Shown here: positions 1 to 64,000 of the stretch, one piece after another
How the letters are laid out: each line of letters begins with the position of its first letter
Position numbering within the stretch: position 1 is the first letter of the stretch
Source of the DNA: Marisediminitalea oceani
Lineage (GTDB): Bacteria; Pseudomonadota; Gammaproteobacteria; Enterobacterales; Alteromonadaceae
Length of the DNA stretch: 64,000 nucleotides
Assembly: GCF_003731635.1 (NCBI RefSeq)
Contig: NZ_RCUA01000086.1
Location: forward strand, 1-64,000
Direction of reading: 5' to 3'
Translations under genes and position numbers: made by a program
The notes under the pieces: model-generated
Told to the model about the DNA's origin: nothing
Seen by the model: only the letters and a program-made list of their open reading frames with translations
The model's database searches: none

Positions 1-58
1 GGGGACTATTTTACGGAGTGATTCTGTCTGGGGAAGACGGTCTAAATTGATCGCTTAC
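1..58 (-). mobile_element. Probable end of an IS66-family insertion sequence (partial)
   Basis: Read on the minus strand, the nuclease gene at 59-478 is normal up to its VQCK motif and then runs straight into GTAAGCG. The frame stops 15 codons further on. GTAAGCG is, from memory, the usual start of IS66-family terminal inverted repeats. Positions 1-58 would then be the outermost bases of such an element, with its body to the left of the window. The transposase, the other inverted repeat and the 8-bp target duplication lie outside the window, so the family call is an inference. The break in the nuclease family's conserved core is seen directly. Confidence 0.5.
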
Positions 59-478
59 TTTGCATTGCACCAAGGTAAGCTGGCCGTCCTTTCGAAGCTC
101 TAAATCAATACCGCCATCGGCACCATAACCGCCTTCTGTTACTCGGTATCCCTGCCTGCGATAGGCTTCGGCAACCAATTCTTCAAAGTTACGCCAGTGC
201 AAATCACGCACGGTTTGGATATTACGCTGGGTATCTAGTTGTATTGCCTTACGACGAGTATTCAAAAACGCAAAGGGGGCAGCAAGTAATATCAGGCCAG
301 CAATATAAGGTGCGGGAATGACGAAGGCTTTAAACACCATGGCGGCAATTTGGTTATCGGTTTGAATAGATGGCAACACATGCGCCATCATCACATAGGC
401 CGTGGCGGATACGAGTACTGATACCCACCAGGGTAACTCTACCAGTAGATCAATAAAGGTGGTTTTGTTTCTTGGCAT
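59..478 (-). pseudogene. Membrane-anchored Mrr-type restriction endonuclease, truncated
   Basis: About 140 codons remain. There are two hydrophobic segments near residues 16-36 and 52-70, a short cytoplasmic linker, then the start of an Mrr_cat (PD-(D/E)xK) domain: NFEELVAEAYRRQGY, GADGGIDLEL and VQCK. The family normally continues for roughly 60-80 more residues after the QxK motif. Here the sequence switches to unrelated codons at position 58 and soon stops, consistent with an insertion element. Such two-helix Mrr_cat proteins are thought to be membrane-tethered DNA nucleases; the substrate is unknown. The catalytic Asp and Lys are present, but the domain is incomplete, so it is probably inactive. 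It sits next to the ABC-3C operon in the same AT-rich accessory stretch. Confidence 0.7.
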
Positions 479-836
479 TCACAAACATCCTTGTGTTAAC
501 TACCTAAAGTGTACTCTCTTGCTATAAAGAATAGGGTATATATCTCTATCGTGTAGTATTAAGCTAAAGCATCCCACTGCAACAACGAAAAATAAAGCGT
601 GTGTCACTATGCAAGGAGGTGATAAATGGACGTGTATGTTGGCTTTTATGCCGCTAGCGCATAAACCTGCTAAAAGGCCTGAGTAACATAGCGACACATA
701 AAGTTGAGGTGAAATTCGCTTTTGCTCAGCGGATCAAAGACATAATTTATTTGCAATAAACTAAAGTAAATTTGATTAATAGTGGATCATCCACTGACCC
801 AATTCTCCAAGTGAATAATAGTCAAAGTGTAAAACA
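479..836. other. AT-rich intergenic stretch with no convincing gene
   Basis: This 358-base gap separates the truncated nuclease from the ABC-3C ATPase stop codon. A 65-codon minus-strand frame (500-697, GTG start, no Shine-Dalgarno) contains one hydrophobic stretch but resembles no family I know. An imperfect inverted repeat (ggctttta at about 640-650 against taaaaggcc at about 671-679) could form a hairpin. No clear terminator for the ATPase gene was found. Confidence 0.4.
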
Positions 837-2822
837 CTACATTAAATCTGCATCGTCAATGAAGCCGACTGGTAGTCCATTTACCCTTTCAGAGCTAAAG
901 TGAGCAATTATAAATCCAGATAGTTTGTCGACTATATGATCCGGAACATCATTGTCTACTAAGATGAACTGGCAAGTTTTATTTTGGTTTTCATACATTT
1001 CACTTAGTTTAATTATGTATTCGAACATATTTTGATATTTGTTAGGGTCAGATACTGCCTCCATACTGTCAGCAGCAGTGTCCGTTGAGTCTGGAGCATA
1101 TTTTTGATCTTTTGTTTTCCCTAAATATTTTCCAACAGTATCTATCATAAGGAATGATGGGAAATTCATTGTACGATTCAGTGCTTCTTGCATTAACGAG
1201 CAAAGATATCCCACTCCAACAATTGTTCTTAAGCCACCGGATGTGATTCTTGCATAGTCAATATCTCTAACCTGTGGGAGAAATGTTTGTTCGTTAAACT
1301 TTATACCTGTTGGTGACTTTATTTTTACTGCTATCAGGTAGTCCCTGAGATTATCAGCTAGATCGCTCAAAACATTGCTCAATGAGGGGGTATTCTTACT
1401 TAACTCGGCTAGTTGTTCTTGTAATTGAGTGATTTTAGTTTCTAGCGAGTTGATAGATTTATTAAGAGTGCTGTGTTGGTTTCGTACTTTTAGTTTAGAA
1501 ACAATATCTTTACGTTTTTGTTGTAATTCTCCTAGTTTACTCACATACATGTCCCTTTCAGCTAGGTATGGAGATGAAAGCTCTTTTGTATTCATTTCTT
1601 GTAGATGTATTGCATTTGTTTCTGCCAACTCCAGCTCAGCAAGCTTTACTTTATTTAATTCCCAAAGTCTCTTTGTTTCATGCGCAATACTTTCTGTTTC
1701 TCGTGCTCTTCTTTTAAGAGCATTTATCTCATGAGATATTTTTTCTTCATTCGCTACATCAAATCTCTCTCTGGCTATCTCAACGTTTAGCGTGTTGTCG
1801 CATACCGGACAGATTTCTATTTGTTGATTGACTTCGCCTATACCGTTCATCGCCGAAAGGGTAGCCATAAACTTGTTTATATCATTTAGATAATCGTTCT
1901 TTAACCTAGTAAACCTTTCTATCTTTGTTTCTTGTTCTCGCATTAACAGGGTTAGTGCTCTTTTTTCTAAAGATATTTTGTTCAATTCTGAACGAATGGT
2001 GTTATATACCTCGGTGTCGGCGATTTGCCTCTGGTTTAATTCTAAAATTTGCATGTTCAGATTTTCTATATCTGAATCAATATTTTCTATTTCTGCATCC
2101 AGAGATACCATTGAAGCAAACTCAGACTCCCTCAAAAAATCTGACACAGTTGAATATGTATCAACTAGTTTATTTTTTTGTTTGGTTTTCTCAGAAATTT
2201 GGTTTTGAATTTCGCTAATGTGGCTATCCAAAGCGTTAAAAATGTACTTAAAAACTTCTTTGTTTTTTGTTGCTACAGCCCAGTTTTCTGGATTGAAAAA
2301 TCTTTTATCGCCAAGATTGTCTTGGTCAACGTAACAATATTTAAACAAGTCTCTGAAACTTAGCCTTGCTAACTTCGAGTCGTCCTTCGAGGGGGATTCT
2401 TTGAGTTTGATGTTTGGTAAATTTAACGCATCAAGAAGAAAATCTGAAAAGTAGCCTGAATCATCGCTACCAGATGGTTTCTGAAAATTAGGTAGATACT
2501 TACGGCAGCTATACTGCTCAACTTTATCAAATGGACATGTATAAACCTCTATAAGAGCATTCGGGTTGAATAAATCTCTTTTTATTGTATACCTGTCTTC
2601 ATTTAAGGTTACATCGAGTGCCGCATATCTTGCTGCGGCGTCAATCTCCGGATATAAATTAAAATTTTTCGCTCCTAGAAGGTAGTCAATAAGATTTACT
2701 ATAGTCGACTTACCAGTATTAGAGTCACCGTAGATTATATTTACACCGGGGTTGAAATTGACCGTGTAATTTTTCCTTCGTCCAACAACGATTAATTGAT
2801 TAACTAAAATGCTACTTTCCAT
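837..2822 (-). CDS. ABC-3C system ATPase, SMC/Rad50-like (DUF3732-type)
   Basis: A 661-residue ATPase. The Walker A motif GDSNTGKST is at residues 32-40, followed by a long coiled-coil middle (about 200-480) broken by a CPVC zinc-hook motif at 338-341, as in Rad50. The C-terminal half head has a degenerate signature (SGG at 528-530) and a Walker B strand FLMID at 557-561 where the usual catalytic Glu after the Asp is replaced by Thr. It is the last gene of a three-gene operon and overlaps the middle-component stop by 11 bases. In ABC-3C systems such ATPases are proposed to sense invading nucleic acid and gate an effector. The DUF3732 assignment is from motif layout and memory of the family. 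The coding sequence is much more AT-rich than the mutY side of the window. Confidence 0.8.
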   Translation of the reverse strand: MESSILVNQLIVVGRRKNYTVNFNPGVNIIYGDSNTGKSTIVNLIDYLLGAKNFNLYPEIDAAARYAALDVTLNEDRYTIKRDLFNPNALIEVYTCPFDKVEQYSCRKYLPNFQKPSGSDDSGYFSDFLLDALNLPNIKLKESPSKDDSKLARLSFRDLFKYCYVDQDNLGDKRFFNPENWAVATKNKEVFKYIFNALDSHISEIQNQISEKTKQKNKLVDTYSTVSDFLRESEFASMVSLDAEIENIDSDIENLNMQILELNQRQIADTEVYNTIRSELNKISLEKRALTLLMREQETKIERFTRLKNDYLNDINKFMATLSAMNGIGEVNQQIEICPVCDNTLNVEIARERFDVANEEKISHEINALKRRARETESIAHETKRLWELNKVKLAELELAETNAIHLQEMNTKELSSPYLAERDMYVSKLGELQQKRKDIVSKLKVRNQHSTLNKSINSLETKITQLQEQLAELSKNTPSLSNVLSDLADNLRDYLIAVKIKSPTGIKFNEQTFLPQVRDIDYARITSGGLRTIVGVGYLCSLMQEALNRTMNFPSFLMIDTVGKYLGKTKDQKYAPDSTDTAADSMEAVSDPNKYQNMFEYIIKLSEMYENQNKTCQFILVDNDVPDHIVDKLSGFIIAHFSSERVNGLPVGFIDDADLM

Positions 2823-3330
2823 CAGAAATGATTTCCTTTTGCATTACTTGATTCAGAGCTTTGTTTAGAGATGAAGTACTTGAACTCAGAGTGGATTTGA
2901 GCGTGTCACATAACAGTCTTACTTCATAAAAATATTCCGTATTTAATTGATTCGCTTTCTCCAAGCCTGAATCAGATAACTTGTAGAAGAATCCATCTTT
3001 CTTTTTATAAATCACCGAGATCAAACTTTCACCAACCAATGTGGTAATTAACGCTTTGAGATTTCGCCTGTCAAAAAGTGGGTCTACATTTGACGAAATT
3101 GAAGTAACTGAATACGCGTCCTTTGGACTAATTAAAGCACTTCCTTTACCTAATACATTTAAAAATAGGTTGAGTTTGACTGGGTTCTTGACTAAATAGG
3201 TGTAGATATGTAATCGCTCATTATTAAGTTTTAGTGCCCCTCGAGAAGACTCCCCCAATGTTTGAGTGACAATAAGAACAATACCGAGGTTCAAATGAAA
3301 ATTATCGTCAGGTGAAATGAAAGGCAGCAT
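2812..3330 (-). CDS. ABC-3C system middle component
   Basis: A 172-residue protein with no catalytic motif. It is mostly helical, with a predicted winged-helix-like section around residues 85-130 (ALITTLVGESL, then a KKKDGFFYKLSDSG wing-like stretch) and a Ser/Thr-rich helical tail. Size, position between effector and ATPase, and layout match the middle-component proteins of ABC-3C systems, which are thought to bridge ATPase and effector. Its ATG overlaps the hydrolase stop as TAATG at 3328-3332, and its own stop lies inside the ATPase gene, so the three are translationally coupled. The assignment rests mainly on context; alone the sequence would be a hypothetical protein. Confidence 0.65.
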   Translation of the reverse strand: MLPFISPDDNFHLNLGIVLIVTQTLGESSRGALKLNNERLHIYTYLVKNPVKLNLFLNVLGKGSALISPKDAYSVTSISSNVDPLFDRRNLKALITTLVGESLISVIYKKKDGFFYKLSDSGLEKANQLNTEYFYEVRLLCDTLKSTLSSSTSSLNKALNQVMQKEIISDGK

Positions 3331-4556
3331 TATTTGGTATCATCCTTTGCTGAAAGGTTTCTCTCTTCTGACCACCAAATATCTTTCGAAAGATCATTTG
3401 CCATTTGATGCAACATGCCTTTTTTATGATAATTTTGAATTGCCGGCAACAGGCTTTTTAATAAAATTGAGTCCTGATCTGTAATTTTACTATGAACTTC
3501 AGCGAGCAGCTTTCCAGAGCTTTTATCTTCGTGAGCTAAGTATTTGTCGTAGCTGTCTTTATAGAGCTGCCTAATATTATCAAATAGCTTTTGTAGCTCT
3601 TTTCTCTCGTGTCTCGAGCTAAACAGTTTCCTCATATATTCAGCATTAAAAAAAAGCTCTTTTGCATTTCGCTGGGTCTCATCAGCGATATCAGCAACAA
3701 TTAATTTGATTACAAAGACCTCTTTATCAAATTCTTTATCATCTGGCAGGCTTTGGAATCCTGCTTCATCTAATTTTGTACTTTTGTGTTCTTCAATAAT
3801 GAAACGTGTGACGCTTTTACATATGAGTGCTTCGGCGTTTTCGGGTTTACATATTGAATTGTGGTCGGCTTGGACACTTACAATATCTTTTTCGATTTTG
3901 TCTATGGCTATAGCACTATGTTTAGTTACATACTGGTCATAGCTGCCATAAAAATATTTAGTTGTTGGTTTGAGGTCTAAGTTAACCCAGCTTTGATTTA
4001 GCGTATTGATGAATTGGCCGACGGGGTTCAGGTTATTAATCTGTAGATTTCCACTAATGATTCCTCCTAAAACGGCCATACTTGCCCCATTGTGTGGAAC
4101 CGCGAGAGACAAGAAAAGACGAATCTTGGTAACTCCACTATCTTTTATTTCTTGGGTAATTAGATTTTTTGTAATCAACCCTCCCATACTATGGGCTATG
4201 ACATAGATGTTGTCATATCCTTCCAAGGTAAACCTTAGGTGATTATGGAGGTCATTTGATAATTCACTTATCTCAAGGTTCTTTTCTTTAGTGTGAGTTT
4301 TACTTCGGATTATGCTCTTTAGCCATCTTGCTTTTTCTTTTGCTTGCGCAAAAAGGTCCAAAAGTGTGGTGAAGTAGCTATAAGAGGCTACATCAAATTG
4401 AGACTGGATGTCTGAATTTGCTAATAGTAAATTCGGAAATTCGTTGCCATTAGCATTCGTCCACGTATCTTCAGCGTCTCCCGTGAAACCATGAACAAAC
4501 AGGATAAGGTTTTTACAATCGTCCCTGCGTTGATAAAATTTAAAATTCTGTCCCAT
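3330..4556 (-). CDS. Alpha/beta hydrolase effector with ABC-3C C-terminal domain
   Basis: A 408-residue protein. Residues 15-255 form an alpha/beta hydrolase of the lipase/PGAP1-like kind: oxyanion HGF at 22-24, nucleophile elbow AHSMGG with Ser123, likely acid Asp207 (YGSYDQ) and His232 (ADHNS). Residues about 265-408 are charged and helical, with no enzyme motif, and fit the C-terminal domain that couples effectors to ABC-3C ATPases. No signal peptide or membrane segment is seen, so it should act in the cytoplasm, perhaps on membrane lipids or another ester or thioester; the substrate is unknown. It is the first gene of the operon. The only start is an ATG almost abutting AAGGG, a poorly spaced ribosome site. 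Confidence 0.75.
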   Translation of the reverse strand: MGQNFKFYQRRDDCKNLILFVHGFTGDAEDTWTNANGNEFPNLLLANSDIQSQFDVASYSYFTTLLDLFAQAKEKARWLKSIIRSKTHTKEKNLEISELSNDLHNHLRFTLEGYDNIYVIAHSMGGLITKNLITQEIKDSGVTKIRLFLSLAVPHNGASMAVLGGIISGNLQINNLNPVGQFINTLNQSWVNLDLKPTTKYFYGSYDQYVTKHSAIAIDKIEKDIVSVQADHNSICKPENAEALICKSVTRFIIEEHKSTKLDEAGFQSLPDDKEFDKEVFVIKLIVADIADETQRNAKELFFNAEYMRKLFSSRHERKELQKLFDNIRQLYKDSYDKYLAHEDKSSGKLLAEVHSKITDQDSILLKSLLPAIQNYHKKGMLHQMANDLSKDIWWSEERNLSAKDDTK

Positions 4557-4588
4557 CCCTTAAACCACGCATATAAAGTTAGTCATCC

Positions 4589-4617
4589 TTAAGAAACAAC
4601 TGAAATAAGCATGTCAA
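4589..4617 (-). promoter_or_regulatory. Candidate sigma70 promoter of the ABC-3C operon
   Basis: The minus strand reads TTGACA (4612-4617), a 17-base spacer, then TCTTAA (4589-4594), about 33 bases before the hydrolase ATG. The -35 is a perfect match and the -10 is poor. Nothing better was found between the hydrolase and the tRNA-side terminator. Confidence 0.35.
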
Positions 4618-4746
4618 ATTACAAAAGAAGACTAAGTTATTGATAGGTAATATAATACACTTTAAATCGAAGTTGTGTAGAAAGTATGTAACGATTTGGT
4701 AACTGGTATTTTTTCAGCGCTAGCTGAGTTTGTTTTAATCAGGCAC

Positions 4747-4772
4747 AAAAAAACCGACTCAAAGGTCGGTTT
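4747..4772 (-). terminator. Rho-independent terminator after the tRNA cluster
   Basis: The minus strand shows stem AACCGAC / GTCGGTT around loop CTTTGA, followed by a run of T. It lies 27 bases after the CCA end of the tRNA-Leu remnant and marks the end of tRNA transcription before the accessory operon. Confidence 0.8.
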
Positions 4773-4798
4773 AGTTTGCTAAATCATCTTGCAAAGAA

Positions 4799-4878
4799 TG
4801 GTACCAGAGGCCGGACTTGAACCGGCACAGTATTGCTACCGGCGGATTTTGAATCCGCTGCGTCTAACCATACACAAA
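4799..4878 (-). pseudogene. tRNA-Leu(CAA) remnant lacking its 5' acceptor strand
   Basis: The minus strand carries a leucine tRNA from the D arm to encoded CCA: anticodon stem GCGGA/TCCGC with loop TTCAAAA (anticodon CAA), a class II variable arm with a GTA/TAC stem, T stem GCCGG/CCGGC, 3' acceptor strand CTCTGGT, then A and CCA (4799-4801). The 5' partner should be close to GCCAGAG or ACCAGAG. The bases actually there (TTGCGCT just before TT and GTG of the D stem) cannot pair with it. It is therefore probably non-functional, a relic of recombination rather than a working gene. The 5' limit given is approximate. Confidence 0.7.
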
Positions 4879-4891
4879 GCGCAAATATAAC

Positions 4892-4922
4892 AAAAAAGCC
4901 CCGACCATTTCTGATCAGGGCT
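4892..4922 (-). terminator. Rho-independent terminator after tRNA-Phe
   Basis: The minus strand shows GCCCTGA and TCGGGGC pairing over 7 bases (one G-T) around a 10-base loop, followed by six T. It lies 10 bases after the tRNA-Phe CCA and so separates it from the tRNA-Leu remnant. Confidence 0.75.
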
Positions 4923-4932
4923 TCTGTATGAA

Positions 4933-5008
4933 TGGTGCCTCGACCCGGGATCGAACCAGGGACACGCGGATTTTCAATCCGCTGCTCTACCAACTGAGCT
5001 ATCGAGGC
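4933..5008 (-). tRNA. tRNA-Phe (GAA)
   Basis: A complete 76-base cloverleaf. Acceptor GCCTCGA pairs with TCGAGGC, the D arm is GCTC/GAGC, the anticodon stem is GCGGA/TCCGC with loop TTGAAAA (anticodon GAA), the T arm has loop TTCGATC, and CCA is encoded at 4933-4935. All stems pair. A truncated copy of its first 38 bases sits about 130 bases upstream. Confidence 0.95.
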
Positions 5009-5138
5009 ACATAAACTGTGCAGTGTAAGCTTTAATTTTTCTTTGCAAAACTTTGCAAGCCAAATCGAAGTGCTTACTAACTTTATATCTCTTATCCTAA
5101 CAGCTTAGTCCGGTTAGGCTGACTGAAAAAGCTTTCAC

Positions 5139-5176
5139 TTTTCAATCCGCTGCTCTACCAACTGAGCTATCGAGGC
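5139..5176 (-). pseudogene. 5' half copy of tRNA-Phe
   Basis: These 38 bases are identical to the first 38 of the tRNA-Phe at 4933-5008, from the acceptor 5' strand to the anticodon loop, and then diverge at once. No 3' half follows. It is the first element downstream of a strong stable-RNA type promoter, where an intact tRNA would be expected. It could be what is left of a tandem tRNA-Phe pair after deletion, or a recombination scar at the anticodon loop, a common integrase crossover point. Confidence 0.85.
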
Positions 5177-5222
5177 GAAACTTGTTAGCAATTCGGCTGG
5201 TGCCGTGCTGCTGTGGGTGCGT

Positions 5223-5251
5223 ATTTAACGAGTTTCGCGCTTTTAAGTCAA
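5223..5251 (-). promoter_or_regulatory. Sigma70 promoter of the tRNA-Phe region
   Basis: The minus strand has TTGACT (5246-5251), exactly 17 bases, then TTAAAT (5223-5228), followed by a GC-rich stretch typical of stable-RNA promoters. The tRNA-Phe half copy starts about 40 bases after the expected start site, and the intact tRNA-Phe a further 168 bases on. Confidence 0.7.
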
Positions 5252-5306
5252 CCACTTTTTTGAATATTTTAATCAACTGCGTGTTCTTTGCGCAATCTGT
5301 GCAAAA

Positions 5307-5582
5307 TCACGGCTTTTTGGGCGGAACGTAGCCTTCAATCGTTGGTTCTTTACCTTCAAACAGAAAGGCTTCCATCTGTTCTTCAAGAAACTTGCGATCG
5401 CTGGGCTCCATCATATTAAGCTTTTTTTCGTTGATCAGCATGGTTTGCTTTTTCTGCCATTCGGCCCAGGCTTCTTTCGAGATGCTATCAAAAATACGTT
5501 TACCCAGTTCGCCCGGGTAAAGCTGGAAATCCAGTCCGTCTGCTTCTTTGTCGTAGTGTGCACAATGTACCGTTCTGGGCAT
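5307..5582 (-). CDS. yggX: Probable Fe(2+)-trafficking / oxidative damage protection protein YggX
   Basis: A small cytoplasmic protein of 91 residues, the usual family length. It starts MPRTVHC with the conserved early Cys7, and carries the family blocks [17 protein letters not shown] and [15 protein letters not shown]. YggX proteins protect iron-sulphur enzymes from oxidants and are linked to iron handling. The start at 5580-5582 was chosen because GGAG lies 8 bases upstream and the family begins MPRTV; an ATG five codons earlier (5597) is possible but atypical. It follows mutY by 28 bases in the same direction, the common mutY-yggX pairing. That fits, since MutY carries a [4Fe-4S] cluster. 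Confidence 0.95.
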
Positions 5583-5610
5583 TGTTATTCTCCGCATTAA
5601 TTTATTGTGA

Positions 5611-6651
5611 TTATAACTGTTTGGTTAAATCAGTGAGAAGTCTTTTTACCGGCGTAGGCACGCCCAGTTGCAATGGCTTATGTAACGACACCCAGCTGTG
5701 ACCAGCCTCGGCAATCACCGCACTTAACGACTCGCAATGTAACAGCTTGGGCTGAATATCTAAATGATAGTGGCTGAAGGTGTGCCTGAATGGGGTAAGC
5801 AACTGCGCATCGAAATCACTGCCGATGAACTGCGCAACATCCTTTGGCACGGTGTCAACGTCCTGGCTTTCGATAAAACTCCAGAGTCCGCCCCAGATGC
5901 CTGTTGCCGGACGCTGCCTGAGTAACACGCTGCCCTGGTAGAACGGGATCCACATCACGGTGCTTTTTACCGGTAGGGTCTTTTTCGGCTTTTTGCCCGG
6001 GTAATCAGTCTGATTACCCTGCGCATAGGCAATGCAGTCACTTTGCAACGGGCAGCGATCGCAGGCCGGTTTGCTCCGGGTACAAATCATCGCGCCTAAA
6101 TCCATCATCGCCTGGGTGTAATGATTTGTGCGGTTGTCCGGCGTATTCTGCGTAGCATACTGCCAGAGCTGTTCTTCTACCTGACGCTTGCCGGGCCAGC
6201 CCTCTACGGCATAATAACGAGCCAGTACACGCTTAACGTTGCCGTCGAGAATAGGGTGTGACTGACCGCAGGCGATGGATAAAATGGCACCCGCTGTAGA
6301 ACGTCCAATACCCGGCAGCGCTACTACCTCATCCAGAGTAGGCGGGAACTCACCATTATATTGTGTGGCAATCTGCTGCGCCGCTTTATGCAGGTTACGC
6401 GCTCTGGCGTAATACCCCAGGCCGGTCCACAGATGTAGCACGTCGTCCTGCGGCGCCTCGGCCAACTCTATCACGGTGGGGAAACGCGCCATAAAGCGCT
6501 CAAAATACGGGATCACCGTGGTCACCTGCGTTTGTTGCAGCATGATCTCAGACACCCATACCCGGTAAGCAGAAATGGCCTGTTGCCAGGGCAGATGCTT
6601 ACGACCATGTTCGTCAAACCAGTTTAATACCCGTGTAGAAAATGAATTCAC
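5611..6651 (-). CDS. mutY: Adenine DNA glycosylase MutY
   Basis: A base-excision repair enzyme that removes adenine paired with 8-oxoguanine. Its 346 residues match the E. coli length. The catalytic Glu35 lies in [10 protein letters not shown], the helix-hairpin-helix [11 protein letters not shown] at 112-122 precedes catalytic Asp136 (ILDGNVKR), and the [4Fe-4S] ligands are C190, C197, C200 and C206 (C-x6-C-x2-C-x5-C). The C-terminal third is the Nudix-like domain that reads 8-oxoG. The start is GTG at 6649-6651 with GGGAG about 11 bases upstream. It is divergent from the esterase gene and probably co-transcribed with yggX. Confidence 0.97.
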
Positions 6652-6706
6652 AACTTTTTACTCCCAATTACTGCGGCGCAGTGTAACAGTGATTGCACCA
6701 ATCCCG

Positions 6707-6723
6707 TAGAGCCTGATAGGCTC
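6707..6723. repeat. Short perfect inverted repeat before the esterase gene
   Basis: AGAGCC and GGCTCT flank a 5-base TGATA loop, 27 bases before the esterase start and between two divergent genes. There is no T run, so it is not an ordinary terminator. It could be an operator or a 5' leader hairpin. Confidence 0.4.
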
Positions 6724-6750
6724 TGACCAACTTTTTCCCAGGAGCGTTTC

Positions 6751-7434
6751 ATGCGATACGTTTTTTTACCCGGTACCCTATGTGATGAGCGTGTATGGCT
6801 GCCCGTCTGGAAGCAACTCAGTTTGTCTGCCCGTGCTTATGTACCGCTACAGTGGGCAAATAGTTTAGAAGAAATGTTAGCGCTCACCAGCGACCGCACC
6901 GACCCGGACGGTAAAAACCACCTGATTGGTTATTCCATGGGGGCCTATATCGCTGCCCTGTGGGCGCTTACCTATCCGGATAAAGTCGCCTCGCTAACGC
7001 TGATGGGCTACGCCCCTACCGGTTTGTCGGAACGAGAGTTAAAACGGCGTAAAACCCTACTGGAGCAGTTAAAAGGCGGCAAAGTGGATATCACGGCTAA
7101 AGCCTATCTGGCTAACATGATGCTACCAGAACACAGTGATGAGATACTGCCAATACTCACCGATATGGCCAGCGATTTAGGCACGGCGACATTACGGGCG
7201 CATGTACAAAGCACCACACCCAGAAAAGACCTCACCGCCAAGCTCGGCCAGCTCAACTGCCCGGTAAATTTAATTGCCGCCCGTCAGGACGCAGTGGCAA
7301 CATTCCCGGCTATGGAAACCGCCCACCAACAAATTAAAGGTGCCCGGCTGCTGCCGGTTGAAGACAGCGGCCATATGATGATGCTGGAACAACCGGCAAG
7401 TGTGGCGGCGCTGCTAAACAAGCTATTGGCTTAA
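6751..7434 (+). CDS. Alpha/beta hydrolase (BioH/esterase-like)
   Basis: A 227-residue single-domain alpha/beta hydrolase. It begins with the FLPGT oxyanion strand, has the nucleophile elbow GYSMGA (Ser62) and the likely acid and base Asp180 (ARQDAV) and His208 (DSGHMM). There is no signal peptide. The compact cap resembles small carboxylesterases and BioH-like proteins, but nothing fixes the substrate, and no biotin genes are nearby. An AGGAGCG ribosome site precedes the ATG. The stop overlaps the convergent Nudix gene by 12 bases. Confidence 0.8.
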   Translation: MRYVFLPGTLCDERVWLPVWKQLSLSARAYVPLQWANSLEEMLALTSDRTDPDGKNHLIGYSMGAYIAALWALTYPDKVASLTLMGYAPTGLSERELKRRKTLLEQLKGGKVDITAKAYLANMMLPEHSDEILPILTDMASDLGTATLRAHVQSTTPRKDLTAKLGQLNCPVNLIAARQDAVATFPAMETAHQQIKGARLLPVEDSGHMMMLEQPASVAALLNKLLA

Positions 7435-7950
7435 GCTAAGGTAACGGCTAAGAGCCTGCTGTGCGGAGGGAAACGCCAGTTTAAGCTCCGCACAGTCAGA
7501 TAAGGGCCGCCAGCTAAAACCACTCACCTCACTGTTATCCACTTCGCAGGCCGGCTTATTGTGCAGTTCGGCAGCAAAGAAGATATCCATGGTGGGGTAT
7601 ACCAGTGTTTTATACGGGTATTGATTCGGCCAGGCCCCAAGGTATTGCAATGACTCGCCGGGATCGACTCCGGTCTCTTCCCTGCACTCACGACGCAGCG
7701 CCTGCTCTGCCGACTCATCGGGATTAACAAACCCGCCCGGCAAATCCCACTCGCCAGTAGCCGGAGCTTTACTACGCTTTACCAGCAACACGTGTTGCTG
7801 ATACACCAGAATCCCGCCTACCGCGGCAGCCACATTGCGAAACACTTCAAACTGGCAGTGGCTGCACTGGTAACAGTTGTTGTCCTGACTGGTAAAAGTC
7901 CGCTGGCCGCACTTTGGGCAATAATGAGCTGACATTAGCTGAGTTTCCAT
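7423..7950 (-). CDS. Nudix hydrolase with N-terminal zinc ribbon
   Basis: A 175-residue protein. A zinc ribbon (C11-x2-C14 and C29-x2-C32) is followed by a Nudix domain with box residues G72/G73, E79, R87-E88 and EETG at 91-94, with a Cys at the usual aliphatic position. The N-terminal ribbon resembles NudC-like NADH pyrophosphatases, but the protein is shorter and lacks the NudC N-terminal domain. It therefore hydrolyses some nucleoside diphosphate derivative that cannot be named from sequence. An alternative start at Met6 (MSAHYCPKC) is equally plausible. It is convergent with the esterase gene. Confidence 0.85.
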   Translation of the reverse strand: METQLMSAHYCPKCGQRTFTSQDNNCYQCSHCQFEVFRNVAAAVGGILVYQQHVLLVKRSKAPATGEWDLPGGFVNPDESAEQALRRECREETGVDPGESLQYLGAWPNQYPYKTLVYPTMDIFFAAELHNKPACEVDNSEVSGFSWRPLSDCAELKLAFPSAQQALSRYLSLSQ

Positions 7951-8071
7951 TCGTTTAAGCTGGGTTTACGCTATCATACAACCAGCGACCCGTCGTGGCT
8001 GCACGCCAGACCGTTGCAATTTTGTACGCGTCGTGGATAATGCCGCGGCAATTAACAGGTGACAGACTATC

Positions 8072-8791
8072 ATGGCAAAATTTAATTCCCAGGCCGAAGC
8101 CGAAGCGGCCGGCGTTTATATCAGTAAAGTAAAGAGTTTTGTGAAGCGCGAAGGGCGCTTAACCAAAGCCCAGGGCCGTGCGCTGGAAGAGTTCTGGCCA
8201 ACTAAAGGTATCGAATACCAGAACGAGCCGCTGGATCTTGCTGCCGTATTTGGCCGTGATGCGCCGGTAGTCGTTGAAATCGGTTTTGGTATGGGTAAGT
8301 CACTGGTCACCATGGCTCATGAGGCCCCTGAGCTTAACTTTATTGGTATCGAAGTTCACCGTCCGGGCGTTGGGGCTTGTCTGGCCGATGCCGGTGAACT
8401 GGGCGTAGAGAATCTGCGCGTTATGGAGCATGATGCTGTTGAAGTGCTTAAAAACATGATCCCTGATGCCAGCCTGCATCGCCTGCAGTTGTTTTTCCCC
8501 GATCCCTGGCATAAAAAGCGCCACCACAAACGCCGTATCGTGCAGGCGGAATTTGCTGAATTGGTTCGCACCAAACTGGCTGTTGGCGGCACATTCCACA
8601 TGGCCACAGACTGGGAGCCTTACGCAGAGCACATGGCCGAGGTGATGAACGCAGCCGAGGGCTACATTAACACCGCAGCCGAAGGTGATTACGTACCGCG
8701 CCCTGATTACCGCCCCACCACTAAGTTTGAGGTACGCGGCCAGAAACTCGGCCACGGCGTTTGGGATCTGATATACGAGCGCACAGCATGA
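8072..8791 (+). CDS. trmB: tRNA (guanine-N7-)-methyltransferase
   Basis: The enzyme makes m7G46 in the variable loop of tRNAs using S-adenosylmethionine. The 239-residue protein has the SAM-binding strand [11 protein letters not shown], the acidic end of strand 2 ([12 protein letters not shown]) and the TrmB hallmark [15 protein letters not shown], then the C-terminal TDW and RPTTKFE blocks. The start follows AGGTGA by about 9 bases. The stop overlaps the rsmC start as ATGA at 8788-8791, so the two RNA methyltransferases are translationally coupled. Confidence 0.97.
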
Positions 8792-9876
8792 GTCTGTCGC
8801 CACAAAGCCAGTTAATCCTGCGAAACGAAGAGCAGTTTGAGCAGGGTAACTGGCTGATTATCAATCCCGACGATGCGGCGCTATTCAGTGCGCTAAGTGA
8901 CCTAAAACTCACAGTTTTGCATCAATATTACGATGTATTTAAACAGTGTGCCCGGCGTAGTGACGCGGCCCGTTTTGACAGTCGCGACCTGATTAGTAAT
9001 AACGCTAATTTTGCCCTCACCGCCAGTTCTGGCAATCACACTCATACCTTTGCTCCAGTAGTTGATGATGTCGAAGCCATTACCGATGTGTTGATTTTTA
9101 TGCCTAAAGCCAAAGCGCATCTGGCAATGCTGATGGCCATGGCAGCTGCGCTGGTTGGTGAAGGTAACCGGGTACACGTGATTGGCGAAAAACGCGGCGG
9201 CATAAAAAGTGCGGGTAAAACCATCCAATCTTACGGTGATGTAGATAAAATAGACTCTGCCCGTCATTGTAGTTGGTTAACCTGTCATCTCAACCAGGCG
9301 CCCGCTCCGTTTACCCTTAACAATTATATGAGCCGCGACACCTACAGCCGTAACGGTATTGAGTGGACCGTATGTTCCTTACCCGGTGTATTCAGTCATC
9401 GCGAGCTGGATGCAGGTACTGCCATGCTGCTGGATAAGCTGCCCTCGTCTCTGTCCGGCAAGGTTCTGGACTTTGCTTGTGGTGCCGGTGTTATTGCCAG
9501 CTACCTGTTATCTGCTGGCAGTAAGGCCAGTGTAGAGCTGCTGGATGTCAGTGCTCTGGCGCTATGGTGCAGCGCCCACACGTTGCATGAGAATAATCAG
9601 CAAGGCGTTATTATCGCCACCGACACACTGCAGGGTATCAGCGCTAAGTACCAGACGGTTGTAACAAATCCGCCGTTTCATACCGGGGTTAAAACCGATT
9701 ACCGCATCAGCCGTGAATTTATTCAGGCCACCCGGCAACATCTGCAGCCAAAGGGAAAACTCTATCTGGTCGCCAACCGCTTTTTACCCTATGCGGAATT
9801 GCTCGCGGAACAATTTTCAAGCCCATCAGTGCTCACCCAGGACAATCGATTTTCTGTGTATTTTGCACAAAGTTAG
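8788..9876 (+). CDS. rsmC: 16S rRNA m2G1207 methyltransferase
   Basis: A 362-residue protein with the two-domain RsmC arrangement: a degenerate N-terminal methyltransferase-like domain and a catalytic C-terminal domain. The latter has SAM motif I ([12 protein letters not shown]) and the N2-guanine motif NPPFHTG typical of RsmC/RsmD/RlmG. The start chosen is the ATG overlapping the trmB stop; an upstream in-frame ATG at 8761 lies inside trmB. RsmC methylates assembled 30S subunits. RlmG is the nearest alternative, but the N-terminal domain and length favour RsmC. Confidence 0.9.
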
Positions 9877-9940
9877 CGTTTAAATCCCTGTCTTGTGTGA
9901 TAATTTGTGTAAAGCATCAAATTAAACGCTGGAGAGTAGT

Positions 9941-11365
9941 GTGAACATTGTTTTTGCGATTTCTGAAGTTGAAGAGCTGGTCAAAACCGGTGGCCTGGCC
10001 GATGTGGGCAAAGCACTGCCTCTGGCACTGAAATCGCCCGAGCATACCGTTAGCGTATTTATGCCCTATTACCGGGCCATCGCCGAGCAATTCTCACTTT
10101 CTGAAGCCTGTAGCAGCCAGACCCTGTTTGCCGAAAGTAAGGTTTACCACTATGCCGTTCGTCAGCTTAACTGGCACGGTATCGACGTTTACTTTATTGA
10201 CTACCCTGAATACTTCGACCGGGAAGGTTTGTATAATAGTGCGTATGAAGCCTATAACGACAACGGCGAGCGCTTCAGTTTCTTCTGCGGTGCGGTATTA
10301 AGTGCGATTCAGGCGCTTGGCATGGCGCCGGATATCATCCACTGCCATGACTGGCATACCGCCATGCTGCCGTTTTTATTACGCAGCGATCGCAGCGGCT
10401 ATTTCAGCAACACGCGTTCGGTATTTACCATTCACAATGCCGCGTTTCAGGGTGTGCACCGGATTGAAGAAATTCCGTACCTGCGCCATCATCCGGCTAT
10501 TTTTGAGCAGGTCCATGGCGGCTACATCAACTTTTTGCAATCCGCCATCGAATGCGCAGATAAAATTACTACAGTAAGCCCTAATTATGCCTCGGAGCTC
10601 CTTACCGACCTAGGCAGCCATGGCCTGCATGACCGGCTTATGCAGCGCAGCAACGACTTATCCGGTATCTTAAATGGTTGTGACTACAGCCAGTGGGATC
10701 CAATGACCGACCCTTATATTCCGGCCCACTTCAACGCGGATGATGTGAGTGGCAAGGCAGAATGTAAGCAGGCCCTGCAACGTAAATCCGGCCTGCCGGC
10801 GGAGCCTAACGTGCCTGTGTTTGGTATGGTATGTCGGCTTACCGAACAGAAAGGTTTTGGGTATCTTATTCCTATTCTTGATCGCCTAATCCGCCACAAA
10901 CTGCAACTGGTTATTATTGGCACCGGCGATCCCAGGGTTTGTCAGGATCTTGGCGAGTTTGCCGAGCAACATCCCCTGCAGTTCTCCTTTATTAATGGTT
11001 TCAGTACCGAACATGCCCACCTGATTGAAGCTGGCGCTGATTTCTTTTTGATGCCTTCTCAGTTTGAGCCTTGCGGTCTTAACCAGATGTACAGCCTGGC
11101 CTATGGCACTGTGCCTATTGTACGCGCGGTCGGAGGTCTTAAAGATACTGTGGTCGATCCCGAATACGCTCCGGATGCGGCAACCGGTTTTGTATTTGAA
11201 GAGCCCAGCGGCGAGGCTTTACTCAGCTGTATTCGCCGAGCACTGTTAACTTACTACGAATGTCCGGTGACTTTCCGTGCTATGCAGCAAAAGGGCATGC
11301 ACACTCGTTTTACCTGGCAGGAAGCCGCTGAACAATATCTGGCTCTCTACCAGAGCATCAATTAA
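9941..11365 (+). CDS. glgA: Glycogen synthase (ADP-glucose, GT5)
   Basis: A 474-residue GT-B glycosyltransferase that extends alpha-1,4-glucan from ADP-glucose. The N-terminal KTGGLADV motif (Lys15) binds ADP-glucose; CHDWHT, the TIHN block and the C-terminal PSQFEPCGLNQMYSLAYGT active-site block are all present. The length matches bacterial GlgA. The start is GTG with GGAGAG 5 bases upstream. No glgC, glgB or glgP is in the window, so the gene stands apart from the rest of its pathway. Its stop overlaps the next start as TAATG. Confidence 0.96.
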   Translation: MNIVFAISEVEELVKTGGLADVGKALPLALKSPEHTVSVFMPYYRAIAEQFSLSEACSSQTLFAESKVYHYAVRQLNWHGIDVYFIDYPEYFDREGLYNSAYEAYNDNGERFSFFCGAVLSAIQALGMAPDIIHCHDWHTAMLPFLLRSDRSGYFSNTRSVFTIHNAAFQGVHRIEEIPYLRHHPAIFEQVHGGYINFLQSAIECADKITTVSPNYASELLTDLGSHGLHDRLMQRSNDLSGILNGCDYSQWDPMTDPYIPAHFNADDVSGKAECKQALQRKSGLPAEPNVPVFGMVCRLTEQKGFGYLIPILDRLIRHKLQLVIIGTGDPRVCQDLGEFAEQHPLQFSFINGFSTEHAHLIEAGADFFLMPSQFEPCGLNQMYSLAYGTVPIVRAVGGLKDTVVDPEYAPDAATGFVFEEPSGEALLSCIRRALLTYYECPVTFRAMQQKGMHTRFTWQEAAEQYLALYQSIN

Positions 11366-11697
11366 TGTCGCCACGGGCTTTAATACTAATAGTAGCCTGT
11401 ATATTGGCGAGTCCTGCGGTATGGGCGGAGGTGCCTGAGGAATGTATTCAGGCACCGGAGCGACAAACCTACTGCCCTCACACCCTGTATCGGGTAGCGC
11501 GCGTAGCAGTGCCGTCACTGGCCATTAATCAGGGCGGAATGGTGTGCCTGTGTTTATCCGACCTCACCGATTTACCGGTCAGCCGTCAACAAGCTGCCTT
11601 TACCAATATTGCCCGCGAGTATGCGCTGCCACCGCAGGCACTTTTTAAGCTTCTGGAAATACCAGCACCAGACTGGGCAGCAGAAAATAACCAATAG
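11365..11697 (+). CDS. Small exported protein of unknown function
   Basis: A 110-residue protein I do not recognise. The first 21 residues form a clear Sec signal peptide ending AVWA. The mature part of about 89 residues has four cysteines (ECIQ, YCPH and CLC) that could pair in the periplasm. Its ATG overlaps the glgA stop (TAATG), so it is probably translated by coupling to glgA, although a periplasmic product has no obvious link with glycogen. The following histidine kinase starts more than 100 bases on. Confidence 0.65.
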   Translation: MSPRALILIVACILASPAVWAEVPEECIQAPERQTYCPHTLYRVARVAVPSLAINQGGMVCLCLSDLTDLPVSRQQAAFTNIAREYALPPQALFKLLEIPAPDWAAENNQ

Positions 11698-11820
11698 TCT
11701 GGCACAAATAGGGCTTTTATAACCCAAAATCACACCTTTAAGCCCCCGCAATACTTTATTTTTTAGCCTTTATGAGCCACTATTAAATGACTAATCCTTG
11801 TGGGCTTATTTAACCTTCTC

Positions 11821-13479
11821 ATGTCGCTGTCGGCCGCCAGACTTTCGATTAAAAGTATCATGATATGGCTCGTTATTGTCGTATCGGGCAGCGCTATGTT
11901 GTTATCCACCCTGGTGACAAACTATCTGCAACACGCAGAGGTAAAAGAGCAACTGCTACAAAACGTGCGTTCACTGGCCGATATGGTAGCCAGTAATGTG
12001 CGTCCCATCATGGCTGTCACGCCCACCGATTTAGACGAGGAGATGAATCGCAGCGATCAGCTCGCCAATATGCTGCAAGGGCTCGATAGTTTTCCGGACG
12101 TATTAAACGCGCATATCTATAGTGCTCTGATAAATGGCCAGACGCCGCAAATGCTCGCGTTATATACCAAATCAACCAGTACCGCCGCCAAGAGCAAGAT
12201 CAATGACATGGCGCGCTACTTCACTGCCCGGTTAGACGAAGATAATCAGGTAATAGAAATAATCCGTCCCATTAACATAGAAGAACAAACCCTGGGCTAT
12301 GTCTACGTGCGGATGTCATCCGAATCTTTTTTCAGCTACGTCAGTGGCACCCGAATGGTGCAAGTGGCCACAATAGTGCTGATTATCATTGCCGCTTTTC
12401 TGGTTGCGCTTAAATACGGCCAGATGTTGGCTAATCCGATCCAGGATACCAACCTGATGCTGCAGAAGGTTGCCCGCAGTCGCGACTACTCCCTGAGATT
12501 CTCAGCCAGCAATGTCCGCGAGTACGACCATATGCTCGATTCCATTAACATTTTACTGTCGCGGGTTGAGGAATATATCAGCAAACAGCAGCAGGCCGAG
12601 CGTGAATTACAAACCCTCAACAGCCGTCTTGAAGAAGAAGTTAATCAACGCACCATCGCGCTGAAGAGCGCAAACAACGAACTGATTCAGACTCTCGAGA
12701 AACTACACCAGTTTCAGCGCCAGATTGTAGAAAACGAGAAGATGGCGTCACTCGGCGATATGGTTGCAGGCGTTGCCCATGAAGTAAATACGCCCATTGG
12801 ACTGGGTATTACTGCCTCGACCATGATGCTCGACAGGCTGGCGGTTATCGATCAGCAGTTTAAGGATAAAACGCTCAAGGCCAGTGCCATGGAGCGCTTT
12901 ATTAATGAAAGCCGGGAAAACCTGAATATTATTTACCGCAACCTCGACCGTGCCGCGCAATTAATCTCGAGCTTTAAACAGGTAGCGGTGGATCAAACCA
13001 GTGAAGAAGCCCGGGAAGTCAATGTTAAGCAGTTGATTGAAGAAACCCTGATGTCGATGCGGCCGCGGCTGAAAAAGGTAACCCATACCATTAATATTGA
13101 TTGCTCAGAAACCCTTAATGTTATGTGCAAAGCCGGGCCGTTAAATCAGATTTTGATCAATTTAATCATGAATTCACTGATCCACGCCTTCGAAACGGTT
13201 GAAAACGGCAAAATTGACGTCATAGCTAGGTTGACGGATGACCAAAAACTGAAAATAATTTACAAGGATAACGGAAGCGGTATACCAACAAGCATCAAGA
13301 AGCGTATTTTTGATCCCTTTGTTACAACAAAACGTGGCCAGGGCGGCTCCGGGTTAGGGATGCATTTAGTATTTAACTTGGTAACGCAGGCGCTTAATGG
13401 CAATATAAAGTTAGAAAGCGAAGAAGGAAACGGCGTTGAGTTTACGCTAACGTTCCCGGTAACAGTAAAAAAACCATAA
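11821..13479 (+). CDS. Membrane sensor histidine kinase, HAMP type
   Basis: Two membrane helices flank a periplasmic sensor domain of about 145 residues. It is followed by HAMP, a coiled coil, HisKA with the phosphoacceptor His in VAHEVNTPIG, and an HATPase with the N box (NLIMNSL), DNGSGIP and GSGLGMHLV. In numbering from the alternative GTG at 11800 the helices are at 20-40 and 187-206 and the His is 327. There is no receiver or Hpt domain, so it is not ArcB-like. It lies 150 bases upstream of arcA in the same direction. The HEVNTP box puts it with kinases that often signal through separate regulators. Neither candidate start has a good ribosome site. Confidence 0.85.
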   Translation: MSLSAARLSIKSIMIWLVIVVSGSAMLLSTLVTNYLQHAEVKEQLLQNVRSLADMVASNVRPIMAVTPTDLDEEMNRSDQLANMLQGLDSFPDVLNAHIYSALINGQTPQMLALYTKSTSTAAKSKINDMARYFTARLDEDNQVIEIIRPINIEEQTLGYVYVRMSSESFFSYVSGTRMVQVATIVLIIIAAFLVALKYGQMLANPIQDTNLMLQKVARSRDYSLRFSASNVREYDHMLDSINILLSRVEEYISKQQQAERELQTLNSRLEEEVNQRTIALKSANNELIQTLEKLHQFQRQIVENEKMASLGDMVAGVAHEVNTPIGLGITASTMMLDRLAVIDQQFKDKTLKASAMERFINESRENLNIIYRNLDRAAQLISSFKQVAVDQTSEEAREVNVKQLIEETLMSMRPRLKKVTHTINIDCSETLNVMCKAGPLNQILINLIMNSLIHAFETVENGKIDVIARLTDDQKLKIIYKDNGSGIPTSIKKRIFDPFVTTKRGQGGSGLGMHLVFNLVTQALNGNIKLESEEGNGVEFTLTFPVTVKKP

Positions 13480-13632
13480 AACCGTTATTTAACACATTTT
13501 TTCTTGGACTTAACCTGCCCTTAAGCGTACTTTTACGAATGTGGCAATTAATTTGCAAGATAAAAAGATCGATAACAATAAAATCTGATAAACTTTGTAC
13601 AGAGTACTAATTTTTGTAAATAGAGTGTGAAC

Positions 13633-14340
13633 ATGCAGACGCCCAACATATTAATAGTAGAAGATGAAGTGGTCACCCGAACCACATTGAAAAGTTTGTT
13701 TGAAGCCGAAGGGTATAACGTTTTCGAAGCCGAAAACGGCGAACAAATGCATGATTTTTTTGAAAATCACACAATCAATCTGGTTATCATGGACATTAAC
13801 CTGCCTGGTAAAAACGGATTGATTCTCGCTCGCGAAGTACGCGACCGTAAAAATATCGGCCTGATTTTCTTAACTGGTCGTGATAACGACGTGGATCGTA
13901 TCCTGGGTCTGGAAATTGGTGCAGACGATTATCTCACCAAACCATTCAACCCACGTGAGCTGACCATCCGCGCACGTAACCTGCTGAGCCGCACCACCAG
14001 CAGCACTGAAGACGATGATTTACCAAGCCGTGTTAGCTTTAACGGCTGGACTCTGGACGGCGACAGCCGCTCTCTGATTGCGCCTAGCGGTAATGAATTC
14101 CGCCTGCCACGCAGTGAGTTCCGTGCTTTACACCTGTTCCTGAGCAACCCTGGTAAGATCCTTACCCGTGAACAGCTGATTATGGAAATGACCGGCCGTG
14201 AACTGCGTCCGAACGACCGTACCGTGGATGTTACCATTCGCCGTATTCGTAAGCATTTTGAATCAGAGCCAAATGAAGAAGAATTGATCGTCACCATTCA
14301 CGGTGAAGGCTATCGCTTCTGTGGTTCGGTAGACAGCTAA
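13633..14340 (+). CDS. arcA: Two-component response regulator ArcA
   Basis: An OmpR-family regulator of 235 residues that controls respiratory and fermentative genes according to redox state. The receiver domain has acidic E10/D11, phosphoacceptor D54 ([12 protein letters not shown], at the same number as E. coli ArcA), and the Lys in TKPFNPREL. The winged helix ends with the ArcA-like [15 protein letters not shown] and [10 protein letters not shown]. The start at MQTP was chosen because GAGTG is well placed before it and E. coli ArcA starts MQTP; a GTG two codons earlier is the alternative. No arcB is in the window; the kinase upstream lacks phosphorelay domains. Confidence 0.95.
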
Positions 14341-14372
14341 AACACCCCCAAAACGCTCATTTACGTACTGGG

Positions 14373-14408
14373 ACAACAGCACAGGCATTAGCTTGTTGCT
14401 GTTGTTTT
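14373..14408 (+). terminator. Probable arcA terminator
   Basis: A 9-base perfect stem ACAACAGCA / TGCTGTTGT (14373-14381 and 14397-14405) encloses a 15-base loop and is followed by a short TTT tract, 32 bases after the arcA stop. Confidence 0.65.
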
Positions 14409-14478
14409 AGTGTCTGCGATTTACTACATCATTCGTTCCTGAGACGACCCTACCCGGTCACCAACTTGCCTGACAAAC

Positions 14479-17301
14479 TTACTCAGGTTCAATCATTAGT
14501 TGTTGATGCAGTTGTTGAATCTCCAGTGGATAGGTTGATGGTACTTTTGTGTCTACCAACGGCGTAAGAAATTTACGTGCTTCTTCACGCATGCCCAGCG
14601 CGTTGAGAGTATGAGCGAGAAAATATTGGGTATCGGCATCCTGACCATTGCGGGTATATGCCTCGCGCAACAGTTTAAGGCCGCTTTCCATGCGGTTACG
14701 CTGCACCAGCCCCCAGCCTTTTAGCGCCAGAATATAAGGATCGGCCGGGTTAATCGCCTCAGCAGTGTCGACATACTCAATCGCTTTTTGTGGCTCGAAG
14801 TGAAAATATATCTGGGCGAGACGGCGCGCGTAGCCAGCTTTCCTGGAATCTTCTACCGCAGTCAGGTAGAGCGCTTCATAGTGAGGTACAGCCTCTTTGA
14901 AACGCTGTTCATAATAATAATACTGGCCCAGCAAACTGCGGCTAAATATGGAATCAGGCGCTACAGCCACCCGCTTTTTAAGCGCTTCCTCGAAAGCATC
15001 TTTGCCAATATCAAACCGGGTTAAGCCATATAATTTGGCGTAGGCAAGTTCAAATTCAGGATTTAACTGTAAGGCATGATGATAATATTCACTGGCCTTA
15101 ACCGCCTGTCCCTGCTGCTCTGCAAGGCGTCCTTTTACTAACCATAATTCAGGAATATTGTTAAAATCTGAGGCTGCCCGAAGTACCTTTGCCGCCTCCT
15201 CAGTCTGATTCTGATTAAGGTATATCTCGGCCAGTTTTATCGGTGGTAAGGGATCATCAGGATTAATATGCCGGGCCTGCTGCAATGATTTAATCGCCAG
15301 ACGCTGATTACCTGACTGAATGCTTATATTGGCAATTCCCAGCAACAAGGTAGCATCACCGTTACTCAGTGGCAGCGCTTTGTAGAGATCCAGGTCAGCC
15401 CGATTTGACTCTTGTTGAGACACATAAAGCTGCGCGCGTCTTAGCAAGTTTCTGGCAGTATCATGCTCCAGTTCTATGAGCCTGGAAAGCATTTTGATGA
15501 CACCCGCCGTATCACCCTCTCGCTGATAGATGGCTATCAGGCTTTCAATCACTGAACGTTCGGTACTGTCTTGTTTATACAAGCTTTCATAACGTTCTTT
15601 GGCCAACTCTGTTTGGCCAGACGAAAGTAACATGCCGGCATACATTTGTTGCAATGGTAGTTGAGCGGGATATTGCGTCGCCAGTTCCTCAACGCTTTGT
15701 AAAGCTGTGCTTTGATTGCCCTGGTAAAAATCCAGCCAGGCCAGGTTAGCCCGGGCCGGTACCATGTTGGGATCCCGGCTCAGCGCATTTTCAAATGCCA
15801 CTCTGGCATTACCGGCGTTTCCCGACATCAGGTGCAGGGTACCTTTAAAATTATACCAGACCTGCGCCTGTGCTGAGTGGTGTAACTGCTGTTCCACCAC
15901 ACTTAGCGCTTTTGAGTAATCGCCGGCAAAACTCAGGGCCACTGCTGATACGCGGGCCACCTCTTCTGACTCCGGAAAGGTCTGCAGCAATTTATCCAGT
16001 CGTTGCATTGCACGGTCTTGCATACCCCGGGCAAACAGGATTTTGACTTCCAGCAACCCTGTTTCCAGACGCTGTGGATACCGCTCAGCAAAACTGCGCC
16101 AGGCCGGTAGTGCTTTAAATACCTTACCGTCTTCTATAAACAGTTCAATCAGCAGTGCCATGGACTCTGGCGCTTCTGCCAGCAACGTATCCTGTTCCGG
16201 CTCCAACAGGCCGATCGCCTGCACGGGTTGCTTTAACGCAACATGCGTTCTGGCCAGTAGCGTTAATGTCTGCGGGTAAAAGGCCCGCTCTTTGACTAAA
16301 AAAGTGAATGCCTTGAGGGCTTGTTCGTAACTTCCGGACTGATAAGCAATTAAGCCTTCCAGATAATACAGGGTTTGATCACTTGCCTTGGTAGTTTTAT
16401 CCAGTTGTTCGATACGTGCTTTATAAGTTGTGAGGATTTCAGCGTATTTGTCATTCGGGTTCAGGCTGTTGCGCACCAACATGGCGAAAGGATCTTCCGG
16501 TGTCAGGCTAAGAATAAGATCCAGCGTATTGGCCGCTTCCGAGCGTTGATTAGCAGCAAGATAAATATCTACCAGCGTGCGTAACACCAACGGATCCTGT
16601 GGTGCAAGCACAGAAGCTTTATCCACAAAGGCAAGCGCCTCGTCATAACGTTGTTGATAAAGCGCTAATCGGCCACTAGCCAGCAGTAACCGAATGTCGT
16701 TGCGTGCCATAGAGGCAGCTAATTCAAGTTGTTTTTCTGCTTCCTGCCAGGCCTTGTTTTCAATCGCCAGCTCGGCAAAGCCCAGTGCTGCTTCGAAGTC
16801 TTCCCCCAGCAACTTAAGAGCGGAGTAACTTTCTCTGGCACAGTTGTCATTGTGAGTTTCCCGACAAGCCACTGCGCGCTGTTTCAGCCAGTCTGCACGC
16901 ATAGCTGGCGTGAAAGACTTAAAACCGGTGAAGCTGATTAACGATTCAAACTGCCTTGCTGCAATCAGTGACCTTGACCACTCTCGGGCAAAGAGTTCAG
17001 CGTCAGCCCCTTGCTCAAGGGCCTGTTGGAAGGTGTCTACAGCCAGGTTATAGCGGCTATACTCAGTTTGTATTTTGCCCAGCAGGGTGAGTGCAGGCAG
17101 ATAATCGGGGAGTTGCTGACGGCATCTTTTCAGATAAATTAGTGCTTCTTCGGAATTACCGTCGAGGTAGGCAAACTCTGCTTTCTCGCAGTCAATCACT
17201 ACAGCTTCAGCTTGCTGACTTTGCGCCAGCCCCTGTGCAAGAAAACCACACCAACATAAAGCAGCAAAAAATAAACGTCCGGTCACATTAATACAACTCA
17301 C
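14479..17301 (-). CDS. Large exported TPR protein (PEP-CTERM-associated, PrsT-like)
   Basis: A 940-residue protein with a signal peptide (first ~26 residues, ending near GLAQ) and then almost only tetratricopeptide repeats to the C-terminus, for example ALTLLGKIQTEYSRYNLAVD and repeated A-x3-P-x2-P-x-A boundaries. Size and repeat layout resemble the PrsT-type TPR proteins found beside PEP-CTERM/exosortase genes. The next gene upstream, a choice-of-anchor A protein with a PEP-CTERM-like tail, supports this. Its role is probably as a periplasmic scaffold in surface or exopolysaccharide assembly. A Cys in the signal region (LCWCGF) is not a clean lipobox. Exosortase genes are not in the window, so the subfamily call is an inference. 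Confidence 0.65.
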   Translation of the reverse strand: MSCINVTGRLFFAALCWCGFLAQGLAQSQQAEAVVIDCEKAEFAYLDGNSEEALIYLKRCRQQLPDYLPALTLLGKIQTEYSRYNLAVDTFQQALEQGADAELFAREWSRSLIAARQFESLISFTGFKSFTPAMRADWLKQRAVACRETHNDNCARESYSALKLLGEDFEAALGFAELAIENKAWQEAEKQLELAASMARNDIRLLLASGRLALYQQRYDEALAFVDKASVLAPQDPLVLRTLVDIYLAANQRSEAANTLDLILSLTPEDPFAMLVRNSLNPNDKYAEILTTYKARIEQLDKTTKASDQTLYYLEGLIAYQSGSYEQALKAFTFLVKERAFYPQTLTLLARTHVALKQPVQAIGLLEPEQDTLLAEAPESMALLIELFIEDGKVFKALPAWRSFAERYPQRLETGLLEVKILFARGMQDRAMQRLDKLLQTFPESEEVARVSAVALSFAGDYSKALSVVEQQLHHSAQAQVWYNFKGTLHLMSGNAGNARVAFENALSRDPNMVPARANLAWLDFYQGNQSTALQSVEELATQYPAQLPLQQMYAGMLLSSGQTELAKERYESLYKQDSTERSVIESLIAIYQREGDTAGVIKMLSRLIELEHDTARNLLRRAQLYVSQQESNRADLDLYKALPLSNGDATLLLGIANISIQSGNQRLAIKSLQQARHINPDDPLPPIKLAEIYLNQNQTEEAAKVLRAASDFNNIPELWLVKGRLAEQQGQAVKASEYYHHALQLNPEFELAYAKLYGLTRFDIGKDAFEEALKKRVAVAPDSIFSRSLLGQYYYYEQRFKEAVPHYEALYLTAVEDSRKAGYARRLAQIYFHFEPQKAIEYVDTAEAINPADPYILALKGWGLVQRNRMESGLKLLREAYTRNGQDADTQYFLAHTLNALGMREEARKFLTPLVDTKVPSTYPLEIQQLHQQLMIEPE

Positions 17302-17378
17302 AAGCGGTTAACCTGGAACATCTGCAAGGGTTCGGCAGACAATAGCTCACCCGTGCCTGACGGATGAGCCCGGAGAAT

Positions 17379-18317
17379 TCATACCGCGGCGTGCTTACGA
17401 CGCTTACGCATGACTAACAACACTCCGCCAAACAACAAGACTGCTGCTGAAGGTGCTGATACCGGCGTTTGTTCGTCCTGCGGGGGTTCGTAGGTAAAAA
17501 GTTTATTATGAACTTCTACACCACCTGTATAAGACAGTGCGGCGATACCACCATCCAGGCTACCGGTATAGCTGGTGATATCAGCGTAAGGCGCCAATAC
17601 TGAGCCATTCCAGCCATCACCATTAAAGTTAAGACCGGTGTAGTCGTAGAAATTCCAAAGCACCAGTGGCGAAACCGTGCTCTTGTCGAAATTGCCCTGT
17701 GCTTTCGCATTGATATTCAGTGTGCCGCTACCTGATACGTTAATGATCATAGGTACGCTTGGCGTAAAGCCAAACTCCAGGCCACCGCTTTGTAAATCAT
17801 TACCGTTAATATTAAACACCAGCAAATCATCGCTACTGGATGATTCAAACAGTTTTTTGTTCATGTCTGATGTATTGAACGTACCGTTTGCGGCCAATGT
17901 CTGGTAATAATCACTGTCATCAATCACGCTTTGATAGATTGCATCGAAGCGAGTTTGCAGTAAGCCCTGAGCCAATTGGAACGCACTGCCAGTGCCGTTG
18001 TTAATCAGAGTTGTTGAACCCGCGCTGCCACCGTAAATGATATTCCCGGTCTGCGTTTTAACATCGTTTGCAGTGATATCACCAACGACGGTTACTGCAT
18101 CAACCAGAGGATCGGCCGGAATACGGCTTCCGACATCCAGCGACTTGCCAGCCATATTAATATCACCACCAATCATGATCCGCCCTTCAATATCGCTGGA
18201 CGTACTCAGATCGTTTTTCAATATTAAGTTGTAAGTACCAACGTTATCTACCGAAGCGAAGCCAGATGCAGCATAAGCACATAAAACGAGACCACTAATA
18301 CGACTTAACATTTTCAT
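17379..18317 (-). CDS. Choice-of-anchor A surface protein with PEP-CTERM-like sorting tail
   Basis: A 312-residue exported protein. It has a signal peptide (to about residue 22, GFASVDN), a choice-of-anchor A domain (YNLILKNDLSTSSDIEGRIMIGGD start, then beta-rich repeats ending GSVLAPYAD) and a C-terminal sorting segment: VSAPSAAV, a hydrophobic stretch LLFGGVLLVM, then a basic RKRRKH end. That tripartite tail is the PEP-CTERM pattern, in the variant with AP in place of EP seen in Alteromonadales. It should be processed by an exosortase and retained at the surface or in matrix. It lies upstream of the TPR gene in the same direction, 77 bases apart. Confidence 0.75.
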   Translation of the reverse strand: MKMLSRISGLVLCAYAASGFASVDNVGTYNLILKNDLSTSSDIEGRIMIGGDINMAGKSLDVGSRIPADPLVDAVTVVGDITANDVKTQTGNIIYGGSAGSTTLINNGTGSAFQLAQGLLQTRFDAIYQSVIDDSDYYQTLAANGTFNTSDMNKKLFESSSSDDLLVFNINGNDLQSGGLEFGFTPSVPMIINVSGSGTLNINAKAQGNFDKSTVSPLVLWNFYDYTGLNFNGDGWNGSVLAPYADITSYTGSLDGGIAALSYTGGVEVHNKLFTYEPPQDEQTPVSAPSAAVLLFGGVLLVMRKRRKHAAV

Positions 18318-18449
18318 TTTATTAAATTTTTCATCAAAGGTTGGACTGGCCTGATTAATGCAAAATACAAACCATAAAGTTAACCCCTTGTTTTGTAATA
18401 CATTACGACAAAGAGAACAGACCAGTTACCCTAAAGTGTAAAAGATACC

Positions 18450-18475
18450 GACAAAAAAGCCTGCGATTAGGCGCC
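18450..18475 (-). terminator. Weak terminator at the end of pmbA
   Basis: On the minus strand, GCCT and AGGC close a small hairpin that includes the pmbA stop codon and is followed by six T. The stem is short, so termination may be partial. Confidence 0.45.
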
Positions 18476-19798
18476 GGCAATTTTCATTTTTTCGAGCAAT
18501 ACAGCGCCGGTACTAACACTTCCCCGCGCGTCACGTTCGGCACCAATCGCAACAATATTAGCGAACATATCCTGCAAAGTGCCGGCAATTGTTACTTCAT
18601 GTACCGGGTATTGAATCACTCCGTTTTCAACCCAGAAACCGGCTGCGCCACGGGAGTAATCACCGGTTACGATATTAACGCCCTGCCCCATCATTTCAGT
18701 AACGTACAAACCTGTGCCCATGGTTTTCAGCAGCTCTGCGTCTGACTGACCGGAATCACTGACAATCCAGTTATGAATACCACCGGCGTGACCATTGGTT
18801 ACCGTGTTAAGTTTGCGGGCTGAGTAGCTGGTATACAGGTAGGTAGATAATTTACCGCTATCGACGATAGTCATGTCTTTGGTGGCCACGCCTTCGTGAT
18901 CAAAGTTACTGCTGGCCAGTCCGCCTTTTAGGTGCGGGCGTTCAACAATATTCAGCCACTCGGGGAATACCTGACTGCCGAGCTTGTCGAGCAGGAAAGA
19001 AGACCGGCGATATAACGAACCGCCGCTGATAGCGCCAACGTAATGGCCAAATAAGCTGGAAGCCAGTTGCTTATCAATTAACACCGGTACGGTGGCAGTT
19101 TTAATTTTCTGTGCGCCAAGGCGAGCCACTGTGCACTGTGCCGCTTCCAGACCCACCGCTTCGGCTGAGTCCAGCTTGCTGGCATCCCGGCTCACCGTAT
19201 AGGCATAGTCGCGTTGCATATCGTCGTTGTCACTGGCGATCACCATACAGCTCAGGCTGTAACGACTGCTGGTATACCCGGCGTTAATTCCATGGGTATT
19301 ACCGTACACCCGCATGCCCATATTGGCGTTATAGCTGGCCCCGTCGGAATTGGTGATCCGGGGATCATAATCCAGTGCTGCCGACTCTGCTGCCACAGCA
19401 GTCTTAATCGCTTTCTGAGGATCCAGTGGAACCGGGTGATAGAGATCTAAATCGGGGAATTCAGTAGCAATTAACTCAGCATCCGCCAATCCGGTACAAG
19501 GATCTTCACTGGTATACTTAGCAATATCCACGGCCTTTTCGACCGCCAGCGCTAAGGCCTCCATGCTGAGGTCTGCCGTTGAGGCGCTGCCCTTATGCTT
19601 ACCTACATAAACGCTGATCCCCAGGCCACCATCGTTGGTAAACTCAATATTTTCCACTTCCCGTAAGCGAGAGGAAACCGAAATTCCCTCAACCTTCGAC
19701 ATGCTGGCCTCGGCTTGTGTAGCGCCTTTTTTCAGCGCTAACTTAAGCGTATCAGCCACTTTCGATTGAATTTCTGCTAGTTGTTGTTCGATCTGCAT
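18467..19798 (-). CDS. pmbA: Metalloprotease TldE/PmbA subunit
   Basis: This is the non-catalytic partner of TldD. The heterodimer degrades unfolded peptides and matures some peptide antibiotics and antitoxins. The 443 residues show the family blocks SRLREVENIEFTNDGGLGISVY near the N-terminus, then GSLYRRSSFLLD, the SNFDHEGVATKD region and the C-terminal GDYSRGAAGFWVENG. It lacks the HExxxH zinc motif, as expected for TldE. It is separated from tldD by the oppositely oriented yjgA, an arrangement common in Vibrio, Shewanella and Alteromonas. Confidence 0.96.
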   Translation of the reverse strand: MQIEQQLAEIQSKVADTLKLALKKGATQAEASMSKVEGISVSSRLREVENIEFTNDGGLGISVYVGKHKGSASTADLSMEALALAVEKAVDIAKYTSEDPCTGLADAELIATEFPDLDLYHPVPLDPQKAIKTAVAAESAALDYDPRITNSDGASYNANMGMRVYGNTHGINAGYTSSRYSLSCMVIASDNDDMQRDYAYTVSRDASKLDSAEAVGLEAAQCTVARLGAQKIKTATVPVLIDKQLASSLFGHYVGAISGGSLYRRSSFLLDKLGSQVFPEWLNIVERPHLKGGLASSNFDHEGVATKDMTIVDSGKLSTYLYTSYSARKLNTVTNGHAGGIHNWIVSDSGQSDAELLKTMGTGLYVTEMMGQGVNIVTGDYSRGAAGFWVENGVIQYPVHEVTIAGTLQDMFANIVAIGAERDARGSVSTGAVLLEKMKIAGA

Positions 19799-19868
19799 AG
19801 AAGTTTCGCTATAAATGTCCGTTGTTCATGGCTACAATTCACCATTATCAGTTATAAACGAGAGTCCA

Positions 19869-20420
19869 ATGAACGACCCAAGTCAGCATGATGACGCGAA
19901 TTGGGATAACGACGACAGCTATCCCGAGCACGATGAATTCGTTAGTAAATCTGAGCTTAAACGCCTGTCTGCCTTACGTCAGCAAGTTGGCGAGCAACTC
20001 GTAAATTTGTCTGACGCGCATATTAAAACCATCCCTATGGATGATGAACTGGCCGATGCCGTAACACTGGCCCGCAGAATAAACCGTAAAAAAGATGGCT
20101 TTCGCCGCCAGTTACAGTTTATTGGTAAGTTAATGCGCAGTCGCGACTTAACACCTATTGAAGAAGCCCTGGCCAAGTTGCAACACCAGCACCAGGCACA
20201 AAATGCACGCTTCCATCAATTAGAAAAAACCCGCGATGCGATTGCCGACCGGGGCGACGAAGCCATCCAGGAGGTCCTCGATGAGCACCCGAGCCTGGAG
20301 CGCCAAAAACTCCGGCAGTTCCACCGCTCTATCGCTAAGGAGCGCAGTAAAAATGCGCCACCAAAAGCTTATCGCGAGTTATTTCAATATCTTAAAGAAC
20401 ATATGCTGGACCAGGATTAA
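19869..20420 (+). CDS. yjgA: Ribosome biogenesis factor YjgA (DarP)
   Basis: A helical cytoplasmic protein of about 183 residues that associates with late 50S precursors. It has an acidic N-terminus ([14 protein letters not shown]), then the family's [26 protein letters not shown] and LRQFHRS blocks, and ends in the conserved LFQYLKE region. The start at 19869 is preceded by GAGAG with good spacing and gives the normal length; an upstream ATG at 19815 would add 18 residues foreign to the family. The gene is divergent from pmbA, and its stop overlaps the convergent tldD stop by 4 bases. Confidence 0.93.
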
Positions 20421-21859
20421 CTGGTCCCGCCGACGGTTAGCTCGTCTATTTTCAAGGTGGGCTGACCCACGCCTACCGGCACGCTCTGGCCATCCTTACC
20501 GCATACCCCAACGCCACGATCCAACGCCACATCGTTGCCGATCATGGAGATCTTTTGCATTACTTCCGGGCCATTGCCAATTAGCGTAGCGCCTTTCACC
20601 GGCGCGGTAATTTTACCGTTTTCGATTAAATAGGCCTCGGCACTGGAGAACACAAACTTACCGGAAGTAATATCTACCTGTCCGCCGGCAAAGTTAGGCG
20701 CGTAAATGCCTTTATCAATCGAGCTGATAATTTCATCTGGCGTATACTCACCACCCAGCATGTAGGTGTTAGTCATTCGCGGCATCGGTAAATGCGCATA
20801 GGACTCACGGCGACCATTCCCGGTAGGTTTAACACCCATCAGGCGGGCATTCATTTTGTCCTGCATGTAGCCGGTCAGAACACCGTCTTCTATCAGCACG
20901 TTATGTGCTGTTGGTGTGCCTTCATCATCGACCGTTAACGATCCACGGCGATTATCCAGGGTACCGTCATCTACCACCGTAACACCTTTAGCGGCAACCT
21001 GCTGACCCATTCGGCCGGCAAAGGTAGAAGCGCCTTTGCGGTTAAAGTCCCCTTCAAGACCATGACCAACCGCTTCGTGCAGTAAGACACCCGGCCAGCC
21101 ACTGCCAAGCACTACAGGCATCAGGCCGGCTGGTGAGGCAATTGCCTGCATATTCACTCTGGCCATATGCAATGCGTCATCGGCAATTTGTTCGTAAAAC
21201 GGGCGACCATCTTCCTGACGGGTGAAGAAGGCATAAGTGTGTCGGCCGCCGGCACCGGCGCTGCCGCGTTCACGGCGGTCACCATTTTCCATCAGCACTG
21301 AGCAGTTAAGACGCACCAAAGGGCGAATATCGGTAGCCAGGGTACCATCGCTGCCAGCCACCAGCACCTCTTCATACACGCCGCTAATTGACACTACTAC
21401 CTGATTAATACTACTATCCTGTTTGCGGATATAGCCGTCTACGGCCTTCAGCAAGGCAATTTTTTCCGCCTCAGCCATGGCCAGAATAGGGTTATCAGCC
21501 GCGTACCGTGGCGCCGGCCTGATATCGCTTAAAGTGCCCACATTGACCTGGCCACCAGCAGGCGCAATGCTGCGGGCCGCGGTACAGGCCTTGGTAATCG
21601 CTTCCACACTGATTTCGTCTGAGTATGCAAAGCCGGTCTTCTCACCACTTACCGCGCGCACACCTACACCACGTTCCAGGTTGAAGCTGCCTTCTTTAAT
21701 AATGCCGTCTTCCATTACCCAGCTTTCGTGTTGGCTGGATTGGAAATACAGGTCGGCGTAATCGGTTTGATGAGAATGAATCGAAGCAAGTGCGGTATCC
21801 AGCGATTGTCGGGATAACCCTGAATCAGCCAGCAAATTAGTTTCAACTTGATTTATCAA
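20417..21859 (-). CDS. tldD: Metalloprotease TldD
   Basis: The catalytic zinc subunit of the TldD/TldE protease, 480 residues. The HExxxH motif is at 261-266 (HEAVGH), followed by the conserved [10 protein letters not shown] block, with the [16 protein letters not shown] and [11 protein letters not shown] blocks further on. The start is TTG at 21857-21859: AGGAG sits 5 bases before it, and the codon lies inside the 3' end of the nitrilase gene, so the two are coupled. It is the last gene of the leftward mreB to tldD block. Confidence 0.96.
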
Positions 21860-22676
21860 AGTGACTCCTGAAACGATTGTGTTGAGCCAATGGCATGGCT
21901 TGTCGGTATTTATTGATGTCCGTCAGAGACACGGTATGCTGCACAATGCCCGTTGCGGTTTCCCGCTCTGCCAGCAAATCTCCCCAGGGCGAATATATCA
22001 CGCTGTGGCCGTAGGTTTCACGGCCATTTTCATGGGTGCCGGTTTGATTGGCGGCCACCACGAAACATTGCTTTTCAATCGCTCTGGCACGCAATAGCGT
22101 ATGCCAGTGGGCAGCACCGGTAACCTGGGTAAAAGCAGCGGGTAACACCAGTACATCAATATCGCCCATGGCGTCGAACAAGCCGGGAAAGCGCACATCA
22201 TAACACACCGCAACGCCGATTCGCCCATGCGGAGTATCAATCACTACGACCCTCTCGCCCGCCTGCGTGTACTTTGACTCTTTATAGGCTTTGGTGTTAT
22301 CGGCCACGGCGGCATCAAATAGATGGATCTTCTGATAGCAGTCGAGCGTCTTACCATCCGGACCAAACACAAAGCAGGAAGCGGTAAATTTCTGCGCGTC
22401 GTCACAAGTTGCCGGAATCGTTCCGGCCACCAGGTAACATTCGAATCGGGCCGCAATCCTAGCCAGTCGCGCTTGTATGGACCCGTCACCGGGTGACTCG
22501 GCGATTGTCAGTAAAAAACCGTCACGGGTGCCAAAGCAGGCAAAACATTCGGGGAGCACTACCACAGTATGGGCGGGTAATGCGGCTTCTGCCAGTTGGG
22601 CTTCAACAAAATCCAGATTCACCTCAACATCCGGGCCGGATGTCATTTGCAGGGCGGCGAGATTAACTGTCTGCAT
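21843..22676 (-). CDS. Carbon-nitrogen hydrolase (Nit/omega-amidase-like)
   Basis: A 277-residue nitrilase-superfamily enzyme with the full catalytic triad: Glu43 (LPECF), Lys116 (YQKIHLFD) and Cys158 ([11 protein letters not shown]). The YQKIHLFD and CYDVRFP signatures are those of the Nit1/YbeM branch. Its best-known members are deaminated-glutathione amidases that repair a transaminase by-product; omega-amidase activity is the alternative. It overlaps the yhdP stop by 14 bases and the tldD start by 17, within the conserved yhdP-nit-tldD order. Confidence 0.9.
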
Positions 22677-25600
22677 CTACAGGCTCCTTTGACTCTGCGG
22701 GTTCTACCGGCTCATTATCAATCCCCTCGGGCTGCGCTGGCTGACGTTGCGCCGGCAGCTCAATGTCGGTACTATCGCGGCCGACTTCTTCCAGTTCCGG
22801 GTTATCGATGGTGCCGGTAATGTGATAATTCACATTAGAGATCACCTTGGCTGAGGTCAATACCTGATCCAGTGCCAGTGCCGCCAGTGCCGTTGGAGGA
22901 TTCACCATAAAGTACACCAGGAAAGGCAGGTTACCGGTCACGTTGGGCGCAAAGCTAACGTTGTAATTCAGTGTTTTATTGGCCAGATCGGTATAACCCT
23001 TGATTTCAATCTCGCCGGCACCACCGTCGATTATGGTATCGGTTGTATTTGCTACCCCGTCAACAATCTCCAGGCTGCCCTTAATGTCATCATAGAAAAA
23101 GCCCTGGGCAAATACATCACGAAAATCTAGGCTGAGCTTTCTGACCAGTGAGTTAAGGCTGAACAGAGTAAATATACGTGAGCCTTTATCGCTCACCTGG
23201 GTAAGGTAGCCATCGGTGAGTTCGGTTTGCACGCTACCGTTTAACGATTCCATGGCAAAATTAAACGGCGAGTTATCCCAGTTAAGCACAAAATCAATAC
23301 TCGCCTTAGAGTCCTTTATGCCGGAGTTAACGCCTAACTCTGACAACATACCGCCTATATTGTGACTGTTAATGTCGCCTTCAAAGTGCGTTACCGAAGA
23401 ATTATTGCCAGTAGTTAACCAACTGCCGGACGCCCGTAACTCACCAAAATCATTGGTCGCATCAAAGCGATTGATTAACATGCCGTTGTCGGTGCGGGTA
23501 ACCTCTAAGTCCACCGTGCCGAAGTCTCTGTCGAGCAGGTTACAGGCATCACAATGGAAACGAATAGGTGGCAGCGCATCTGGCTGGTAATCGTATTCTA
23601 CCTTTTCCTGTTCACTGTCATCGGTTTGCCACTCGGCAAGACGGATAAAATCGGCATCAATTTCAATGCCCTGCTCCAGCCACGCATCAAACAGTTTTAC
23701 TTCTGCTTTAGCCTGGGAAGAGAGCACGTTCAGCGACCAGTTATTACTCTGCTGGCGCGCCGAAATGGTCACATCGGTGAGGGTCTGGCCGGCCACAATC
23801 AGGTTTTCCGCTTCAACAAATATCCGCTGGGGCACAGAGAAGTAGCCAGGCTGCTGCGAAACTTTAGCGGTTTGGCCTTTGTCTGACGACAACCCGCCAA
23901 TCAGTAAATCAATAACGTGATACCAGCGGGCGACATCGACTTCCGGCATGGCCGCAGAAATACTAAACCCTGTGCCAAGCCCAACAATATCGCTGTTGCC
24001 CAGGGCCAGGTGTGCACCGGCAAACTGCCTGGTATCGTGGGGCAGCACGCCGGAGAAATTAATATCATTACCCACACTCAGGGTAATGTCTGACGCATCC
24101 TGATCGCCATCCACTAACACCATGAGCTCTTTCACCGTCATTGCATCTTTATAAAACGGCGCAGGTAAACGCGATTCAACGCCAGCCAGCTCGCTGGTCA
24201 TACTGGCATTATACTGAAACCCATCCTTGCCCAGCGATACCGATACATCAGTTCGCCACTGCGCATCGCCGCTAAGGTAGTCGGCAAATGCCGGATTAAC
24301 CTTTTCGATTAATGGCTGCGCGGCCCAGTTCCCGCTTAGTTCAATATCCAGTAAATACTCATCACTCAGTTGATTTCCGGCAAGTTCTACCGCCACCGGC
24401 TGGCCAAATAGCGAAGCAGTCAGACCGTTAATCGAAATATTGGCGTTAGAAAAGCCCACTGCACCGCTGGCCTGGTCAAACTCAAGATCCAGGCTGTTAA
24501 CCTTAACCTGGTTACCGTCAAGCCGGGCTAGGCCTGTGGCTTTCACATTCTTGCCATTCAGGGGAATTTCCAGCTTCACCTCACTGGCAACCGGCCCGTT
24601 AACCACCACATCCTGAGTAAGAATTTTACCCAGAGAATCCTTTAAACCCGAATTACGCATCAGTGCGGCTACCTGCTCGCCGGAGCCTTGCCCTTTTGCG
24701 TCGATGGTCAGCACTGAGGAGCCGCTAAGGCGTGGAATACGGGCGTACAGGTCTGACAGTTGGATGTCCATTAACTGACTGGCCGGGCTGGTCATGGTTA
24801 ATGATTCATTTTCAAACATCAGGCGCATATTTAGATCTGCCAGCGCCGGCCAGTCCGGCGCGAAAGTAAATCCGGCGTCAGCAACGTCTACCCGGGCCTG
24901 AAATACGCCCTGCCCGTCGGCAAAGGGAAATTGTGCCGGGTTACCAAACCATAGCACGCTGGCATTTTGTACCTGACCACCGTCGCTAAAGGCCCGTTGC
25001 AGATAATTAACCGTACCCTCGCCCATGTAGGCAGCCGGAAAGAATCCAGGCACGTCAGTTAGCGCCATGCGCTCAATGTCCATGGCGGCACTCAGTACAC
25101 CACTGCCAAACTGATAGCGGATATCCTGGGTAAAGCTCAACAGCTCACTCTCAACCTGCATATTTTGCAGGCTAAGCACCCAGTCGCCCTTACTTTCCGG
25201 GTAAAGATAAGCGCGCCCGCGGATTTTATCGAGGGTCAGGTTCTGCGGTAACAGGTTATTAATACTGAGCTCTGAGTCACTGGCTTCCAGCTCAAGTACG
25301 CCATGATCATGGTGCCAGAAAAACTCACCATCAATGGCACTGAGTCCAGGCACCTTGCCACTCTGATTCCAGTGCATATCAAAGATCTTCGCCGCAACAG
25401 AAAGGGCTTTTTGCTGCCATTGTAATTGTAAGGTAGCCAGCTCGGCGGTTGGGTTAAGCCGTTTAACCAGTTGCCCGCTGTTCCCTTCGGTAAACAGCGG
25501 CGCCAGGGCCATGATGGGGGCCAGCGAGATAGGCTTAACCGTATTGATGGTTAAATCTCCTTCGCTATTAAGGCGCCCGACCAGATCGGTGACCAGGGTA

Positions 25601-26550
25601 TTGTTGTCGGCTTGCAGAATTAACTGATCGACCCTGACTGACCAGCCATCCGCCGATGGCAGTGCCTGGATACTGCCGCCAAGGATCTGCGATTGCAGGG
25701 TATTATTTTCCCCGGCCAGTCGCCAGGCGATGTCACTGTCGTCAAACTCCACCTGGACGGCATCGATATGATTATTCTGCAGACTCGCCCAGACCTCAAA
25801 ATTACCGCGACTACGCTCAACCGGTGAGCGAGTGGGTAACAGAGCACTGATCCACGGTGAAATGTCCAGAGACTCCCCTTTTACATAAAGGGTACCAGAA
25901 AGGTCTGATTTACCGCCGTACAAATCAAGTACAAAAGCGGCCGAGTTATTAGCGATATCCTGTACCCGAATCTCGCCCCGGCCCTGGTGGCGGCTGTCGC
26001 GGTTAACCCAGTACAGCTGGGATAATTCAATAACCTCTTCTTCGGCCGGAGTGACCAGCGTCACCTCACCGTGTAACAGCGAGAAACTTTGTAACTGATC
26101 GAGAAACAGGCTGCGTAGCGCTTCCACAATGGGGAAGTCCCCTTCACTGCCCTTTTCCATCCGCTGAGTATCCACCCGGGCATGCAGGCCAACCAAATCA
26201 AAACGCTTGGAGGAAAGCTCCCGCTGTTGCAGGGATTGCCAGAAGTCCACTTCCACATAAACCTGCTCGAGTTTGAGCTCTACCGGTGACAGATCGTTTT
26301 GCTGGAACTCAACGCCATTGAGCACTATGCTCGGCCCGGTGCCCTGCCAGGCCGCTGACAGGCTGTCGATAGTCAGCTGAATACCGTACTGGGCACTCAG
26401 GTAATCTTCAATGAGTTGTTTTTCTTCGTCAAGATAAGGCAGGGTGTAGCGCAGAGCGCTAAGTAAAACAGCAAACAGTACCAGTACAATGGCGCAGAAC
26501 AGCCAGAGTTTTTTAACGATGTAAGCGGCAACGGAGAGGGGTCGGTTCAC
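22663..26550 (-). CDS. yhdP: AsmA-like envelope protein YhdP
   Basis: A very long protein of 1295 residues with one N-terminal membrane helix (about 15-35) and an extended beta-rich periplasmic body. It carries the DUF3971 region and a C-terminal AsmA-like section ending in an acidic Pro/Glu tail. YhdP-family proteins bridge inner and outer membrane and are implicated, with TamB and YdbH, in moving phospholipids to the outer membrane. The length is normal for the family. Its ATG overlaps the rng stop by 4 bases, so translation is coupled. Confidence 0.93.
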   Translation of the reverse strand: MNRPLSVAAYIVKKLWLFCAIVLVLFAVLLSALRYTLPYLDEEKQLIEDYLSAQYGIQLTIDSLSAAWQGTGPSIVLNGVEFQQNDLSPVELKLEQVYVEVDFWQSLQQRELSSKRFDLVGLHARVDTQRMEKGSEGDFPIVEALRSLFLDQLQSFSLLHGEVTLVTPAEEEVIELSQLYWVNRDSRHQGRGEIRVQDIANNSAAFVLDLYGGKSDLSGTLYVKGESLDISPWISALLPTRSPVERSRGNFEVWASLQNNHIDAVQVEFDDSDIAWRLAGENNTLQSQILGGSIQALPSADGWSVRVDQLILQADNNTLVTDLVGRLNSEGDLTINTVKPISLAPIMALAPLFTEGNSGQLVKRLNPTAELATLQLQWQQKALSVAAKIFDMHWNQSGKVPGLSAIDGEFFWHHDHGVLELEASDSELSINNLLPQNLTLDKIRGRAYLYPESKGDWVLSLQNMQVESELLSFTQDIRYQFGSGVLSAAMDIERMALTDVPGFFPAAYMGEGTVNYLQRAFSDGGQVQNASVLWFGNPAQFPFADGQGVFQARVDVADAGFTFAPDWPALADLNMRLMFENESLTMTSPASQLMDIQLSDLYARIPRLSGSSVLTIDAKGQGSGEQVAALMRNSGLKDSLGKILTQDVVVNGPVASEVKLEIPLNGKNVKATGLARLDGNQVKVNSLDLEFDQASGAVGFSNANISINGLTASLFGQPVAVELAGNQLSDEYLLDIELSGNWAAQPLIEKVNPAFADYLSGDAQWRTDVSVSLGKDGFQYNASMTSELAGVESRLPAPFYKDAMTVKELMVLVDGDQDASDITLSVGNDINFSGVLPHDTRQFAGAHLALGNSDIVGLGTGFSISAAMPEVDVARWYHVIDLLIGGLSSDKGQTAKVSQQPGYFSVPQRIFVEAENLIVAGQTLTDVTISARQQSNNWSLNVLSSQAKAEVKLFDAWLEQGIEIDADFIRLAEWQTDDSEQEKVEYDYQPDALPPIRFHCDACNLLDRDFGTVDLEVTRTDNGMLINRFDATNDFGELRASGSWLTTGNNSSVTHFEGDINSHNIGGMLSELGVNSGIKDSKASIDFVLNWDNSPFNFAMESLNGSVQTELTDGYLTQVSDKGSRIFTLFSLNSLVRKLSLDFRDVFAQGFFYDDIKGSLEIVDGVANTTDTIIDGGAGEIEIKGYTDLANKTLNYNVSFAPNVTGNLPFLVYFMVNPPTALAALALDQVLTSAKVISNVNYHITGTIDNPELEEVGRDSTDIELPAQRQPAQPEGIDNEPVEPAESKEPVDADS

Positions 26551-28013
26551 ATCATTACCACATCATACTTATCCTGGTTGTATAAGGTTTCTGTTTGTAC
26601 TTTTATTTGTTTCGAAACGAATACTTCCAGTTCGGCCAACATGTGAGATTCCTCTCCCAACAAATAATCGGCCACAGTGGGCGACGCGTAAACCACAAAC
26701 ATGTCGGCATCGTAAGCACGGTTTACCCTGACTATCTCACGCATGATCTCAAAGCAAATGGTTTCAATGGTTTTAACCGTGCCGCGTCCTTTGCAAACCG
26801 GACAATCGCCACACAGAATATGCTCAAGGCTTTCGCGGGTCCGCTTGCGGGTCATTTCCACCAGCCCCAGCGAGGTAAAACCATGAATATTAATTTTAGC
26901 TCGGTCTTTACTGGTAGCGGCTTCCAGGCTGTTGAGTACCCGGCGTTTGTGGTCGTTATTGGTCATATCGATAAAGTCGATAAGGATCATACCACCGAGG
27001 TTACGCAGCCGTAGCTGACGGGCAATGGCCAGTGTTGCTTCGATATTGGTATTAAAAATAGTTTCTTCGAGATTACGATGACCAACAAACGCGCCGGTAT
27101 TAATGTCGATGGTAGTCATGGCTTCGGTTTGATCGATAATCAGATAACCACCGGATTTTAGATCCACGCGACGCTCCAGCGCCCGCTGCATCTCGTTTTC
27201 AACATCGTAGAGGTCAAAAATGGGCCGGTCACCGGGGTAATACTCCAGCTTTGAATGCATCTCCGGCACGTATTCTTTGGTGAACTGTCCCAGTTCATGG
27301 TGAGACAGGTTGGAGTCGATTCGGATGCGATCCAATTCGGTGCCGACAAAATCCCGTAGTACGCGGCGAGCCAGAGGTAAATCCTCGTACAATACATGAG
27401 AGCGGCGCTTCTTCATGCGCTGCTGAATTTTGCTCCAGAGGCGGCGTAAAAAGGCGGCATCGGCTTTCAGCTCCGGCTGACTAACGCCTTCGGCAGCAGT
27501 GCGCAGGATAAATCCGCCTTCCTCGTCACAAAACTCGGCCACCAGTTCCTTTAAGCGTTCGCGCTCGGTTTCATCTTCAATCCGCTGAGATACGCCAACA
27601 TGGGTTACGCTGGGCATAAACACCAGATAACGGGATGGAATGGTAATATCAGTGGTAAGCCGTGCGCCTTTGGTGCCAATGGGATCTTTCACCACCTGCA
27701 CCACAATATCCTGACCATCGCGAACCAGGTCGCGTATATCATGTTTTTCAATATGACTGGTAGAAACTTCGCCGACTACCTCGTTATGAATGACGATGTC
27801 AGATGCATGCAAAAATGCCGCTTTATCCAAACCGATGTCCACAAAGGCCGCCTGCATACCGGGTAATACCCGACTTACTTTACCGCGGTAAATATTGCCC
27901 ACCAAGCCGCGCTTAGTGTGACGTTCCACATGGACTTCCTGCAGAATACCATTTTCTATCAGCGCAACACGTGACTCTGACGGTGTAACGTTAATCAGTA
28001 GTTCTGCACTCAT
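26547..28013 (-). CDS. rng: Ribonuclease G
   Basis: An endoribonuclease that matures the 5' end of 16S rRNA and turns over some mRNAs, 488 residues as in E. coli. An S1 domain lies near 37-120 (GNIYRGKVSRVLPGMQAAF). Catalytic magnesium ligands are Asp303 (TIDINTGAF) and Asp346 (LIDFIDM), and the zinc-link CPVC is at 404-407. There is no long C-terminal scaffold, which separates it from RNase E. It overlaps maf and yhdP by 4 bases each in the mre-maf-rng-yhdP block. Confidence 0.97.
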   Translation of the reverse strand: MSAELLINVTPSESRVALIENGILQEVHVERHTKRGLVGNIYRGKVSRVLPGMQAAFVDIGLDKAAFLHASDIVIHNEVVGEVSTSHIEKHDIRDLVRDGQDIVVQVVKDPIGTKGARLTTDITIPSRYLVFMPSVTHVGVSQRIEDETERERLKELVAEFCDEEGGFILRTAAEGVSQPELKADAAFLRRLWSKIQQRMKKRRSHVLYEDLPLARRVLRDFVGTELDRIRIDSNLSHHELGQFTKEYVPEMHSKLEYYPGDRPIFDLYDVENEMQRALERRVDLKSGGYLIIDQTEAMTTIDINTGAFVGHRNLEETIFNTNIEATLAIARQLRLRNLGGMILIDFIDMTNNDHKRRVLNSLEAATSKDRAKINIHGFTSLGLVEMTRKRTRESLEHILCGDCPVCKGRGTVKTIETICFEIMREIVRVNRAYDADMFVVYASPTVADYLLGEESHMLAELEVFVSKQIKVQTETLYNQDKYDVVMM

Positions 28014-28594
28014 TCAATCACTCCAAACTCTTGCAGTAGTTGTACGGTTTCATACAGCGGTAATCCCACAACGGCGCTGTAACTGCCCTCAATCGATTTT
28101 ACAAACTGGCCGGCAATTCCCTGAATACCGTAAGCCCCGGCTTTGTCTGCGGGCTCTCCGGTTGCCCAGTAACGGGCAATTTGTGTGGCCGACAAAGGGC
28201 CAAAATGCACCTGGGTTGTCACGCAAATGGTTTTTTGCCTGTTATCATCAAGAAGGCTGACTGCCGTCATCACCTGATGTTTGCGGTCGCTTAATGCACC
28301 CAGCATAGCCGCCGCATCGGCAAAATCGTTAGGTTTACCTAACGCCAGGTTATCCAGCACCACAACGGTGTCAGAAGCCAGCACCACGCAGCCATCGGTA
28401 TCATTATGCACTTGTGCAGCGGCCTTTGCTTTCTCGGCTGCCAAACGCTTTACCAGTGCTTCGGGCTGCTCACCGGCTAATGGCGACTCATCCAAATCCG
28501 CAGGCCTGACACTAAATTTGACCCCAATCTGGGTTAATAGTTCGGTGCGGCGCGGGGATGCTGAGGCCAGCACCAGTTTTCGAAGCTGACTCAT
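28010..28594 (-). CDS. maf: Maf-type nucleoside triphosphate pyrophosphatase (YhdE)
   Basis: A 194-residue house-cleaning enzyme that hydrolyses dTTP/UTP and modified pyrimidine nucleotides to monophosphates. The SASPRRTELL start, the ESPLAGEQPEALVKRLAAEKA block and SDTVVVLD are the family signatures, and the IQGIAGQFVKSIEGSYSAVVGLPL end is intact. Position between mreD and rng and the YhdE-like motifs favour the dTTP/UTP branch over YceF (m7GTP). Confidence 0.95.
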   Translation of the reverse strand: MSQLRKLVLASASPRRTELLTQIGVKFSVRPADLDESPLAGEQPEALVKRLAAEKAKAAAQVHNDTDGCVVLASDTVVVLDNLALGKPNDFADAAAMLGALSDRKHQVMTAVSLLDDNRQKTICVTTQVHFGPLSATQIARYWATGEPADKAGAYGIQGIAGQFVKSIEGSYSAVVGLPLYETVQLLQEFGVIE

Positions 28595-29070
28595 GTGATC
28601 CTCAGTTGCCGTCTGACTTTACGTAATAACCAGAAAATCCAGGGCCACAGTGCCATCGAGGTAAGCACCGGCCAGAGTTCCTCAAAACGAAAGGTAACGT
28701 CGGTCAGTAAGCGGAGTAACCAGAACAATAAAGAATGATACAACGCCGATACCACGCCAATAATCACCGCTTGCTGCCACACCGAGTAATTACGCAGCCG
28801 CTGGTAATTAGCCGCTAACACATAAATGGAGATACTCAATGCAAAACTGTGTACCCCCATGGCGGTGCCAAGCAGAATGTCCAGTGCCAGACCGCTGGTG
28901 AAGGCTACCCCCACGTTAGCGCGGTGCGGTAAGGCCATCACCCAGTAAGATAGCACAATCAGTACCCAGTCCGGCCGGTATAAATCGACCTGTACCGGTA
29001 CCGGAATAATCTGAAATACCATGGCAATCAGCAACGTGATAGCTATGGTGTAGTGACGCACCTTAATCAT
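28591..29070 (-). CDS. mreD: Rod shape-determining protein MreD
   Basis: A 159-residue inner-membrane protein with about five hydrophobic helices and the VDLYRPDWVLIVLSYWV block typical of gammaproteobacterial MreD. It works with MreB and MreC in the elongation machinery that positions lateral wall synthesis. It overlaps the mreC stop by 8 bases and the maf start by 4. Confidence 0.95.
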   Translation of the reverse strand: MIKVRHYTIAITLLIAMVFQIIPVPVQVDLYRPDWVLIVLSYWVMALPHRANVGVAFTSGLALDILLGTAMGVHSFALSISIYVLAANYQRLRNYSVWQQAVIIGVVSALYHSLLFWLLRLLTDVTFRFEELWPVLTSMALWPWIFWLLRKVRRQLRIT

Positions 29071-29926
29071 CGGTTGCCTCCGCTGCCTGCTCGTCAGGCT
29101 CAGAGGAGGTTTGCGGCCACAGTAATAACAGGTACTTGAGGCGATTTAAGCGAGCCTGTGGCGCAATGGTTACCTGTGCGAAGGGGCGTGATTCATCACG
29201 AATCACCTGAGTCACTTCCGCCACCGGATAACCTTCCGGAAACACCTCTCCAAGCCCGGAGGACACCAGCACATCGCCTTCGCGGATATCGGCACTGTGT
29301 GCCACGTGAGTAAGATACAGTTCATCGATAGCGCCACTGCCTGAGGCTATAAAGCGGCTGTTATTGCGGATTGAGCGCACCGGGATGGAATGGGTTACAT
29401 CACTGATCAACAGCACACGACTATTGGTGGTGCCTACTTCCATCACCTGACCCACAATACCCCTTTCATCAAGAATAGACTGGCCCAAGTAGACGCCGTC
29501 TATGGCGCCTTTGTTAATGACGATTTGCTGGCTGTAGGGGGTATTATCCACCGCCATTAACTCAGCCACCATCTTACGCATATTCTGACGCACCGGCGCA
29601 TCGAGCAAACGACGCAGTTCTTTGTTTTCCTGTTCAAGCGCCTCAAACCGCTGCAGCTTCTCGTTTTGCAACAGCAGGCGATTGGTGAGCTGTTCGTTTT
29701 CTTCTATAAGAGCTTGTTGAGAGGTAAGGCGCTGGGCGCTGGCATTGAGCAGCTGACCGGGCAAATTGGCAAGATACTGAACCGGGCTGACCAGGGAGTT
29801 CAGAAATACCCGGGTGGTCGAAAACGCATCGAGCTTAAAATCGAGTACGATCAACATCACCGACATTGCCAGAGCTAATGCCAGCCGGATATTGAGTGAG
29901 GGACCACGGGTAAATATTGTATCCAT
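29063..29926 (-). CDS. mreC: Rod shape-determining protein MreC
   Basis: A 287-residue bitopic protein. It has a short cytoplasmic end, one membrane helix (about 12-30), a coiled coil (roughly 60-100, QALIEENEQLTNRLLLQNEK) and the periplasmic beta domain with the conserved GAIDGVYLGQSILDERGIVGQV block. The ATG at 29924-29926 gives the family-typical start MDTIFTRGP; a TTG five codons earlier falls inside a perfect hairpin and is less likely. No strong ribosome site is visible. The acidic Glu/Asp tail runs into mreD. Confidence 0.94.
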   Translation of the reverse strand: MDTIFTRGPSLNIRLALALAMSVMLIVLDFKLDAFSTTRVFLNSLVSPVQYLANLPGQLLNASAQRLTSQQALIEENEQLTNRLLLQNEKLQRFEALEQENKELRRLLDAPVRQNMRKMVAELMAVDNTPYSQQIVINKGAIDGVYLGQSILDERGIVGQVMEVGTTNSRVLLISDVTHSIPVRSIRNNSRFIASGSGAIDELYLTHVAHSADIREGDVLVSSGLGEVFPEGYPVAEVTQVIRDESRPFAQVTIAPQARLNRLKYLLLLWPQTSSEPDEQAAEATDD

Positions 29927-29934
29927 AATGCAAG

Positions 29935-29958
29935 AAGGCAACCTGAGAAGGTTGCCTT
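29935..29958 (-). other. Perfect 10-bp hairpin between mreB and mreC
   Basis: AAGGCAACCT and AGGTTGCCTT pair perfectly around a 4-base loop (TCTC on the coding strand). It lies between the mreB stop and the mreC start and ends 8 bases before the ATG. No T run follows, so it is unlikely to be a simple terminator. It may block mRNA decay from the downstream side, tune mreC translation, or lower mreCD relative to mreB. Confidence 0.85.
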
Positions 29959-29964
29959 GTCTAT

Positions 29965-31288
<1,324 letters not shown>

Positions 31289-34200
31289 TTAGTAGCCTTC
31301 CCGAATGTGTATAGTGCGGTCGTTGCCACGGTAAATACCAAAGAAGGCCTCACCGCTTGGTTTGTCATCGGTGTCGATATCACCGTCGCCATCCCAGTCG
31401 ATGTTGAGATACCCGGCCCAGTTCGCTCCGGTTGCGCCGGGCTCCAGGGTTATTCTCACCGCCCCACGCAGCGCTACGCCGTTCTGCATGGCCGGCCCCA
31501 GATTAATCATAGAGTCCGGACTTTTACCCGCGGATAACACGCCGGTACTACTAATGCCTGGAAGGTGACTGGTAATATCCTGCTCATCGGTACCTTCAGA
31601 AGCGCTGGCAATCGACACCTGCCCACTGCTTTGCGACAAACTCAATGCAGTACAGCTGTCCTGCACGTTTACCATCCAGTTACCGCTATCATAGTATTCC
31701 GTGACCAGAGGGGCCGTCAGGGTTTCGGTTTCCGGACCAAAGGTATTCTCAATGCGTAACCGGCCATAGCGAAGATCAGTGCCCTGAATTGAGCTAAAAC
31801 TATATGCCTCACAACTACCAGGATAAGCGGTTTGGTAACACACCCCGTCAGCATCGGTAAGGAATGACGCGGAAAAAGTCATAGCGGCATCAGCGGTGAA
31901 TGGTGAGCCATTGCCTGTACCTGCAGATGGTGTTGCAATTTTACTGTAGCTAACCTGAGTGTTGAGCACAGTTATCTTACCTTCGCCGTCATAATCAGTG
32001 TGATCCGTAACAACGGGTATATCCCCTGCGTTCAGGATATTCAGTGCGCCGCTATAAGCAGAGTTATCAGCAAAACTGATGGCACTTAAACCGCTGCTCC
32101 CCGGGTTTAACTGCCACAGGCTGTCCGAATAATTGCGGGTCACCTGGCCCCTGGCATTATAGGCGGTTACTGATAACTCAGGTTCGCTGCCGGTAACAAA
32201 ATCGAAAGGTTGCCCGATATAGGTAAACTGGCTGCTGCACTGATCTTCAAATTGCGGGGTGGTGGAGGCGCTAACGTCAAAATACGCAGGAATGATCCGC
32301 CCCGGCCCCACCTGATTGGCGCTGATAACATTGCCCAGATAGTCAGCATCCTGCACATCCCAGGTATATGACCCCACCTCACTAACATAAGCCTGGGCAA
32401 AGCTCCAGTTACCGCTATTGAAAGCGGCGATGCTGACATCTGACCAGGCCTGACTGGCAGCACTGGTCACCGATTGTGAGGCTGCCACAAACAACTGCGC
32501 CTCTGCCGCATTTGCCGAAACCGGCGCAACCCTAAGCAGGCTCATCTGCATAGTACCAGGCTGATAACCGGGCAGAACGCTGTTGTTAGCCCCTCGGGCT
32601 GACATGGAAAGCGTAAACTCTGCGCCGGCGGTTTGCGGATAGGACGCCGTGGCACCCAGCGAAATACTGTCTGGAATGCTATCAAACTGGGCACTGCCCG
32701 AATCAATTATCACGCCATTTACACTGGCTGTGGCAGAAAGTGCAACCCGACCTGCGTCGGCGTACGAGAAACCACTCAGGCTGGTTTCGCCGTCGGCATC
32801 AAAATTCAGCGTTACACTGGCAGTATTCTGGCCGGTGCCCGAGCCACTTACGGGTACACCAGCTAACGGTACTGAACACTGATCCGGTGAATAACCGGTA
32901 CCGCCATCGATACAGTCATAGCTTAGCGAAACCGACTGATTGCCAGTGAGTAACGCCTGACAAACGCCGGCGTTATCCCGTACCGCCCTGAGGCCAATGC
33001 GGCCAAGGTCTGCTTCGGCAATAATATCAGGCAGTACTGAGGAATAAGGGGCGGCGGTATCGTAGAATTCAAAACCGGCATTCACAAAGTCGATGTTACA
33101 GTCTGTTGTACACTCCGCGGGAGATTGCGGGGCAGAGTCGGTATTCGCCGCAGTTACTGAAAGCGGGAAAGTGCCCGCTACAGATTGCTCTAAGGTAGTT
33201 GTTACAGAGCCGGAGAACGTTACCGGCATCGACACCGACCAGTCACCATTGGGTAAATTAACACTTACCGGATCGGTCACCAGTTCTGAACAACTGGCAT
33301 TGGCACAGGCCTTGATGGTAACCGTGGCTGCACTGCAGGTGAGGGTTTGATCGGGGTGTGTGATTTCATAGTGATGCACGCTCACACAGTCTACCGTGCT
33401 GTTTAAATCTGCCCGGATGGCCTCACGGGACTGTTCGTAATCATACAGTCTGAAGTCATCAATCTGCCCATTGGCGGAGCTGACTGTCATTTCAGAAACA
33501 AAATAATTCGATGAGCTATCACCAATTTTTACCGACGAGACATTGCCCAGCGCTGAGCTGCTGAAGGCCCAGCTGCCGTACATGTACACGCGACTACCAT
33601 TGACGTATAAATTAACGTCTTCAGAGGCGACGTCCCAGCTTAATGCTATATGCACCCATTCATTAGCGGAATATCCCAGCGACTGCGATTTAACCAGCAT
33701 GTCACCGTCGTAGTAATCTTCCATGCCAAAGGCCAGTTCACCGTTACTGGTTAACGACATAAAGAAATACTTGCCGGCACTGCCGTCATTTGCTTCACTG
33801 CGGCTGGCATCAAATAGCATACGATAGCCGCCGCCCATCCAGGCGCTATCGCTACGATACCAGAACGATACCGTTCCCCGCGGCCCGATATTGTTGAGAT
33901 CCAGATTGCTATCCACTTCGTCGAGCTGGTTATAACTGTTATTGTAAGGCACATCCAATGCCCGGCATGAAATGTCGTTAGCCGGTAACTGAGGCGTTAC
34001 CAGCCCCACCGGTGTACCATTGTTCCCCTCAGCTGATGAATCAATCACTGAGCCAGCGCCATCCCATGAGGCTTCCTCAAACTGATAATGTAACTTAGCC
34101 ACCGCGCCGGTACAGGTAGTACAGGTGTAGTCTGACGCGGTATACAGCCCCTGCACGTCTGCGGTGGACAGCTCGGCATCGTAAATCCGTACATCATCAA

Positions 34201-36358
34201 TATCACCTAACATATGATAGGCCAGCTCATTGCTGTAAGACGCGTTGTTACTGGAATTAGAGGCGCTGGCGCCAAGAATAATGGGTTCGCGGTTATAGCG
34301 TAATGTAAGGCCATTAGCCGCATAGCTGCCAAGATAAACGCCATCCAGGTAAGCATTGAGCCCCGCAGAACTCCACGTGTACACCAGGTGATACCAACGC
34401 TCACGCTCTTCGACCTCTGGTAACGAATATACGTTATAGGTGGTTGACTGGGTTTCATGTTTAAACAGAAAGCGGCCTTCCTGATTTACATATATCGTTA
34501 GTTGTCCGCCATTATCCAGGCCGGCTGAGTCCTTGGAGAATAAAGCCTGGAATGACTCTCCGTTATTATCCAAATTGTGATCAAGATTGGCTACTTTAAA
34601 CCAGAGGGAAATAGAACCACTGCTTAATTCGTAGCTGCTATGATGAGGAATATTAATATGGTCATTATAGCCATCGAAGCCGACCGCCTGACAAAAACGC
34701 CCGTAATTTTCGGCCCGGGCGCCATCGACCGCCTGACCATTAATGCCGCCGACTACGTCAACTACCTCGCCAGACGACCCGTTCAGGCTACACACATCCA
34801 TATTCCAGTGTGAAAGCAGCGTGGCATTTGAACTACAACTGGTGCAGTTAGCTTCTGACTCAGCAAACAATAGCGCAACCTGTTCTTCCGACAACTGAGA
34901 ATTATACAGGCGCACATCATCCATGCGGCCCTGATAAAAATCACCAATATCAGAATAGGAAGAATTGTTAACATCGTGCCGATTGGTATTAGCCGCTATC
35001 ACCGTGGTGCGATTGTTATTCTGCCAGCCTGAGGTGTAACTGCTGTTCGAGCCCACCAGCACTTTATCTACGTAGACCTGCATACCAGCAGCCCCAACAC
35101 TGTAAACCACATGGTGCCACTGCCCCTCTGTGATCACCGGGGTAGAGTTTATCTGGTAGGTATTATTACCGGACTCCTGACTGACCTTAATTGCACCGGT
35201 GGATGTAACCCATATAGTGAACTGGCCACTGTAATTATTGATACTGTCTTTCGACAGCAGCGCCATGCCACCCGCCTGGGTACGATCAAAATTAACGAAA
35301 GCCAGGTTATCGGTTTTCATCCAGAACGATACCGTACCAGCACTAACCTGGTAGCGACTGTTGTGGGGTAAGCGAATATGATCACCGTCGCCCCTGAAAT
35401 AAGCGGCCTGACAGAGCTTACCATTGCTGTCGATACTCGGGTCCTCAAAGGACTGGCCGTTGACACCGGCAATGGCATCCACCACCTCGCCGCTGGCGCC
35501 GGTTAAGGCACAGGCATTCATTGTCCAACGGGCGGTAGCTGTGGGCAGAAAAGCGGCCTGAGTACACAGGTTATCGGCGGCAAAGGTCGACACCCCACTT
35601 TGATCGTAAGTGATTTTTGCGCGGTCCTGCATAATCACATTCAGCGCATTAACGGCACCGGTATGCTGCACATCGGTGTTATAGCTTGCCGACGCCACAG
35701 CATAAAAATAGCCCTTTACCTGAGAGTACTGCCCAAAGGTGATGTTACCTTCGGAGTACATCAGCAGTTGATCCGGATTACCGTTGGTATTTACCTGATT
35801 ACTGATATTGGTGGAAAAGTCGCGGGTATATATTACCACTTTGGCGCCACTGGCCACCTGGAGCTGGGCATTTTGTCCAAGGTTAAGCCTTTCTATCCAG
35901 TACACCCCACTTTGCAGCGTTAGCACAGCGTTGAAATTTACTGACAACGATTTAATTTTAAAGGTGTTATTGCTGGATACAGCGGTAAGACTCGAACCGT
36001 TGCCGAGGGTAATATTACGGTAATCACCAGCGCTCAGTGTTGCCGAGGTATTATCCTGAATATAGCGGTCGGTGGTTGAAGGCGAATACTGGTAAGCAGA
36101 AATGGCCATTCCCGCTGCACTGCTGCCGCTTAGCTGACAGGCGACGGTATCGCAGCTACTGCCGCCGCTGTTATCCACCATACTGGCAAAACTTATTTGC
36201 CCGTCACTGCCAACCAGCGAAGTTTGCGGCTGAAACTGAATATAACCGGAAGAGGAATAGGACCCGGCCGGATCGGGAAAAACACTGGAGCAGCTGGCAG
36301 CCGCCGCCAACATGGCAGGCAACCATAACAGTAGAATACAACAACGCAATACAGTCAC
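31289..36358 (-). CDS. mshQ: MSHA biogenesis protein MshQ, LamG-containing probable tip adhesin
   Basis: A 1689-residue exported protein with a signal peptide (first ~21 residues, LAAAAS). A beta-rich N-terminal part (about 25-270) is followed by three LamG/concanavalin-like repeats (about 275-505, 510-755 and 760-1010), each with a CxxC-type boundary, a GSSGEVVD- or AS-like opening and an HHVVYS/YHLVYTWS/VHIALSWD strand. A long C-terminal DUF6701-type region ends with a calcium-loop-like DWDGDGDIDTDDKPSGEA near the terminus. MshQ closes the pilus operon and is thought to be a large secreted, pilus-associated protein; LamG repeats suggest glycan or surface binding. It starts 13 bases after mshP. 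Confidence 0.88.
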   Translation of the reverse strand: MTVLRCCILLLWLPAMLAAAASCSSVFPDPAGSYSSSGYIQFQPQTSLVGSDGQISFASMVDNSGGSSCDTVACQLSGSSAAGMAISAYQYSPSTTDRYIQDNTSATLSAGDYRNITLGNGSSLTAVSSNNTFKIKSLSVNFNAVLTLQSGVYWIERLNLGQNAQLQVASGAKVVIYTRDFSTNISNQVNTNGNPDQLLMYSEGNITFGQYSQVKGYFYAVASASYNTDVQHTGAVNALNVIMQDRAKITYDQSGVSTFAADNLCTQAAFLPTATARWTMNACALTGASGEVVDAIAGVNGQSFEDPSIDSNGKLCQAAYFRGDGDHIRLPHNSRYQVSAGTVSFWMKTDNLAFVNFDRTQAGGMALLSKDSINNYSGQFTIWVTSTGAIKVSQESGNNTYQINSTPVITEGQWHHVVYSVGAAGMQVYVDKVLVGSNSSYTSGWQNNNRTTVIAANTNRHDVNNSSYSDIGDFYQGRMDDVRLYNSQLSEEQVALLFAESEANCTSCSSNATLLSHWNMDVCSLNGSSGEVVDVVGGINGQAVDGARAENYGRFCQAVGFDGYNDHINIPHHSSYELSSGSISLWFKVANLDHNLDNNGESFQALFSKDSAGLDNGGQLTIYVNQEGRFLFKHETQSTTYNVYSLPEVEERERWYHLVYTWSSAGLNAYLDGVYLGSYAANGLTLRYNREPIILGASASNSSNNASYSNELAYHMLGDIDDVRIYDAELSTADVQGLYTASDYTCTTCTGAVAKLHYQFEEASWDGAGSVIDSSAEGNNGTPVGLVTPQLPANDISCRALDVPYNNSYNQLDEVDSNLDLNNIGPRGTVSFWYRSDSAWMGGGYRMLFDASRSEANDGSAGKYFFMSLTSNGELAFGMEDYYDGDMLVKSQSLGYSANEWVHIALSWDVASEDVNLYVNGSRVYMYGSWAFSSSALGNVSSVKIGDSSSNYFVSEMTVSSANGQIDDFRLYDYEQSREAIRADLNSTVDCVSVHHYEITHPDQTLTCSAATVTIKACANASCSELVTDPVSVNLPNGDWSVSMPVTFSGSVTTTLEQSVAGTFPLSVTAANTDSAPQSPAECTTDCNIDFVNAGFEFYDTAAPYSSVLPDIIAEADLGRIGLRAVRDNAGVCQALLTGNQSVSLSYDCIDGGTGYSPDQCSVPLAGVPVSGSGTGQNTASVTLNFDADGETSLSGFSYADAGRVALSATASVNGVIIDSGSAQFDSIPDSISLGATASYPQTAGAEFTLSMSARGANNSVLPGYQPGTMQMSLLRVAPVSANAAEAQLFVAASQSVTSAASQAWSDVSIAAFNSGNWSFAQAYVSEVGSYTWDVQDADYLGNVISANQVGPGRIIPAYFDVSASTTPQFEDQCSSQFTYIGQPFDFVTGSEPELSVTAYNARGQVTRNYSDSLWQLNPGSSGLSAISFADNSAYSGALNILNAGDIPVVTDHTDYDGEGKITVLNTQVSYSKIATPSAGTGNGSPFTADAAMTFSASFLTDADGVCYQTAYPGSCEAYSFSSIQGTDLRYGRLRIENTFGPETETLTAPLVTEYYDSGNWMVNVQDSCTALSLSQSSGQVSIASASEGTDEQDITSHLPGISSTGVLSAGKSPDSMINLGPAMQNGVALRGAVRITLEPGATGANWAGYLNIDWDGDGDIDTDDKPSGEAFFGIYRGNDRTIHIREGY

Positions 36359-36371
36359 TGCTTACCCTTTA

Positions 36372-36803
36372 TTAACGTTCTTCGAACGCATCCAGCTCGA
36401 AGGTCCGGCTGGCCCAAGTATCATTCGCCCGGCAGATACCGGTACTCTCAAAGCGATAGTAATTATAATCGACATTTTGTTTTACCACCTGAGTGGTAGT
36501 GCAGGTTGCCTGATAACTGCAGTTTTCCAGCCCATCGCCGGTGCTGAAGGCAGCATTACTGGTAACAGTGGTACTACAGGTTGCTACCGGACTGTTTAAT
36601 GGAAAAGCGGTGCTGAGTAATCGCTGTACTCCACTCTGAGCCGCCATTTTCGCTCTGGCGCCGAGCACCTCATACACCACCGACTGATTAGACGACGATA
36701 GCAGATTAACCATGGTGATGCCCAGAAAGGCGAGTATGATTATTATGAACAACGTCATTACCAACATACTCCCGCGCTGGCGTTTGTCAGGGAATATTAT
36801 CAA
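36372..36803 (-). CDS. mshP: MSHA biogenesis protein MshP (PilX-like)
   Basis: About 143 residues. A single N-terminal hydrophobic helix (MLVMTLFIIIILAFLGITMV) comes after a basic KRQRGS stretch, followed by a Cys-containing beta-rich part, as in PilX/MshP minor components. There is no type IV prepilin FT(L/I)IE signature. I chose TTG at 36801-36803 because AGGAG lies 7-8 bases upstream; it overlaps the mshO end by 17 bases. An ATG at 36836 is longer but lacks a ribosome site. It probably sits with mshO and mshQ in the pilus tip or priming complex. Confidence 0.85.
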   Translation of the reverse strand: MIIFPDKRQRGSMLVMTLFIIIILAFLGITMVNLLSSSNQSVVYEVLGARAKMAAQSGVQRLLSTAFPLNSPVATCSTTVTSNAAFSTGDGLENCSYQATCTTTQVVKQNVDYNYYRFESTGICRANDTWASRTFELDAFEER

Positions 36804-37647
36804 TGTGGATCTCCTGCTGGTAAGCAATCTGTTCATTATTATCGATAAAGCGCAGGCGAATTTCGGCTATCGAGTTACTCTGCAGACTGGTAGAAATAAT
36901 CCGGAACGGGTCGTCCTCCTGCGGATTATTCACCGGATCAGCCGACAAGACATTGGCCACATGCTCGGCAATCACCGGCAGGCCGGGAAAAGCCCCTAAC
37001 TGATTCACCAGTAAATCATTTTCATAGCGGATCAGGCGATTCTGATATACGCAGTAACTCACGGCGCGGTCGATAAGATAAACCCGGGAAGCAGGCGATT
37101 CCTGCGCCAGTAACCCGGTCACCTCAAGCTGCACAATGTTATCACTGTCATCCAGCGTGGTGCAGTCGCCGTCACCATCATCGCTGCAACCGGACACGGT
37201 AACCCGGTGGCCATTATTAGCATCAAACACATCCTCACTGCGTGTAGGATACACTACTGCAAAATTATCGCCGCCGGGCAGCTCATAGGGCACATTGTTT
37301 ATATCGTGCAGGGCAACCACGTCGATTTCGTAGGTGGAATCGCCGGCATCAGGCAAATCGGTATACACCGTGGCCCAGTTAATCGGCACAAACTCCATAC
37401 AGTGATAGCTGGTGTTACCGGTTATCCGAACGCTGTTAGGTAAGGCATTGCGTAGTTCACGTTTTAGCCGTTCAATAGCAAAACGACTTTCGGACAGCAG
37501 TTGCTCACGAGTACTGACATCAATATAGGTTTGCATGGAACCACGCACAAAACTGGCAATGCCAGCGCTGGCCACACCGAGGATGACAATAACGGTGACC
37601 AGTTCAATGAGGGTAAATCCGCGGTTACGCTGGGTGGTGCTAATCAT
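36787..37647 (-). CDS. mshO: MSHA minor prepilin MshO (PilW-like)
   Basis: A 286-residue minor prepilin with the class III signal [16 protein letters not shown] cleaved by the prepilin peptidase, a long hydrophobic helix and a large C-terminal domain with Cys pairs. The ATG at 37645-37647 overlaps the mshD stop as ATGA and has GTGGA upstream; a GTG three codons earlier is possible. MshO-type proteins help initiate assembly and sit near the pilus tip. Confidence 0.92.
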   Translation of the reverse strand: MISTTQRNRGFTLIELVTVIVILGVASAGIASFVRGSMQTYIDVSTREQLLSESRFAIERLKRELRNALPNSVRITGNTSYHCMEFVPINWATVYTDLPDAGDSTYEIDVVALHDINNVPYELPGGDNFAVVYPTRSEDVFDANNGHRVTVSGCSDDGDGDCTTLDDSDNIVQLEVTGLLAQESPASRVYLIDRAVSYCVYQNRLIRYENDLLVNQLGAFPGLPVIAEHVANVLSADPVNNPQEDDPFRIISTSLQSNSIAEIRLRFIDNNEQIAYQQEIHIDNIP

Positions 37648-38210
37648 ACGTTCCACCGGTAACTACTGAAGGTTATTGCTTCACCGCCGGGCGTAGTTAC
37701 GGTTATGACAATCCGCTTTACATTGCCGATCACCGCACCGCTACCACCGGCGTCGTCATTTACGCCGTCTTCGTTATCATCATAGTAAACCTGAACGGCG
37801 ACAGAGAAACCGGTATACAGGCTCTCGCCATTGTAAAGCACTGGCAGGCCCTGAGCCGACAATATCGTTGCTCCGGATTCATTCAGGCCGTTGTAATCAT
37901 CAATATCATCATACTGAGCACGGCTTTCGCCGGCATCGGGACCAAGATTTCCCGAGGCCGTGCAGGGTATAGATTCATTGCAGCGCTCGCCGGTGCTGCT
38001 GTTAGCCAGGTTGTTATCAAATGCCCGGGCATTAATTTCGCTCATCAGCGATTGCGCCAACTCGCTGGCCCGGACCTGCCAGATGGGCTCCACACTAAGG
38101 CGCGACTGCGGGCCAATCAAACCAATGATCACCATCATAATGATAGAAAACACGGTAATGCCAATAATCAGCTCGACCAGGGTAAATCCTTTTGCAGCTT
38201 TAGCAGGCAT
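37644..38210 (-). CDS. mshD: MSHA minor prepilin MshD (PilV-like)
   Basis: A 188-residue minor pilin: MPAKAAKG|FTLVELIIGIT with a normal prepilin cleavage site and membrane helix, then an acidic domain with a C/C pair (GERCNESIPC) and an acidic, calcium-loop-like DDNEDGVNDD. The start at 38208-38210 overlaps the mshC stop by 11 bases and has GAGGG 8 bases upstream. Upstream in-frame starts would make an over-long leader. Confidence 0.92.
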   Translation of the reverse strand: MPAKAAKGFTLVELIIGITVFSIIMMVIIGLIGPQSRLSVEPIWQVRASELAQSLMSEINARAFDNNLANSSTGERCNESIPCTASGNLGPDAGESRAQYDDIDDYNGLNESGATILSAQGLPVLYNGESLYTGFSVAVQVYYDDNEDGVNDDAGGSGAVIGNVKRIVITVTTPGGEAITFSSYRWNV

Positions 38211-38742
38211 GGATGTAACCCTCGCTTTCAATACAGACATCCACACTGGACTCACCGGTGATAGTTACCCGGCAAGGCGTGCCCGTACCACAGTTAGCAG
38301 CATTGTTCAGCGGCCTGCCCAGGGCATCAAAACCTATGTAACTGAAATTAATCAGCGCACCATCGGCACTGGATAAGCTCAGTCCTTCATCGGTAAGCTC
38401 GGTGCCCACGGTGGCCAGAAAAGCCGGTGCATCACTGGCTATGCCGCTACCGCACGTAGCACTGCCATTACCGGGCGCATAATCGAGAGCTGGCGGTCCA
38501 TATGCGCTACTGGCGCCGTACTGAAAGTTGAGCCGAAAGCAAAACCCGTCGCGGGTATCCTGCATGGCTCTGATTTGCATATTACGAAGGGCGGACACGA
38601 GGCGGTCCTGATAGGCGTATTCAACATAGCCCTGGCGGCTTTGAAGTCGGGTGCCGGCCACAACGGCCAGCACGCCGATTAAGGTAATGACTGTGATTAA
38701 CTCAACAAGACTGAAGCCCGCACTACAACGTTTTCCTGCCAT
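38200..38742 (-). CDS. mshC: MSHA minor prepilin MshC (GspH/FimT-like)
   Basis: A 180-residue prepilin with leader MAGKRCSAG, mature start FSLVELITVITLIGVLAVV (note Ser for Thr at the second mature residue, frequent in this family), and a globular domain with four cysteines. It follows mshA by 38 bases and overlaps mshD. A short leader and a pseudopilin-like fold place it among the minor pilins. Confidence 0.92.
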   Translation of the reverse strand: MAGKRCSAGFSLVELITVITLIGVLAVVAGTRLQSRQGYVEYAYQDRLVSALRNMQIRAMQDTRDGFCFRLNFQYGASSAYGPPALDYAPGNGSATCGSGIASDAPAFLATVGTELTDEGLSLSSADGALINFSYIGFDALGRPLNNAANCGTGTPCRVTITGESSVDVCIESEGYIHAC

Positions 38743-38780
38743 AGCGCGACCAGAGTTAATCTCAGAAGGAAAGCAGCCTG

Positions 38781-39290
38781 TTAGCAGCCTGCAGATTCCA
38801 CTGTGATAGTTGGTGAATCACCTGCAGCTGTAGCTTCTTCATACAGCACCTGGCAGGCGTTTGCAGCGGTAGACGTATAATCAACACCTTCAGGTGTAAA
38901 CGCATTAATACCTGCTGCTGGATTTCCGGCTCCACCATCACCAACGGTCAGATCCCAGTCTGTGTCAGATACATCTGCCCAGGCTGTGATGTTAGCAAAA
39001 GCCATGGTTTCAGCATCAGGGTAACCAAAGTCAGTCTCAACCGTGATGGTATTGATAGTAACCTGAGTAGTTGCGTCACCCGCCGCAGCAGTCGCCTGCT
39101 CACCAGCAATAGATGATTTTGCGTAAACCAGTTGCGAGCCACCTTGTAACGCAGCTTTAAGACCCTGAAGGGTTGATGCCCGAGCATCGCCCTGGAAGTC
39201 AATAAAACGCGGTGCGGCGGTTACGGCTAAAATGCCCAGGATCACGATCACAATGATCAGTTCAATTAAAGTAAAACCACGCTGTTGCAT
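38781..39290 (-). CDS. mshA: MSHA major pilin MshA
   Basis: A 169-residue prepilin with a five-residue leader MQQRG and mature N-terminus [18 protein letters not shown], conserved Glu5, and two C-terminal Cys (NACQ and the penultimate residue of ESAGC) forming the pilin disulphide loop. It is rich in Ala/Thr like other MSHA major pilins, which bind chitin and other surfaces and act as phage receptors in related genera. The start at 39288-39290 has a strong GAGGGG ribosome site. The leader of an earlier ATG (5 codons up) is unlikely. Confidence 0.95.
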
Positions 39291-39340
39291 GTTAATTCCC
39301 CTCAAAACAAGTTTTTCTATTATTCACTATTTTTCAATCG

Positions 39341-39360
39341 AGTACAGTGTTTACTGTACT
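39341..39360 (-). other. Perfect 8-bp hairpin between mshB and mshA
   Basis: AGTACAGT and ACTGTACT pair around loop AAAC at the very end of mshB, 50 bases before the mshA ATG. No T run follows. Such hairpins upstream of major pilin genes may stabilise a processed mshA transcript or reduce read-through from the biogenesis genes. Confidence 0.7.
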
Positions 39361-40003
39361 AATTAGACGAATTGCTAGTATTGTTGCTAAAGACTACCAC
39401 CTGACCGATTCTTGGATCGTATATAAATCCATCCCCAACAGTGTCATCGGTTGGTGCATTCTGTAAATTCCGCACTGATTTACTCAAATAATAAAAGCAC
39501 AGGTCATTACCGCCGGAGCCTGTACCATTACTGAAGTTAGTAAAATAACGGAAGCTGTCAAACGGGCGGTTTGCCCAGTTAGACGTAATAGTTGGTGCGC
39601 TCTGCATAATCAGGTTAAAAATACTCTCGCAGTCCAGCGCTGACATGGCGTCATCTTCGGTACTGTTATCGTTGTTCAGTTGCCCGGTAGGGTAGCCAGT
39701 ATTACGGTCGACACCAACAACAATACCGTCGATGGTGACAAACGACAGATTGGCGCCCTGATTATCCCGCGGCCGGGCCTCAAGTTCCCACTCTGCCCTG
39801 ACCAGGCCAACACCGGTCGCGAAACCTCCGGAAACCGCCTCAATAGTGGCATCCTCGGCCTGTTCGGTAACATCCAGGAAACGCGGAATAGCCACTGCCG
39901 CCAGTAACCCCAGTAAGACCACTACAATAGTGAGCTCAATGAGGGTAAAACCTTTTACACCCGCGATATGCGAACCCGCGTTGTGACGTTTACAATTTGT
40001 CAT
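39359..40003 (-). CDS. mshB: MSHA pilin-like protein MshB
   Basis: A 214-residue prepilin with an unusually long leader of about 18 residues (to GVKG) before FTLIELTIVVVLLGLLAAVAIPRFLDV. The globular part has a GNDLC cysteine and a Gly/Asn-rich end. Its mature start is like MshA and it lies just upstream of it, as in Vibrio and Shewanella. The ATG at 40001-40003 follows AGGAG; an upstream ATG (40033) would add ten residues. Confidence 0.9.
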   Translation of the reverse strand: MTNCKRHNAGSHIAGVKGFTLIELTIVVVLLGLLAAVAIPRFLDVTEQAEDATIEAVSGGFATGVGLVRAEWELEARPRDNQGANLSFVTIDGIVVGVDRNTGYPTGQLNNDNSTEDDAMSALDCESIFNLIMQSAPTITSNWANRPFDSFRYFTNFSNGTGSGGNDLCFYYLSKSVRNLQNAPTDDTVGDGFIYDPRIGQVVVFSNNTSNSSN

Positions 40004-40036
40004 AGATAACTCCTGAACTCCCAATTTATTCACGAA

Positions 40037-40552
40037 CTAGTCATTCCCTGATTGTTGAACAATACCCGTATAAATACTGTAGTCGAAATAGGGCCCGGTA
40101 CTCACCCGGTAGCGACACCGTGCATTCGGCGTTTGCTCCCCTTCGTTATCACTGGCATAGTAATCACCCAGCACCCGAAATCCTTCAACCCGGGTTGAAG
40201 TATTCAGTAACTGCTCCCAGAGCTGCAAACAACTCTCTGAACTCGGCTCGACTTTTGGCCAGCCAAAGTGGGCCATTCTGACCGGCCGGCGACCGACTTC
40301 CTTACCTTCGTTGTCGTAGTGCACCAGCATAATCATTTCCGGACGACCCTCGGCCTGCCACTGCCAGTGGGCATTCGTTGCGCTGGTCGCAAACTGACGG
40401 GCGTAGCCCTGCATAATTTCCGCTTCCACATCCGGTTCACTGTCGTACACATAAACAATCGCGGTCGCCATCAATATGGTAAACACAACGATAACCGCCA
40501 GGTTAACCAGCACCCGGTTAAGGTTATGTTCGGCAACGTCTTTTGATTTCAA
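40037..40552 (-). CDS. mshF: MSHA biogenesis protein MshF
   Basis: A 171-residue protein with one N-terminal helix (LAVIVVFTILMATAIVYVY) and a periplasmic domain with two Cys (SSESCLQLWEQ and ARCRYR). It lacks a prepilin site. Its position between mshG and mshB identifies it as MshF, a poorly understood assembly protein. The start is TTG right after the mshG stop (TAAGCTTG), with no strong ribosome site. Confidence 0.85.
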   Translation of the reverse strand: MKSKDVAEHNLNRVLVNLAVIVVFTILMATAIVYVYDSEPDVEAEIMQGYARQFATSATNAHWQWQAEGRPEMIMLVHYDNEGKEVGRRPVRMAHFGWPKVEPSSESCLQLWEQLLNTSTRVEGFRVLGDYYASDNEGEQTPNARCRYRVSTGPYFDYSIYTGIVQQSGND

Positions 40553-40554
40553 GC

Positions 40555-41778
40555 TTATTGCCCCTTAATCGCGCTCATCATGTCCCACATCGGCGTAAAG
40601 ATACCCAGTGCCAGCACCAGTACCATACCTGCCACAATACCAATCAATACCGGCTCTATCTTGGCCGTCAGGCTATTGAGGTCATAGTCAACTTCGCGTT
40701 CGTAAAAATCGGCCACCTCAGCTAATAGCTCATCTACCCGACCGGTTTCTTCACCCACATTGACCATTTGCAGCACCATAGGGGTAAACAGGCCGCTAGC
40801 CTGGGTGACCCTCGACAGGTTCTCGCCCTTCTCAATACTCTGGCGCATATCAATTATCTTGGTTTCCATAAAGCGGTTGCCCACCGCTTCAGCCACCAGA
40901 TTAAGTGCCGTGGTTAACGGTAAACCGGCTTGCAGCATCATCGAGAAACTGCGACAGAAACGGGCCAGCAGCGAGCGCTCTATGACTTTTCCGATAATCG
41001 GTAGCTTCAGTTTCTTGCGGCTCCAGGTCAGGTTTCCATCCGGCGTTTGTAAGTAGTTACGTACACCGAGAACTATAGCAATTAGGGCACCAATTAATAT
41101 GTACCACTGATTTATAAAAAAGTCAGACATGCCTAACAGGAAGCGGGTCATCACCGGTAATTCGGCGCCGAACTTATTAAACATATCGGCGAATTTCGGG
41201 ATAACAAAAATGTTCATAATGATGAGCGCCGCCACCAGGGCGAACACTACAAAAATCGGATAGCGGGTTGCCGCTTTAATCTGGCGGCGGGTTTCCTGCT
41301 CACGTTCAAGGTAACCGGCTAACTGCAAAAAGGCCTCATCCAGACGACCGGTATTCTCACCCACGTGCACCACGCTAACGTATAACCGGTCGAAGATTTC
41401 GCTGTGCTGGTGCATAGCTGAAGATAGCGTGCGCCCTCTTTCCAACAGGCTGATGATATCGGTCAGGGCTATTTTCAGGCGCAACGACGATGACGATTCG
41501 GCCAGACTGCTTACCGCTCGCAGAATTGGAATACCGGCATGAGTGAGGGAGTACATCTGACGAGACAAAATCACCAGCTCATCAAGACTCACCTTAGGGG
41601 TAAGGAAATTAACCTTTACCTCGCTCTGTGTCGCCCCGCCCTCTACCGGATTAATAGAAATAGGTGTAATGCTGCGCGCCAGCAACATTTTAGCCGCTGC
41701 GTTAGCGTCAAGCGCATCAAGCATGCCGCTTTTCATTTCGCCACCAGGCTCACGGCCGGTATAGCTGAACCTAGGCAT
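40555..41778 (-). CDS. mshG: MSHA inner-membrane platform protein MshG
   Basis: A 407-residue GspF/PilC-family protein with two repeats of the GspF domain and three membrane helices (near 170-195, 220-240 and 375-400). It begins MPRFSYTGREPGG, and the MHQHSEIF/VHVGENTGRL and LTALNLVAEAVGN-type blocks are conserved. It couples MshE motor movement to pilin insertion. It overlaps mshE by 8 bases. Confidence 0.95.
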   Translation of the reverse strand: MPRFSYTGREPGGEMKSGMLDALDANAAAKMLLARSITPISINPVEGGATQSEVKVNFLTPKVSLDELVILSRQMYSLTHAGIPILRAVSSLAESSSSLRLKIALTDIISLLERGRTLSSAMHQHSEIFDRLYVSVVHVGENTGRLDEAFLQLAGYLEREQETRRQIKAATRYPIFVVFALVAALIIMNIFVIPKFADMFNKFGAELPVMTRFLLGMSDFFINQWYILIGALIAIVLGVRNYLQTPDGNLTWSRKKLKLPIIGKVIERSLLARFCRSFSMMLQAGLPLTTALNLVAEAVGNRFMETKIIDMRQSIEKGENLSRVTQASGLFTPMVLQMVNVGEETGRVDELLAEVADFYEREVDYDLNSLTAKIEPVLIGIVAGMVLVLALGIFTPMWDMMSAIKGQ

Positions 41779-43564
41779 CCGGTAAGTCCTCCAGACTCAG
41801 GCCGCCTGTATTGCTATTATTGCCAGAATCGCTCTTTTCGGATTGCTCATCCTGCTCGTCGCTTTGCGGGAGCTCGGCAACCATTTCCACCAGCTTCAGT
41901 ACCTCTTCTACCGTTGTCTGGCCCATTTTGGCATAGGTCAGCGCAACGTGAGACAGCGGCTTATATCCCGGGCTTTTTAAGGCATGCTCACCAAAGGCAA
42001 CAGTGTCACCGGCTTTTAATGCATTCATCATCGGGTCGGTCAGTTCGAGCAGTTCAAACACGCCCATCCGGCCGCGATAACCGGTATGATTACACTTCTG
42101 ACATCCCTTGCCCCGTTTAAAGGTAACGTTATCCAGGTTGTTATCAATATGCCCGAGCCAGAACAGTTCATCGTGTGAAGGTTGATGTTCTACTTCACAA
42201 TTATCGCAAATCCGCCGCACCAGACGCTGGGCAATGATGCCTCGCAATGAACTGGCAACCAGGTAGCCTGCAGCGCCCATATCGAGCAAACGAATAGCGC
42301 TGGATACGGCATCGTTGGTGTGCAGCGTGGATAATACCAGGTGACCGGTTAACGCACCGCGTAATCCAATTTCCACGGTTTCCTGATCCCGCATCTCACC
42401 CACCATGATGATATCCGGGTCCTGACGCAAGGTGGTCCGCAGTACGCTTGAGAAATTAAGCCCGATACGGCTGTTTACCTGCACCTGGTTAATGCGTGGC
42501 AAACGGTATTCAACCGGGTCTTCAACGGTAATAATTTTGCGCTGCGGCTGGTTTAATTCACTCAGGGCACCATACAGCGTGGTGGTTTTACCGGAACCGG
42601 TCGGCCCGGTTACCAGGATCATGCCATGAGGCCGTTTCAGTAATACCCTTAAACGGTCGAGCAATGGTCTGGGCATGCCGGTTTCATCCAGGGTTAATAC
42701 ACCGGCTGACTGATCCAGCAAACGCATAACCACTGCTTCACCGGTTTGTACCGGCATAGTTGATAAACGCACATCCACCCGGTGACCTTTTACGCGGACC
42801 TGGGTACGGCCATCCTGCGGCAAACGCTTTTCTGAAATATCCAGACCCGCCATCAGTTTAAGGCGTAATACCAGCGCTGCGGCAATGTTATTTTCCGGAA
42901 TAACAGTTTCCTGCAAAACCCCGTCTACCCGCTGCCGGATGCGTAATTGCTGCTCATCTGGCTCGATATGGATATCCGAGGCCTTGGCCTGTACCGCATC
43001 CTCAAAGATCGACTGCAGCAGGCGGGCAACGGCAGTATCCTGCTCGTCCTCTAGCCCGGCGGTAAGCTCAAACTCCTGCTCATCGCGGTACTCATTGGCC
43101 AGCTGTTGGGCAAAAGAGGCAATTTCATCGGTGCGCCGGTAGAAGCTGTCGTAAGCGCCAAACAATTGCTGTTCGCTCACTACGGCCACTTCAATAGGTT
43201 TGGGCAGGATCTCGCCAAGATTATCCACGGCGGTCAGGTCGGCCGGATCGCTCATTCCCACCAGTAACTTATCGCCACGGTCTTCCAGCACCAGTGCCCG
43301 GTATCGACGGGCCTGCACTTCCGGCAGCAGTTTGACCGCAGCCGGATTAACATTAAAGTGATCAATGTCGATCAGTGGCACATTTAAGTGGGTGGAGAGC
43401 AGTTCCAGCAACTGCTTTTCGGTAACCAGTTCCATGGCTATCAAAGTGGCGCCGAGCTTGCGGCCGGTCTGGCGTTGTTCAGCCAGCGCCGACATCAGTT
43501 GAGGCTCGTCTATCAGCCCCTGCTGAACCAGCAGATCACCCAGCCTGACTTTTACACCACTCAT
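41771..43564 (-). CDS. mshE: MSHA extension ATPase MshE with c-di-GMP-binding N-terminus
   Basis: A 597-residue GspE/PilB-type ATPase that powers pilin polymerisation. The N-terminal MshEN domain shows the motif RLG (7-9), then LV-x2-GLI-x4-L-x3-L-x2-Q, matching the published c-di-GMP motif, with a second related repeat (RKLGATLIAMELV) after it. Walker A GPTGSGKT is at 320-327, the Asp box and Walker B (DPDIIMVGEMRD) follow, and a CxxC zinc site (CDNC, CQKC) lies near 455-485. The start overlaps mshN as ATGA. Extension should be controlled by c-di-GMP. Confidence 0.96.
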   Translation of the reverse strand: MSGVKVRLGDLLVQQGLIDEPQLMSALAEQRQTGRKLGATLIAMELVTEKQLLELLSTHLNVPLIDIDHFNVNPAAVKLLPEVQARRYRALVLEDRGDKLLVGMSDPADLTAVDNLGEILPKPIEVAVVSEQQLFGAYDSFYRRTDEIASFAQQLANEYRDEQEFELTAGLEDEQDTAVARLLQSIFEDAVQAKASDIHIEPDEQQLRIRQRVDGVLQETVIPENNIAAALVLRLKLMAGLDISEKRLPQDGRTQVRVKGHRVDVRLSTMPVQTGEAVVMRLLDQSAGVLTLDETGMPRPLLDRLRVLLKRPHGMILVTGPTGSGKTTTLYGALSELNQPQRKIITVEDPVEYRLPRINQVQVNSRIGLNFSSVLRTTLRQDPDIIMVGEMRDQETVEIGLRGALTGHLVLSTLHTNDAVSSAIRLLDMGAAGYLVASSLRGIIAQRLVRRICDNCEVEHQPSHDELFWLGHIDNNLDNVTFKRGKGCQKCNHTGYRGRMGVFELLELTDPMMNALKAGDTVAFGEHALKSPGYKPLSHVALTYAKMGQTTVEEVLKLVEMVAELPQSDEQDEQSEKSDSGNNSNTGGLSLEDLPDA

Positions 43565-44676
43565 GATGAAACTCCTGTCAGATTAGTTAAGCGCTGGCGA
43601 ATAAATTGTTCTATACCGTCCTCGAGCTGCCTTAGTGACAACGCTTCCCGATAGCTGCTTAGCGCGAGGGCTGTGTAACCCTGTTTGTCGGCAACCACCG
43701 CCTGACCGAGCCACCATTTAGCGGTCTGACTATCAAGCACAACCAGTTGTGCGTAGTCCTGCAGCGCGTCATCGAGCAGGCCGAGCTTTTGCGCCAGCGA
43801 TGCCCGGTAGCCTAACAGTTCAATAGATGGCTGGGTGTAGTCGTTAACGTCCTGCAGCGTGTAATAAGCCAGCTTGGTCTCGTTTTGCTGCACCAGCAAG
43901 CGCGCATACATTAGTCTGACACTACTGTCGGCGGGCATATCCGCCACGGTTTGTTGCAGTAACTGCTGGGCGTCGGTGGTGCGGCCAGCACTGAAATACA
44001 GGGCGGCCAGACGTTTACGGGCGGCCACATTATCAGGTTGCTGGCGGATCAGCGTACGTAACAACTGCACAGCCATTGGTGTATCGTTCTGGCTCAAAGC
44101 CTGACGGATTTGCGCTTTAAGGGCTTCTTCCGGATTCGCGGCACTGGGCTTAATCACCGGCTCAGCGGGCGCTTTATCAGGCTCGGGGGCTGCTGTTAGG
44201 GAAGGTTCTGATACAGATGCGTTGCCACCTGAATACGCAGCCACTCTCTCCAGCGCACTGGGTTGAGGATCACCGGCAGAGGACTCGGTGCGTTTAGGTT
44301 GCGCAGTGATATCGACCGGACCATCCATTACGCCCATGGTATTTTGCGGCTTTGTAATTGGTGAAGCTGTAATCTGTCTGGGTTCTTCAGGCTCAGCCGT
44401 TTGTGGTTCCGGCTCTTCAGGCGCTATTGCCCGGGCGGCCACGGCATCAGGTACAATCTGGTTAATCGGCCCTACTGAGGGGCTTTGTGACAGATTATCC
44501 TCGTTGGCAACCGGCCATAAGTAAACGGCGCCAATAGCTATTACGCCAAGCAGCAGAATGACAGCAATGCGCAACACTGACGAGGACTTTTTAGCAGGCG
44601 GCTGATAGTTAGCCGGCGTAGCCTGACTGGCTTCCCGGTTCTCTAAGTCTTTCAGCATTTTATTGACTACACTCAC
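43561..44676 (-). CDS. mshN: MSHA biogenesis protein MshN (TPR)
   Basis: About 371 residues. It has a cytoplasmic end (SVVNKMLKDLENREA, the family hallmark), one membrane helix (VLRIAVILLLGVIAIGAVYLW), a Pro/Glu-rich periplasmic linker and TPR repeats to the C-terminus. The start is GTG at 44674-44676, overlapping the mshM stop as GTGA; the open frame upstream of it lies inside mshM. It probably links inner-membrane complex and secretin. Confidence 0.9.
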   Translation of the reverse strand: MSVVNKMLKDLENREASQATPANYQPPAKKSSSVLRIAVILLLGVIAIGAVYLWPVANEDNLSQSPSVGPINQIVPDAVAARAIAPEEPEPQTAEPEEPRQITASPITKPQNTMGVMDGPVDITAQPKRTESSAGDPQPSALERVAAYSGGNASVSEPSLTAAPEPDKAPAEPVIKPSAANPEEALKAQIRQALSQNDTPMAVQLLRTLIRQQPDNVAARKRLAALYFSAGRTTDAQQLLQQTVADMPADSSVRLMYARLLVQQNETKLAYYTLQDVNDYTQPSIELLGYRASLAQKLGLLDDALQDYAQLVVLDSQTAKWWLGQAVVADKQGYTALALSSYREALSLRQLEDGIEQFIRQRLTNLTGVSS

Positions 44677-45596
44677 AGTGTCGCCCTCATGTTCCATATC
44701 CCTGCAATCATCGCAATCACTACTACTGTGGTCGCTAATAGCAACCATTTACTCTGCGGGTTAAACCACCACTTACTGCTCACCGTTTGCGCTGCTTCTG
44801 TATCGGCAGATGCCGCAGCGATGTGCTCCGGTTCTACGGCAGACTTGCCTTCGCCATAAGCCAGCATTAACGCTTTATGGGCCAGCACATTCACTACCCG
44901 TGGCGTGCCGGCACTCGCGCGGTAGAGTAACTCACAGCACTGGCGATTAAATAAATCGGTGCCATGATATCCAGCCACATTGACCCGGTGCCTGACGTAC
45001 TGATACACCTGATCGGGATCCATAAGCGCCAGGCTGTAACTAAAGGTAATTCGCTGCCGTAACTGGCGTAACTCCGGCAAGGCCAGCTTTTCGTCCAGCT
45101 CCGGCTGCCCGAATAACACTACCTGAAGTAACTTGCGCGACTCAGTCTCCAGATTGGTCATCAACCGCAACGCTTCAATACTCTCTGTGGGCAACGCCTG
45201 AGCCTCATCAATAATCAGCACCGCACTTTTCTGCTGCTGATGAATGGCAATCAAACGTTCCTGAATCTTTTGGGTGAACTCCTGCTGATCGCAGTCGTTG
45301 CCCAGCTCCACGCCTAACTCATTGGCCACCGCACGCCGTAACTCGGTCGGTGACAGCATCGGATTCGGCACGTAGGCAGCCACAAAAAAATCCGGTAACT
45401 CATTAAGCAACTTTCGGCAAATCAGCGTTTTACCGGTACCCACTTCGCCGGTAACCTTGATAAAGCCCTCACCGGTTTTCAGTGCCGTCAGCAATACCTG
45501 CATGGCCTCATTGTGGCTCGGCAAACCGAAAAAATAGCTGGTATTCGGGGTCAGCGTAAAAGGCAGTTCACGGATACCAAAGTGATACAGGTACAT
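44673..45596 (-). CDS. mshM: MSHA biogenesis AAA ATPase MshM (ExeA-like)
   Basis: A 307-residue protein with an AAA domain (Walker A GEVGTGKT 50-57, Walker B LIIDEAQAL near 128-136) and one C-terminal membrane helix (about 284-303). ExeA/MshM proteins bind peptidoglycan or use ATP to help place the secretin. It lies 2 bases after mshL and overlaps mshN. Confidence 0.94.
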   Translation of the reverse strand: MYLYHFGIRELPFTLTPNTSYFFGLPSHNEAMQVLLTALKTGEGFIKVTGEVGTGKTLICRKLLNELPDFFVAAYVPNPMLSPTELRRAVANELGVELGNDCDQQEFTQKIQERLIAIHQQQKSAVLIIDEAQALPTESIEALRLMTNLETESRKLLQVVLFGQPELDEKLALPELRQLRQRITFSYSLALMDPDQVYQYVRHRVNVAGYHGTDLFNRQCCELLYRASAGTPRVVNVLAHKALMLAYGEGKSAVEPEHIAAASADTEAAQTVSSKWWFNPQSKWLLLATTVVVIAMIAGIWNMRATL

Positions 45597-45598
45597 AA

Positions 45599-47272
45599 TT
45601 AGTCTACGTACAACCAGTCGGCCATTTTTTCACGGCTTAATTCAATTTGCTCTGCCCATGTCCCACTGCCGATAACCGTGGGCTTAAGCAGAATAATCAG
45701 CTCTTTCTTGGTCTCACGCTGGCTTTTGTTAGTAAACAATTCGCCCAGTAGCGGAATATCGCCAAGCAGCGGCGTTTTTGATTCTGAATCAGTCAGGCTG
45801 GTTTGCATCAGGCCACCAATTACAACAATTTCGCCCGACGCTGCTTTAATGATGGTGTCAGACTCACGTATGGTACTTTGCGCCAGCGGCAGGACAATTT
45901 GCTCCTGATTCAGGCTTACCACTTTTTCCTGCTCCTGGGTTTCGATAACAGAAGGGTGAACGTGCAGCAACACCGAGCCGTTTTCATCAATTTGCGGCGT
46001 TACATCCAACGCGATCCCGGAAAAGAACGGCGTAAGTTCGATATTAGGAACAACCGATGTGGTGGTGGAGGTAATGGTGTTCTGACTCGACACATCCGTT
46101 ACGAAATACTCATCGTCACCCACTTTTATCACCGCTTTTTGGTTATTAATGGCGGTGACTCTGGGGCTGGACAACACCTGTACATTTCCCTGCGTAGACA
46201 GCAGTGAGATAACTCCGGAGAAATCCTGGTTAAGGAAGGATAAGCTGGTAACGCCACCCAGCGACGCTGAGATTTCATTACCAATGGTGGCCGCGGTGTT
46301 ACTGAAGGTAAAGTCGGTACTGCCAACATTTGCAACTACCTCAGACCAGTTAATGCCCTGCTGGTAGCCGTCATCAAGCGCCACTTCAAGAATTCTGGCC
46401 TCCAGAATAACCTGGCGCTGCAGGCTTGCCTCAGAGGTTTTCAGGAAACGTTTAATATCACGGATCTCATCCGGCATAGCACGAATGGTGACCAGGCCGG
46501 CCTGTGGCGTAACAAATACCGCGCGACCGCCTTCGGTGCCAATCATCGATTCCAGTGACGCTTTCAGATCGGTCCAGAAATCGGTCTCTGTTCGGGTTGA
46601 AATAGAGGTGCCGTTTATGTTGTTTCCAAACTGGTTCCCCAGATTGTTACTGTTGGCCGAATTACCGCTGAAATTATTAAAATTGCTGTTGGAATTACCG
46701 TTGCCGTTGTTATCGGCCTGGGAAACACCGCCAGAGATAATGCTGGTTTGGGTCGAGCCATCACGCTTCATCAGCAGGTAGTTTACCGCCAGGGTTTCAG
46801 TGCGCATGCCGGCCGGCAGAACCCTGAACACATTACTCTTACGGCTTATATCAAAGCCGTAAAGGTCGCCCAACAGCTCCATCACCTGCTCCATGGAGAC
46901 CTGTTTTAAGCTCAGGGAAATTTCACCGCTGACGTCGGGGTGAATCGCCACGCTGTAGGGGGTATCTGCCACCAGGCCGGTAAAAAAGGCTTTTACGCCA
47001 ACGCCGTCGGCTTCGATATCGTATTTTTCCGGGCCGAATAACGACGGGCGCTCACCAGTGGTTGCCACATCGCCAAGCAGATTGGTTACACTGTCCGGCA
47101 CATCCTGCAAGGAATCCGGTGTCGCTTTGGCATTTTTCTGCGCGGCTTGTTCATGTGCAATTTGTTCAGCCAGTTGCTGTTTTAGTGATTGTTCTACCAC
47201 GGATTCTTCGGGTGTCGACTGACAGCCCGCCAGTGCCATAGCCAGAGCGATGTATATCAAACGTTTATTCAT
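45599..47272 (-). CDS. mshL: MSHA outer-membrane secretin MshL
   Basis: A 557-residue secretin lipoprotein: signal MNKRLIYIALAMALAGC with lipobox LAGC (Cys17), an N-terminal secretin/TonB short domain, an N1-like domain, then the secretin channel (VPNIELTPFFSGIALDVTPQI) and the SESKTPLLGDIPLLGELF gate end. An Asn/Ser/Gly-rich low-complexity insert lies near 200-235. The start at 47272 was chosen for a proper lipoprotein signal; upstream Mets add ten residues. It forms the outer-membrane channel for the pilus. Confidence 0.95.
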   Translation of the reverse strand: MNKRLIYIALAMALAGCQSTPEESVVEQSLKQQLAEQIAHEQAAQKNAKATPDSLQDVPDSVTNLLGDVATTGERPSLFGPEKYDIEADGVGVKAFFTGLVADTPYSVAIHPDVSGEISLSLKQVSMEQVMELLGDLYGFDISRKSNVFRVLPAGMRTETLAVNYLLMKRDGSTQTSIISGGVSQADNNGNGNSNSNFNNFSGNSANSNNLGNQFGNNINGTSISTRTETDFWTDLKASLESMIGTEGGRAVFVTPQAGLVTIRAMPDEIRDIKRFLKTSEASLQRQVILEARILEVALDDGYQQGINWSEVVANVGSTDFTFSNTAATIGNEISASLGGVTSLSFLNQDFSGVISLLSTQGNVQVLSSPRVTAINNQKAVIKVGDDEYFVTDVSSQNTITSTTTSVVPNIELTPFFSGIALDVTPQIDENGSVLLHVHPSVIETQEQEKVVSLNQEQIVLPLAQSTIRESDTIIKAASGEIVVIGGLMQTSLTDSESKTPLLGDIPLLGELFTNKSQRETKKELIILLKPTVIGSGTWAEQIELSREKMADWLYVD

Positions 47273-47282
47273 GCTACTCATT

Positions 47283-47639
47283 TTAATAATTCTCTGCTGC
47301 ATTGGTTTTCACGTTGCCCCGTTGGCTGACCCATAAAGTCATTGTTTTCCAAACCCCGTTCTCATCACGCGCAATCACCACGCTACGTGGATTAATTTCT
47401 TTGATTACTGCGCCCTGTATTGTCTGCCCCGGTTTAACTGTTTTACCGTTTATTACTGCAGTCCGGCTGGCGCCTAGCTGCAACACTGCTTCGAGCTGTA
47501 AATCAACTGCCGCTGCTGCTACCGCCGTACTGGCCTGAGGGGCCGTGCGTGACGGGCGCGTTGGATCCTCAAGCACCTGCGCTCCCGCGGGGCTAACGAG
47601 CATGGATATCAGCAACAAAGGGGACACTTTATTCAACAC
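47283..47639 (-). CDS. mshK: MSHA biogenesis protein MshK
   Basis: A 118-residue exported protein with a signal peptide (LLLISMLVSPAGAQ) and a PilP-like small beta domain (VLEDPTRPSR start, VINGKTVKPGQTIQGAVI). It should help secretin assembly together with MshL. The start is GTG (47637-47639) overlapping the mshJ stop; the next codon, TTG, is an alternative. Confidence 0.85.
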   Translation of the reverse strand: MLNKVSPLLLISMLVSPAGAQVLEDPTRPSRTAPQASTAVAAAAVDLQLEAVLQLGASRTAVINGKTVKPGQTIQGAVIKEINPRSVVIARDENGVWKTMTLWVSQRGNVKTNAAENY

Positions 47640-48276
47640 CTATAAACGCCTTTTCAGTACTCAGAGTGTAAACCTGAAGGGTTACCTCAGCAGTGGGATA
47701 TTCCTTTACATGATAGGCCATGGAGCGCCAGTACAGTTTGTCTGACAGTTGCTCCAGGCGGGCCAGAAAATCGCGTACCGCAAAATAACGCCCTTCGAAG
47801 GTCAGCGTAACCCCGTGCTGGTAGAGCGGGACCTCTGCCATAGCCGGGTTATCGGCAAAAATATTTTCCGGGCTGACTGAAGCCATTTCGATGAGTTTTA
47901 GCCCATCGGCCTGGGAAAACACCTGCTCGATGAGCGCGGGCATTTGCCGGGGCAGGACTAAATCAGATAATTGCGCGGCAAAGTTTTCCTGCAGGCGCAC
48001 CATGCGCTTATCTACCTGGGCTATCTGCTGCTTCAGGCTGGCATCCGGATCTTCGGCCAGCGCCTGCTCATAAACCAGTTGCAGCTCTTTAAGGGTGGTA
48101 ACTTCGTTGCGGGCAATCTCAATACTACTGCTCGTTTTACCGTTTTCCTTAATGCCAGGCTCAATCAGCAAAAAAACCAGCACGGCAAGGACCACCACCA
48201 TTCCCGAGGCAAAGATTAACACCTTCTCGCGCTGACTCAGCGCGGCAAATTTTTCTTCATACTGGTCAAAAGTCAC
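47629..48276 (-). CDS. mshJ: MSHA biogenesis protein MshJ (PilO-like)
   Basis: A 215-residue bitopic membrane protein: short cytoplasmic end, one helix (VLIFASGMVVVLAVLVFLLI), coiled coil, then a ferredoxin-like periplasmic domain (VTLTFEGRYFAVRDFLARLEQL) as in PilO. It pairs with the MshI2 product in the alignment complex. The start is GTG overlapping the mshI2 stop as GTGA. Confidence 0.9.
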   Translation of the reverse strand: MTFDQYEEKFAALSQREKVLIFASGMVVVLAVLVFLLIEPGIKENGKTSSSIEIARNEVTTLKELQLVYEQALAEDPDASLKQQIAQVDKRMVRLQENFAAQLSDLVLPRQMPALIEQVFSQADGLKLIEMASVSPENIFADNPAMAEVPLYQHGVTLTFEGRYFAVRDFLARLEQLSDKLYWRSMAYHVKEYPTAEVTLQVYTLSTEKAFIGVE

Positions 48277-48884
48277 CGCAGACCACCTTGTTGCGTTGTT
48301 TCCGGCACCCGGGCCATATTTAATTCAAAGCGCAGTTGCTCGTCGTCCCGGTACAGTCGGGTGGAATCAAAGGTGCGGCCGGAGAAAGCCGTAGTCTGTC
48401 CCAAACGTTGTAACCACTTGGGCATGGCCTGCGGGGTACTCAGTTGCCCTTGTAGCACCATCATGTTTTCACTGACTTCAATGGTATCGAGCCAGATATC
48501 CTGACTGTCTTTCTGAGCCAGGCTATCGAGCATCCCGGCAAAGCCCTGCTGCTTAATTTGTTCCCGCTGACTGAGTTCACGCACCAGCAGTTCTCGATTT
48601 GCCAGTTCCTGCTGACGTTGCTCCAGCGTGCGGGTAAGCCCGGCATCAGGCTTACGTTGCTCAAGCGTGGTTTTAAGATTGTTTACCGAGGCGGATAACT
48701 GCTGTTGCTGATCCTGAACCTCTGCCAGTTCGGTACGTTTCGATGCGCCGTACCAGGCGACACCGGCCCAAATCAGTAGCAATACAGTAAGGGTTGCTCC
48801 CCATGCCAGCAGCACACTGGTAAGTGAGAGCAAGTCGAGGCGCGGTGCAAACTCGGCAGAATAAAAGTTAATTCTGTTCTTCAT
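48273..48884 (-). CDS. MSHA biogenesis protein MshI2 (PilN-like)
   Basis: A 203-residue bitopic protein: cytoplasmic INFYSAEFAPR motif (the PilN-type segment that binds the PilM-like partner), one helix near 22-46, coiled coil, and a periplasmic domain with a WLQRLGQT-type end. The neighbouring MshI has the actin-like PilM fold, so the PilM-N-O-P set of type IV pili is complete as I, I2, J and K. It overlaps mshI by 4 bases. Confidence 0.9.
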   Translation of the reverse strand: MKNRINFYSAEFAPRLDLLSLTSVLLAWGATLTVLLLIWAGVAWYGASKRTELAEVQDQQQQLSASVNNLKTTLEQRKPDAGLTRTLEQRQQELANRELLVRELSQREQIKQQGFAGMLDSLAQKDSQDIWLDTIEVSENMMVLQGQLSTPQAMPKWLQRLGQTTAFSGRTFDSTRLYRDDEQLRFELNMARVPETTQQGGLR

Positions 48885-49831
48885 GCCGCAGCCTCGTTTT
48901 TGCTCTGCGGCTCAGCAGATCCGCAAATCGCTGCGCCAAGACTAGAGTAATTCACCCGCGTTACCGAGATGCCCGGCTCGGCGGCAGTCACTGCGGGAGT
49001 GAGATCACTGACAGTGGCGCTCACCACCTGCTCAATCTGGCTGGCCAGGGCATCCCGATGAGGCGTATCGAGGCGCATCATAATCTGTCTGACCGGAGCC
49101 TGCCGTAATTGGCTTTCATAAAAATCCATAGAGCGCTGAATCTGCACACTTAACGACTCACCAATGCCCATTCTGAGCTCGTCTTCAGTAAAGCTCCCCA
49201 GGTTCTCAAAGCCTTTGAGACGGCGGCTGAAATACAGCTGGCCATCCTTGATGATATTCAGACAAATTTCTTCCCCGGCTTCCTGAACCACGGTCAGGAT
49301 AGGGTCAGACTGCACCGGCACTAATTCGCAGGTAGCCAGCTCCTCAACGGTAATTAACTGGAGTACCAGGCCTGCGTTAAATACCGCTTCGCTGACATTC
49401 TCGACATCTTCTTTGGGTAGGGCAAACACGTTAATTCTGGCATTGCCGGCCAGCGGCACCGGTAAATCGGTGTAATCGATAGCCATTTCTTTATCGCTGC
49501 CGGTGAGTTCTTTTACCGACCAGGATAGTGCCGCGGTGATTTCATCGGCTTCCACGGAAGGGCGGTCGATCTGCAGAATCTGATACCAGTGAATTGAAAA
49601 CGAAACATAGGCTGGGGTACCGGTCAGGCCGTGTTTATCGACCCATTTGGCAAGGTGAGCGCCCCAATGAGAAAAGCTGACCGTCTCTTCAAACGCCAGG
49701 GTAACTTCGCCGTTTTGTTTTTTAAGCGCGCAAAACGTTACCGAATCCAGCGACACTGCAATTCCGATTGCGTGGTAGCCAGATTTTTTTTGGAATTTTT
49801 GTTTGAGGAAAGAACGCCAACCAATGCGCAT
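48881..49831 (-). CDS. mshI: MSHA biogenesis protein MshI (PilM-like)
   Basis: A 316-residue cytoplasmic protein of the actin-like PilM/MshI family. It has no membrane helix. The N-terminal GIAVSLDSVTFCALKK strand and the alternating helix and strand pattern fit. It is the first gene of the leftward pilus operon in this window; the mshH (csrD) gene that commonly precedes it is absent, and the divergent acyltransferase gene lies there instead. Confidence 0.88.
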   Translation of the reverse strand: MRIGWRSFLKQKFQKKSGYHAIGIAVSLDSVTFCALKKQNGEVTLAFEETVSFSHWGAHLAKWVDKHGLTGTPAYVSFSIHWYQILQIDRPSVEADEITAALSWSVKELTGSDKEMAIDYTDLPVPLAGNARINVFALPKEDVENVSEAVFNAGLVLQLITVEELATCELVPVQSDPILTVVQEAGEEICLNIIKDGQLYFSRRLKGFENLGSFTEDELRMGIGESLSVQIQRSMDFYESQLRQAPVRQIMMRLDTPHRDALASQIEQVVSATVSDLTPAVTAAEPGISVTRVNYSSLGAAICGSAEPQSKNEAAA

Positions 49832-49984
49832 ATATTTTTATAACTTCGTATAATTATTAGTTAAATTACAACAGAGTTTAGCTCAAAGTACCAGTGTCGG
49901 GTACCACACTTTTGTCGAACAATGTACCAAATCACTGCTACCCCTTATAATTTCAACTTAACTCTCTGACATCAAGGTAAATTT

Positions 49985-50530
49985 TTGACCAGTAAAGCCA
50001 CCCAAAACGCCCCGGCTGACGTGTCTTTCTCGCAGGCAAGGCAGGCTGCCCGGCAATGGTGTCACGGTTTCAACCAGCTTACCGATACCCGCCAGCGCCA
50101 GGCTATGCTGATATCACAACTAAAGTGCCCGGGGTCGGTTCAGATTGAATCTACTTTTCAAATCGAATACGCCCTTAACTGCTCAATTGGCAAAGGCAGC
50201 TTTATCAATCATAACGCTATCTTTATTGATGTCTGCCCAATCGAACTGGGTAATCAGGTACTTATCGGCCCCAATTGCATTATCTCCAGCGCAGTGGGCA
50301 GGACACAGATTTGGCCAGAACATTATCCGTCACAGGAGGCGGGCATGCCGGTTTTAATTGGTCATCGGGTATGGATTGGCGCTAACTCCATCATATGCGC
50401 CGGCGTGACGATTGGCGATAACGCGGTGATTGGTGCGGGCAGCCTGGTGACCAGCGACATCCCTGCCAATGCCGTCGCTTACGGCGTTCCTGCCACTGTA
50501 CAGCGTAAAATTACACAAAATACTCAATAA
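49985..50530 (+). CDS. Hexapeptide-repeat acyltransferase (maltose/galactoside O-acetyltransferase type)
   Basis: A 181-residue left-handed beta-helix enzyme with hexapeptide repeats (IGKGSF, IGPNCI, IGANSI, IGDNAV, IGAGSL) and the acceptor/CoA-site features of the Maa/Lac O-acetyltransferase group, including INHNAIFIDVCPI and IWPEHYP; the final VPATVQRKI is typical. The substrate is probably a sugar or small alcohol. The start is TTG at 49985 with AAGG about 9 bases upstream. It is divergent from mshI and stands alone. Confidence 0.8.
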   Translation: MTSKATQNAPADVSFSQARQAARQWCHGFNQLTDTRQRQAMLISQLKCPGSVQIESTFQIEYALNCSIGKGSFINHNAIFIDVCPIELGNQVLIGPNCIISSAVGRTQIWPEHYPSQEAGMPVLIGHRVWIGANSIICAGVTIGDNAVIGAGSLVTSDIPANAVAYGVPATVQRKITQNTQ

Positions 50531-50589
50531 TCAGCCGGGGGTGGCCGATAACACCCACAGTGTTGTGCCAAAAAGAGTGATAACGTCTG

Positions 50590-52305
50590 ATGAAAAGAAT
50601 GAGCCTGTTGCCTTTACGTACCCGTCATTTGATGATGCGGGCCGCCCTGTTGACGCTAGCCTTGCTATTGAGTGCTTGCGGCGGTGGGCTGAGTAAGGAT
50701 GACTCGGACGAAGCCTTTGCCGTCAATGCTGGTCGCGATCGCTCAGCAGCGGAGCAAACTGATGTTAGTTTATCGGCGCAGGTGTCTTTCCCATCCGGGG
50801 CGGTAGTTTACAGCTGGTCGTCAACACCGGCGCTTACCATCACCCACGATGACACCAGCGTTGCCACGGCCAGCCTTACCACCCCGATTGTTACCGCCGA
50901 CACGCAGTATGTGGTCACCGTAAGTGCTACCGACAGTGCCGGTCAATCGGCCTCAGATAGTTTTACGCTTACCGTAACCCCGGACAACCTGCCTCCCACC
51001 GCCATTATCACCCTTAGCGACTGGCCCGATTTACAGCCCGGCACCTACCCGGCAGGCGTGTCCCTGACCTTTGACGGGCGCAACAGCACTGACACCGACG
51101 GTACCAGCAGCGAAGAAATCAGCGCCTGGGCATGGCAACAAACCGCTGGTGACGATGTGCTAACCGGCATTGAAACCGACCAGTCGACACTGGTGATCGA
51201 CACGCCGGTTACCGATGCCAGGCAAACTCTGACATTCAGCCTGACGGTAACAGACGATGAAGGGGCCGAGGATACAACCACCCATTCGATTACCGTATTA
51301 TCCGACGCTGATACGCCGCCCGAGGTAGATGCTGGTATCGACCAGGCATTGTTTGGCGGTGAACGAATTGTGCTGGCCGGCACTGCCACCAGTACAGTAC
51401 CGGCAGCCGCGCCGATTGCCACCTTGTGGACTTACAGCGGTGATGCAGCGCCGCAAATCATCAACCCCAATACTGCCGACACCTATGCTATAGCGCCGCT
51501 GGTAGACAGTGCCACCACCCTGGATTTTTACCTCACCGGGGAAGATATGTTCGGTAACGAAGTAACCGACCATCTGCGAGTGTTGGTACGCCCATTCCCT
51601 GTGCGGGTGCTCAATGATACCGGCATGACGCAGCAAGCCACCAACACGACTTTATCGGCCTCTCAGCAAAACGCGTTTCCCGGCCAGGATGGTCAGCGCG
51701 GTGCCGATGCGCTGGCCGACAGTAATGTACTGGAAAAAGCGGGGCGCGGCGAAAACGGCTTCGATTTTACCAAGCTAAATGCCAATGGCGATGAAGAGGA
51801 TGTGGATGCACCGCAGTTCAGCTGTGTACGGGATAATGTTACCGGGCTGGTGTGGGAAGTAAAAACTACCGACGGCGGCCTGCGCGACCTTGATCACCGC
51901 TACAGCTGGTATGCCGAAGAAGACAACGGCGGCGCGCCCGGCAACCTTAATGGCACAAACACCAGTTGCACGCTGGCGAGCTGTAACACCAGTGCATACA
52001 TCGACGCAGTAAACAGCGCCGGATTGTGTGGTTTCTATGACTGGCGCCTGCCCAATCATCAGGAGTTAATGTCGCTGGTGCATTTTGGCCGTACCGCCCT
52101 GCCCCGCATTGACACGCAATACTTTCCCAACACCGGAGCCGACAGCGCCGCTACGCTCTGGTACTGGACCGCCCAGCCCAGCGCCGATGGTGTAAGCAAT
52201 GATGCGGCGCAGAACGCCTGGGCCATTGACTTCATCAGTGGGGTGGATAATTTTCTTAATAAGTCAGATGCCGTCAGCATCCGACTGGTCAGAGCGGGAC
52301 GATAA
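50590..52305 (+). CDS. Lipoprotein with Ig/PKD-like repeats and DUF1566 domain
   Basis: A 571-residue lipoprotein: lipobox LLSAC at about residue 30, then three Ig/PKD-like beta-sandwich segments (about 40-135, 140-245 and 250-350) and a C-terminal DUF1566 domain (about 415-571) with the FYDWRLPNHQELMSLV and ending-in-RLVRAG blocks of that family. DUF1566 domains are common in surface and phage-tail-like proteins of marine bacteria; no enzymatic activity is known. It is followed 2 bases on by a second DUF1566 gene. The start could also be the ATG at 50632. Confidence 0.75.
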   Translation: MKRMSLLPLRTRHLMMRAALLTLALLLSACGGGLSKDDSDEAFAVNAGRDRSAAEQTDVSLSAQVSFPSGAVVYSWSSTPALTITHDDTSVATASLTTPIVTADTQYVVTVSATDSAGQSASDSFTLTVTPDNLPPTAIITLSDWPDLQPGTYPAGVSLTFDGRNSTDTDGTSSEEISAWAWQQTAGDDVLTGIETDQSTLVIDTPVTDARQTLTFSLTVTDDEGAEDTTTHSITVLSDADTPPEVDAGIDQALFGGERIVLAGTATSTVPAAAPIATLWTYSGDAAPQIINPNTADTYAIAPLVDSATTLDFYLTGEDMFGNEVTDHLRVLVRPFPVRVLNDTGMTQQATNTTLSASQQNAFPGQDGQRGADALADSNVLEKAGRGENGFDFTKLNANGDEEDVDAPQFSCVRDNVTGLVWEVKTTDGGLRDLDHRYSWYAEEDNGGAPGNLNGTNTSCTLASCNTSAYIDAVNSAGLCGFYDWRLPNHQELMSLVHFGRTALPRIDTQYFPNTGADSAATLWYWTAQPSADGVSNDAAQNAWAIDFISGVDNFLNKSDAVSIRLVRAGR

Positions 52306-52307
52306 TC

Positions 52308-52826
52308 ATGAAACGCTTAATCACTGTCTTGTTTAGCTTACTTTGGGTGGCTGAGGTTACAGCGCAGGAATGCCTGACTAACGCCGTAGAAACCACGCCG
52401 GATGAGGTTTTCAGTCAGGTGACCGACGATACCATTTTACACATCCCAACCGGTCTAATCTGGCAGCGCTGCGCGGTGGGGCAAACCTGGAATGGTGAAA
52501 CCGAAACCTGTACCGGCGATGCCGAGCAACTTACCTGGCAACAGGCATTGGTGTACGCCCGTGACTACGACGCTGAGTTACTGGAGGGATGGCGCATGCC
52601 TAACGTCAAAGAGCTGGCCTCGCTAACCGAGCGTAACTGTGTCAGACCGTCGGTGAATACCAGTTTTTTTCCGGCCACACCACAAGACAGCTTCTGGTCT
52701 TCTACGCCGAGCCTGAACGATCCGGAAAGGGTCTGGACCGTAGCCTTTTTTAACGCCAGCTACTCCATTAAAGAAAAGCAACGGGCCGTCTACCTGCGAC
52801 TGGTGCGCACCAATCTGCCTGATTAA
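52308..52826 (+). CDS. Exported DUF1566 protein
   Basis: A 172-residue protein: signal peptide (to about VTAQE), then one DUF1566 domain with HIPTGLIWQRC, a WQQALVYARDYD helix, the family GWRMPNVKELASLTERNC block, SFFPATPQDSFWSSTP and an ending in YLRLVR. It lies 2 bases after the larger lipoprotein, so the two are almost surely one operon. Function unknown; a pair of DUF1566 proteins suggests paralogous surface modules. Confidence 0.75.
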   Translation: MKRLITVLFSLLWVAEVTAQECLTNAVETTPDEVFSQVTDDTILHIPTGLIWQRCAVGQTWNGETETCTGDAEQLTWQQALVYARDYDAELLEGWRMPNVKELASLTERNCVRPSVNTSFFPATPQDSFWSSTPSLNDPERVWTVAFFNASYSIKEKQRAVYLRLVRTNLPD

Positions 52827-52835
52827 TGGCCTATG

Positions 52836-54572
52836 CTAAGGTGCCAGAACATAATCACCCGGCGCGGCCGGTAACGGCTTAACCGCTTCCACAGTTCTGG
52901 CGCTAACCTTACGACTTGACTGCGAGGCCAGCCATTGCTGCCATGCCGGCCACCAGGAGCCTTCCTGTAAGGGTACTTCATCAAGCCATGCCTGGGGTGG
53001 CAGGTAAGCCCCGTCTTCCTTGCGGGTAGCCATCTGATAGACCCGGTGAGCATGACCAGGCTCGCTGATAATGCCGGCGTTATGGCCACCGTTCGTCAGC
53101 AGAAAGGTTATGTCTTTATCAATCAGCAAATTGATTTTGTATACCGACTGCCACGGTGCCACGTGGTCTTTCGCCGTACCCACAACAAACAGTGGCACCT
53201 GAATATCGGCCAGGGCAATGGGCCGGTTATCAACCATAAACTGACCGCTGGCCAGCGAGTTATGCAAATAACACTGGCGTAAATATTCAGCGTGCATGCG
53301 CGCAGGCATGCGGGTGGCGTCTTTATTCCAGGTGAGCAAATCATTGGGATGCTGACGCTCTCCCAGCAGGTATTCTTTTACCCAGCGCGACCACAATAAG
53401 TAGTTTGCCCGCAGCAGGGTAAAAGTGCCCGCCATACTCTCTTTGGGCAGAAAACCGTTTTTAGCCATTACCGCCTCCAGCATCGACAGCTGGCTTTCAT
53501 CGATGAACAACCGCAGGTCGCCAGCATCACTAAAATCGGTCTGTGCCGCCAGTAACGTTAGCGCGCAGAATGGATTACGCTTTTCCCGGGCCAGCCAGGC
53601 AGCGGCCATCGTCAGCAGAGTACCACCAAGACAATAGCCAACCCCGTTGATTTGTTCTCCGGGTACCCGTTGCTGCACCGCTTCTATCGCCTCACCAAGG
53701 CCCTGTTTGAGGTAATCAATCAGACTAACGTTGTGATCCTCATGCTGAGGGTTTTTCCAGGAGATCATAAAGACAGTATGGCCCTGCTGGACCAGGTAAC
53801 GCACCAGGGAGTTATGTTCCGACAAATCGAGAATGTAATACTTCATTATCCACGCCGGCACCACCAGCACTGGCTCAGCGCAGACTTCTTCGGTGGCCGG
53901 ACTGTACTGAATAAGCTCCAGCAGGTTGTTTTTGAACACTACCTGGCCAGGTGTGACGGCAATATTTTCACCAACCCGGTAGGTTTCCTCGCGTTTGGGC
54001 TCAGCTTCCCTGAAGTACTGCTGCTGGATATCCTCGATTAGGTTATCAACCCCTTTCACCAGGTTAGCACCAGCAGATTCCAGGGTTTTGTGAATGACGT
54101 TGGGGTTAGTGGTCAGGTAGTTAGCCGGTGATAAGGCTTCTAACCACTGGCGCACCGAAAAATTCACCATGTCAGTATGGTGCTTCTCAACGCCCTGCAC
54201 ATCACGGGTGGCCAGTTGCCACCACTGCCGCATAGCCAGGTAATTCTGCCGGTACACAGCATAGGGCCAGGCTTGCCATTCAGGCCCGGACAACCGGTTG
54301 TCGTCTGCGGCGTCTTCGAGATTTTTGTTCAGCGTACTGGCGTTGGTCAGTGTCAGGTCCGCCAGCGCTTGCTGCTTACCCAGCGACAACAGTAAATGAA
54401 TAAACCAGTCGGTGAAGGCCAGCGAATAGGCCACCGGATCGATACCGCCGGTAAACTGTGCGAGTAACTGGTTAATGGCATAATCAGGTTTTAGCGGTTC
54501 GCTAACATCGTCGGGGACCGCATGCTGATCGGTGTAAGTGTACTCAATAACGTTACTTTCGTGATTTATCAT
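52836..54572 (-). CDS. phaC: Poly(3-hydroxyalkanoate) synthase PhaC (class I-like)
   Basis: A 578-residue polymerase that links (R)-3-hydroxyacyl-CoA into polyhydroxyalkanoate. It has an N-terminal PhaC domain (residues ~60-230) and an alpha/beta fold with the lipase-like box GVGYCLGG, Cys314 as nucleophile, and the downstream Asp (TAKDHVAPW) and His (GGHNAGII) of the triad. There is no class III/IV partner (PhaE or PhaR) nearby, so class I is the best call. It is divergent from the MaoC-PTA gene, with a shared 168-base promoter region. Confidence 0.93.
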   Translation of the reverse strand: MINHESNVIEYTYTDQHAVPDDVSEPLKPDYAINQLLAQFTGGIDPVAYSLAFTDWFIHLLLSLGKQQALADLTLTNASTLNKNLEDAADDNRLSGPEWQAWPYAVYRQNYLAMRQWWQLATRDVQGVEKHHTDMVNFSVRQWLEALSPANYLTTNPNVIHKTLESAGANLVKGVDNLIEDIQQQYFREAEPKREETYRVGENIAVTPGQVVFKNNLLELIQYSPATEEVCAEPVLVVPAWIMKYYILDLSEHNSLVRYLVQQGHTVFMISWKNPQHEDHNVSLIDYLKQGLGEAIEAVQQRVPGEQINGVGYCLGGTLLTMAAAWLAREKRNPFCALTLLAAQTDFSDAGDLRLFIDESQLSMLEAVMAKNGFLPKESMAGTFTLLRANYLLWSRWVKEYLLGERQHPNDLLTWNKDATRMPARMHAEYLRQCYLHNSLASGQFMVDNRPIALADIQVPLFVVGTAKDHVAPWQSVYKINLLIDKDITFLLTNGGHNAGIISEPGHAHRVYQMATRKEDGAYLPPQAWLDEVPLQEGSWWPAWQQWLASQSSRKVSARTVEAVKPLPAAPGDYVLAP

Positions 54573-54740
54573 AACAAGTCTCCCTGACTATTTTGCCCAG
54601 CATAGCAGTACCCGCCCTTAAAAAGCTTGATCTTGATGGGTATCAATGCACATTTATTCATCTACTTGTAGTGTGAGCATGTAATATTACAAAGCGAATT
54701 ACAGAATTTACTTTTTGGCGCCTCTGGCCGGAGAATCAAT
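54573..54740. promoter_or_regulatory. Divergent promoter region of phaC and the MaoC-PTA gene
   Basis: An AT-rich 168-base gap, the only place from which both divergent transcripts can start. I did not find a clean sigma70 pair or operator, so only the regulatory role is inferred. Confidence 0.3.
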
Positions 54741-56135
54741 ATGGAAATGATCCGCAACAAACCCTACGACAGCATTACAGTGGGCGATAAAGCCGCACTC
54801 ACCCGCACGCTGACCCGTAAAGATATTCAGCTGTTTGCCATTATGTCGGGCGATGTTAACCCGGCCCATGTAGACGAGGAGTACGCTAACAGCTCCCAGT
54901 TTCACCATATCATCGCCCATGGCATGTGGGGCGGCGCATTAATTTCCACCGTGCTGGGAACCCAACTGCCCGGCCCTGGCACCATTTACCTGAAGCAGGA
55001 TTTCACTTTTCGCCGCCCGGTATCCTTAGGCGATAACCTGACAGTAACGGTCACCGTGGTGGAAAAACGTGAACATCATCAGATCCTGCTCGACTGCGCC
55101 TGCACTAATCAGGAGGGTGAAGTGGTGATCGATGGTCAGGCGCTGGTGAAAGCCCCCACCGAACAAATCGATCGGCCCCGGGCCGTATTGCCGGCGGTTG
55201 AGCTAAAAGAACAGAGCAGCGACCGCTATCAGCAGTTTATGGACATGGCAAAAGGTATGTCGCCACTCAGAACCTGCGTGGTGCACCCTGTTGACCTCAA
55301 TTCTTTGGCCGGCGCTGTCGAGGCCGCAGCAGATAACCTTATCGCACCTATACTGGTAGGCCCCAAGGCTCGAATTGAGCAGGTGGCGCTGGAAAATAAG
55401 CTCGACATTTCGGCTTTTGAACTGGTGGATACTCCGCACAGTCATGCCGCGGCAGAGACCGCTGTAAAGCTGGTAAGCAGTGGCAAGGCAGAAGCATTAA
55501 TGAAGGGCCATTTGCACACCGACGAAATGATGCACGAGGTGCTCAACAAAGACTACGGGCTACGCACCGGCCGGGTAATGAGTCACATTTTCGCTCTGGA
55601 TGCCCCAAGCTATCACAAGTCGCTGTTTCTGACCGATGCGGCCATTAATATCCGGCCCAATCTGGCCACCAAGAAAGACATCATCCAAAACGCTATTGAA
55701 CTGGTTTACACCCTGACCAACAAAACGCCCAAGGTTGCTATCCTGTCGGCTGTAGAAACCGTGGAGGAAAAAATCCCCTCAACCCTGGATGCCACGGCGC
55801 TGTGCAAAATGGCCGAGCGAGGCCAGATAGTGGGCGGCCTGCTCGATGGCCCATTGGCCATGGATAACGCCATTTCTGCTGAAGCGGCTCAATCGAAAGG
55901 CATAATGTCACAGGTGGCCGGTGATGCCGACATCCTGGTAGCACCGGATCTGGAATCAGGCAATATGCTGTTTAAACAGATGCGCTATCTTTCAGGGATA
56001 GAGGGAGCAGGCATTGTTTTAGGGGCCCGGGCACCGATTATTCTTACCAGCCGGGCTGGCGGCCCGCTTACCCGCAAAGTATCCTGTGCCATGGCACTGG
56101 TTTATCAGCGTAAACGCGGAGACCTGCCGCTATGA
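54741..56135 (+). CDS. Bifunctional enoyl-CoA hydratase / phosphate acyltransferase
   Basis: A 464-residue fusion. Residues 1-150 are a MaoC hot-dog (R)-specific enoyl-CoA hydratase with Asp38 and His43 (SGDVNPAH). Residues ~160-464 are a PTA/PTB phosphotransacylase (VHPVDLNSLAGAVEAA, MKGHLHTDEMMHEVL, FLTDAAINIRP, APIILTSRAGG). The hydratase makes (R)-3-hydroxyacyl-CoA, the PhaC substrate; the second domain exchanges acyl-CoA for acyl phosphate. Its stop overlaps the kinase start as ATGA. Such fusions are known next to PHA synthases. Confidence 0.92.
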   Translation: MEMIRNKPYDSITVGDKAALTRTLTRKDIQLFAIMSGDVNPAHVDEEYANSSQFHHIIAHGMWGGALISTVLGTQLPGPGTIYLKQDFTFRRPVSLGDNLTVTVTVVEKREHHQILLDCACTNQEGEVVIDGQALVKAPTEQIDRPRAVLPAVELKEQSSDRYQQFMDMAKGMSPLRTCVVHPVDLNSLAGAVEAAADNLIAPILVGPKARIEQVALENKLDISAFELVDTPHSHAAAETAVKLVSSGKAEALMKGHLHTDEMMHEVLNKDYGLRTGRVMSHIFALDAPSYHKSLFLTDAAINIRPNLATKKDIIQNAIELVYTLTNKTPKVAILSAVETVEEKIPSTLDATALCKMAERGQIVGGLLDGPLAMDNAISAEAAQSKGIMSQVAGDADILVAPDLESGNMLFKQMRYLSGIEGAGIVLGARAPIILTSRAGGPLTRKVSCAMALVYQRKRGDLPL

Positions 56136-57229
56136 GCAAGCAAACCGATACCCCCCACTACCTGGTTTTAAACAGCGGCTCTTCCACATTGAAATACGCC
56201 GTATTTGACGCTATCAGCCTGGCAGTAATGGAACGGGGGATATTCGAACTCAGCGAAGATAATTACGCCGAAACGCTGGAAGAAGTGCTGCACCATGGCG
56301 GTTATGTCAGCGCCGTAGGACACCGGGTGGTGCATGGCGGCACCGCCTATACTCAACCGCTGTTGATTGATGATAGCGCCCTCGCATCACTCGATAAACT
56401 GTGCGATCTGGCCCCGTTGCACCAGCCGCATAATTTGCATGCCGTAAAAGTACTGCGCGAGCTGCACCCGGAATTACCTCAGGTAGCCTGCTTTGATACC
56501 GCTTTTCACGCTACGCAGGCTGAGGTTTCAACCGCTTATGCATTGCCTGACTCACTGCGTAGTCAGGGGCTTCGCCGCTATGGTTTTCATGGTTTATCTT
56601 ATGATTACATTAGTCATCAGCTGGCGGCCTCAGATACTGAGGCCGGTGGCCGGTGCGTAGTATTGCACCTGGGTAGCGGCGCCAGTGGTTGCGCTATGTC
56701 TAAAGGCAAAAGCGTTAGCTCAACCATGGGCTTTACCGCGCTTGATGGCCTGATGATGGCGACTCGTTGCGGCACTTTGGATCCTGGGCTGGTATTACAC
56801 TGCATAACCCAGTTGGGAATGTCTGCCGCAGAAGTGACCAGTGCCTTGTATAAATCATCCGGGCTGCTGGGGGTTTCCGGTTGTTCTGGTGACATGCGTA
56901 TTCTGGCGCAACATGCTGATGAGCCTGCGGTGGCTGAGGCACTAGCCCTTTATTGCCGTTACATCGTGCGGGCCATTGGCAGCCTGACGGCCGAGTTACA
57001 GGGCCTGGATACGCTGATATTTACCGCGGGAGTGGGAGAAAACGCAGCAGATATTCGCCGCAGGGTTTGCGAGCAGCTGAGCTGGCTTGGCGTTGAGCTC
57101 GATAACACCGCCAACCTGGAGAACCGCTCTATAATCAGCACGTCATCATCCGCCGTTACTGTGCGAGTGATCCCCACCAATGAAGAATGGATGATTGCAC
57201 ACTACATGCAGCAGGTGCTTACCCCTTAA
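56132..57229 (+). CDS. ackA: Acetate/propionate kinase family protein
   Basis: A 365-residue ASKHA-fold kinase, shorter than the usual 400. It has the phosphate loop LVLNSGSSTLKYAVF, the substrate-site HRVVHGG, the FDTAFHAT block and the nucleotide-binding GVGENAADIRR. It would convert acyl phosphate to acid with ATP formation, following the PTA domain of the preceding gene. The substrate could be acetyl, propionyl or butyryl phosphate, so the symbol is provisional. It overlaps the MaoC-PTA gene by 4 bases. Confidence 0.88.
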   Translation: MSKQTDTPHYLVLNSGSSTLKYAVFDAISLAVMERGIFELSEDNYAETLEEVLHHGGYVSAVGHRVVHGGTAYTQPLLIDDSALASLDKLCDLAPLHQPHNLHAVKVLRELHPELPQVACFDTAFHATQAEVSTAYALPDSLRSQGLRRYGFHGLSYDYISHQLAASDTEAGGRCVVLHLGSGASGCAMSKGKSVSSTMGFTALDGLMMATRCGTLDPGLVLHCITQLGMSAAEVTSALYKSSGLLGVSGCSGDMRILAQHADEPAVAEALALYCRYIVRAIGSLTAELQGLDTLIFTAGVGENAADIRRRVCEQLSWLGVELDNTANLENRSIISTSSSAVTVRVIPTNEEWMIAHYMQQVLTP

Positions 57230-57549
57230 TGCGCCTGCTTCTGTGAACTTAGCACGGTAAGCTTTGTTTACCGTCCTGCCACTGACAGGCTGTCTTTTCA
57301 ATTAGACACTTAACCTGCTAAACCGCAGGCTCATTCCTGCTTTTTACCCTTTCAATCAGCTTTCCAACCAGGCCATCCAGGTTAAGTAAAACTAAACATA
57401 GACTTTAATCTAAATTAAAACTCTGGTTGTAATCAAGAATTATTCGCATTACTATTCTCTCAAATTTTGCAGTCGATCAATCCTCAACCAACCCAGATTG
57501 GTGAGGCTGTTGACCGATATTTCAGCTCAGCATACCTGGAGACTTTAGT
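57230..57549. other. Intergenic region between the kinase and the siderophore receptor
   Basis: It holds a 7-bp inverted repeat (ACGGTAA / TTACCGT, 57254-57274, 7-base loop, no T run) soon after the kinase stop, perhaps a weak terminator. An AT-rich stretch (57405-57470) with a possible Fur-like site precedes the receptor. No gene is seen. Confidence 0.4.
57437..57457 (+). promoter_or_regulatory. Possible Fur-binding site upstream of the TonB receptor
   Basis: GAATTATTCGCATTACTATTC resembles Fur-box halves (ATTATTC-GCATT) but matches the 19-base consensus only partly. Its position before a catecholate-siderophore receptor makes iron repression likely, yet the match is too weak to be sure. 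Confidence 0.3.
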
Positions 57550-59640
57550 TTGAAATTTGCACTATCAGTAGTTGCCGCAGCGCTTACCTTTAATACCTCA
57601 GTATCAGCCAGCACGGCAGATGACCCCGAACGCATTACTATTGAAGGCCAGTATTTATCGATCAATGAGTCCAATTCGGTAAAAACGCCAACACCGATTA
57701 TTGATGTACCACAGAGCCTGTCGATTTTGACGGCCGAGGACATTACTGAACGCGGGATCACCAGTATTGGTGAAATCATCGACTACACGCCAGGCGTTAA
57801 TACTTCTCAGGGCGAGGGACACCGGGATTCAGTGGTGTTCCGTGGCGTTCGTTCAACCGCAGATTTTTACATTGATGGCAACCGTGACGACGTACAGTAC
57901 TATCGCTCGCTGTACAATGTAGAACAGGTGGAAATCCTGCGCGGCCCCAACGCCCTGCTGTTTGGCCGCGGTGGTACAGGCGGTATTCTGAACCGGGTGT
58001 CAAAGAAAGCGAAATTAGATGAAACCTTTACCGGTTATAAAGCCACGCTGAACACCTTTGGCGGCTATGGCGTAGAAATAGATACCAACACCGATATGAC
58101 CAGCACCTCAGCGCTGCGTATTAATGCGATGTACGAATCGCTGGACAACCACCGTGACTTCTTCGACGGCGAGCGCATTGGATTTAATCCCACCGCCAGG
58201 TTTGAATTAAGCGAAGACAGCATACTGGATGTGTCTTACGAGTACATCAACCACGAGCGCTTTATCGACCGTGGTATTCCCACCGGCGCCGATGGTCGTC
58301 CGGTAGAGTCACTGAAAAATGTGGTGTTTGGCGACCCGGAGAATAACTACCACGAGCTGGAAGCCCACGTATTCCGCGTAAACCTGTCGCACCAGTTTAA
58401 CGATTACACCAAAGCCAACGTTAACGTGTTTTACGGCGACTACGATAAGGTTTACTCAAACTTTTACGCCAGTGGCTATGACGCCGACACCAACATTGTT
58501 GAGCTGGACGGTTATATTGATGAAACAGCCCGCGACAACCTGATTGTATCAGGTAACCTGATTAGCGAATTCAGCACCGGCGGCATTGGCCATATGGTGA
58601 TCGCGGGTACAGAATTTATTCGCACTAATTCAGACCAGTTCCGCCTGAATCCGGTATTTGACAGCACCGGCAATGACCGCGAAACGTTTTTCACCCAGCG
58701 CCCGTTGGCGTTTAGCGGCTTTAGCGGCATCAACGCAGCAGGTGAGCAGGTAACCACCGCTTTTACGGCACTCAATGACGATACGCGGGTGACCCTGGAT
58801 GTTGCCTCGTTCTTTGTGCAGGATGAGATTGAGCTATCTGAACACCTGGATCTGGTACTTGGTGCCCGTTTTGACCGTTTCGATATTGAGGTATTTAACG
58901 CTAAGGCAGTGGAAACCCGCAGCCGCACCGACGAACAGGTTTCTCCTCGTGCCGGGCTTATTTATAAGCCGCAGGAAAACATCTCGCTTTATGCCAGTTA
59001 CAGCGAGTCTTTCCTGCCGCGCAGTGGCGAGCAATATACCGATATTAACGGCAGTGATAACCAACTAGACCCAGATACCTACAGCAATCAGGAAATCGGT
59101 ATTAAGTGGGATTTTGCCCAGGGTCTGAGCTTCACCGCCGCAGTGTTTGAAAACGAGCAAAGCTCTCCTCAGGTGGCCGATGATAACCCGGAAACCCTGG
59201 ATGTAATTAATTCAGACATCTCTGGTTACGAGTTGCAACTCACCGGCTATGTGAATGATGACTGGCGCATTACCGCTAATTACAGCCACCTTGAAGGCGA
59301 AATTGTCGACCGCAGTGGCCCAACCGGCCGCACGCCTCGCGAGTTGCCGGAAAATACCTTCTCGGTGTGGAGCACTTATCAGGTGAATGACGTATTTGGT
59401 GTTGGCCTGGGCGCCACCTATCAGGATGAGAGCTTCATTAACAACGGAAATTCGGCGGTATTACCCAGCTATACCCGTTGGGATGCCTCGGCGTATTACG
59501 ATATCAGCAAAGACCTGCGCGTGCAGCTGAACATCGAAAACCTGACCGACGAACTGTACTTCCCGAATGCCCACGCCACACATCAGGCAACGGTAGCGGC
59601 GCCGCTTAACGCGATGCTGACAGTTGTGGGCAGATTTTAA
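57550..59640 (+). CDS. TonB-dependent catecholate siderophore receptor (Fiu-like)
   Basis: A 696-residue outer-membrane receptor: signal peptide (first ~20 residues, SVSAS), a plug domain (about 45-165) with VPQSLSILTAEDI, the DFYIDGNRDDVQYYRSLYN segment and ILRGPNALLFGRGGTGGILNRV, then a 22-strand barrel ending in an aromatic VVGRF. The plug is closest to the Fiu/CirA catecholate group. The start is TTG with GGAG 8 bases upstream. It takes up ferric siderophores driven by TonB-ExbBD. A strong terminator follows; no siderophore biosynthesis genes are nearby. Confidence 0.9.
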   Translation: MKFALSVVAAALTFNTSVSASTADDPERITIEGQYLSINESNSVKTPTPIIDVPQSLSILTAEDITERGITSIGEIIDYTPGVNTSQGEGHRDSVVFRGVRSTADFYIDGNRDDVQYYRSLYNVEQVEILRGPNALLFGRGGTGGILNRVSKKAKLDETFTGYKATLNTFGGYGVEIDTNTDMTSTSALRINAMYESLDNHRDFFDGERIGFNPTARFELSEDSILDVSYEYINHERFIDRGIPTGADGRPVESLKNVVFGDPENNYHELEAHVFRVNLSHQFNDYTKANVNVFYGDYDKVYSNFYASGYDADTNIVELDGYIDETARDNLIVSGNLISEFSTGGIGHMVIAGTEFIRTNSDQFRLNPVFDSTGNDRETFFTQRPLAFSGFSGINAAGEQVTTAFTALNDDTRVTLDVASFFVQDEIELSEHLDLVLGARFDRFDIEVFNAKAVETRSRTDEQVSPRAGLIYKPQENISLYASYSESFLPRSGEQYTDINGSDNQLDPDTYSNQEIGIKWDFAQGLSFTAAVFENEQSSPQVADDNPETLDVINSDISGYELQLTGYVNDDWRITANYSHLEGEIVDRSGPTGRTPRELPENTFSVWSTYQVNDVFGVGLGATYQDESFINNGNSAVLPSYTRWDASAYYDISKDLRVQLNIENLTDELYFPNAHATHQATVAAPLNAMLTVVGRF

Positions 59641-59665
59641 GAAGCCTTTACACCTGTAAGCCAGA

Positions 59666-59694
59666 AGCCCTGCACTAGCAGGGCTTTTTTTTTG
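59666..59694 (+). terminator. Terminator of the TonB receptor gene
   Basis: AGCCCTGC and GCAGGGCT pair perfectly around loop ACTA (59666-59685) and are followed by nine T. Confidence 0.92.
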
Positions 59695-59752
59695 GCAAAA
59701 AAGAACGGAAACGCCGAATAGCAGGTTTAAAGAGCGGCTGTGCCACCGAACT

Positions 59753-60118
59753 TTATTTGCGCAAGCCGAAACGTTTCAGAAAATCACTCACAGAAATCGT
59801 GGCGTAATCAACATATTCGCCAGCATCGTAAAACCGGCCATGGCACTGAGGGCAGCTTTCAAAATGGATATGTCGCTGTGCGCTGTCGGTCATTTCGAGC
59901 ATTTTAATGTTCGGGCACACCGGGCAATTGATATCGCTTATTTCACTGTATAGCGAGCCCATTTTCTTATCACCTGTATCGAGCGCCGAGGCGAAGTCTT
60001 TTAGTTCCTTATGTTCCATCACATCAAACCATAAGCCGTGGCAGGTGCTGCAACGCTCGACCACACCGGCAGGCGTACTGATATGCTCAAAATGACCATG
60101 ACACTTGGGACAATCCAT
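59753..60118 (-). CDS. Small protein with two zf-TFIIB zinc ribbons
   Basis: A 121-residue protein with two copies of the TFIIB-type ribbon: CPKC at 3-6 with CSTC at 23-26 and then GLWFD, and CPVC near 65-68 with CPQC near 89-92 and then GRFYDAGE. It has no signal peptide. Proteins of this type occur singly in many gammaproteobacteria, function unknown; the ribbons suggest nucleic-acid or protein binding. Confidence 0.75.
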   Translation of the reverse strand: MDCPKCHGHFEHISTPAGVVERCSTCHGLWFDVMEHKELKDFASALDTGDKKMGSLYSEISDINCPVCPNIKMLEMTDSAQRHIHFESCPQCHGRFYDAGEYVDYATISVSDFLKRFGLRK

Positions 60119-60189
60119 ATAATTAACTGCACTGATGAAACAACCAGAATTTCACTATATGCGTTATTCCGGACGCTGTCATCGCCAAT

Positions 60190-60213
60190 AAAAAAGCCCG
60201 CTGATGCGGGCTT
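60190..60213 (-). terminator. Terminator after the cupin-CMD operon
   Basis: The minus strand shows AAGCCCGC / GCGGGCTT around ATCA, followed by TTTTATT. It begins about 20 bases after the carboxymuconolactone-decarboxylase stop. Confidence 0.9.
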
Positions 60214-60233
60214 ACAGAATAATGGTTAAGTTA

Positions 60234-61016
60234 TTACTCTTTTCGATTGGCAAAGATCTCTTTAAACACCGGCAGCGCTGAAAACGCTTTGGGCCATCCG
60301 GAGTAGAAGGCAATCTGAGTGATCACTTCGCCGGCCTCAGTTTCAGTGAGTCCGTTGTCCATAGCTTTGTTAAGATGAAAATTGACCTGTTCCACCTGAC
60401 CTGTCGCCGCCAGGGCACTTACGGTTGCCAGACTTCTGTCTCTGGGGGCAAGACCCGGGCGTAACCATAAATCCATGAACAAGGCATCGGTGGTGTAGGA
60501 AACAGTGCCGGGGCTGACTTCGCCATACTTGCTATCAACAAACTCACGGCGCTGCTGCTCGGCTTTTTTATCGTACGAGAGCAACTCCAGTTTATCCGAC
60601 GGTAACTGTTTGGCTTTAATATCATGGGCTTCATACACCGGGCCAATAGCAGCTATCGAGGCGCGGGCATTGGCAAAGCCGGTATAAAACGCCAGATGAT
60701 TTATAATCTCGGCGATTTCTTCAGGGGTGACATCACTGGCCAGTGCTTTTTCGACAATTTCCGGCATCGCATCCAGCTGACCTCGTGCAATCAGCGCCGA
60801 CAATGTAACGATACTCCGGTCACGGGACGATAGCGCCTCACGCTGCCATAAGTCGTTTTCCAGCCACTGGTTCTGATTCGTCGCAATAAGCGGGGCGACG
60901 CGCTCGATGTACTTACTGTTCATAGCCGTTTCTCCTGCCTGACTGCCAAATGCAGCGATGGATAGCGCTGCGCCAGTGGTGGCTGCCGCATAAAATTTAC
61001 CAAAGCGAGTTCGCAT
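60234..61016 (-). CDS. Exported carboxymuconolactone decarboxylase-family protein (two domains)
   Basis: A 260-residue protein with a signal peptide (about 1-27) and two CMD/AhpD-like helical domains (PEEIAEIINHLAFYTGFANA and TETEAGEVITQIAFYSGWPKA blocks). The AhpD-type CxxC-x3-H redox motif is absent, so it is not an AhpD-like peroxidase; a decarboxylase, isomerase or binding role is possible. AGGAGG lies 7 bases before the ATG. It follows the cupin gene by 11 bases. An exported CMD protein is unusual because most family members are cytoplasmic. Confidence 0.8.
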   Translation of the reverse strand: MRTRFGKFYAAATTGAALSIAAFGSQAGETAMNSKYIERVAPLIATNQNQWLENDLWQREALSSRDRSIVTLSALIARGQLDAMPEIVEKALASDVTPEEIAEIINHLAFYTGFANARASIAAIGPVYEAHDIKAKQLPSDKLELLSYDKKAEQQRREFVDSKYGEVSPGTVSYTTDALFMDLWLRPGLAPRDRSLATVSALAATGQVEQVNFHLNKAMDNGLTETEAGEVITQIAFYSGWPKAFSALPVFKEIFANRKE

Positions 61017-61027
61017 TAAACGCCTCC

Positions 61028-61492
61028 TTACTGATTGTACTGTTCGTCACTGACTTTCTCTCCCCACACCACGTTTTTACCTTCAACGCGCTGTTGGATA
61101 GCCATGTGGGTCATACTGGTTGATTCGGTGGCACCGTGCCAGTGCTTCACGCCTGGTGGTGTCCAGATTACATCGCCGGCTTTGATAACCTGTTTGGGCT
61201 CGCCCCACTGTTGCACGTAACCGGTACCGTCAGATACTACCAGGAACTGACCCGCCGGATGGGTATGCCAGGCTGAGCGCGCGCCGGGCGCGAAAGTAAC
61301 ATTTGCCGCAGAGACATTAGAATGCTCATTGGGTGATACCAGTGGAGAAACGATGCTGATGCCGGTAAACACCTTATCGGAGCCGGTAATAGCCTTTTGT
61401 TCACCATTACGGGTGATTTGCATTTTTTCCGCGGCCTGGGCTGAGCCCATGCCAACCATCAGTAACATTATGACGCTTAACGCTTTTTGCAT
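61028..61492 (-). CDS. Exported cupin-domain protein
   Basis: A 154-residue protein with a signal peptide (to about SAQAA) and a single cupin domain with metal-binding residues in [13 protein letters not shown] (H, H, Q) and GVKHWHGA (H). Motifs resemble the small Mn/Fe cupins that sit with CMD genes, such as (R)-mandelonitrile-lyase-like proteins. It probably acts in the periplasm with the CMD protein on a small organic acid. A GGAGG site precedes the ATG. It is divergent from the LysR gene. Confidence 0.8.
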
Positions 61493-61634
61493 AGTTTTTC
61501 CTCCAAATTTAGATAATCTCTACATATCACTACGTCGAGTTTACTGCAGCCGGATTGAATCACAGTCATAATACACTTATGAGCCATCCTCATTAATAAA
61601 CTTTACCGGTTACCCTGGTGTTCAGAGAAATAGT
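61493..61634. promoter_or_regulatory. Divergent region between the cupin operon and lysR
   Basis: 142 bases separate the two start codons, the normal arrangement for LysR-type control of a divergent operon. A clear T-N11-A box was not identified with confidence. Confidence 0.4.
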
Positions 61635-62525
61635 ATGCGAGAAAATTACAATGAAATCCTGGCATTCATTGCCGTAGCCCGCGAGCGGAGCTTTACCCGT
61701 GCCGCCGCCAGACTGGGCGTAACTCAGTCTGCCCTGAGCCATTCCATGCGTGCCCTGGAAGAACGTTTAGGCATACGGCTGCTGACCCGTACTACCCGAA
61801 ATGTTTCAACCACAGAAGCCGGTGAGCGCATACTGCAGCGTATAGCGCCGCGCTTCGAGGATATCGACACCGAGCTGGAAATGCTTTCTGAACTCACCAG
61901 TAAGCCGGCAGGCCTGGTGCGTATTAGCTGTAGCGACCACGCGGCTTTTAATCTGGTATGGCCTAAGTTGTCGCCGTTGCTGGAGGAATACCCGGACATA
62001 CAGTTAGAAATCAACGTCGATAATGGCTTTACTAATATAGTGTCGAGCCGTTTTGATGCCGGAATTCGCCTTGGTGAAGCGGTTGAAAAAGACATGATTG
62101 CCGTTAGAGTGGGCCCGGCCATGAGAATGGCTATGGTTGCCACGCCTGACTACCTGGCGCAGCATGGAACCCCCACCTCACCGGAAGAGCTTACCGAGCA
62201 TAAATGTATCAGCCTGAGACTGATTTCTGCCGGCCGGGTGTACGACTGGGAACTCGATAACGGCGAGCGTCAGGTTAAGGTTAAATCCAAAGGCCAGGTC
62301 ATATTTAATCATCCGGCGTTAATCTGCAAAGCCGCGCTGGAAGGCTTCGGCCTGGCATTTTTGCCGGAAGATATGTTCGCTGCGGCCCTGGCTGAGGGCA
62401 AACTTATCCGCGTGATGGAAGAATGGTGTCAGCCCTTCCCAGGTTATCACCTGTACTACCCCAACCGTAATAACCACTCACCCGCCTTTGCCGCTGTAAT
62501 TGAACGCTTGCGCTATCGGGATTAA
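61635..62525 (+). CDS. LysR-family transcriptional regulator
   Basis: A 296-residue regulator with an N-terminal winged helix-turn-helix (FTRAAARLGVTQSALSHSMRALEERLGIRLLTRTTR) and a C-terminal PBP2-type effector-binding domain. The TTRNVSTTEAGERIL stretch and VRISCSDHAA match the CrgA/PA0477-like branch. It is divergent from the cupin-CMD operon and probably controls it in response to an aromatic or organic-acid effector. The start follows AGAGAAAT. Confidence 0.9.
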   Translation: MRENYNEILAFIAVARERSFTRAAARLGVTQSALSHSMRALEERLGIRLLTRTTRNVSTTEAGERILQRIAPRFEDIDTELEMLSELTSKPAGLVRISCSDHAAFNLVWPKLSPLLEEYPDIQLEINVDNGFTNIVSSRFDAGIRLGEAVEKDMIAVRVGPAMRMAMVATPDYLAQHGTPTSPEELTEHKCISLRLISAGRVYDWELDNGERQVKVKSKGQVIFNHPALICKAALEGFGLAFLPEDMFAAALAEGKLIRVMEEWCQPFPGYHLYYPNRNNHSPAFAAVIERLRYRD

Positions 62526-62639
62526 TGAACGCTATTCATTACCGCATTGCAATTTTGTCGCTGACATTGGCCAGGGCATTAATGGTATAAATAATACAAT
62601 ACTTGCACAGTAGCTAAGTTTTCCGGGTGAGGCAGAATC

Positions 62640-62847
62640 TTTTTTCGCAGCCCAACCCCAGGCAGTTGGTATGACATGGTCAGGAACTGCCTGTCCTCCT
62701 TTTCACGAAGCGGTTATCCATCGGGCATTTGCCTACTCAGCGGGATATCTCGGGCCCAACCGCTTCGTTACGCTACATGTGCCCCTGTATGCTGCAGTTT
62801 AAGCATATGGACTTTTTGGGAAGCCTGGTGCTTCCCGTTTTTTTTGC
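62640..62847 (+). ncRNA. Candidate structured small RNA with its own terminator
   Basis: Three stem-loops lie in order: AGGCAGTT/AACTGCCT (62660-62667 with 62685-62692), an 11-bp perfect stem ACGAAGCGGTT/AACCGCTTCGT (62705-62715 with 62758-62768) enclosing smaller pairings, and the terminator GGGAAGC/GCTTCCC (62818-62836) followed by eight T. A possible -10 (TATAAA) lies at 62586-62591. It does not resemble 6S, 4.5S, RNase P, tmRNA or CsrB as I know them. Boundaries and family are unknown. Confidence 0.45.
62818..62845 (+). terminator. Rho-independent terminator of the candidate small RNA
   Basis: A 7-bp perfect stem GGGAAGC/GCTTCCC with loop CTGGT is followed by G and eight T. It is on the plus strand, about 290 bases after the lysR stop, so it either ends a small RNA or a long lysR 3' untranslated region. 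Confidence 0.85.
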
Positions 62848-62893
62848 CGCTTCTTTAATCGTACAGTTAGTACAGTCAGCGTTATCGCCGCAT

Positions 62894-62918
62894 AAAAAAA
62901 CCCCGCCGAAGCAGGGTT
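62894..62918 (-). terminator. Terminator of ssb
   Basis: The minus strand shows AACCCTGC / GCGGGGTT around the stable loop TTCG (one G-T pair), followed by a T run, 23 bases after the ssb stop. Confidence 0.92.
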
Positions 62919-62941
62919 TGTAAAATAAGCATACCGTAGAC

Positions 62942-63499
62942 TCAGAACGGGATATCGTCGTCAAAATCGAAGTCAGGCTCAGCCATAGGTGGCTTTTGTT
63001 GATTCTGGCCACCCTGCGGGCGCTGTTGCTGAGGCGGTTGCTGATAACCACCGCCCTGATTGCCTCCGCCATAATTCTGGTTGCCACCGCCATAACCGCC
63101 GCCCTGTTGGCCGCCTTGTGGACGTTGCTGATAACCACCGCCCTGGCCGCCCTGACCACCATCACGGCCACCGAGCATTTGCATCTGGTCGACAATAATT
63201 TCTGTGGTGTAACGATCCTGACCCTGCTGATCCTGCCACTTACGGGTTTGCAGTTTACCTTCAACGTAAATCTGCGAACCTTTTTTGAGGTATTCACCGG
63301 CAATTTCTGCTAACCGACGGTACATAGTTAAACGGTGCCATTCAGTTCGTTCCTGCACCTGCCCCTGCTGGTCTTTCCAGCTTTCACTGGTTGCCAGGCT
63401 CAGATTGGCAACGGCGTTGCCGTTGGGCATGTAACGTACTTCCGGGTCGTTACCTAAATTACCGACCAGAATGACTTTGTTAACGCCTCGAGTTGCCAT
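62942..63499 (-). CDS. ssb: Single-stranded DNA-binding protein
   Basis: A 185-residue SSB. The OB fold spans residues 1-110 ([36 protein letters not shown] and [13 protein letters not shown]). A long Gly/Gln/Asn/Pro-rich linker follows, then the acidic tip DFDDDIPF that recruits repair and replication proteins. AGGAG lies 6 bases before the ATG. The linker contains reiterated GGG and QQRPQGG units. In Vibrio and Shewanella ssb lies next to mshH-mshI; here about 13 kb of accessory genes separate it from mshI. Confidence 0.97.
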
Positions 63500-63868
63500 G
63501 ATGTCTCCTAAAATCTGTTTACGCTTTTATAATAATATAAGCGCATGCAGCGCTTCGTCGTCGTTTGTAAAGCTTGCCAGTATAACGCATTTTTTGCGCT
63601 CGCTCAGCGCCTTTTTGAGGTTAAATAAAAATCCTCAGTGACGAAATACTAACTCGTTGTTTTACCAAACAGACTACGGCAAATTAGCGCGACTTTCACC
63701 TGTTCTTGCAACCGGTTGTGTTACTTATACCCAGCAGGTAAGCGTGCCATGGCCGCCATGTTTAGCAAAATTAATTAGAGTTAAGCTCAGGTAGGCAAAA
63801 AAAAGCCTCAACCGGAGTTGAGGCTTTCAGCTTTATTTATTAAGCGACCTGTATTAACCAGACGGTGC
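63500..63868. other. Intergenic region upstream of ssb
   Basis: 369 bases with no gene seen. It contains an inverted repeat near the ssb start (63539-63555, AAGCGC / GCGCTT), GC-rich palindromic bits around 63595-63615 (GCGCT / AGCGC with a short T run on the plus strand), and, at its right end, the terminator of the next gene. The ssb promoter must lie here but was not pinned down. Confidence 0.35.
63802..63827 (-). terminator. Terminator of the partial transporter gene
   Basis: The minus strand shows AAAGCCTCAA / TTGAGGCTTT around CTCCGG, with eight T following. It lies about 40 bases after the transporter stop. Confidence 0.92.
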
Positions 63869-64000
63869 TTACCACCAGGTAATATAAAACGCTGCCACTA
63901 CAATGGTTAATGCCACGGAAGCCACATTAAACACTGATGAGGTTTTGAAGTTGATGTCGTTCAGCTGTACTGCGTGCTCATGGTCGCCCTTACCTTCAAA
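63869..64000 (-). CDS. C-terminus of a membrane transporter (possibly sodium:solute symporter)
   Basis: Only the last 43 codons are in the window. They read a charged loop (GKGDHEHAVQLNDINFKTS) and one final hydrophobic helix ending TWW just before the stop. That ending, a soluble loop and then a terminal helix with no tail, suits sodium:solute symporters; an MFS carrier, common beside ssb/uvrA in relatives, is the alternative. The start is outside the window. Confidence 0.4.
   Translation of the reverse strand, partial: FEGKGDHEHAVQLNDINFKTSSVFNVASVALTIVVAAFYITWW

What the first reader, a model, noticed from the sequence alone, without database searches (positions are those of the whole stretch)
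62640..62847. Possible new structured small RNA between lysR and ssb
Two perfect stems and a textbook terminator lie in 200 bases of otherwise non-coding DNA, with a TATAAA upstream. The terminator is about 290 bases from the lysR stop, longer than a usual 3' end, and no known RNA family fits.
Basis: partly seen in the sequence, partly recalled or inferred. Interest (0 to 1): 0.6.

Follow-up and report, generated by a model that had tools for sequence, protein, structure and literature searches.

The report
Orphaned leader RNA of a lost gene
A stretch that looks like a new small RNA gene appears to be the regulated start and the end of a messenger RNA whose protein-coding middle was lost, and its folded shape seems to have been kept since, so it may show how a bacterial small RNA can arise.

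Summary
The stems, TATAAA and terminator are real and fit no Rfam family. The window is Alteromonas. In A. lipolytica the same lysR is followed by a short-chain dehydrogenase (SDR) gene: the window's stem 1 lies in that gene's 5' leader, and its last hairpin and terminator in the 3' UTR. The window, G078 and G081 lack SDR there. LysR, cupin, CMD and SDR also cluster on Caballeronia and Bradyrhizobium plasmids, so loss is likelier than gain. A LysR-type dyad flanks lysR on both sides; one more genome match lies in a flagellin gene. The leftover unit predicts a closed ~245-nt RNA, and shorter versions in G078 and G081. Outside stem 2, window and G078 differ at 3 of 185 sites, two forming one compensated pair, against 63 of 428 at 4-fold sites; with the diverged stem-2 loop the contrast is weak (20/238, p = 0.02). 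So: a structured RNA, probably made, originating as an SDR mRNA without its coding region. Transcription, Hfq binding, targets and function are untested, and four genomes are too few for formal covariation.

The parts
61635..62525 (+). lysR: LysR-type regulator, presumed activator of the unit
   Evidence: Pfam HTH_1 and LysR_substrate; activator role inferred
61577..61596 (-). second copy of the dyad (TTAATGA-N7-TCATAA) in the lysR/cupin divergent promoter
62522..62541 (+). dyad TTAATGA-N7-TCATTA containing T-N11-A, presumed LysR operator; overlaps the lysR stop
   Evidence: same arms in all four genomes that have this lysR and the leader; one of three matches in the genome; binding untested
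62586..62591 (+). TATAAA, presumed -10; start inferred near 62598
   Evidence: sequence; kept in G078 and G081, not in A. lipolytica, which has TACCAA
62598..62845 (+). inferred non-coding transcript, about 245-250 nt
   Evidence: transcription not tested
62605..62614 (+). P0, 5' arm of the closing helix
   Evidence: pair probabilities 0.99-1.00 for the 8 pairs read
62625..62658 (+). P1 hairpin; pair 62628-62655 is U-A here, C-G in G078 and G081
62659..62693 (+).
62694..62704 (+). C/U-rich strip UCCUCCUUUUC, predicted unpaired; possible seed (hypothesis)
   Evidence: mean unpaired 0.99; in the window and G078, not in G081 or A. lipolytica
62772..62782 (+). P0, 3' arm; likely spans the joint CTACAT|GTGC between leader and 3' UTR
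   Evidence: exact joint inferred
62785..62810 (+). P3 hairpin, counterpart lies in the SDR 3' UTR in A. lipolytica
62812..62845 (+). U-rich stretch, intrinsic terminator stem and T8
62898..62919 (-). separate terminator-like site, read as ssb's own

Best explanation
An ancestor carried a LysR-cupin-CMD-SDR cassette beside ssb. LysR drove SDR from a promoter directly behind its own gene; the SDR mRNA had a folded 5' leader (P0, P1, P2) and a 3' UTR with a hairpin (P3) and a terminator. The SDR coding region was then lost, probably once, which joined leader to 3' UTR. Shown by comparison: the parts and their counterparts in A. lipolytica, and the absence of the gene in three genomes. Inferred: LysR still switches the promoter, polymerase starts near 62598 and stops at 62845, and the ~245-nt RNA folds into a closed multi-branch structure. 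Most likely it now works as a LysR-dependent small RNA: the exposed C/U-rich strip would pair with Shine-Dalgarno-like sites of target mRNAs, perhaps helped by Hfq at the U-rich terminator end. That last step is a hypothesis without a test.
For: Counterparts of both halves on either side of an intact SDR in A. lipolytica; no SDR at E <= 1e-60 in G000, G078 or G081 and the same joint CTACAT-GTGCCCC in all three; LysR, cupin, CMD and SDR clustered on two distant plasmids; dyads flanking lysR; closed fold in all three (z -3.60, -5.49, -4.17); 3/185 differences to G078 outside stem 2 against 63/428 at 4-fold sites, p = 1e-7; one compensated pair among these three changes (0.36% of random trials), arisen on the window's branch because G078 and G081 share the other state; fewer changes at paired (11/97) than unpaired (21/73) sites against G081, p = 0.005; Hfq encoded.
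Against: No RNA data. Counting the diverged stem-2 loop, the unit differs at 20/238 sites plus 7 gap columns, only weakly below 4-fold sites (p = 0.02), and 62522-62600 (most of the operator-promoter stretch) at 8/79, no less than they do (p = 0.38). One change in the stem-2 arm breaks a pair in G078, and three of ten changed paired sites with a readable partner are broken in G081. Shuffle controls are not passed (120/500, 181/500); RNAalifold's covariation term is +0.81. The proposed seed is not in G081. In the G081 MAG lysR and cupin have lost their N-termini and the promoter between them. Kinship of the plasmid LysRs with this one was not tested, and two of four SDR regions opened show no CMD or cupin.
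Confidence: 0.55

Rival explanations
1. Inert scar: the origin is as above, but the transcript, if made, has no function and is fading.
For: Gene lost; stem-2 loop and the DNA behind the terminator diverge fast (16/31 and 17/42 plus gaps); promoter stretch not specially conserved (8/79); regulator broken in the G081 MAG; seed not shared with G081.
Against: 3/185 differences outside stem 2 against 63/428 at 4-fold sites, and a compensated pair that arose after the loss.
Confidence: 0.27
2. Small RNA first: the RNA is the older state, and in A. lipolytica an SDR gene was inserted between its leader half and its 3' half.
For: Three of the four genomes lack the gene; SDR found in 1 of 59 genus genomes as close as this (four others match at 43-49% identity).
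Against: SDR belongs with LysR, cupin and CMD on distant plasmids, so a chance insertion of just this gene at just this place is unlikely; in A. lipolytica the leader closes on itself before the ribosome-binding site, as a cis leader would.
Confidence: 0.1
3. Nothing but the 3' end of lysR mRNA: a long 3' UTR with a late terminator.
For: No other terminator-like site was listed between the lysR stop and 62785; read-through into the unit is possible.
Against: Does not explain the dyad and TATAAA, nor the SDR leader homology.
Confidence: 0.06
4. Stem 1 is a DNA operator (35-bp dyad) rather than an RNA element.
For: A dyad in intergenic DNA beside a regulator gene.
Against: One inner pair reads A-U, G-U and G-C across genomes: the G-U step keeps RNA pairing but breaks DNA symmetry. 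A better operator candidate is at 62522-62541.
Confidence: 0.02

Closest known systems
3' UTR-derived, Hfq-dependent sRNAs such as OppZ of Vibrio cholerae (PMC7398697, passages read)
   Same: 3' end taken from an mRNA 3' UTR with the gene's own terminator; regulation inherited from the gene's promoter
   Different: those come from an intact mRNA (OppZ by RNase E cleavage); here no coding region is left and the 5' leader is part of the RNA
Cis-acting structured 5' leaders (riboswitch-like leaders; general knowledge)
   Same: the homologous leader in A. lipolytica is folded and closes just before the SDR ribosome-binding site
   Different: in the window no gene follows before the terminator; no ligand or regulation known; no Rfam match
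LysR-type promoter with T-N11-A box, such as PltR's pltL promoter (PMC3382589, passages read)
   Same: palindrome with T-N11-A; PltR's box lies at -74 to -53, this one at about -76 to -57 from an inferred start
   Different: drives what seems to be a non-coding unit; binding untested
Aln1a-c sRNAs of A. macleodii Te101 (PMC5864184, passages read)
   Same: intergenic sRNAs of the same genus
   Different: those are three CsrA-binding sRNAs kept across species; this unit is linked to one rare cassette. Sequences were not compared
sRNAs arisen from decayed genes or pseudogenes (recalled, no paper read)
   Same: a non-coding RNA left after a gene is lost
   Different: here the coding region is gone while leader, 3' UTR and terminator remain

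Membership tests
any Rfam 15 family | score at or above the family's gathering score | tested here: not met
   (window); at E <= 5 below threshold in A. lipolytica leader and nothing in G081
Hfq-dependent trans-acting sRNA | own promoter and a detected transcript | not testable with these tools
   only a TATAAA and a LysR-type dyad in the sequence
Hfq-dependent trans-acting sRNA | intrinsic terminator with long U run (recalled feature) | tested here: met
   62818-62845, T8; U-rich stretch before it
Hfq-dependent trans-acting sRNA | Hfq present in the genome | tested here: met
   PF17209, E = 1.8e-29; binding not testable
Hfq-dependent trans-acting sRNA | conserved seed pairing with mRNA targets | not tested
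   UCCUCCUUUUC predicted unpaired, absent from G081; no target search made
cis-acting 5' leader or riboswitch | lies directly before a gene it controls | tested here: not met
   window: terminator follows, next gene ssb is on the other strand. Position met in A. lipolytica; control untested
structured RNA conserved by covariation | compensatory changes beyond shuffled controls | tested here: inconclusive
   2 pairs in P2 and 1 in P3 changed on both sides, but 120/500 and 181/500 shuffles do as well; 4 of 29 pairs, with covariation term +0.81; one compensated pair window/G078
LysR-type controlled promoter | T-N11-A dyad upstream of the start, also in the regulator's own promoter | tested here: met
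   in A. lipolytica and G081 the second copy did not match the pattern; start inferred, binding not testable
small-protein mRNA | a reading frame kept across relatives | tested here: inconclusive
   the ATG at 62671 opens 43 codons in the window and a similar end (LHVPLYAA) is in frame in G081, but G078's loop puts it out of frame; no clear ribosome-binding site by eye

The most novel reading that the evidence does not exclude
A bacterial regulatory RNA born in one step by loss of a coding region: a LysR promoter, a formerly cis-acting folded leader and the gene's own 3' UTR and terminator were fused into a stand-alone RNA that keeps the cassette's regulation but now acts in trans, its closing helix using bases from both sides of the joint.
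Probability: 0.3. Interest if true: 0.75.

Novelty: new variant of a known kind. Interest (0 to 1): 0.5.

Why it matters
The birth of a bacterial small RNA is seldom caught with its steps still visible. Here one relative still has the complete gene and three genomes have the emptied transcript, so the change can be read base by base, the probable regulator is known, and part of the RNA seems to have stayed under selection without its gene. The leader in A. lipolytica is in addition a candidate unknown cis-regulatory RNA of an SDR gene. If the RNA proves inert, the case is still a useful warning that a good fold, promoter and terminator can be the remains of an mRNA.

Tried and rejected
Known RNA family: four Rfam searches, nothing at threshold for this unit. 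Stem 2 as a mobile repeat: no second copy in the own genome at E <= 1, and the arm pattern at no other place in 60 genomes (exact arms only, so G078-like variants with a longer mismatch would be missed, and G078 was not among the 60). attC-like site: compared by eye with a recalled consensus, no fit, no call. P2 as a widespread element: 5 of 59 genus genomes at E <= 0.1, four of them this locus and one weak (E = 0.06); 2 of 394 in the order, the window and one hairpin that looks like an ordinary terminator. DNA relatives on plasmids: none. SDR remnants at the joint: only matches with E of 0.4 or more. Papers: searches were read as listings (12-15 rows each, 6), and the four on sRNA origin listed no case that by title or abstract opening is of this kind; that is no proof of absence. 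Three papers were seen as passages.

Mended slips: the G081 and G062 rows were on the wrong strand; G081 was redone with L079, G062 was dropped (its 74% lysR stands without cupin, CMD, SDR or ssb in the stretches held). The CMD codon count was out of frame and was redone. Alignment A2 misplaces the A. lipolytica terminator loop, so the terminator was not pair-counted; A3 misplaces G081's P2 arm and was not used for counts. The G081 counts rest on two separately aligned pieces and leave out 62698-62772. The segments with few differences were chosen after the structure was known; the count with the stem-2 loop is given too.

Full report
WHAT WAS CLAIMED. All are present. The region folds better than its shuffles: z = -3.60 from 62600, -2.33 from 62640. 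No Rfam family reaches its threshold there.

WHERE IT LIES. The window belongs to a 5.0-Mb genome whose relatives with this lysR include named Alteromonas records. lysR is divergent from a cupin and a carboxymuconolactone decarboxylase (CMD) gene and convergent with ssb. A DNA search of 60 genomes with the intergenic region gave mostly matches to the ssb-terminator end; one matched stem 1, in G002, about 150 bases behind the same lysR. G002, G078 and G081 correspond to the records of A. lipolytica JW12, MAG P03SWT1Cbin.13 and MAG SRR3933375_bin.11 (stretches compared exactly).

THE KEY COMPARISON. In A. lipolytica lysR is 86% identical, but ssb lies 2.3 kb away and an SDR gene follows lysR. 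The stretch before SDR corresponds to the window's dyad, leader and stem 1; the stretch behind the SDR stop corresponds to the window's GTGCCCC, P3 and terminator. The window, G078 and G081 have both parts joined, with no SDR at E <= 1e-60 in the genome. The joint CTACAT-GTGCCCC is the same in the three, which suggests one event; its exact place is inferred.

LOSS OR GAIN. SDR and CMD queries hit 111 and 118 plasmid records (20 of each listed, three records in both lists). Two opened regions hold LysR, cupin, CMD and SDR in one cluster: Caballeronia grimmiae p3 and Bradyrhizobium barranii pCC829_1. Two others, Achromobacter and Cupriavidus, show neither CMD nor cupin in the stretch read. In 295 sampled family genomes SDR (E <= 1e-75) was found in 1 and CMD (E <= 1e-60) in 2 (the sample is partial). 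I read this as an acquired cassette that lost SDR in one branch.

THE PROMOTER. TTAATGA-N7-TCATTA lies at 62522-62541 and in all four genomes, the arms unchanged and the N7 variable. With TCATWA the pattern has three places in the genome: this one, 61577-61596 in the lysR/cupin promoter, and a flagellin gene; the reversed control pattern gave one match per strand. T-N11-A within a palindrome is the usual LysR-type box; PltR's lies at -74 to -53 (PMC3382589, passages). With TATAAA at 62586 the start is guessed at 62598 and the dyad at -76 to -57. Against: A. lipolytica has TACCAA in place of TATAAA, and its lysR/cupin promoter did not match the dyad pattern; in the G081 MAG that promoter and both N-termini are gone.

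THE RNA. 62598-62846 is predicted at -92.1 kcal/mol, with closing helix P0 (62605-62614 with 62772-62782), P1, P2 (stem 1), stem 2, P3 and terminator. G078 has the same plan; G081 lacks stem 2. P0 probabilities are 0.98-1.00 in all three; z = -5.49 and -4.17 for the relatives. The A. lipolytica leader alone (143 nt from an assumed start, -50.6 kcal/mol) also closes with a helix, of other sequence, before the ribosome-binding site, and has the same P2. The closed leader may therefore be an old cis-element of the SDR mRNA.

SELECTION AFTER THE LOSS. Window against G078: 3/117 differences in 62601-62717, 1/90 in 62756-62845, 16/31 plus 7 gap columns in the stem-2 loop 62718-62755, 17/42 plus 9 behind the terminator, 8/79 in 62522-62600. 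4-fold sites: lysR 26/148, cupin 7/77, ssb 8/83, CMD 22/120; lysR/cupin promoter 13/142. The body without the loop (4/207) is below each (p = 1.9e-7, 0.011, 0.006, 2.4e-7, 0.004); with the loop (20/238) it is only weakly below the pooled 63/428 (p = 0.02), and 62522-62600 is not (p = 0.38). Leaving out 62705-62768, window and G078 differ at 3 of 185 sites; two are the P1 partners 62628 and 62655, U-A here, C-G in G078 and G081. Three random changes make a compensated pair in 0.36% of trials. As G078 and G081 share C-G, the change arose on the window's branch, after the loss. The one change in the stem-2 arms breaks a pair in G078. Against G081, 11/97 paired and 21/73 unpaired sites differ (p = 0.005); of ten changed paired sites with a readable partner seven keep pairing and three do not. 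Formal covariation stays inconclusive: three distinct rows, 120/500 and 181/500 shuffles as good, covariation term +0.81, and P1 of A. lipolytica does not fit the common P1.

HOW IT MAY WORK. Inferred: LysR with a ligand activates the promoter; the RNA ends in a U-rich stretch, a stem and T8, as Hfq-bound sRNAs do (recalled), and Hfq is encoded. UCCUCCUUUUC between P2 and stem 2 is predicted unpaired (0.99) and could pair with Shine-Dalgarno sequences; it is shared with G078 but not G081, so it would be recent. No target search was made. A coding role is not supported: the frame from 62671 is not kept in G078, although its end is in frame in G081.

VERDICT. Whether it is a working sRNA or a fading scar needs RNA data.

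Noticed in passing
L079:2926-3789 (G081 MAG): lysR starts at residue 34 and cupin keeps only residues 127-154: a deletion has fused the two divergent genes head to head and removed the promoter between them (or the assembly is wrong).
   Followed up: partly
window 62705-62768: Stem 2 is present in the window and G078 and absent from G081 and A. lipolytica; its arms are nearly identical in both while the loop is about half different, as if the inside had been replaced.
   Followed up: partly
L080:2960-3108: The SDR leader of A. lipolytica is itself a candidate new cis-acting RNA, a closed structure with P2 ending before the ribosome-binding site.
   Followed up: partly
L080:36-464: An ORF that looks by eye like an IS200-type transposase lies beside CMD in A. 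lipolytica, which would fit an acquired cassette.
   Followed up: no
G034:C33 and G034:C35: Two ssb copies of the same score on two contigs of one MAG, possibly an assembly duplicate.
   Followed up: no
DNA behind ssb in L031, L034, L038-L041: The neighbour behind the ssb stop differs among genomes although ssb is 95-100% identical, as if this side of ssb took up different inserts.
   Followed up: no
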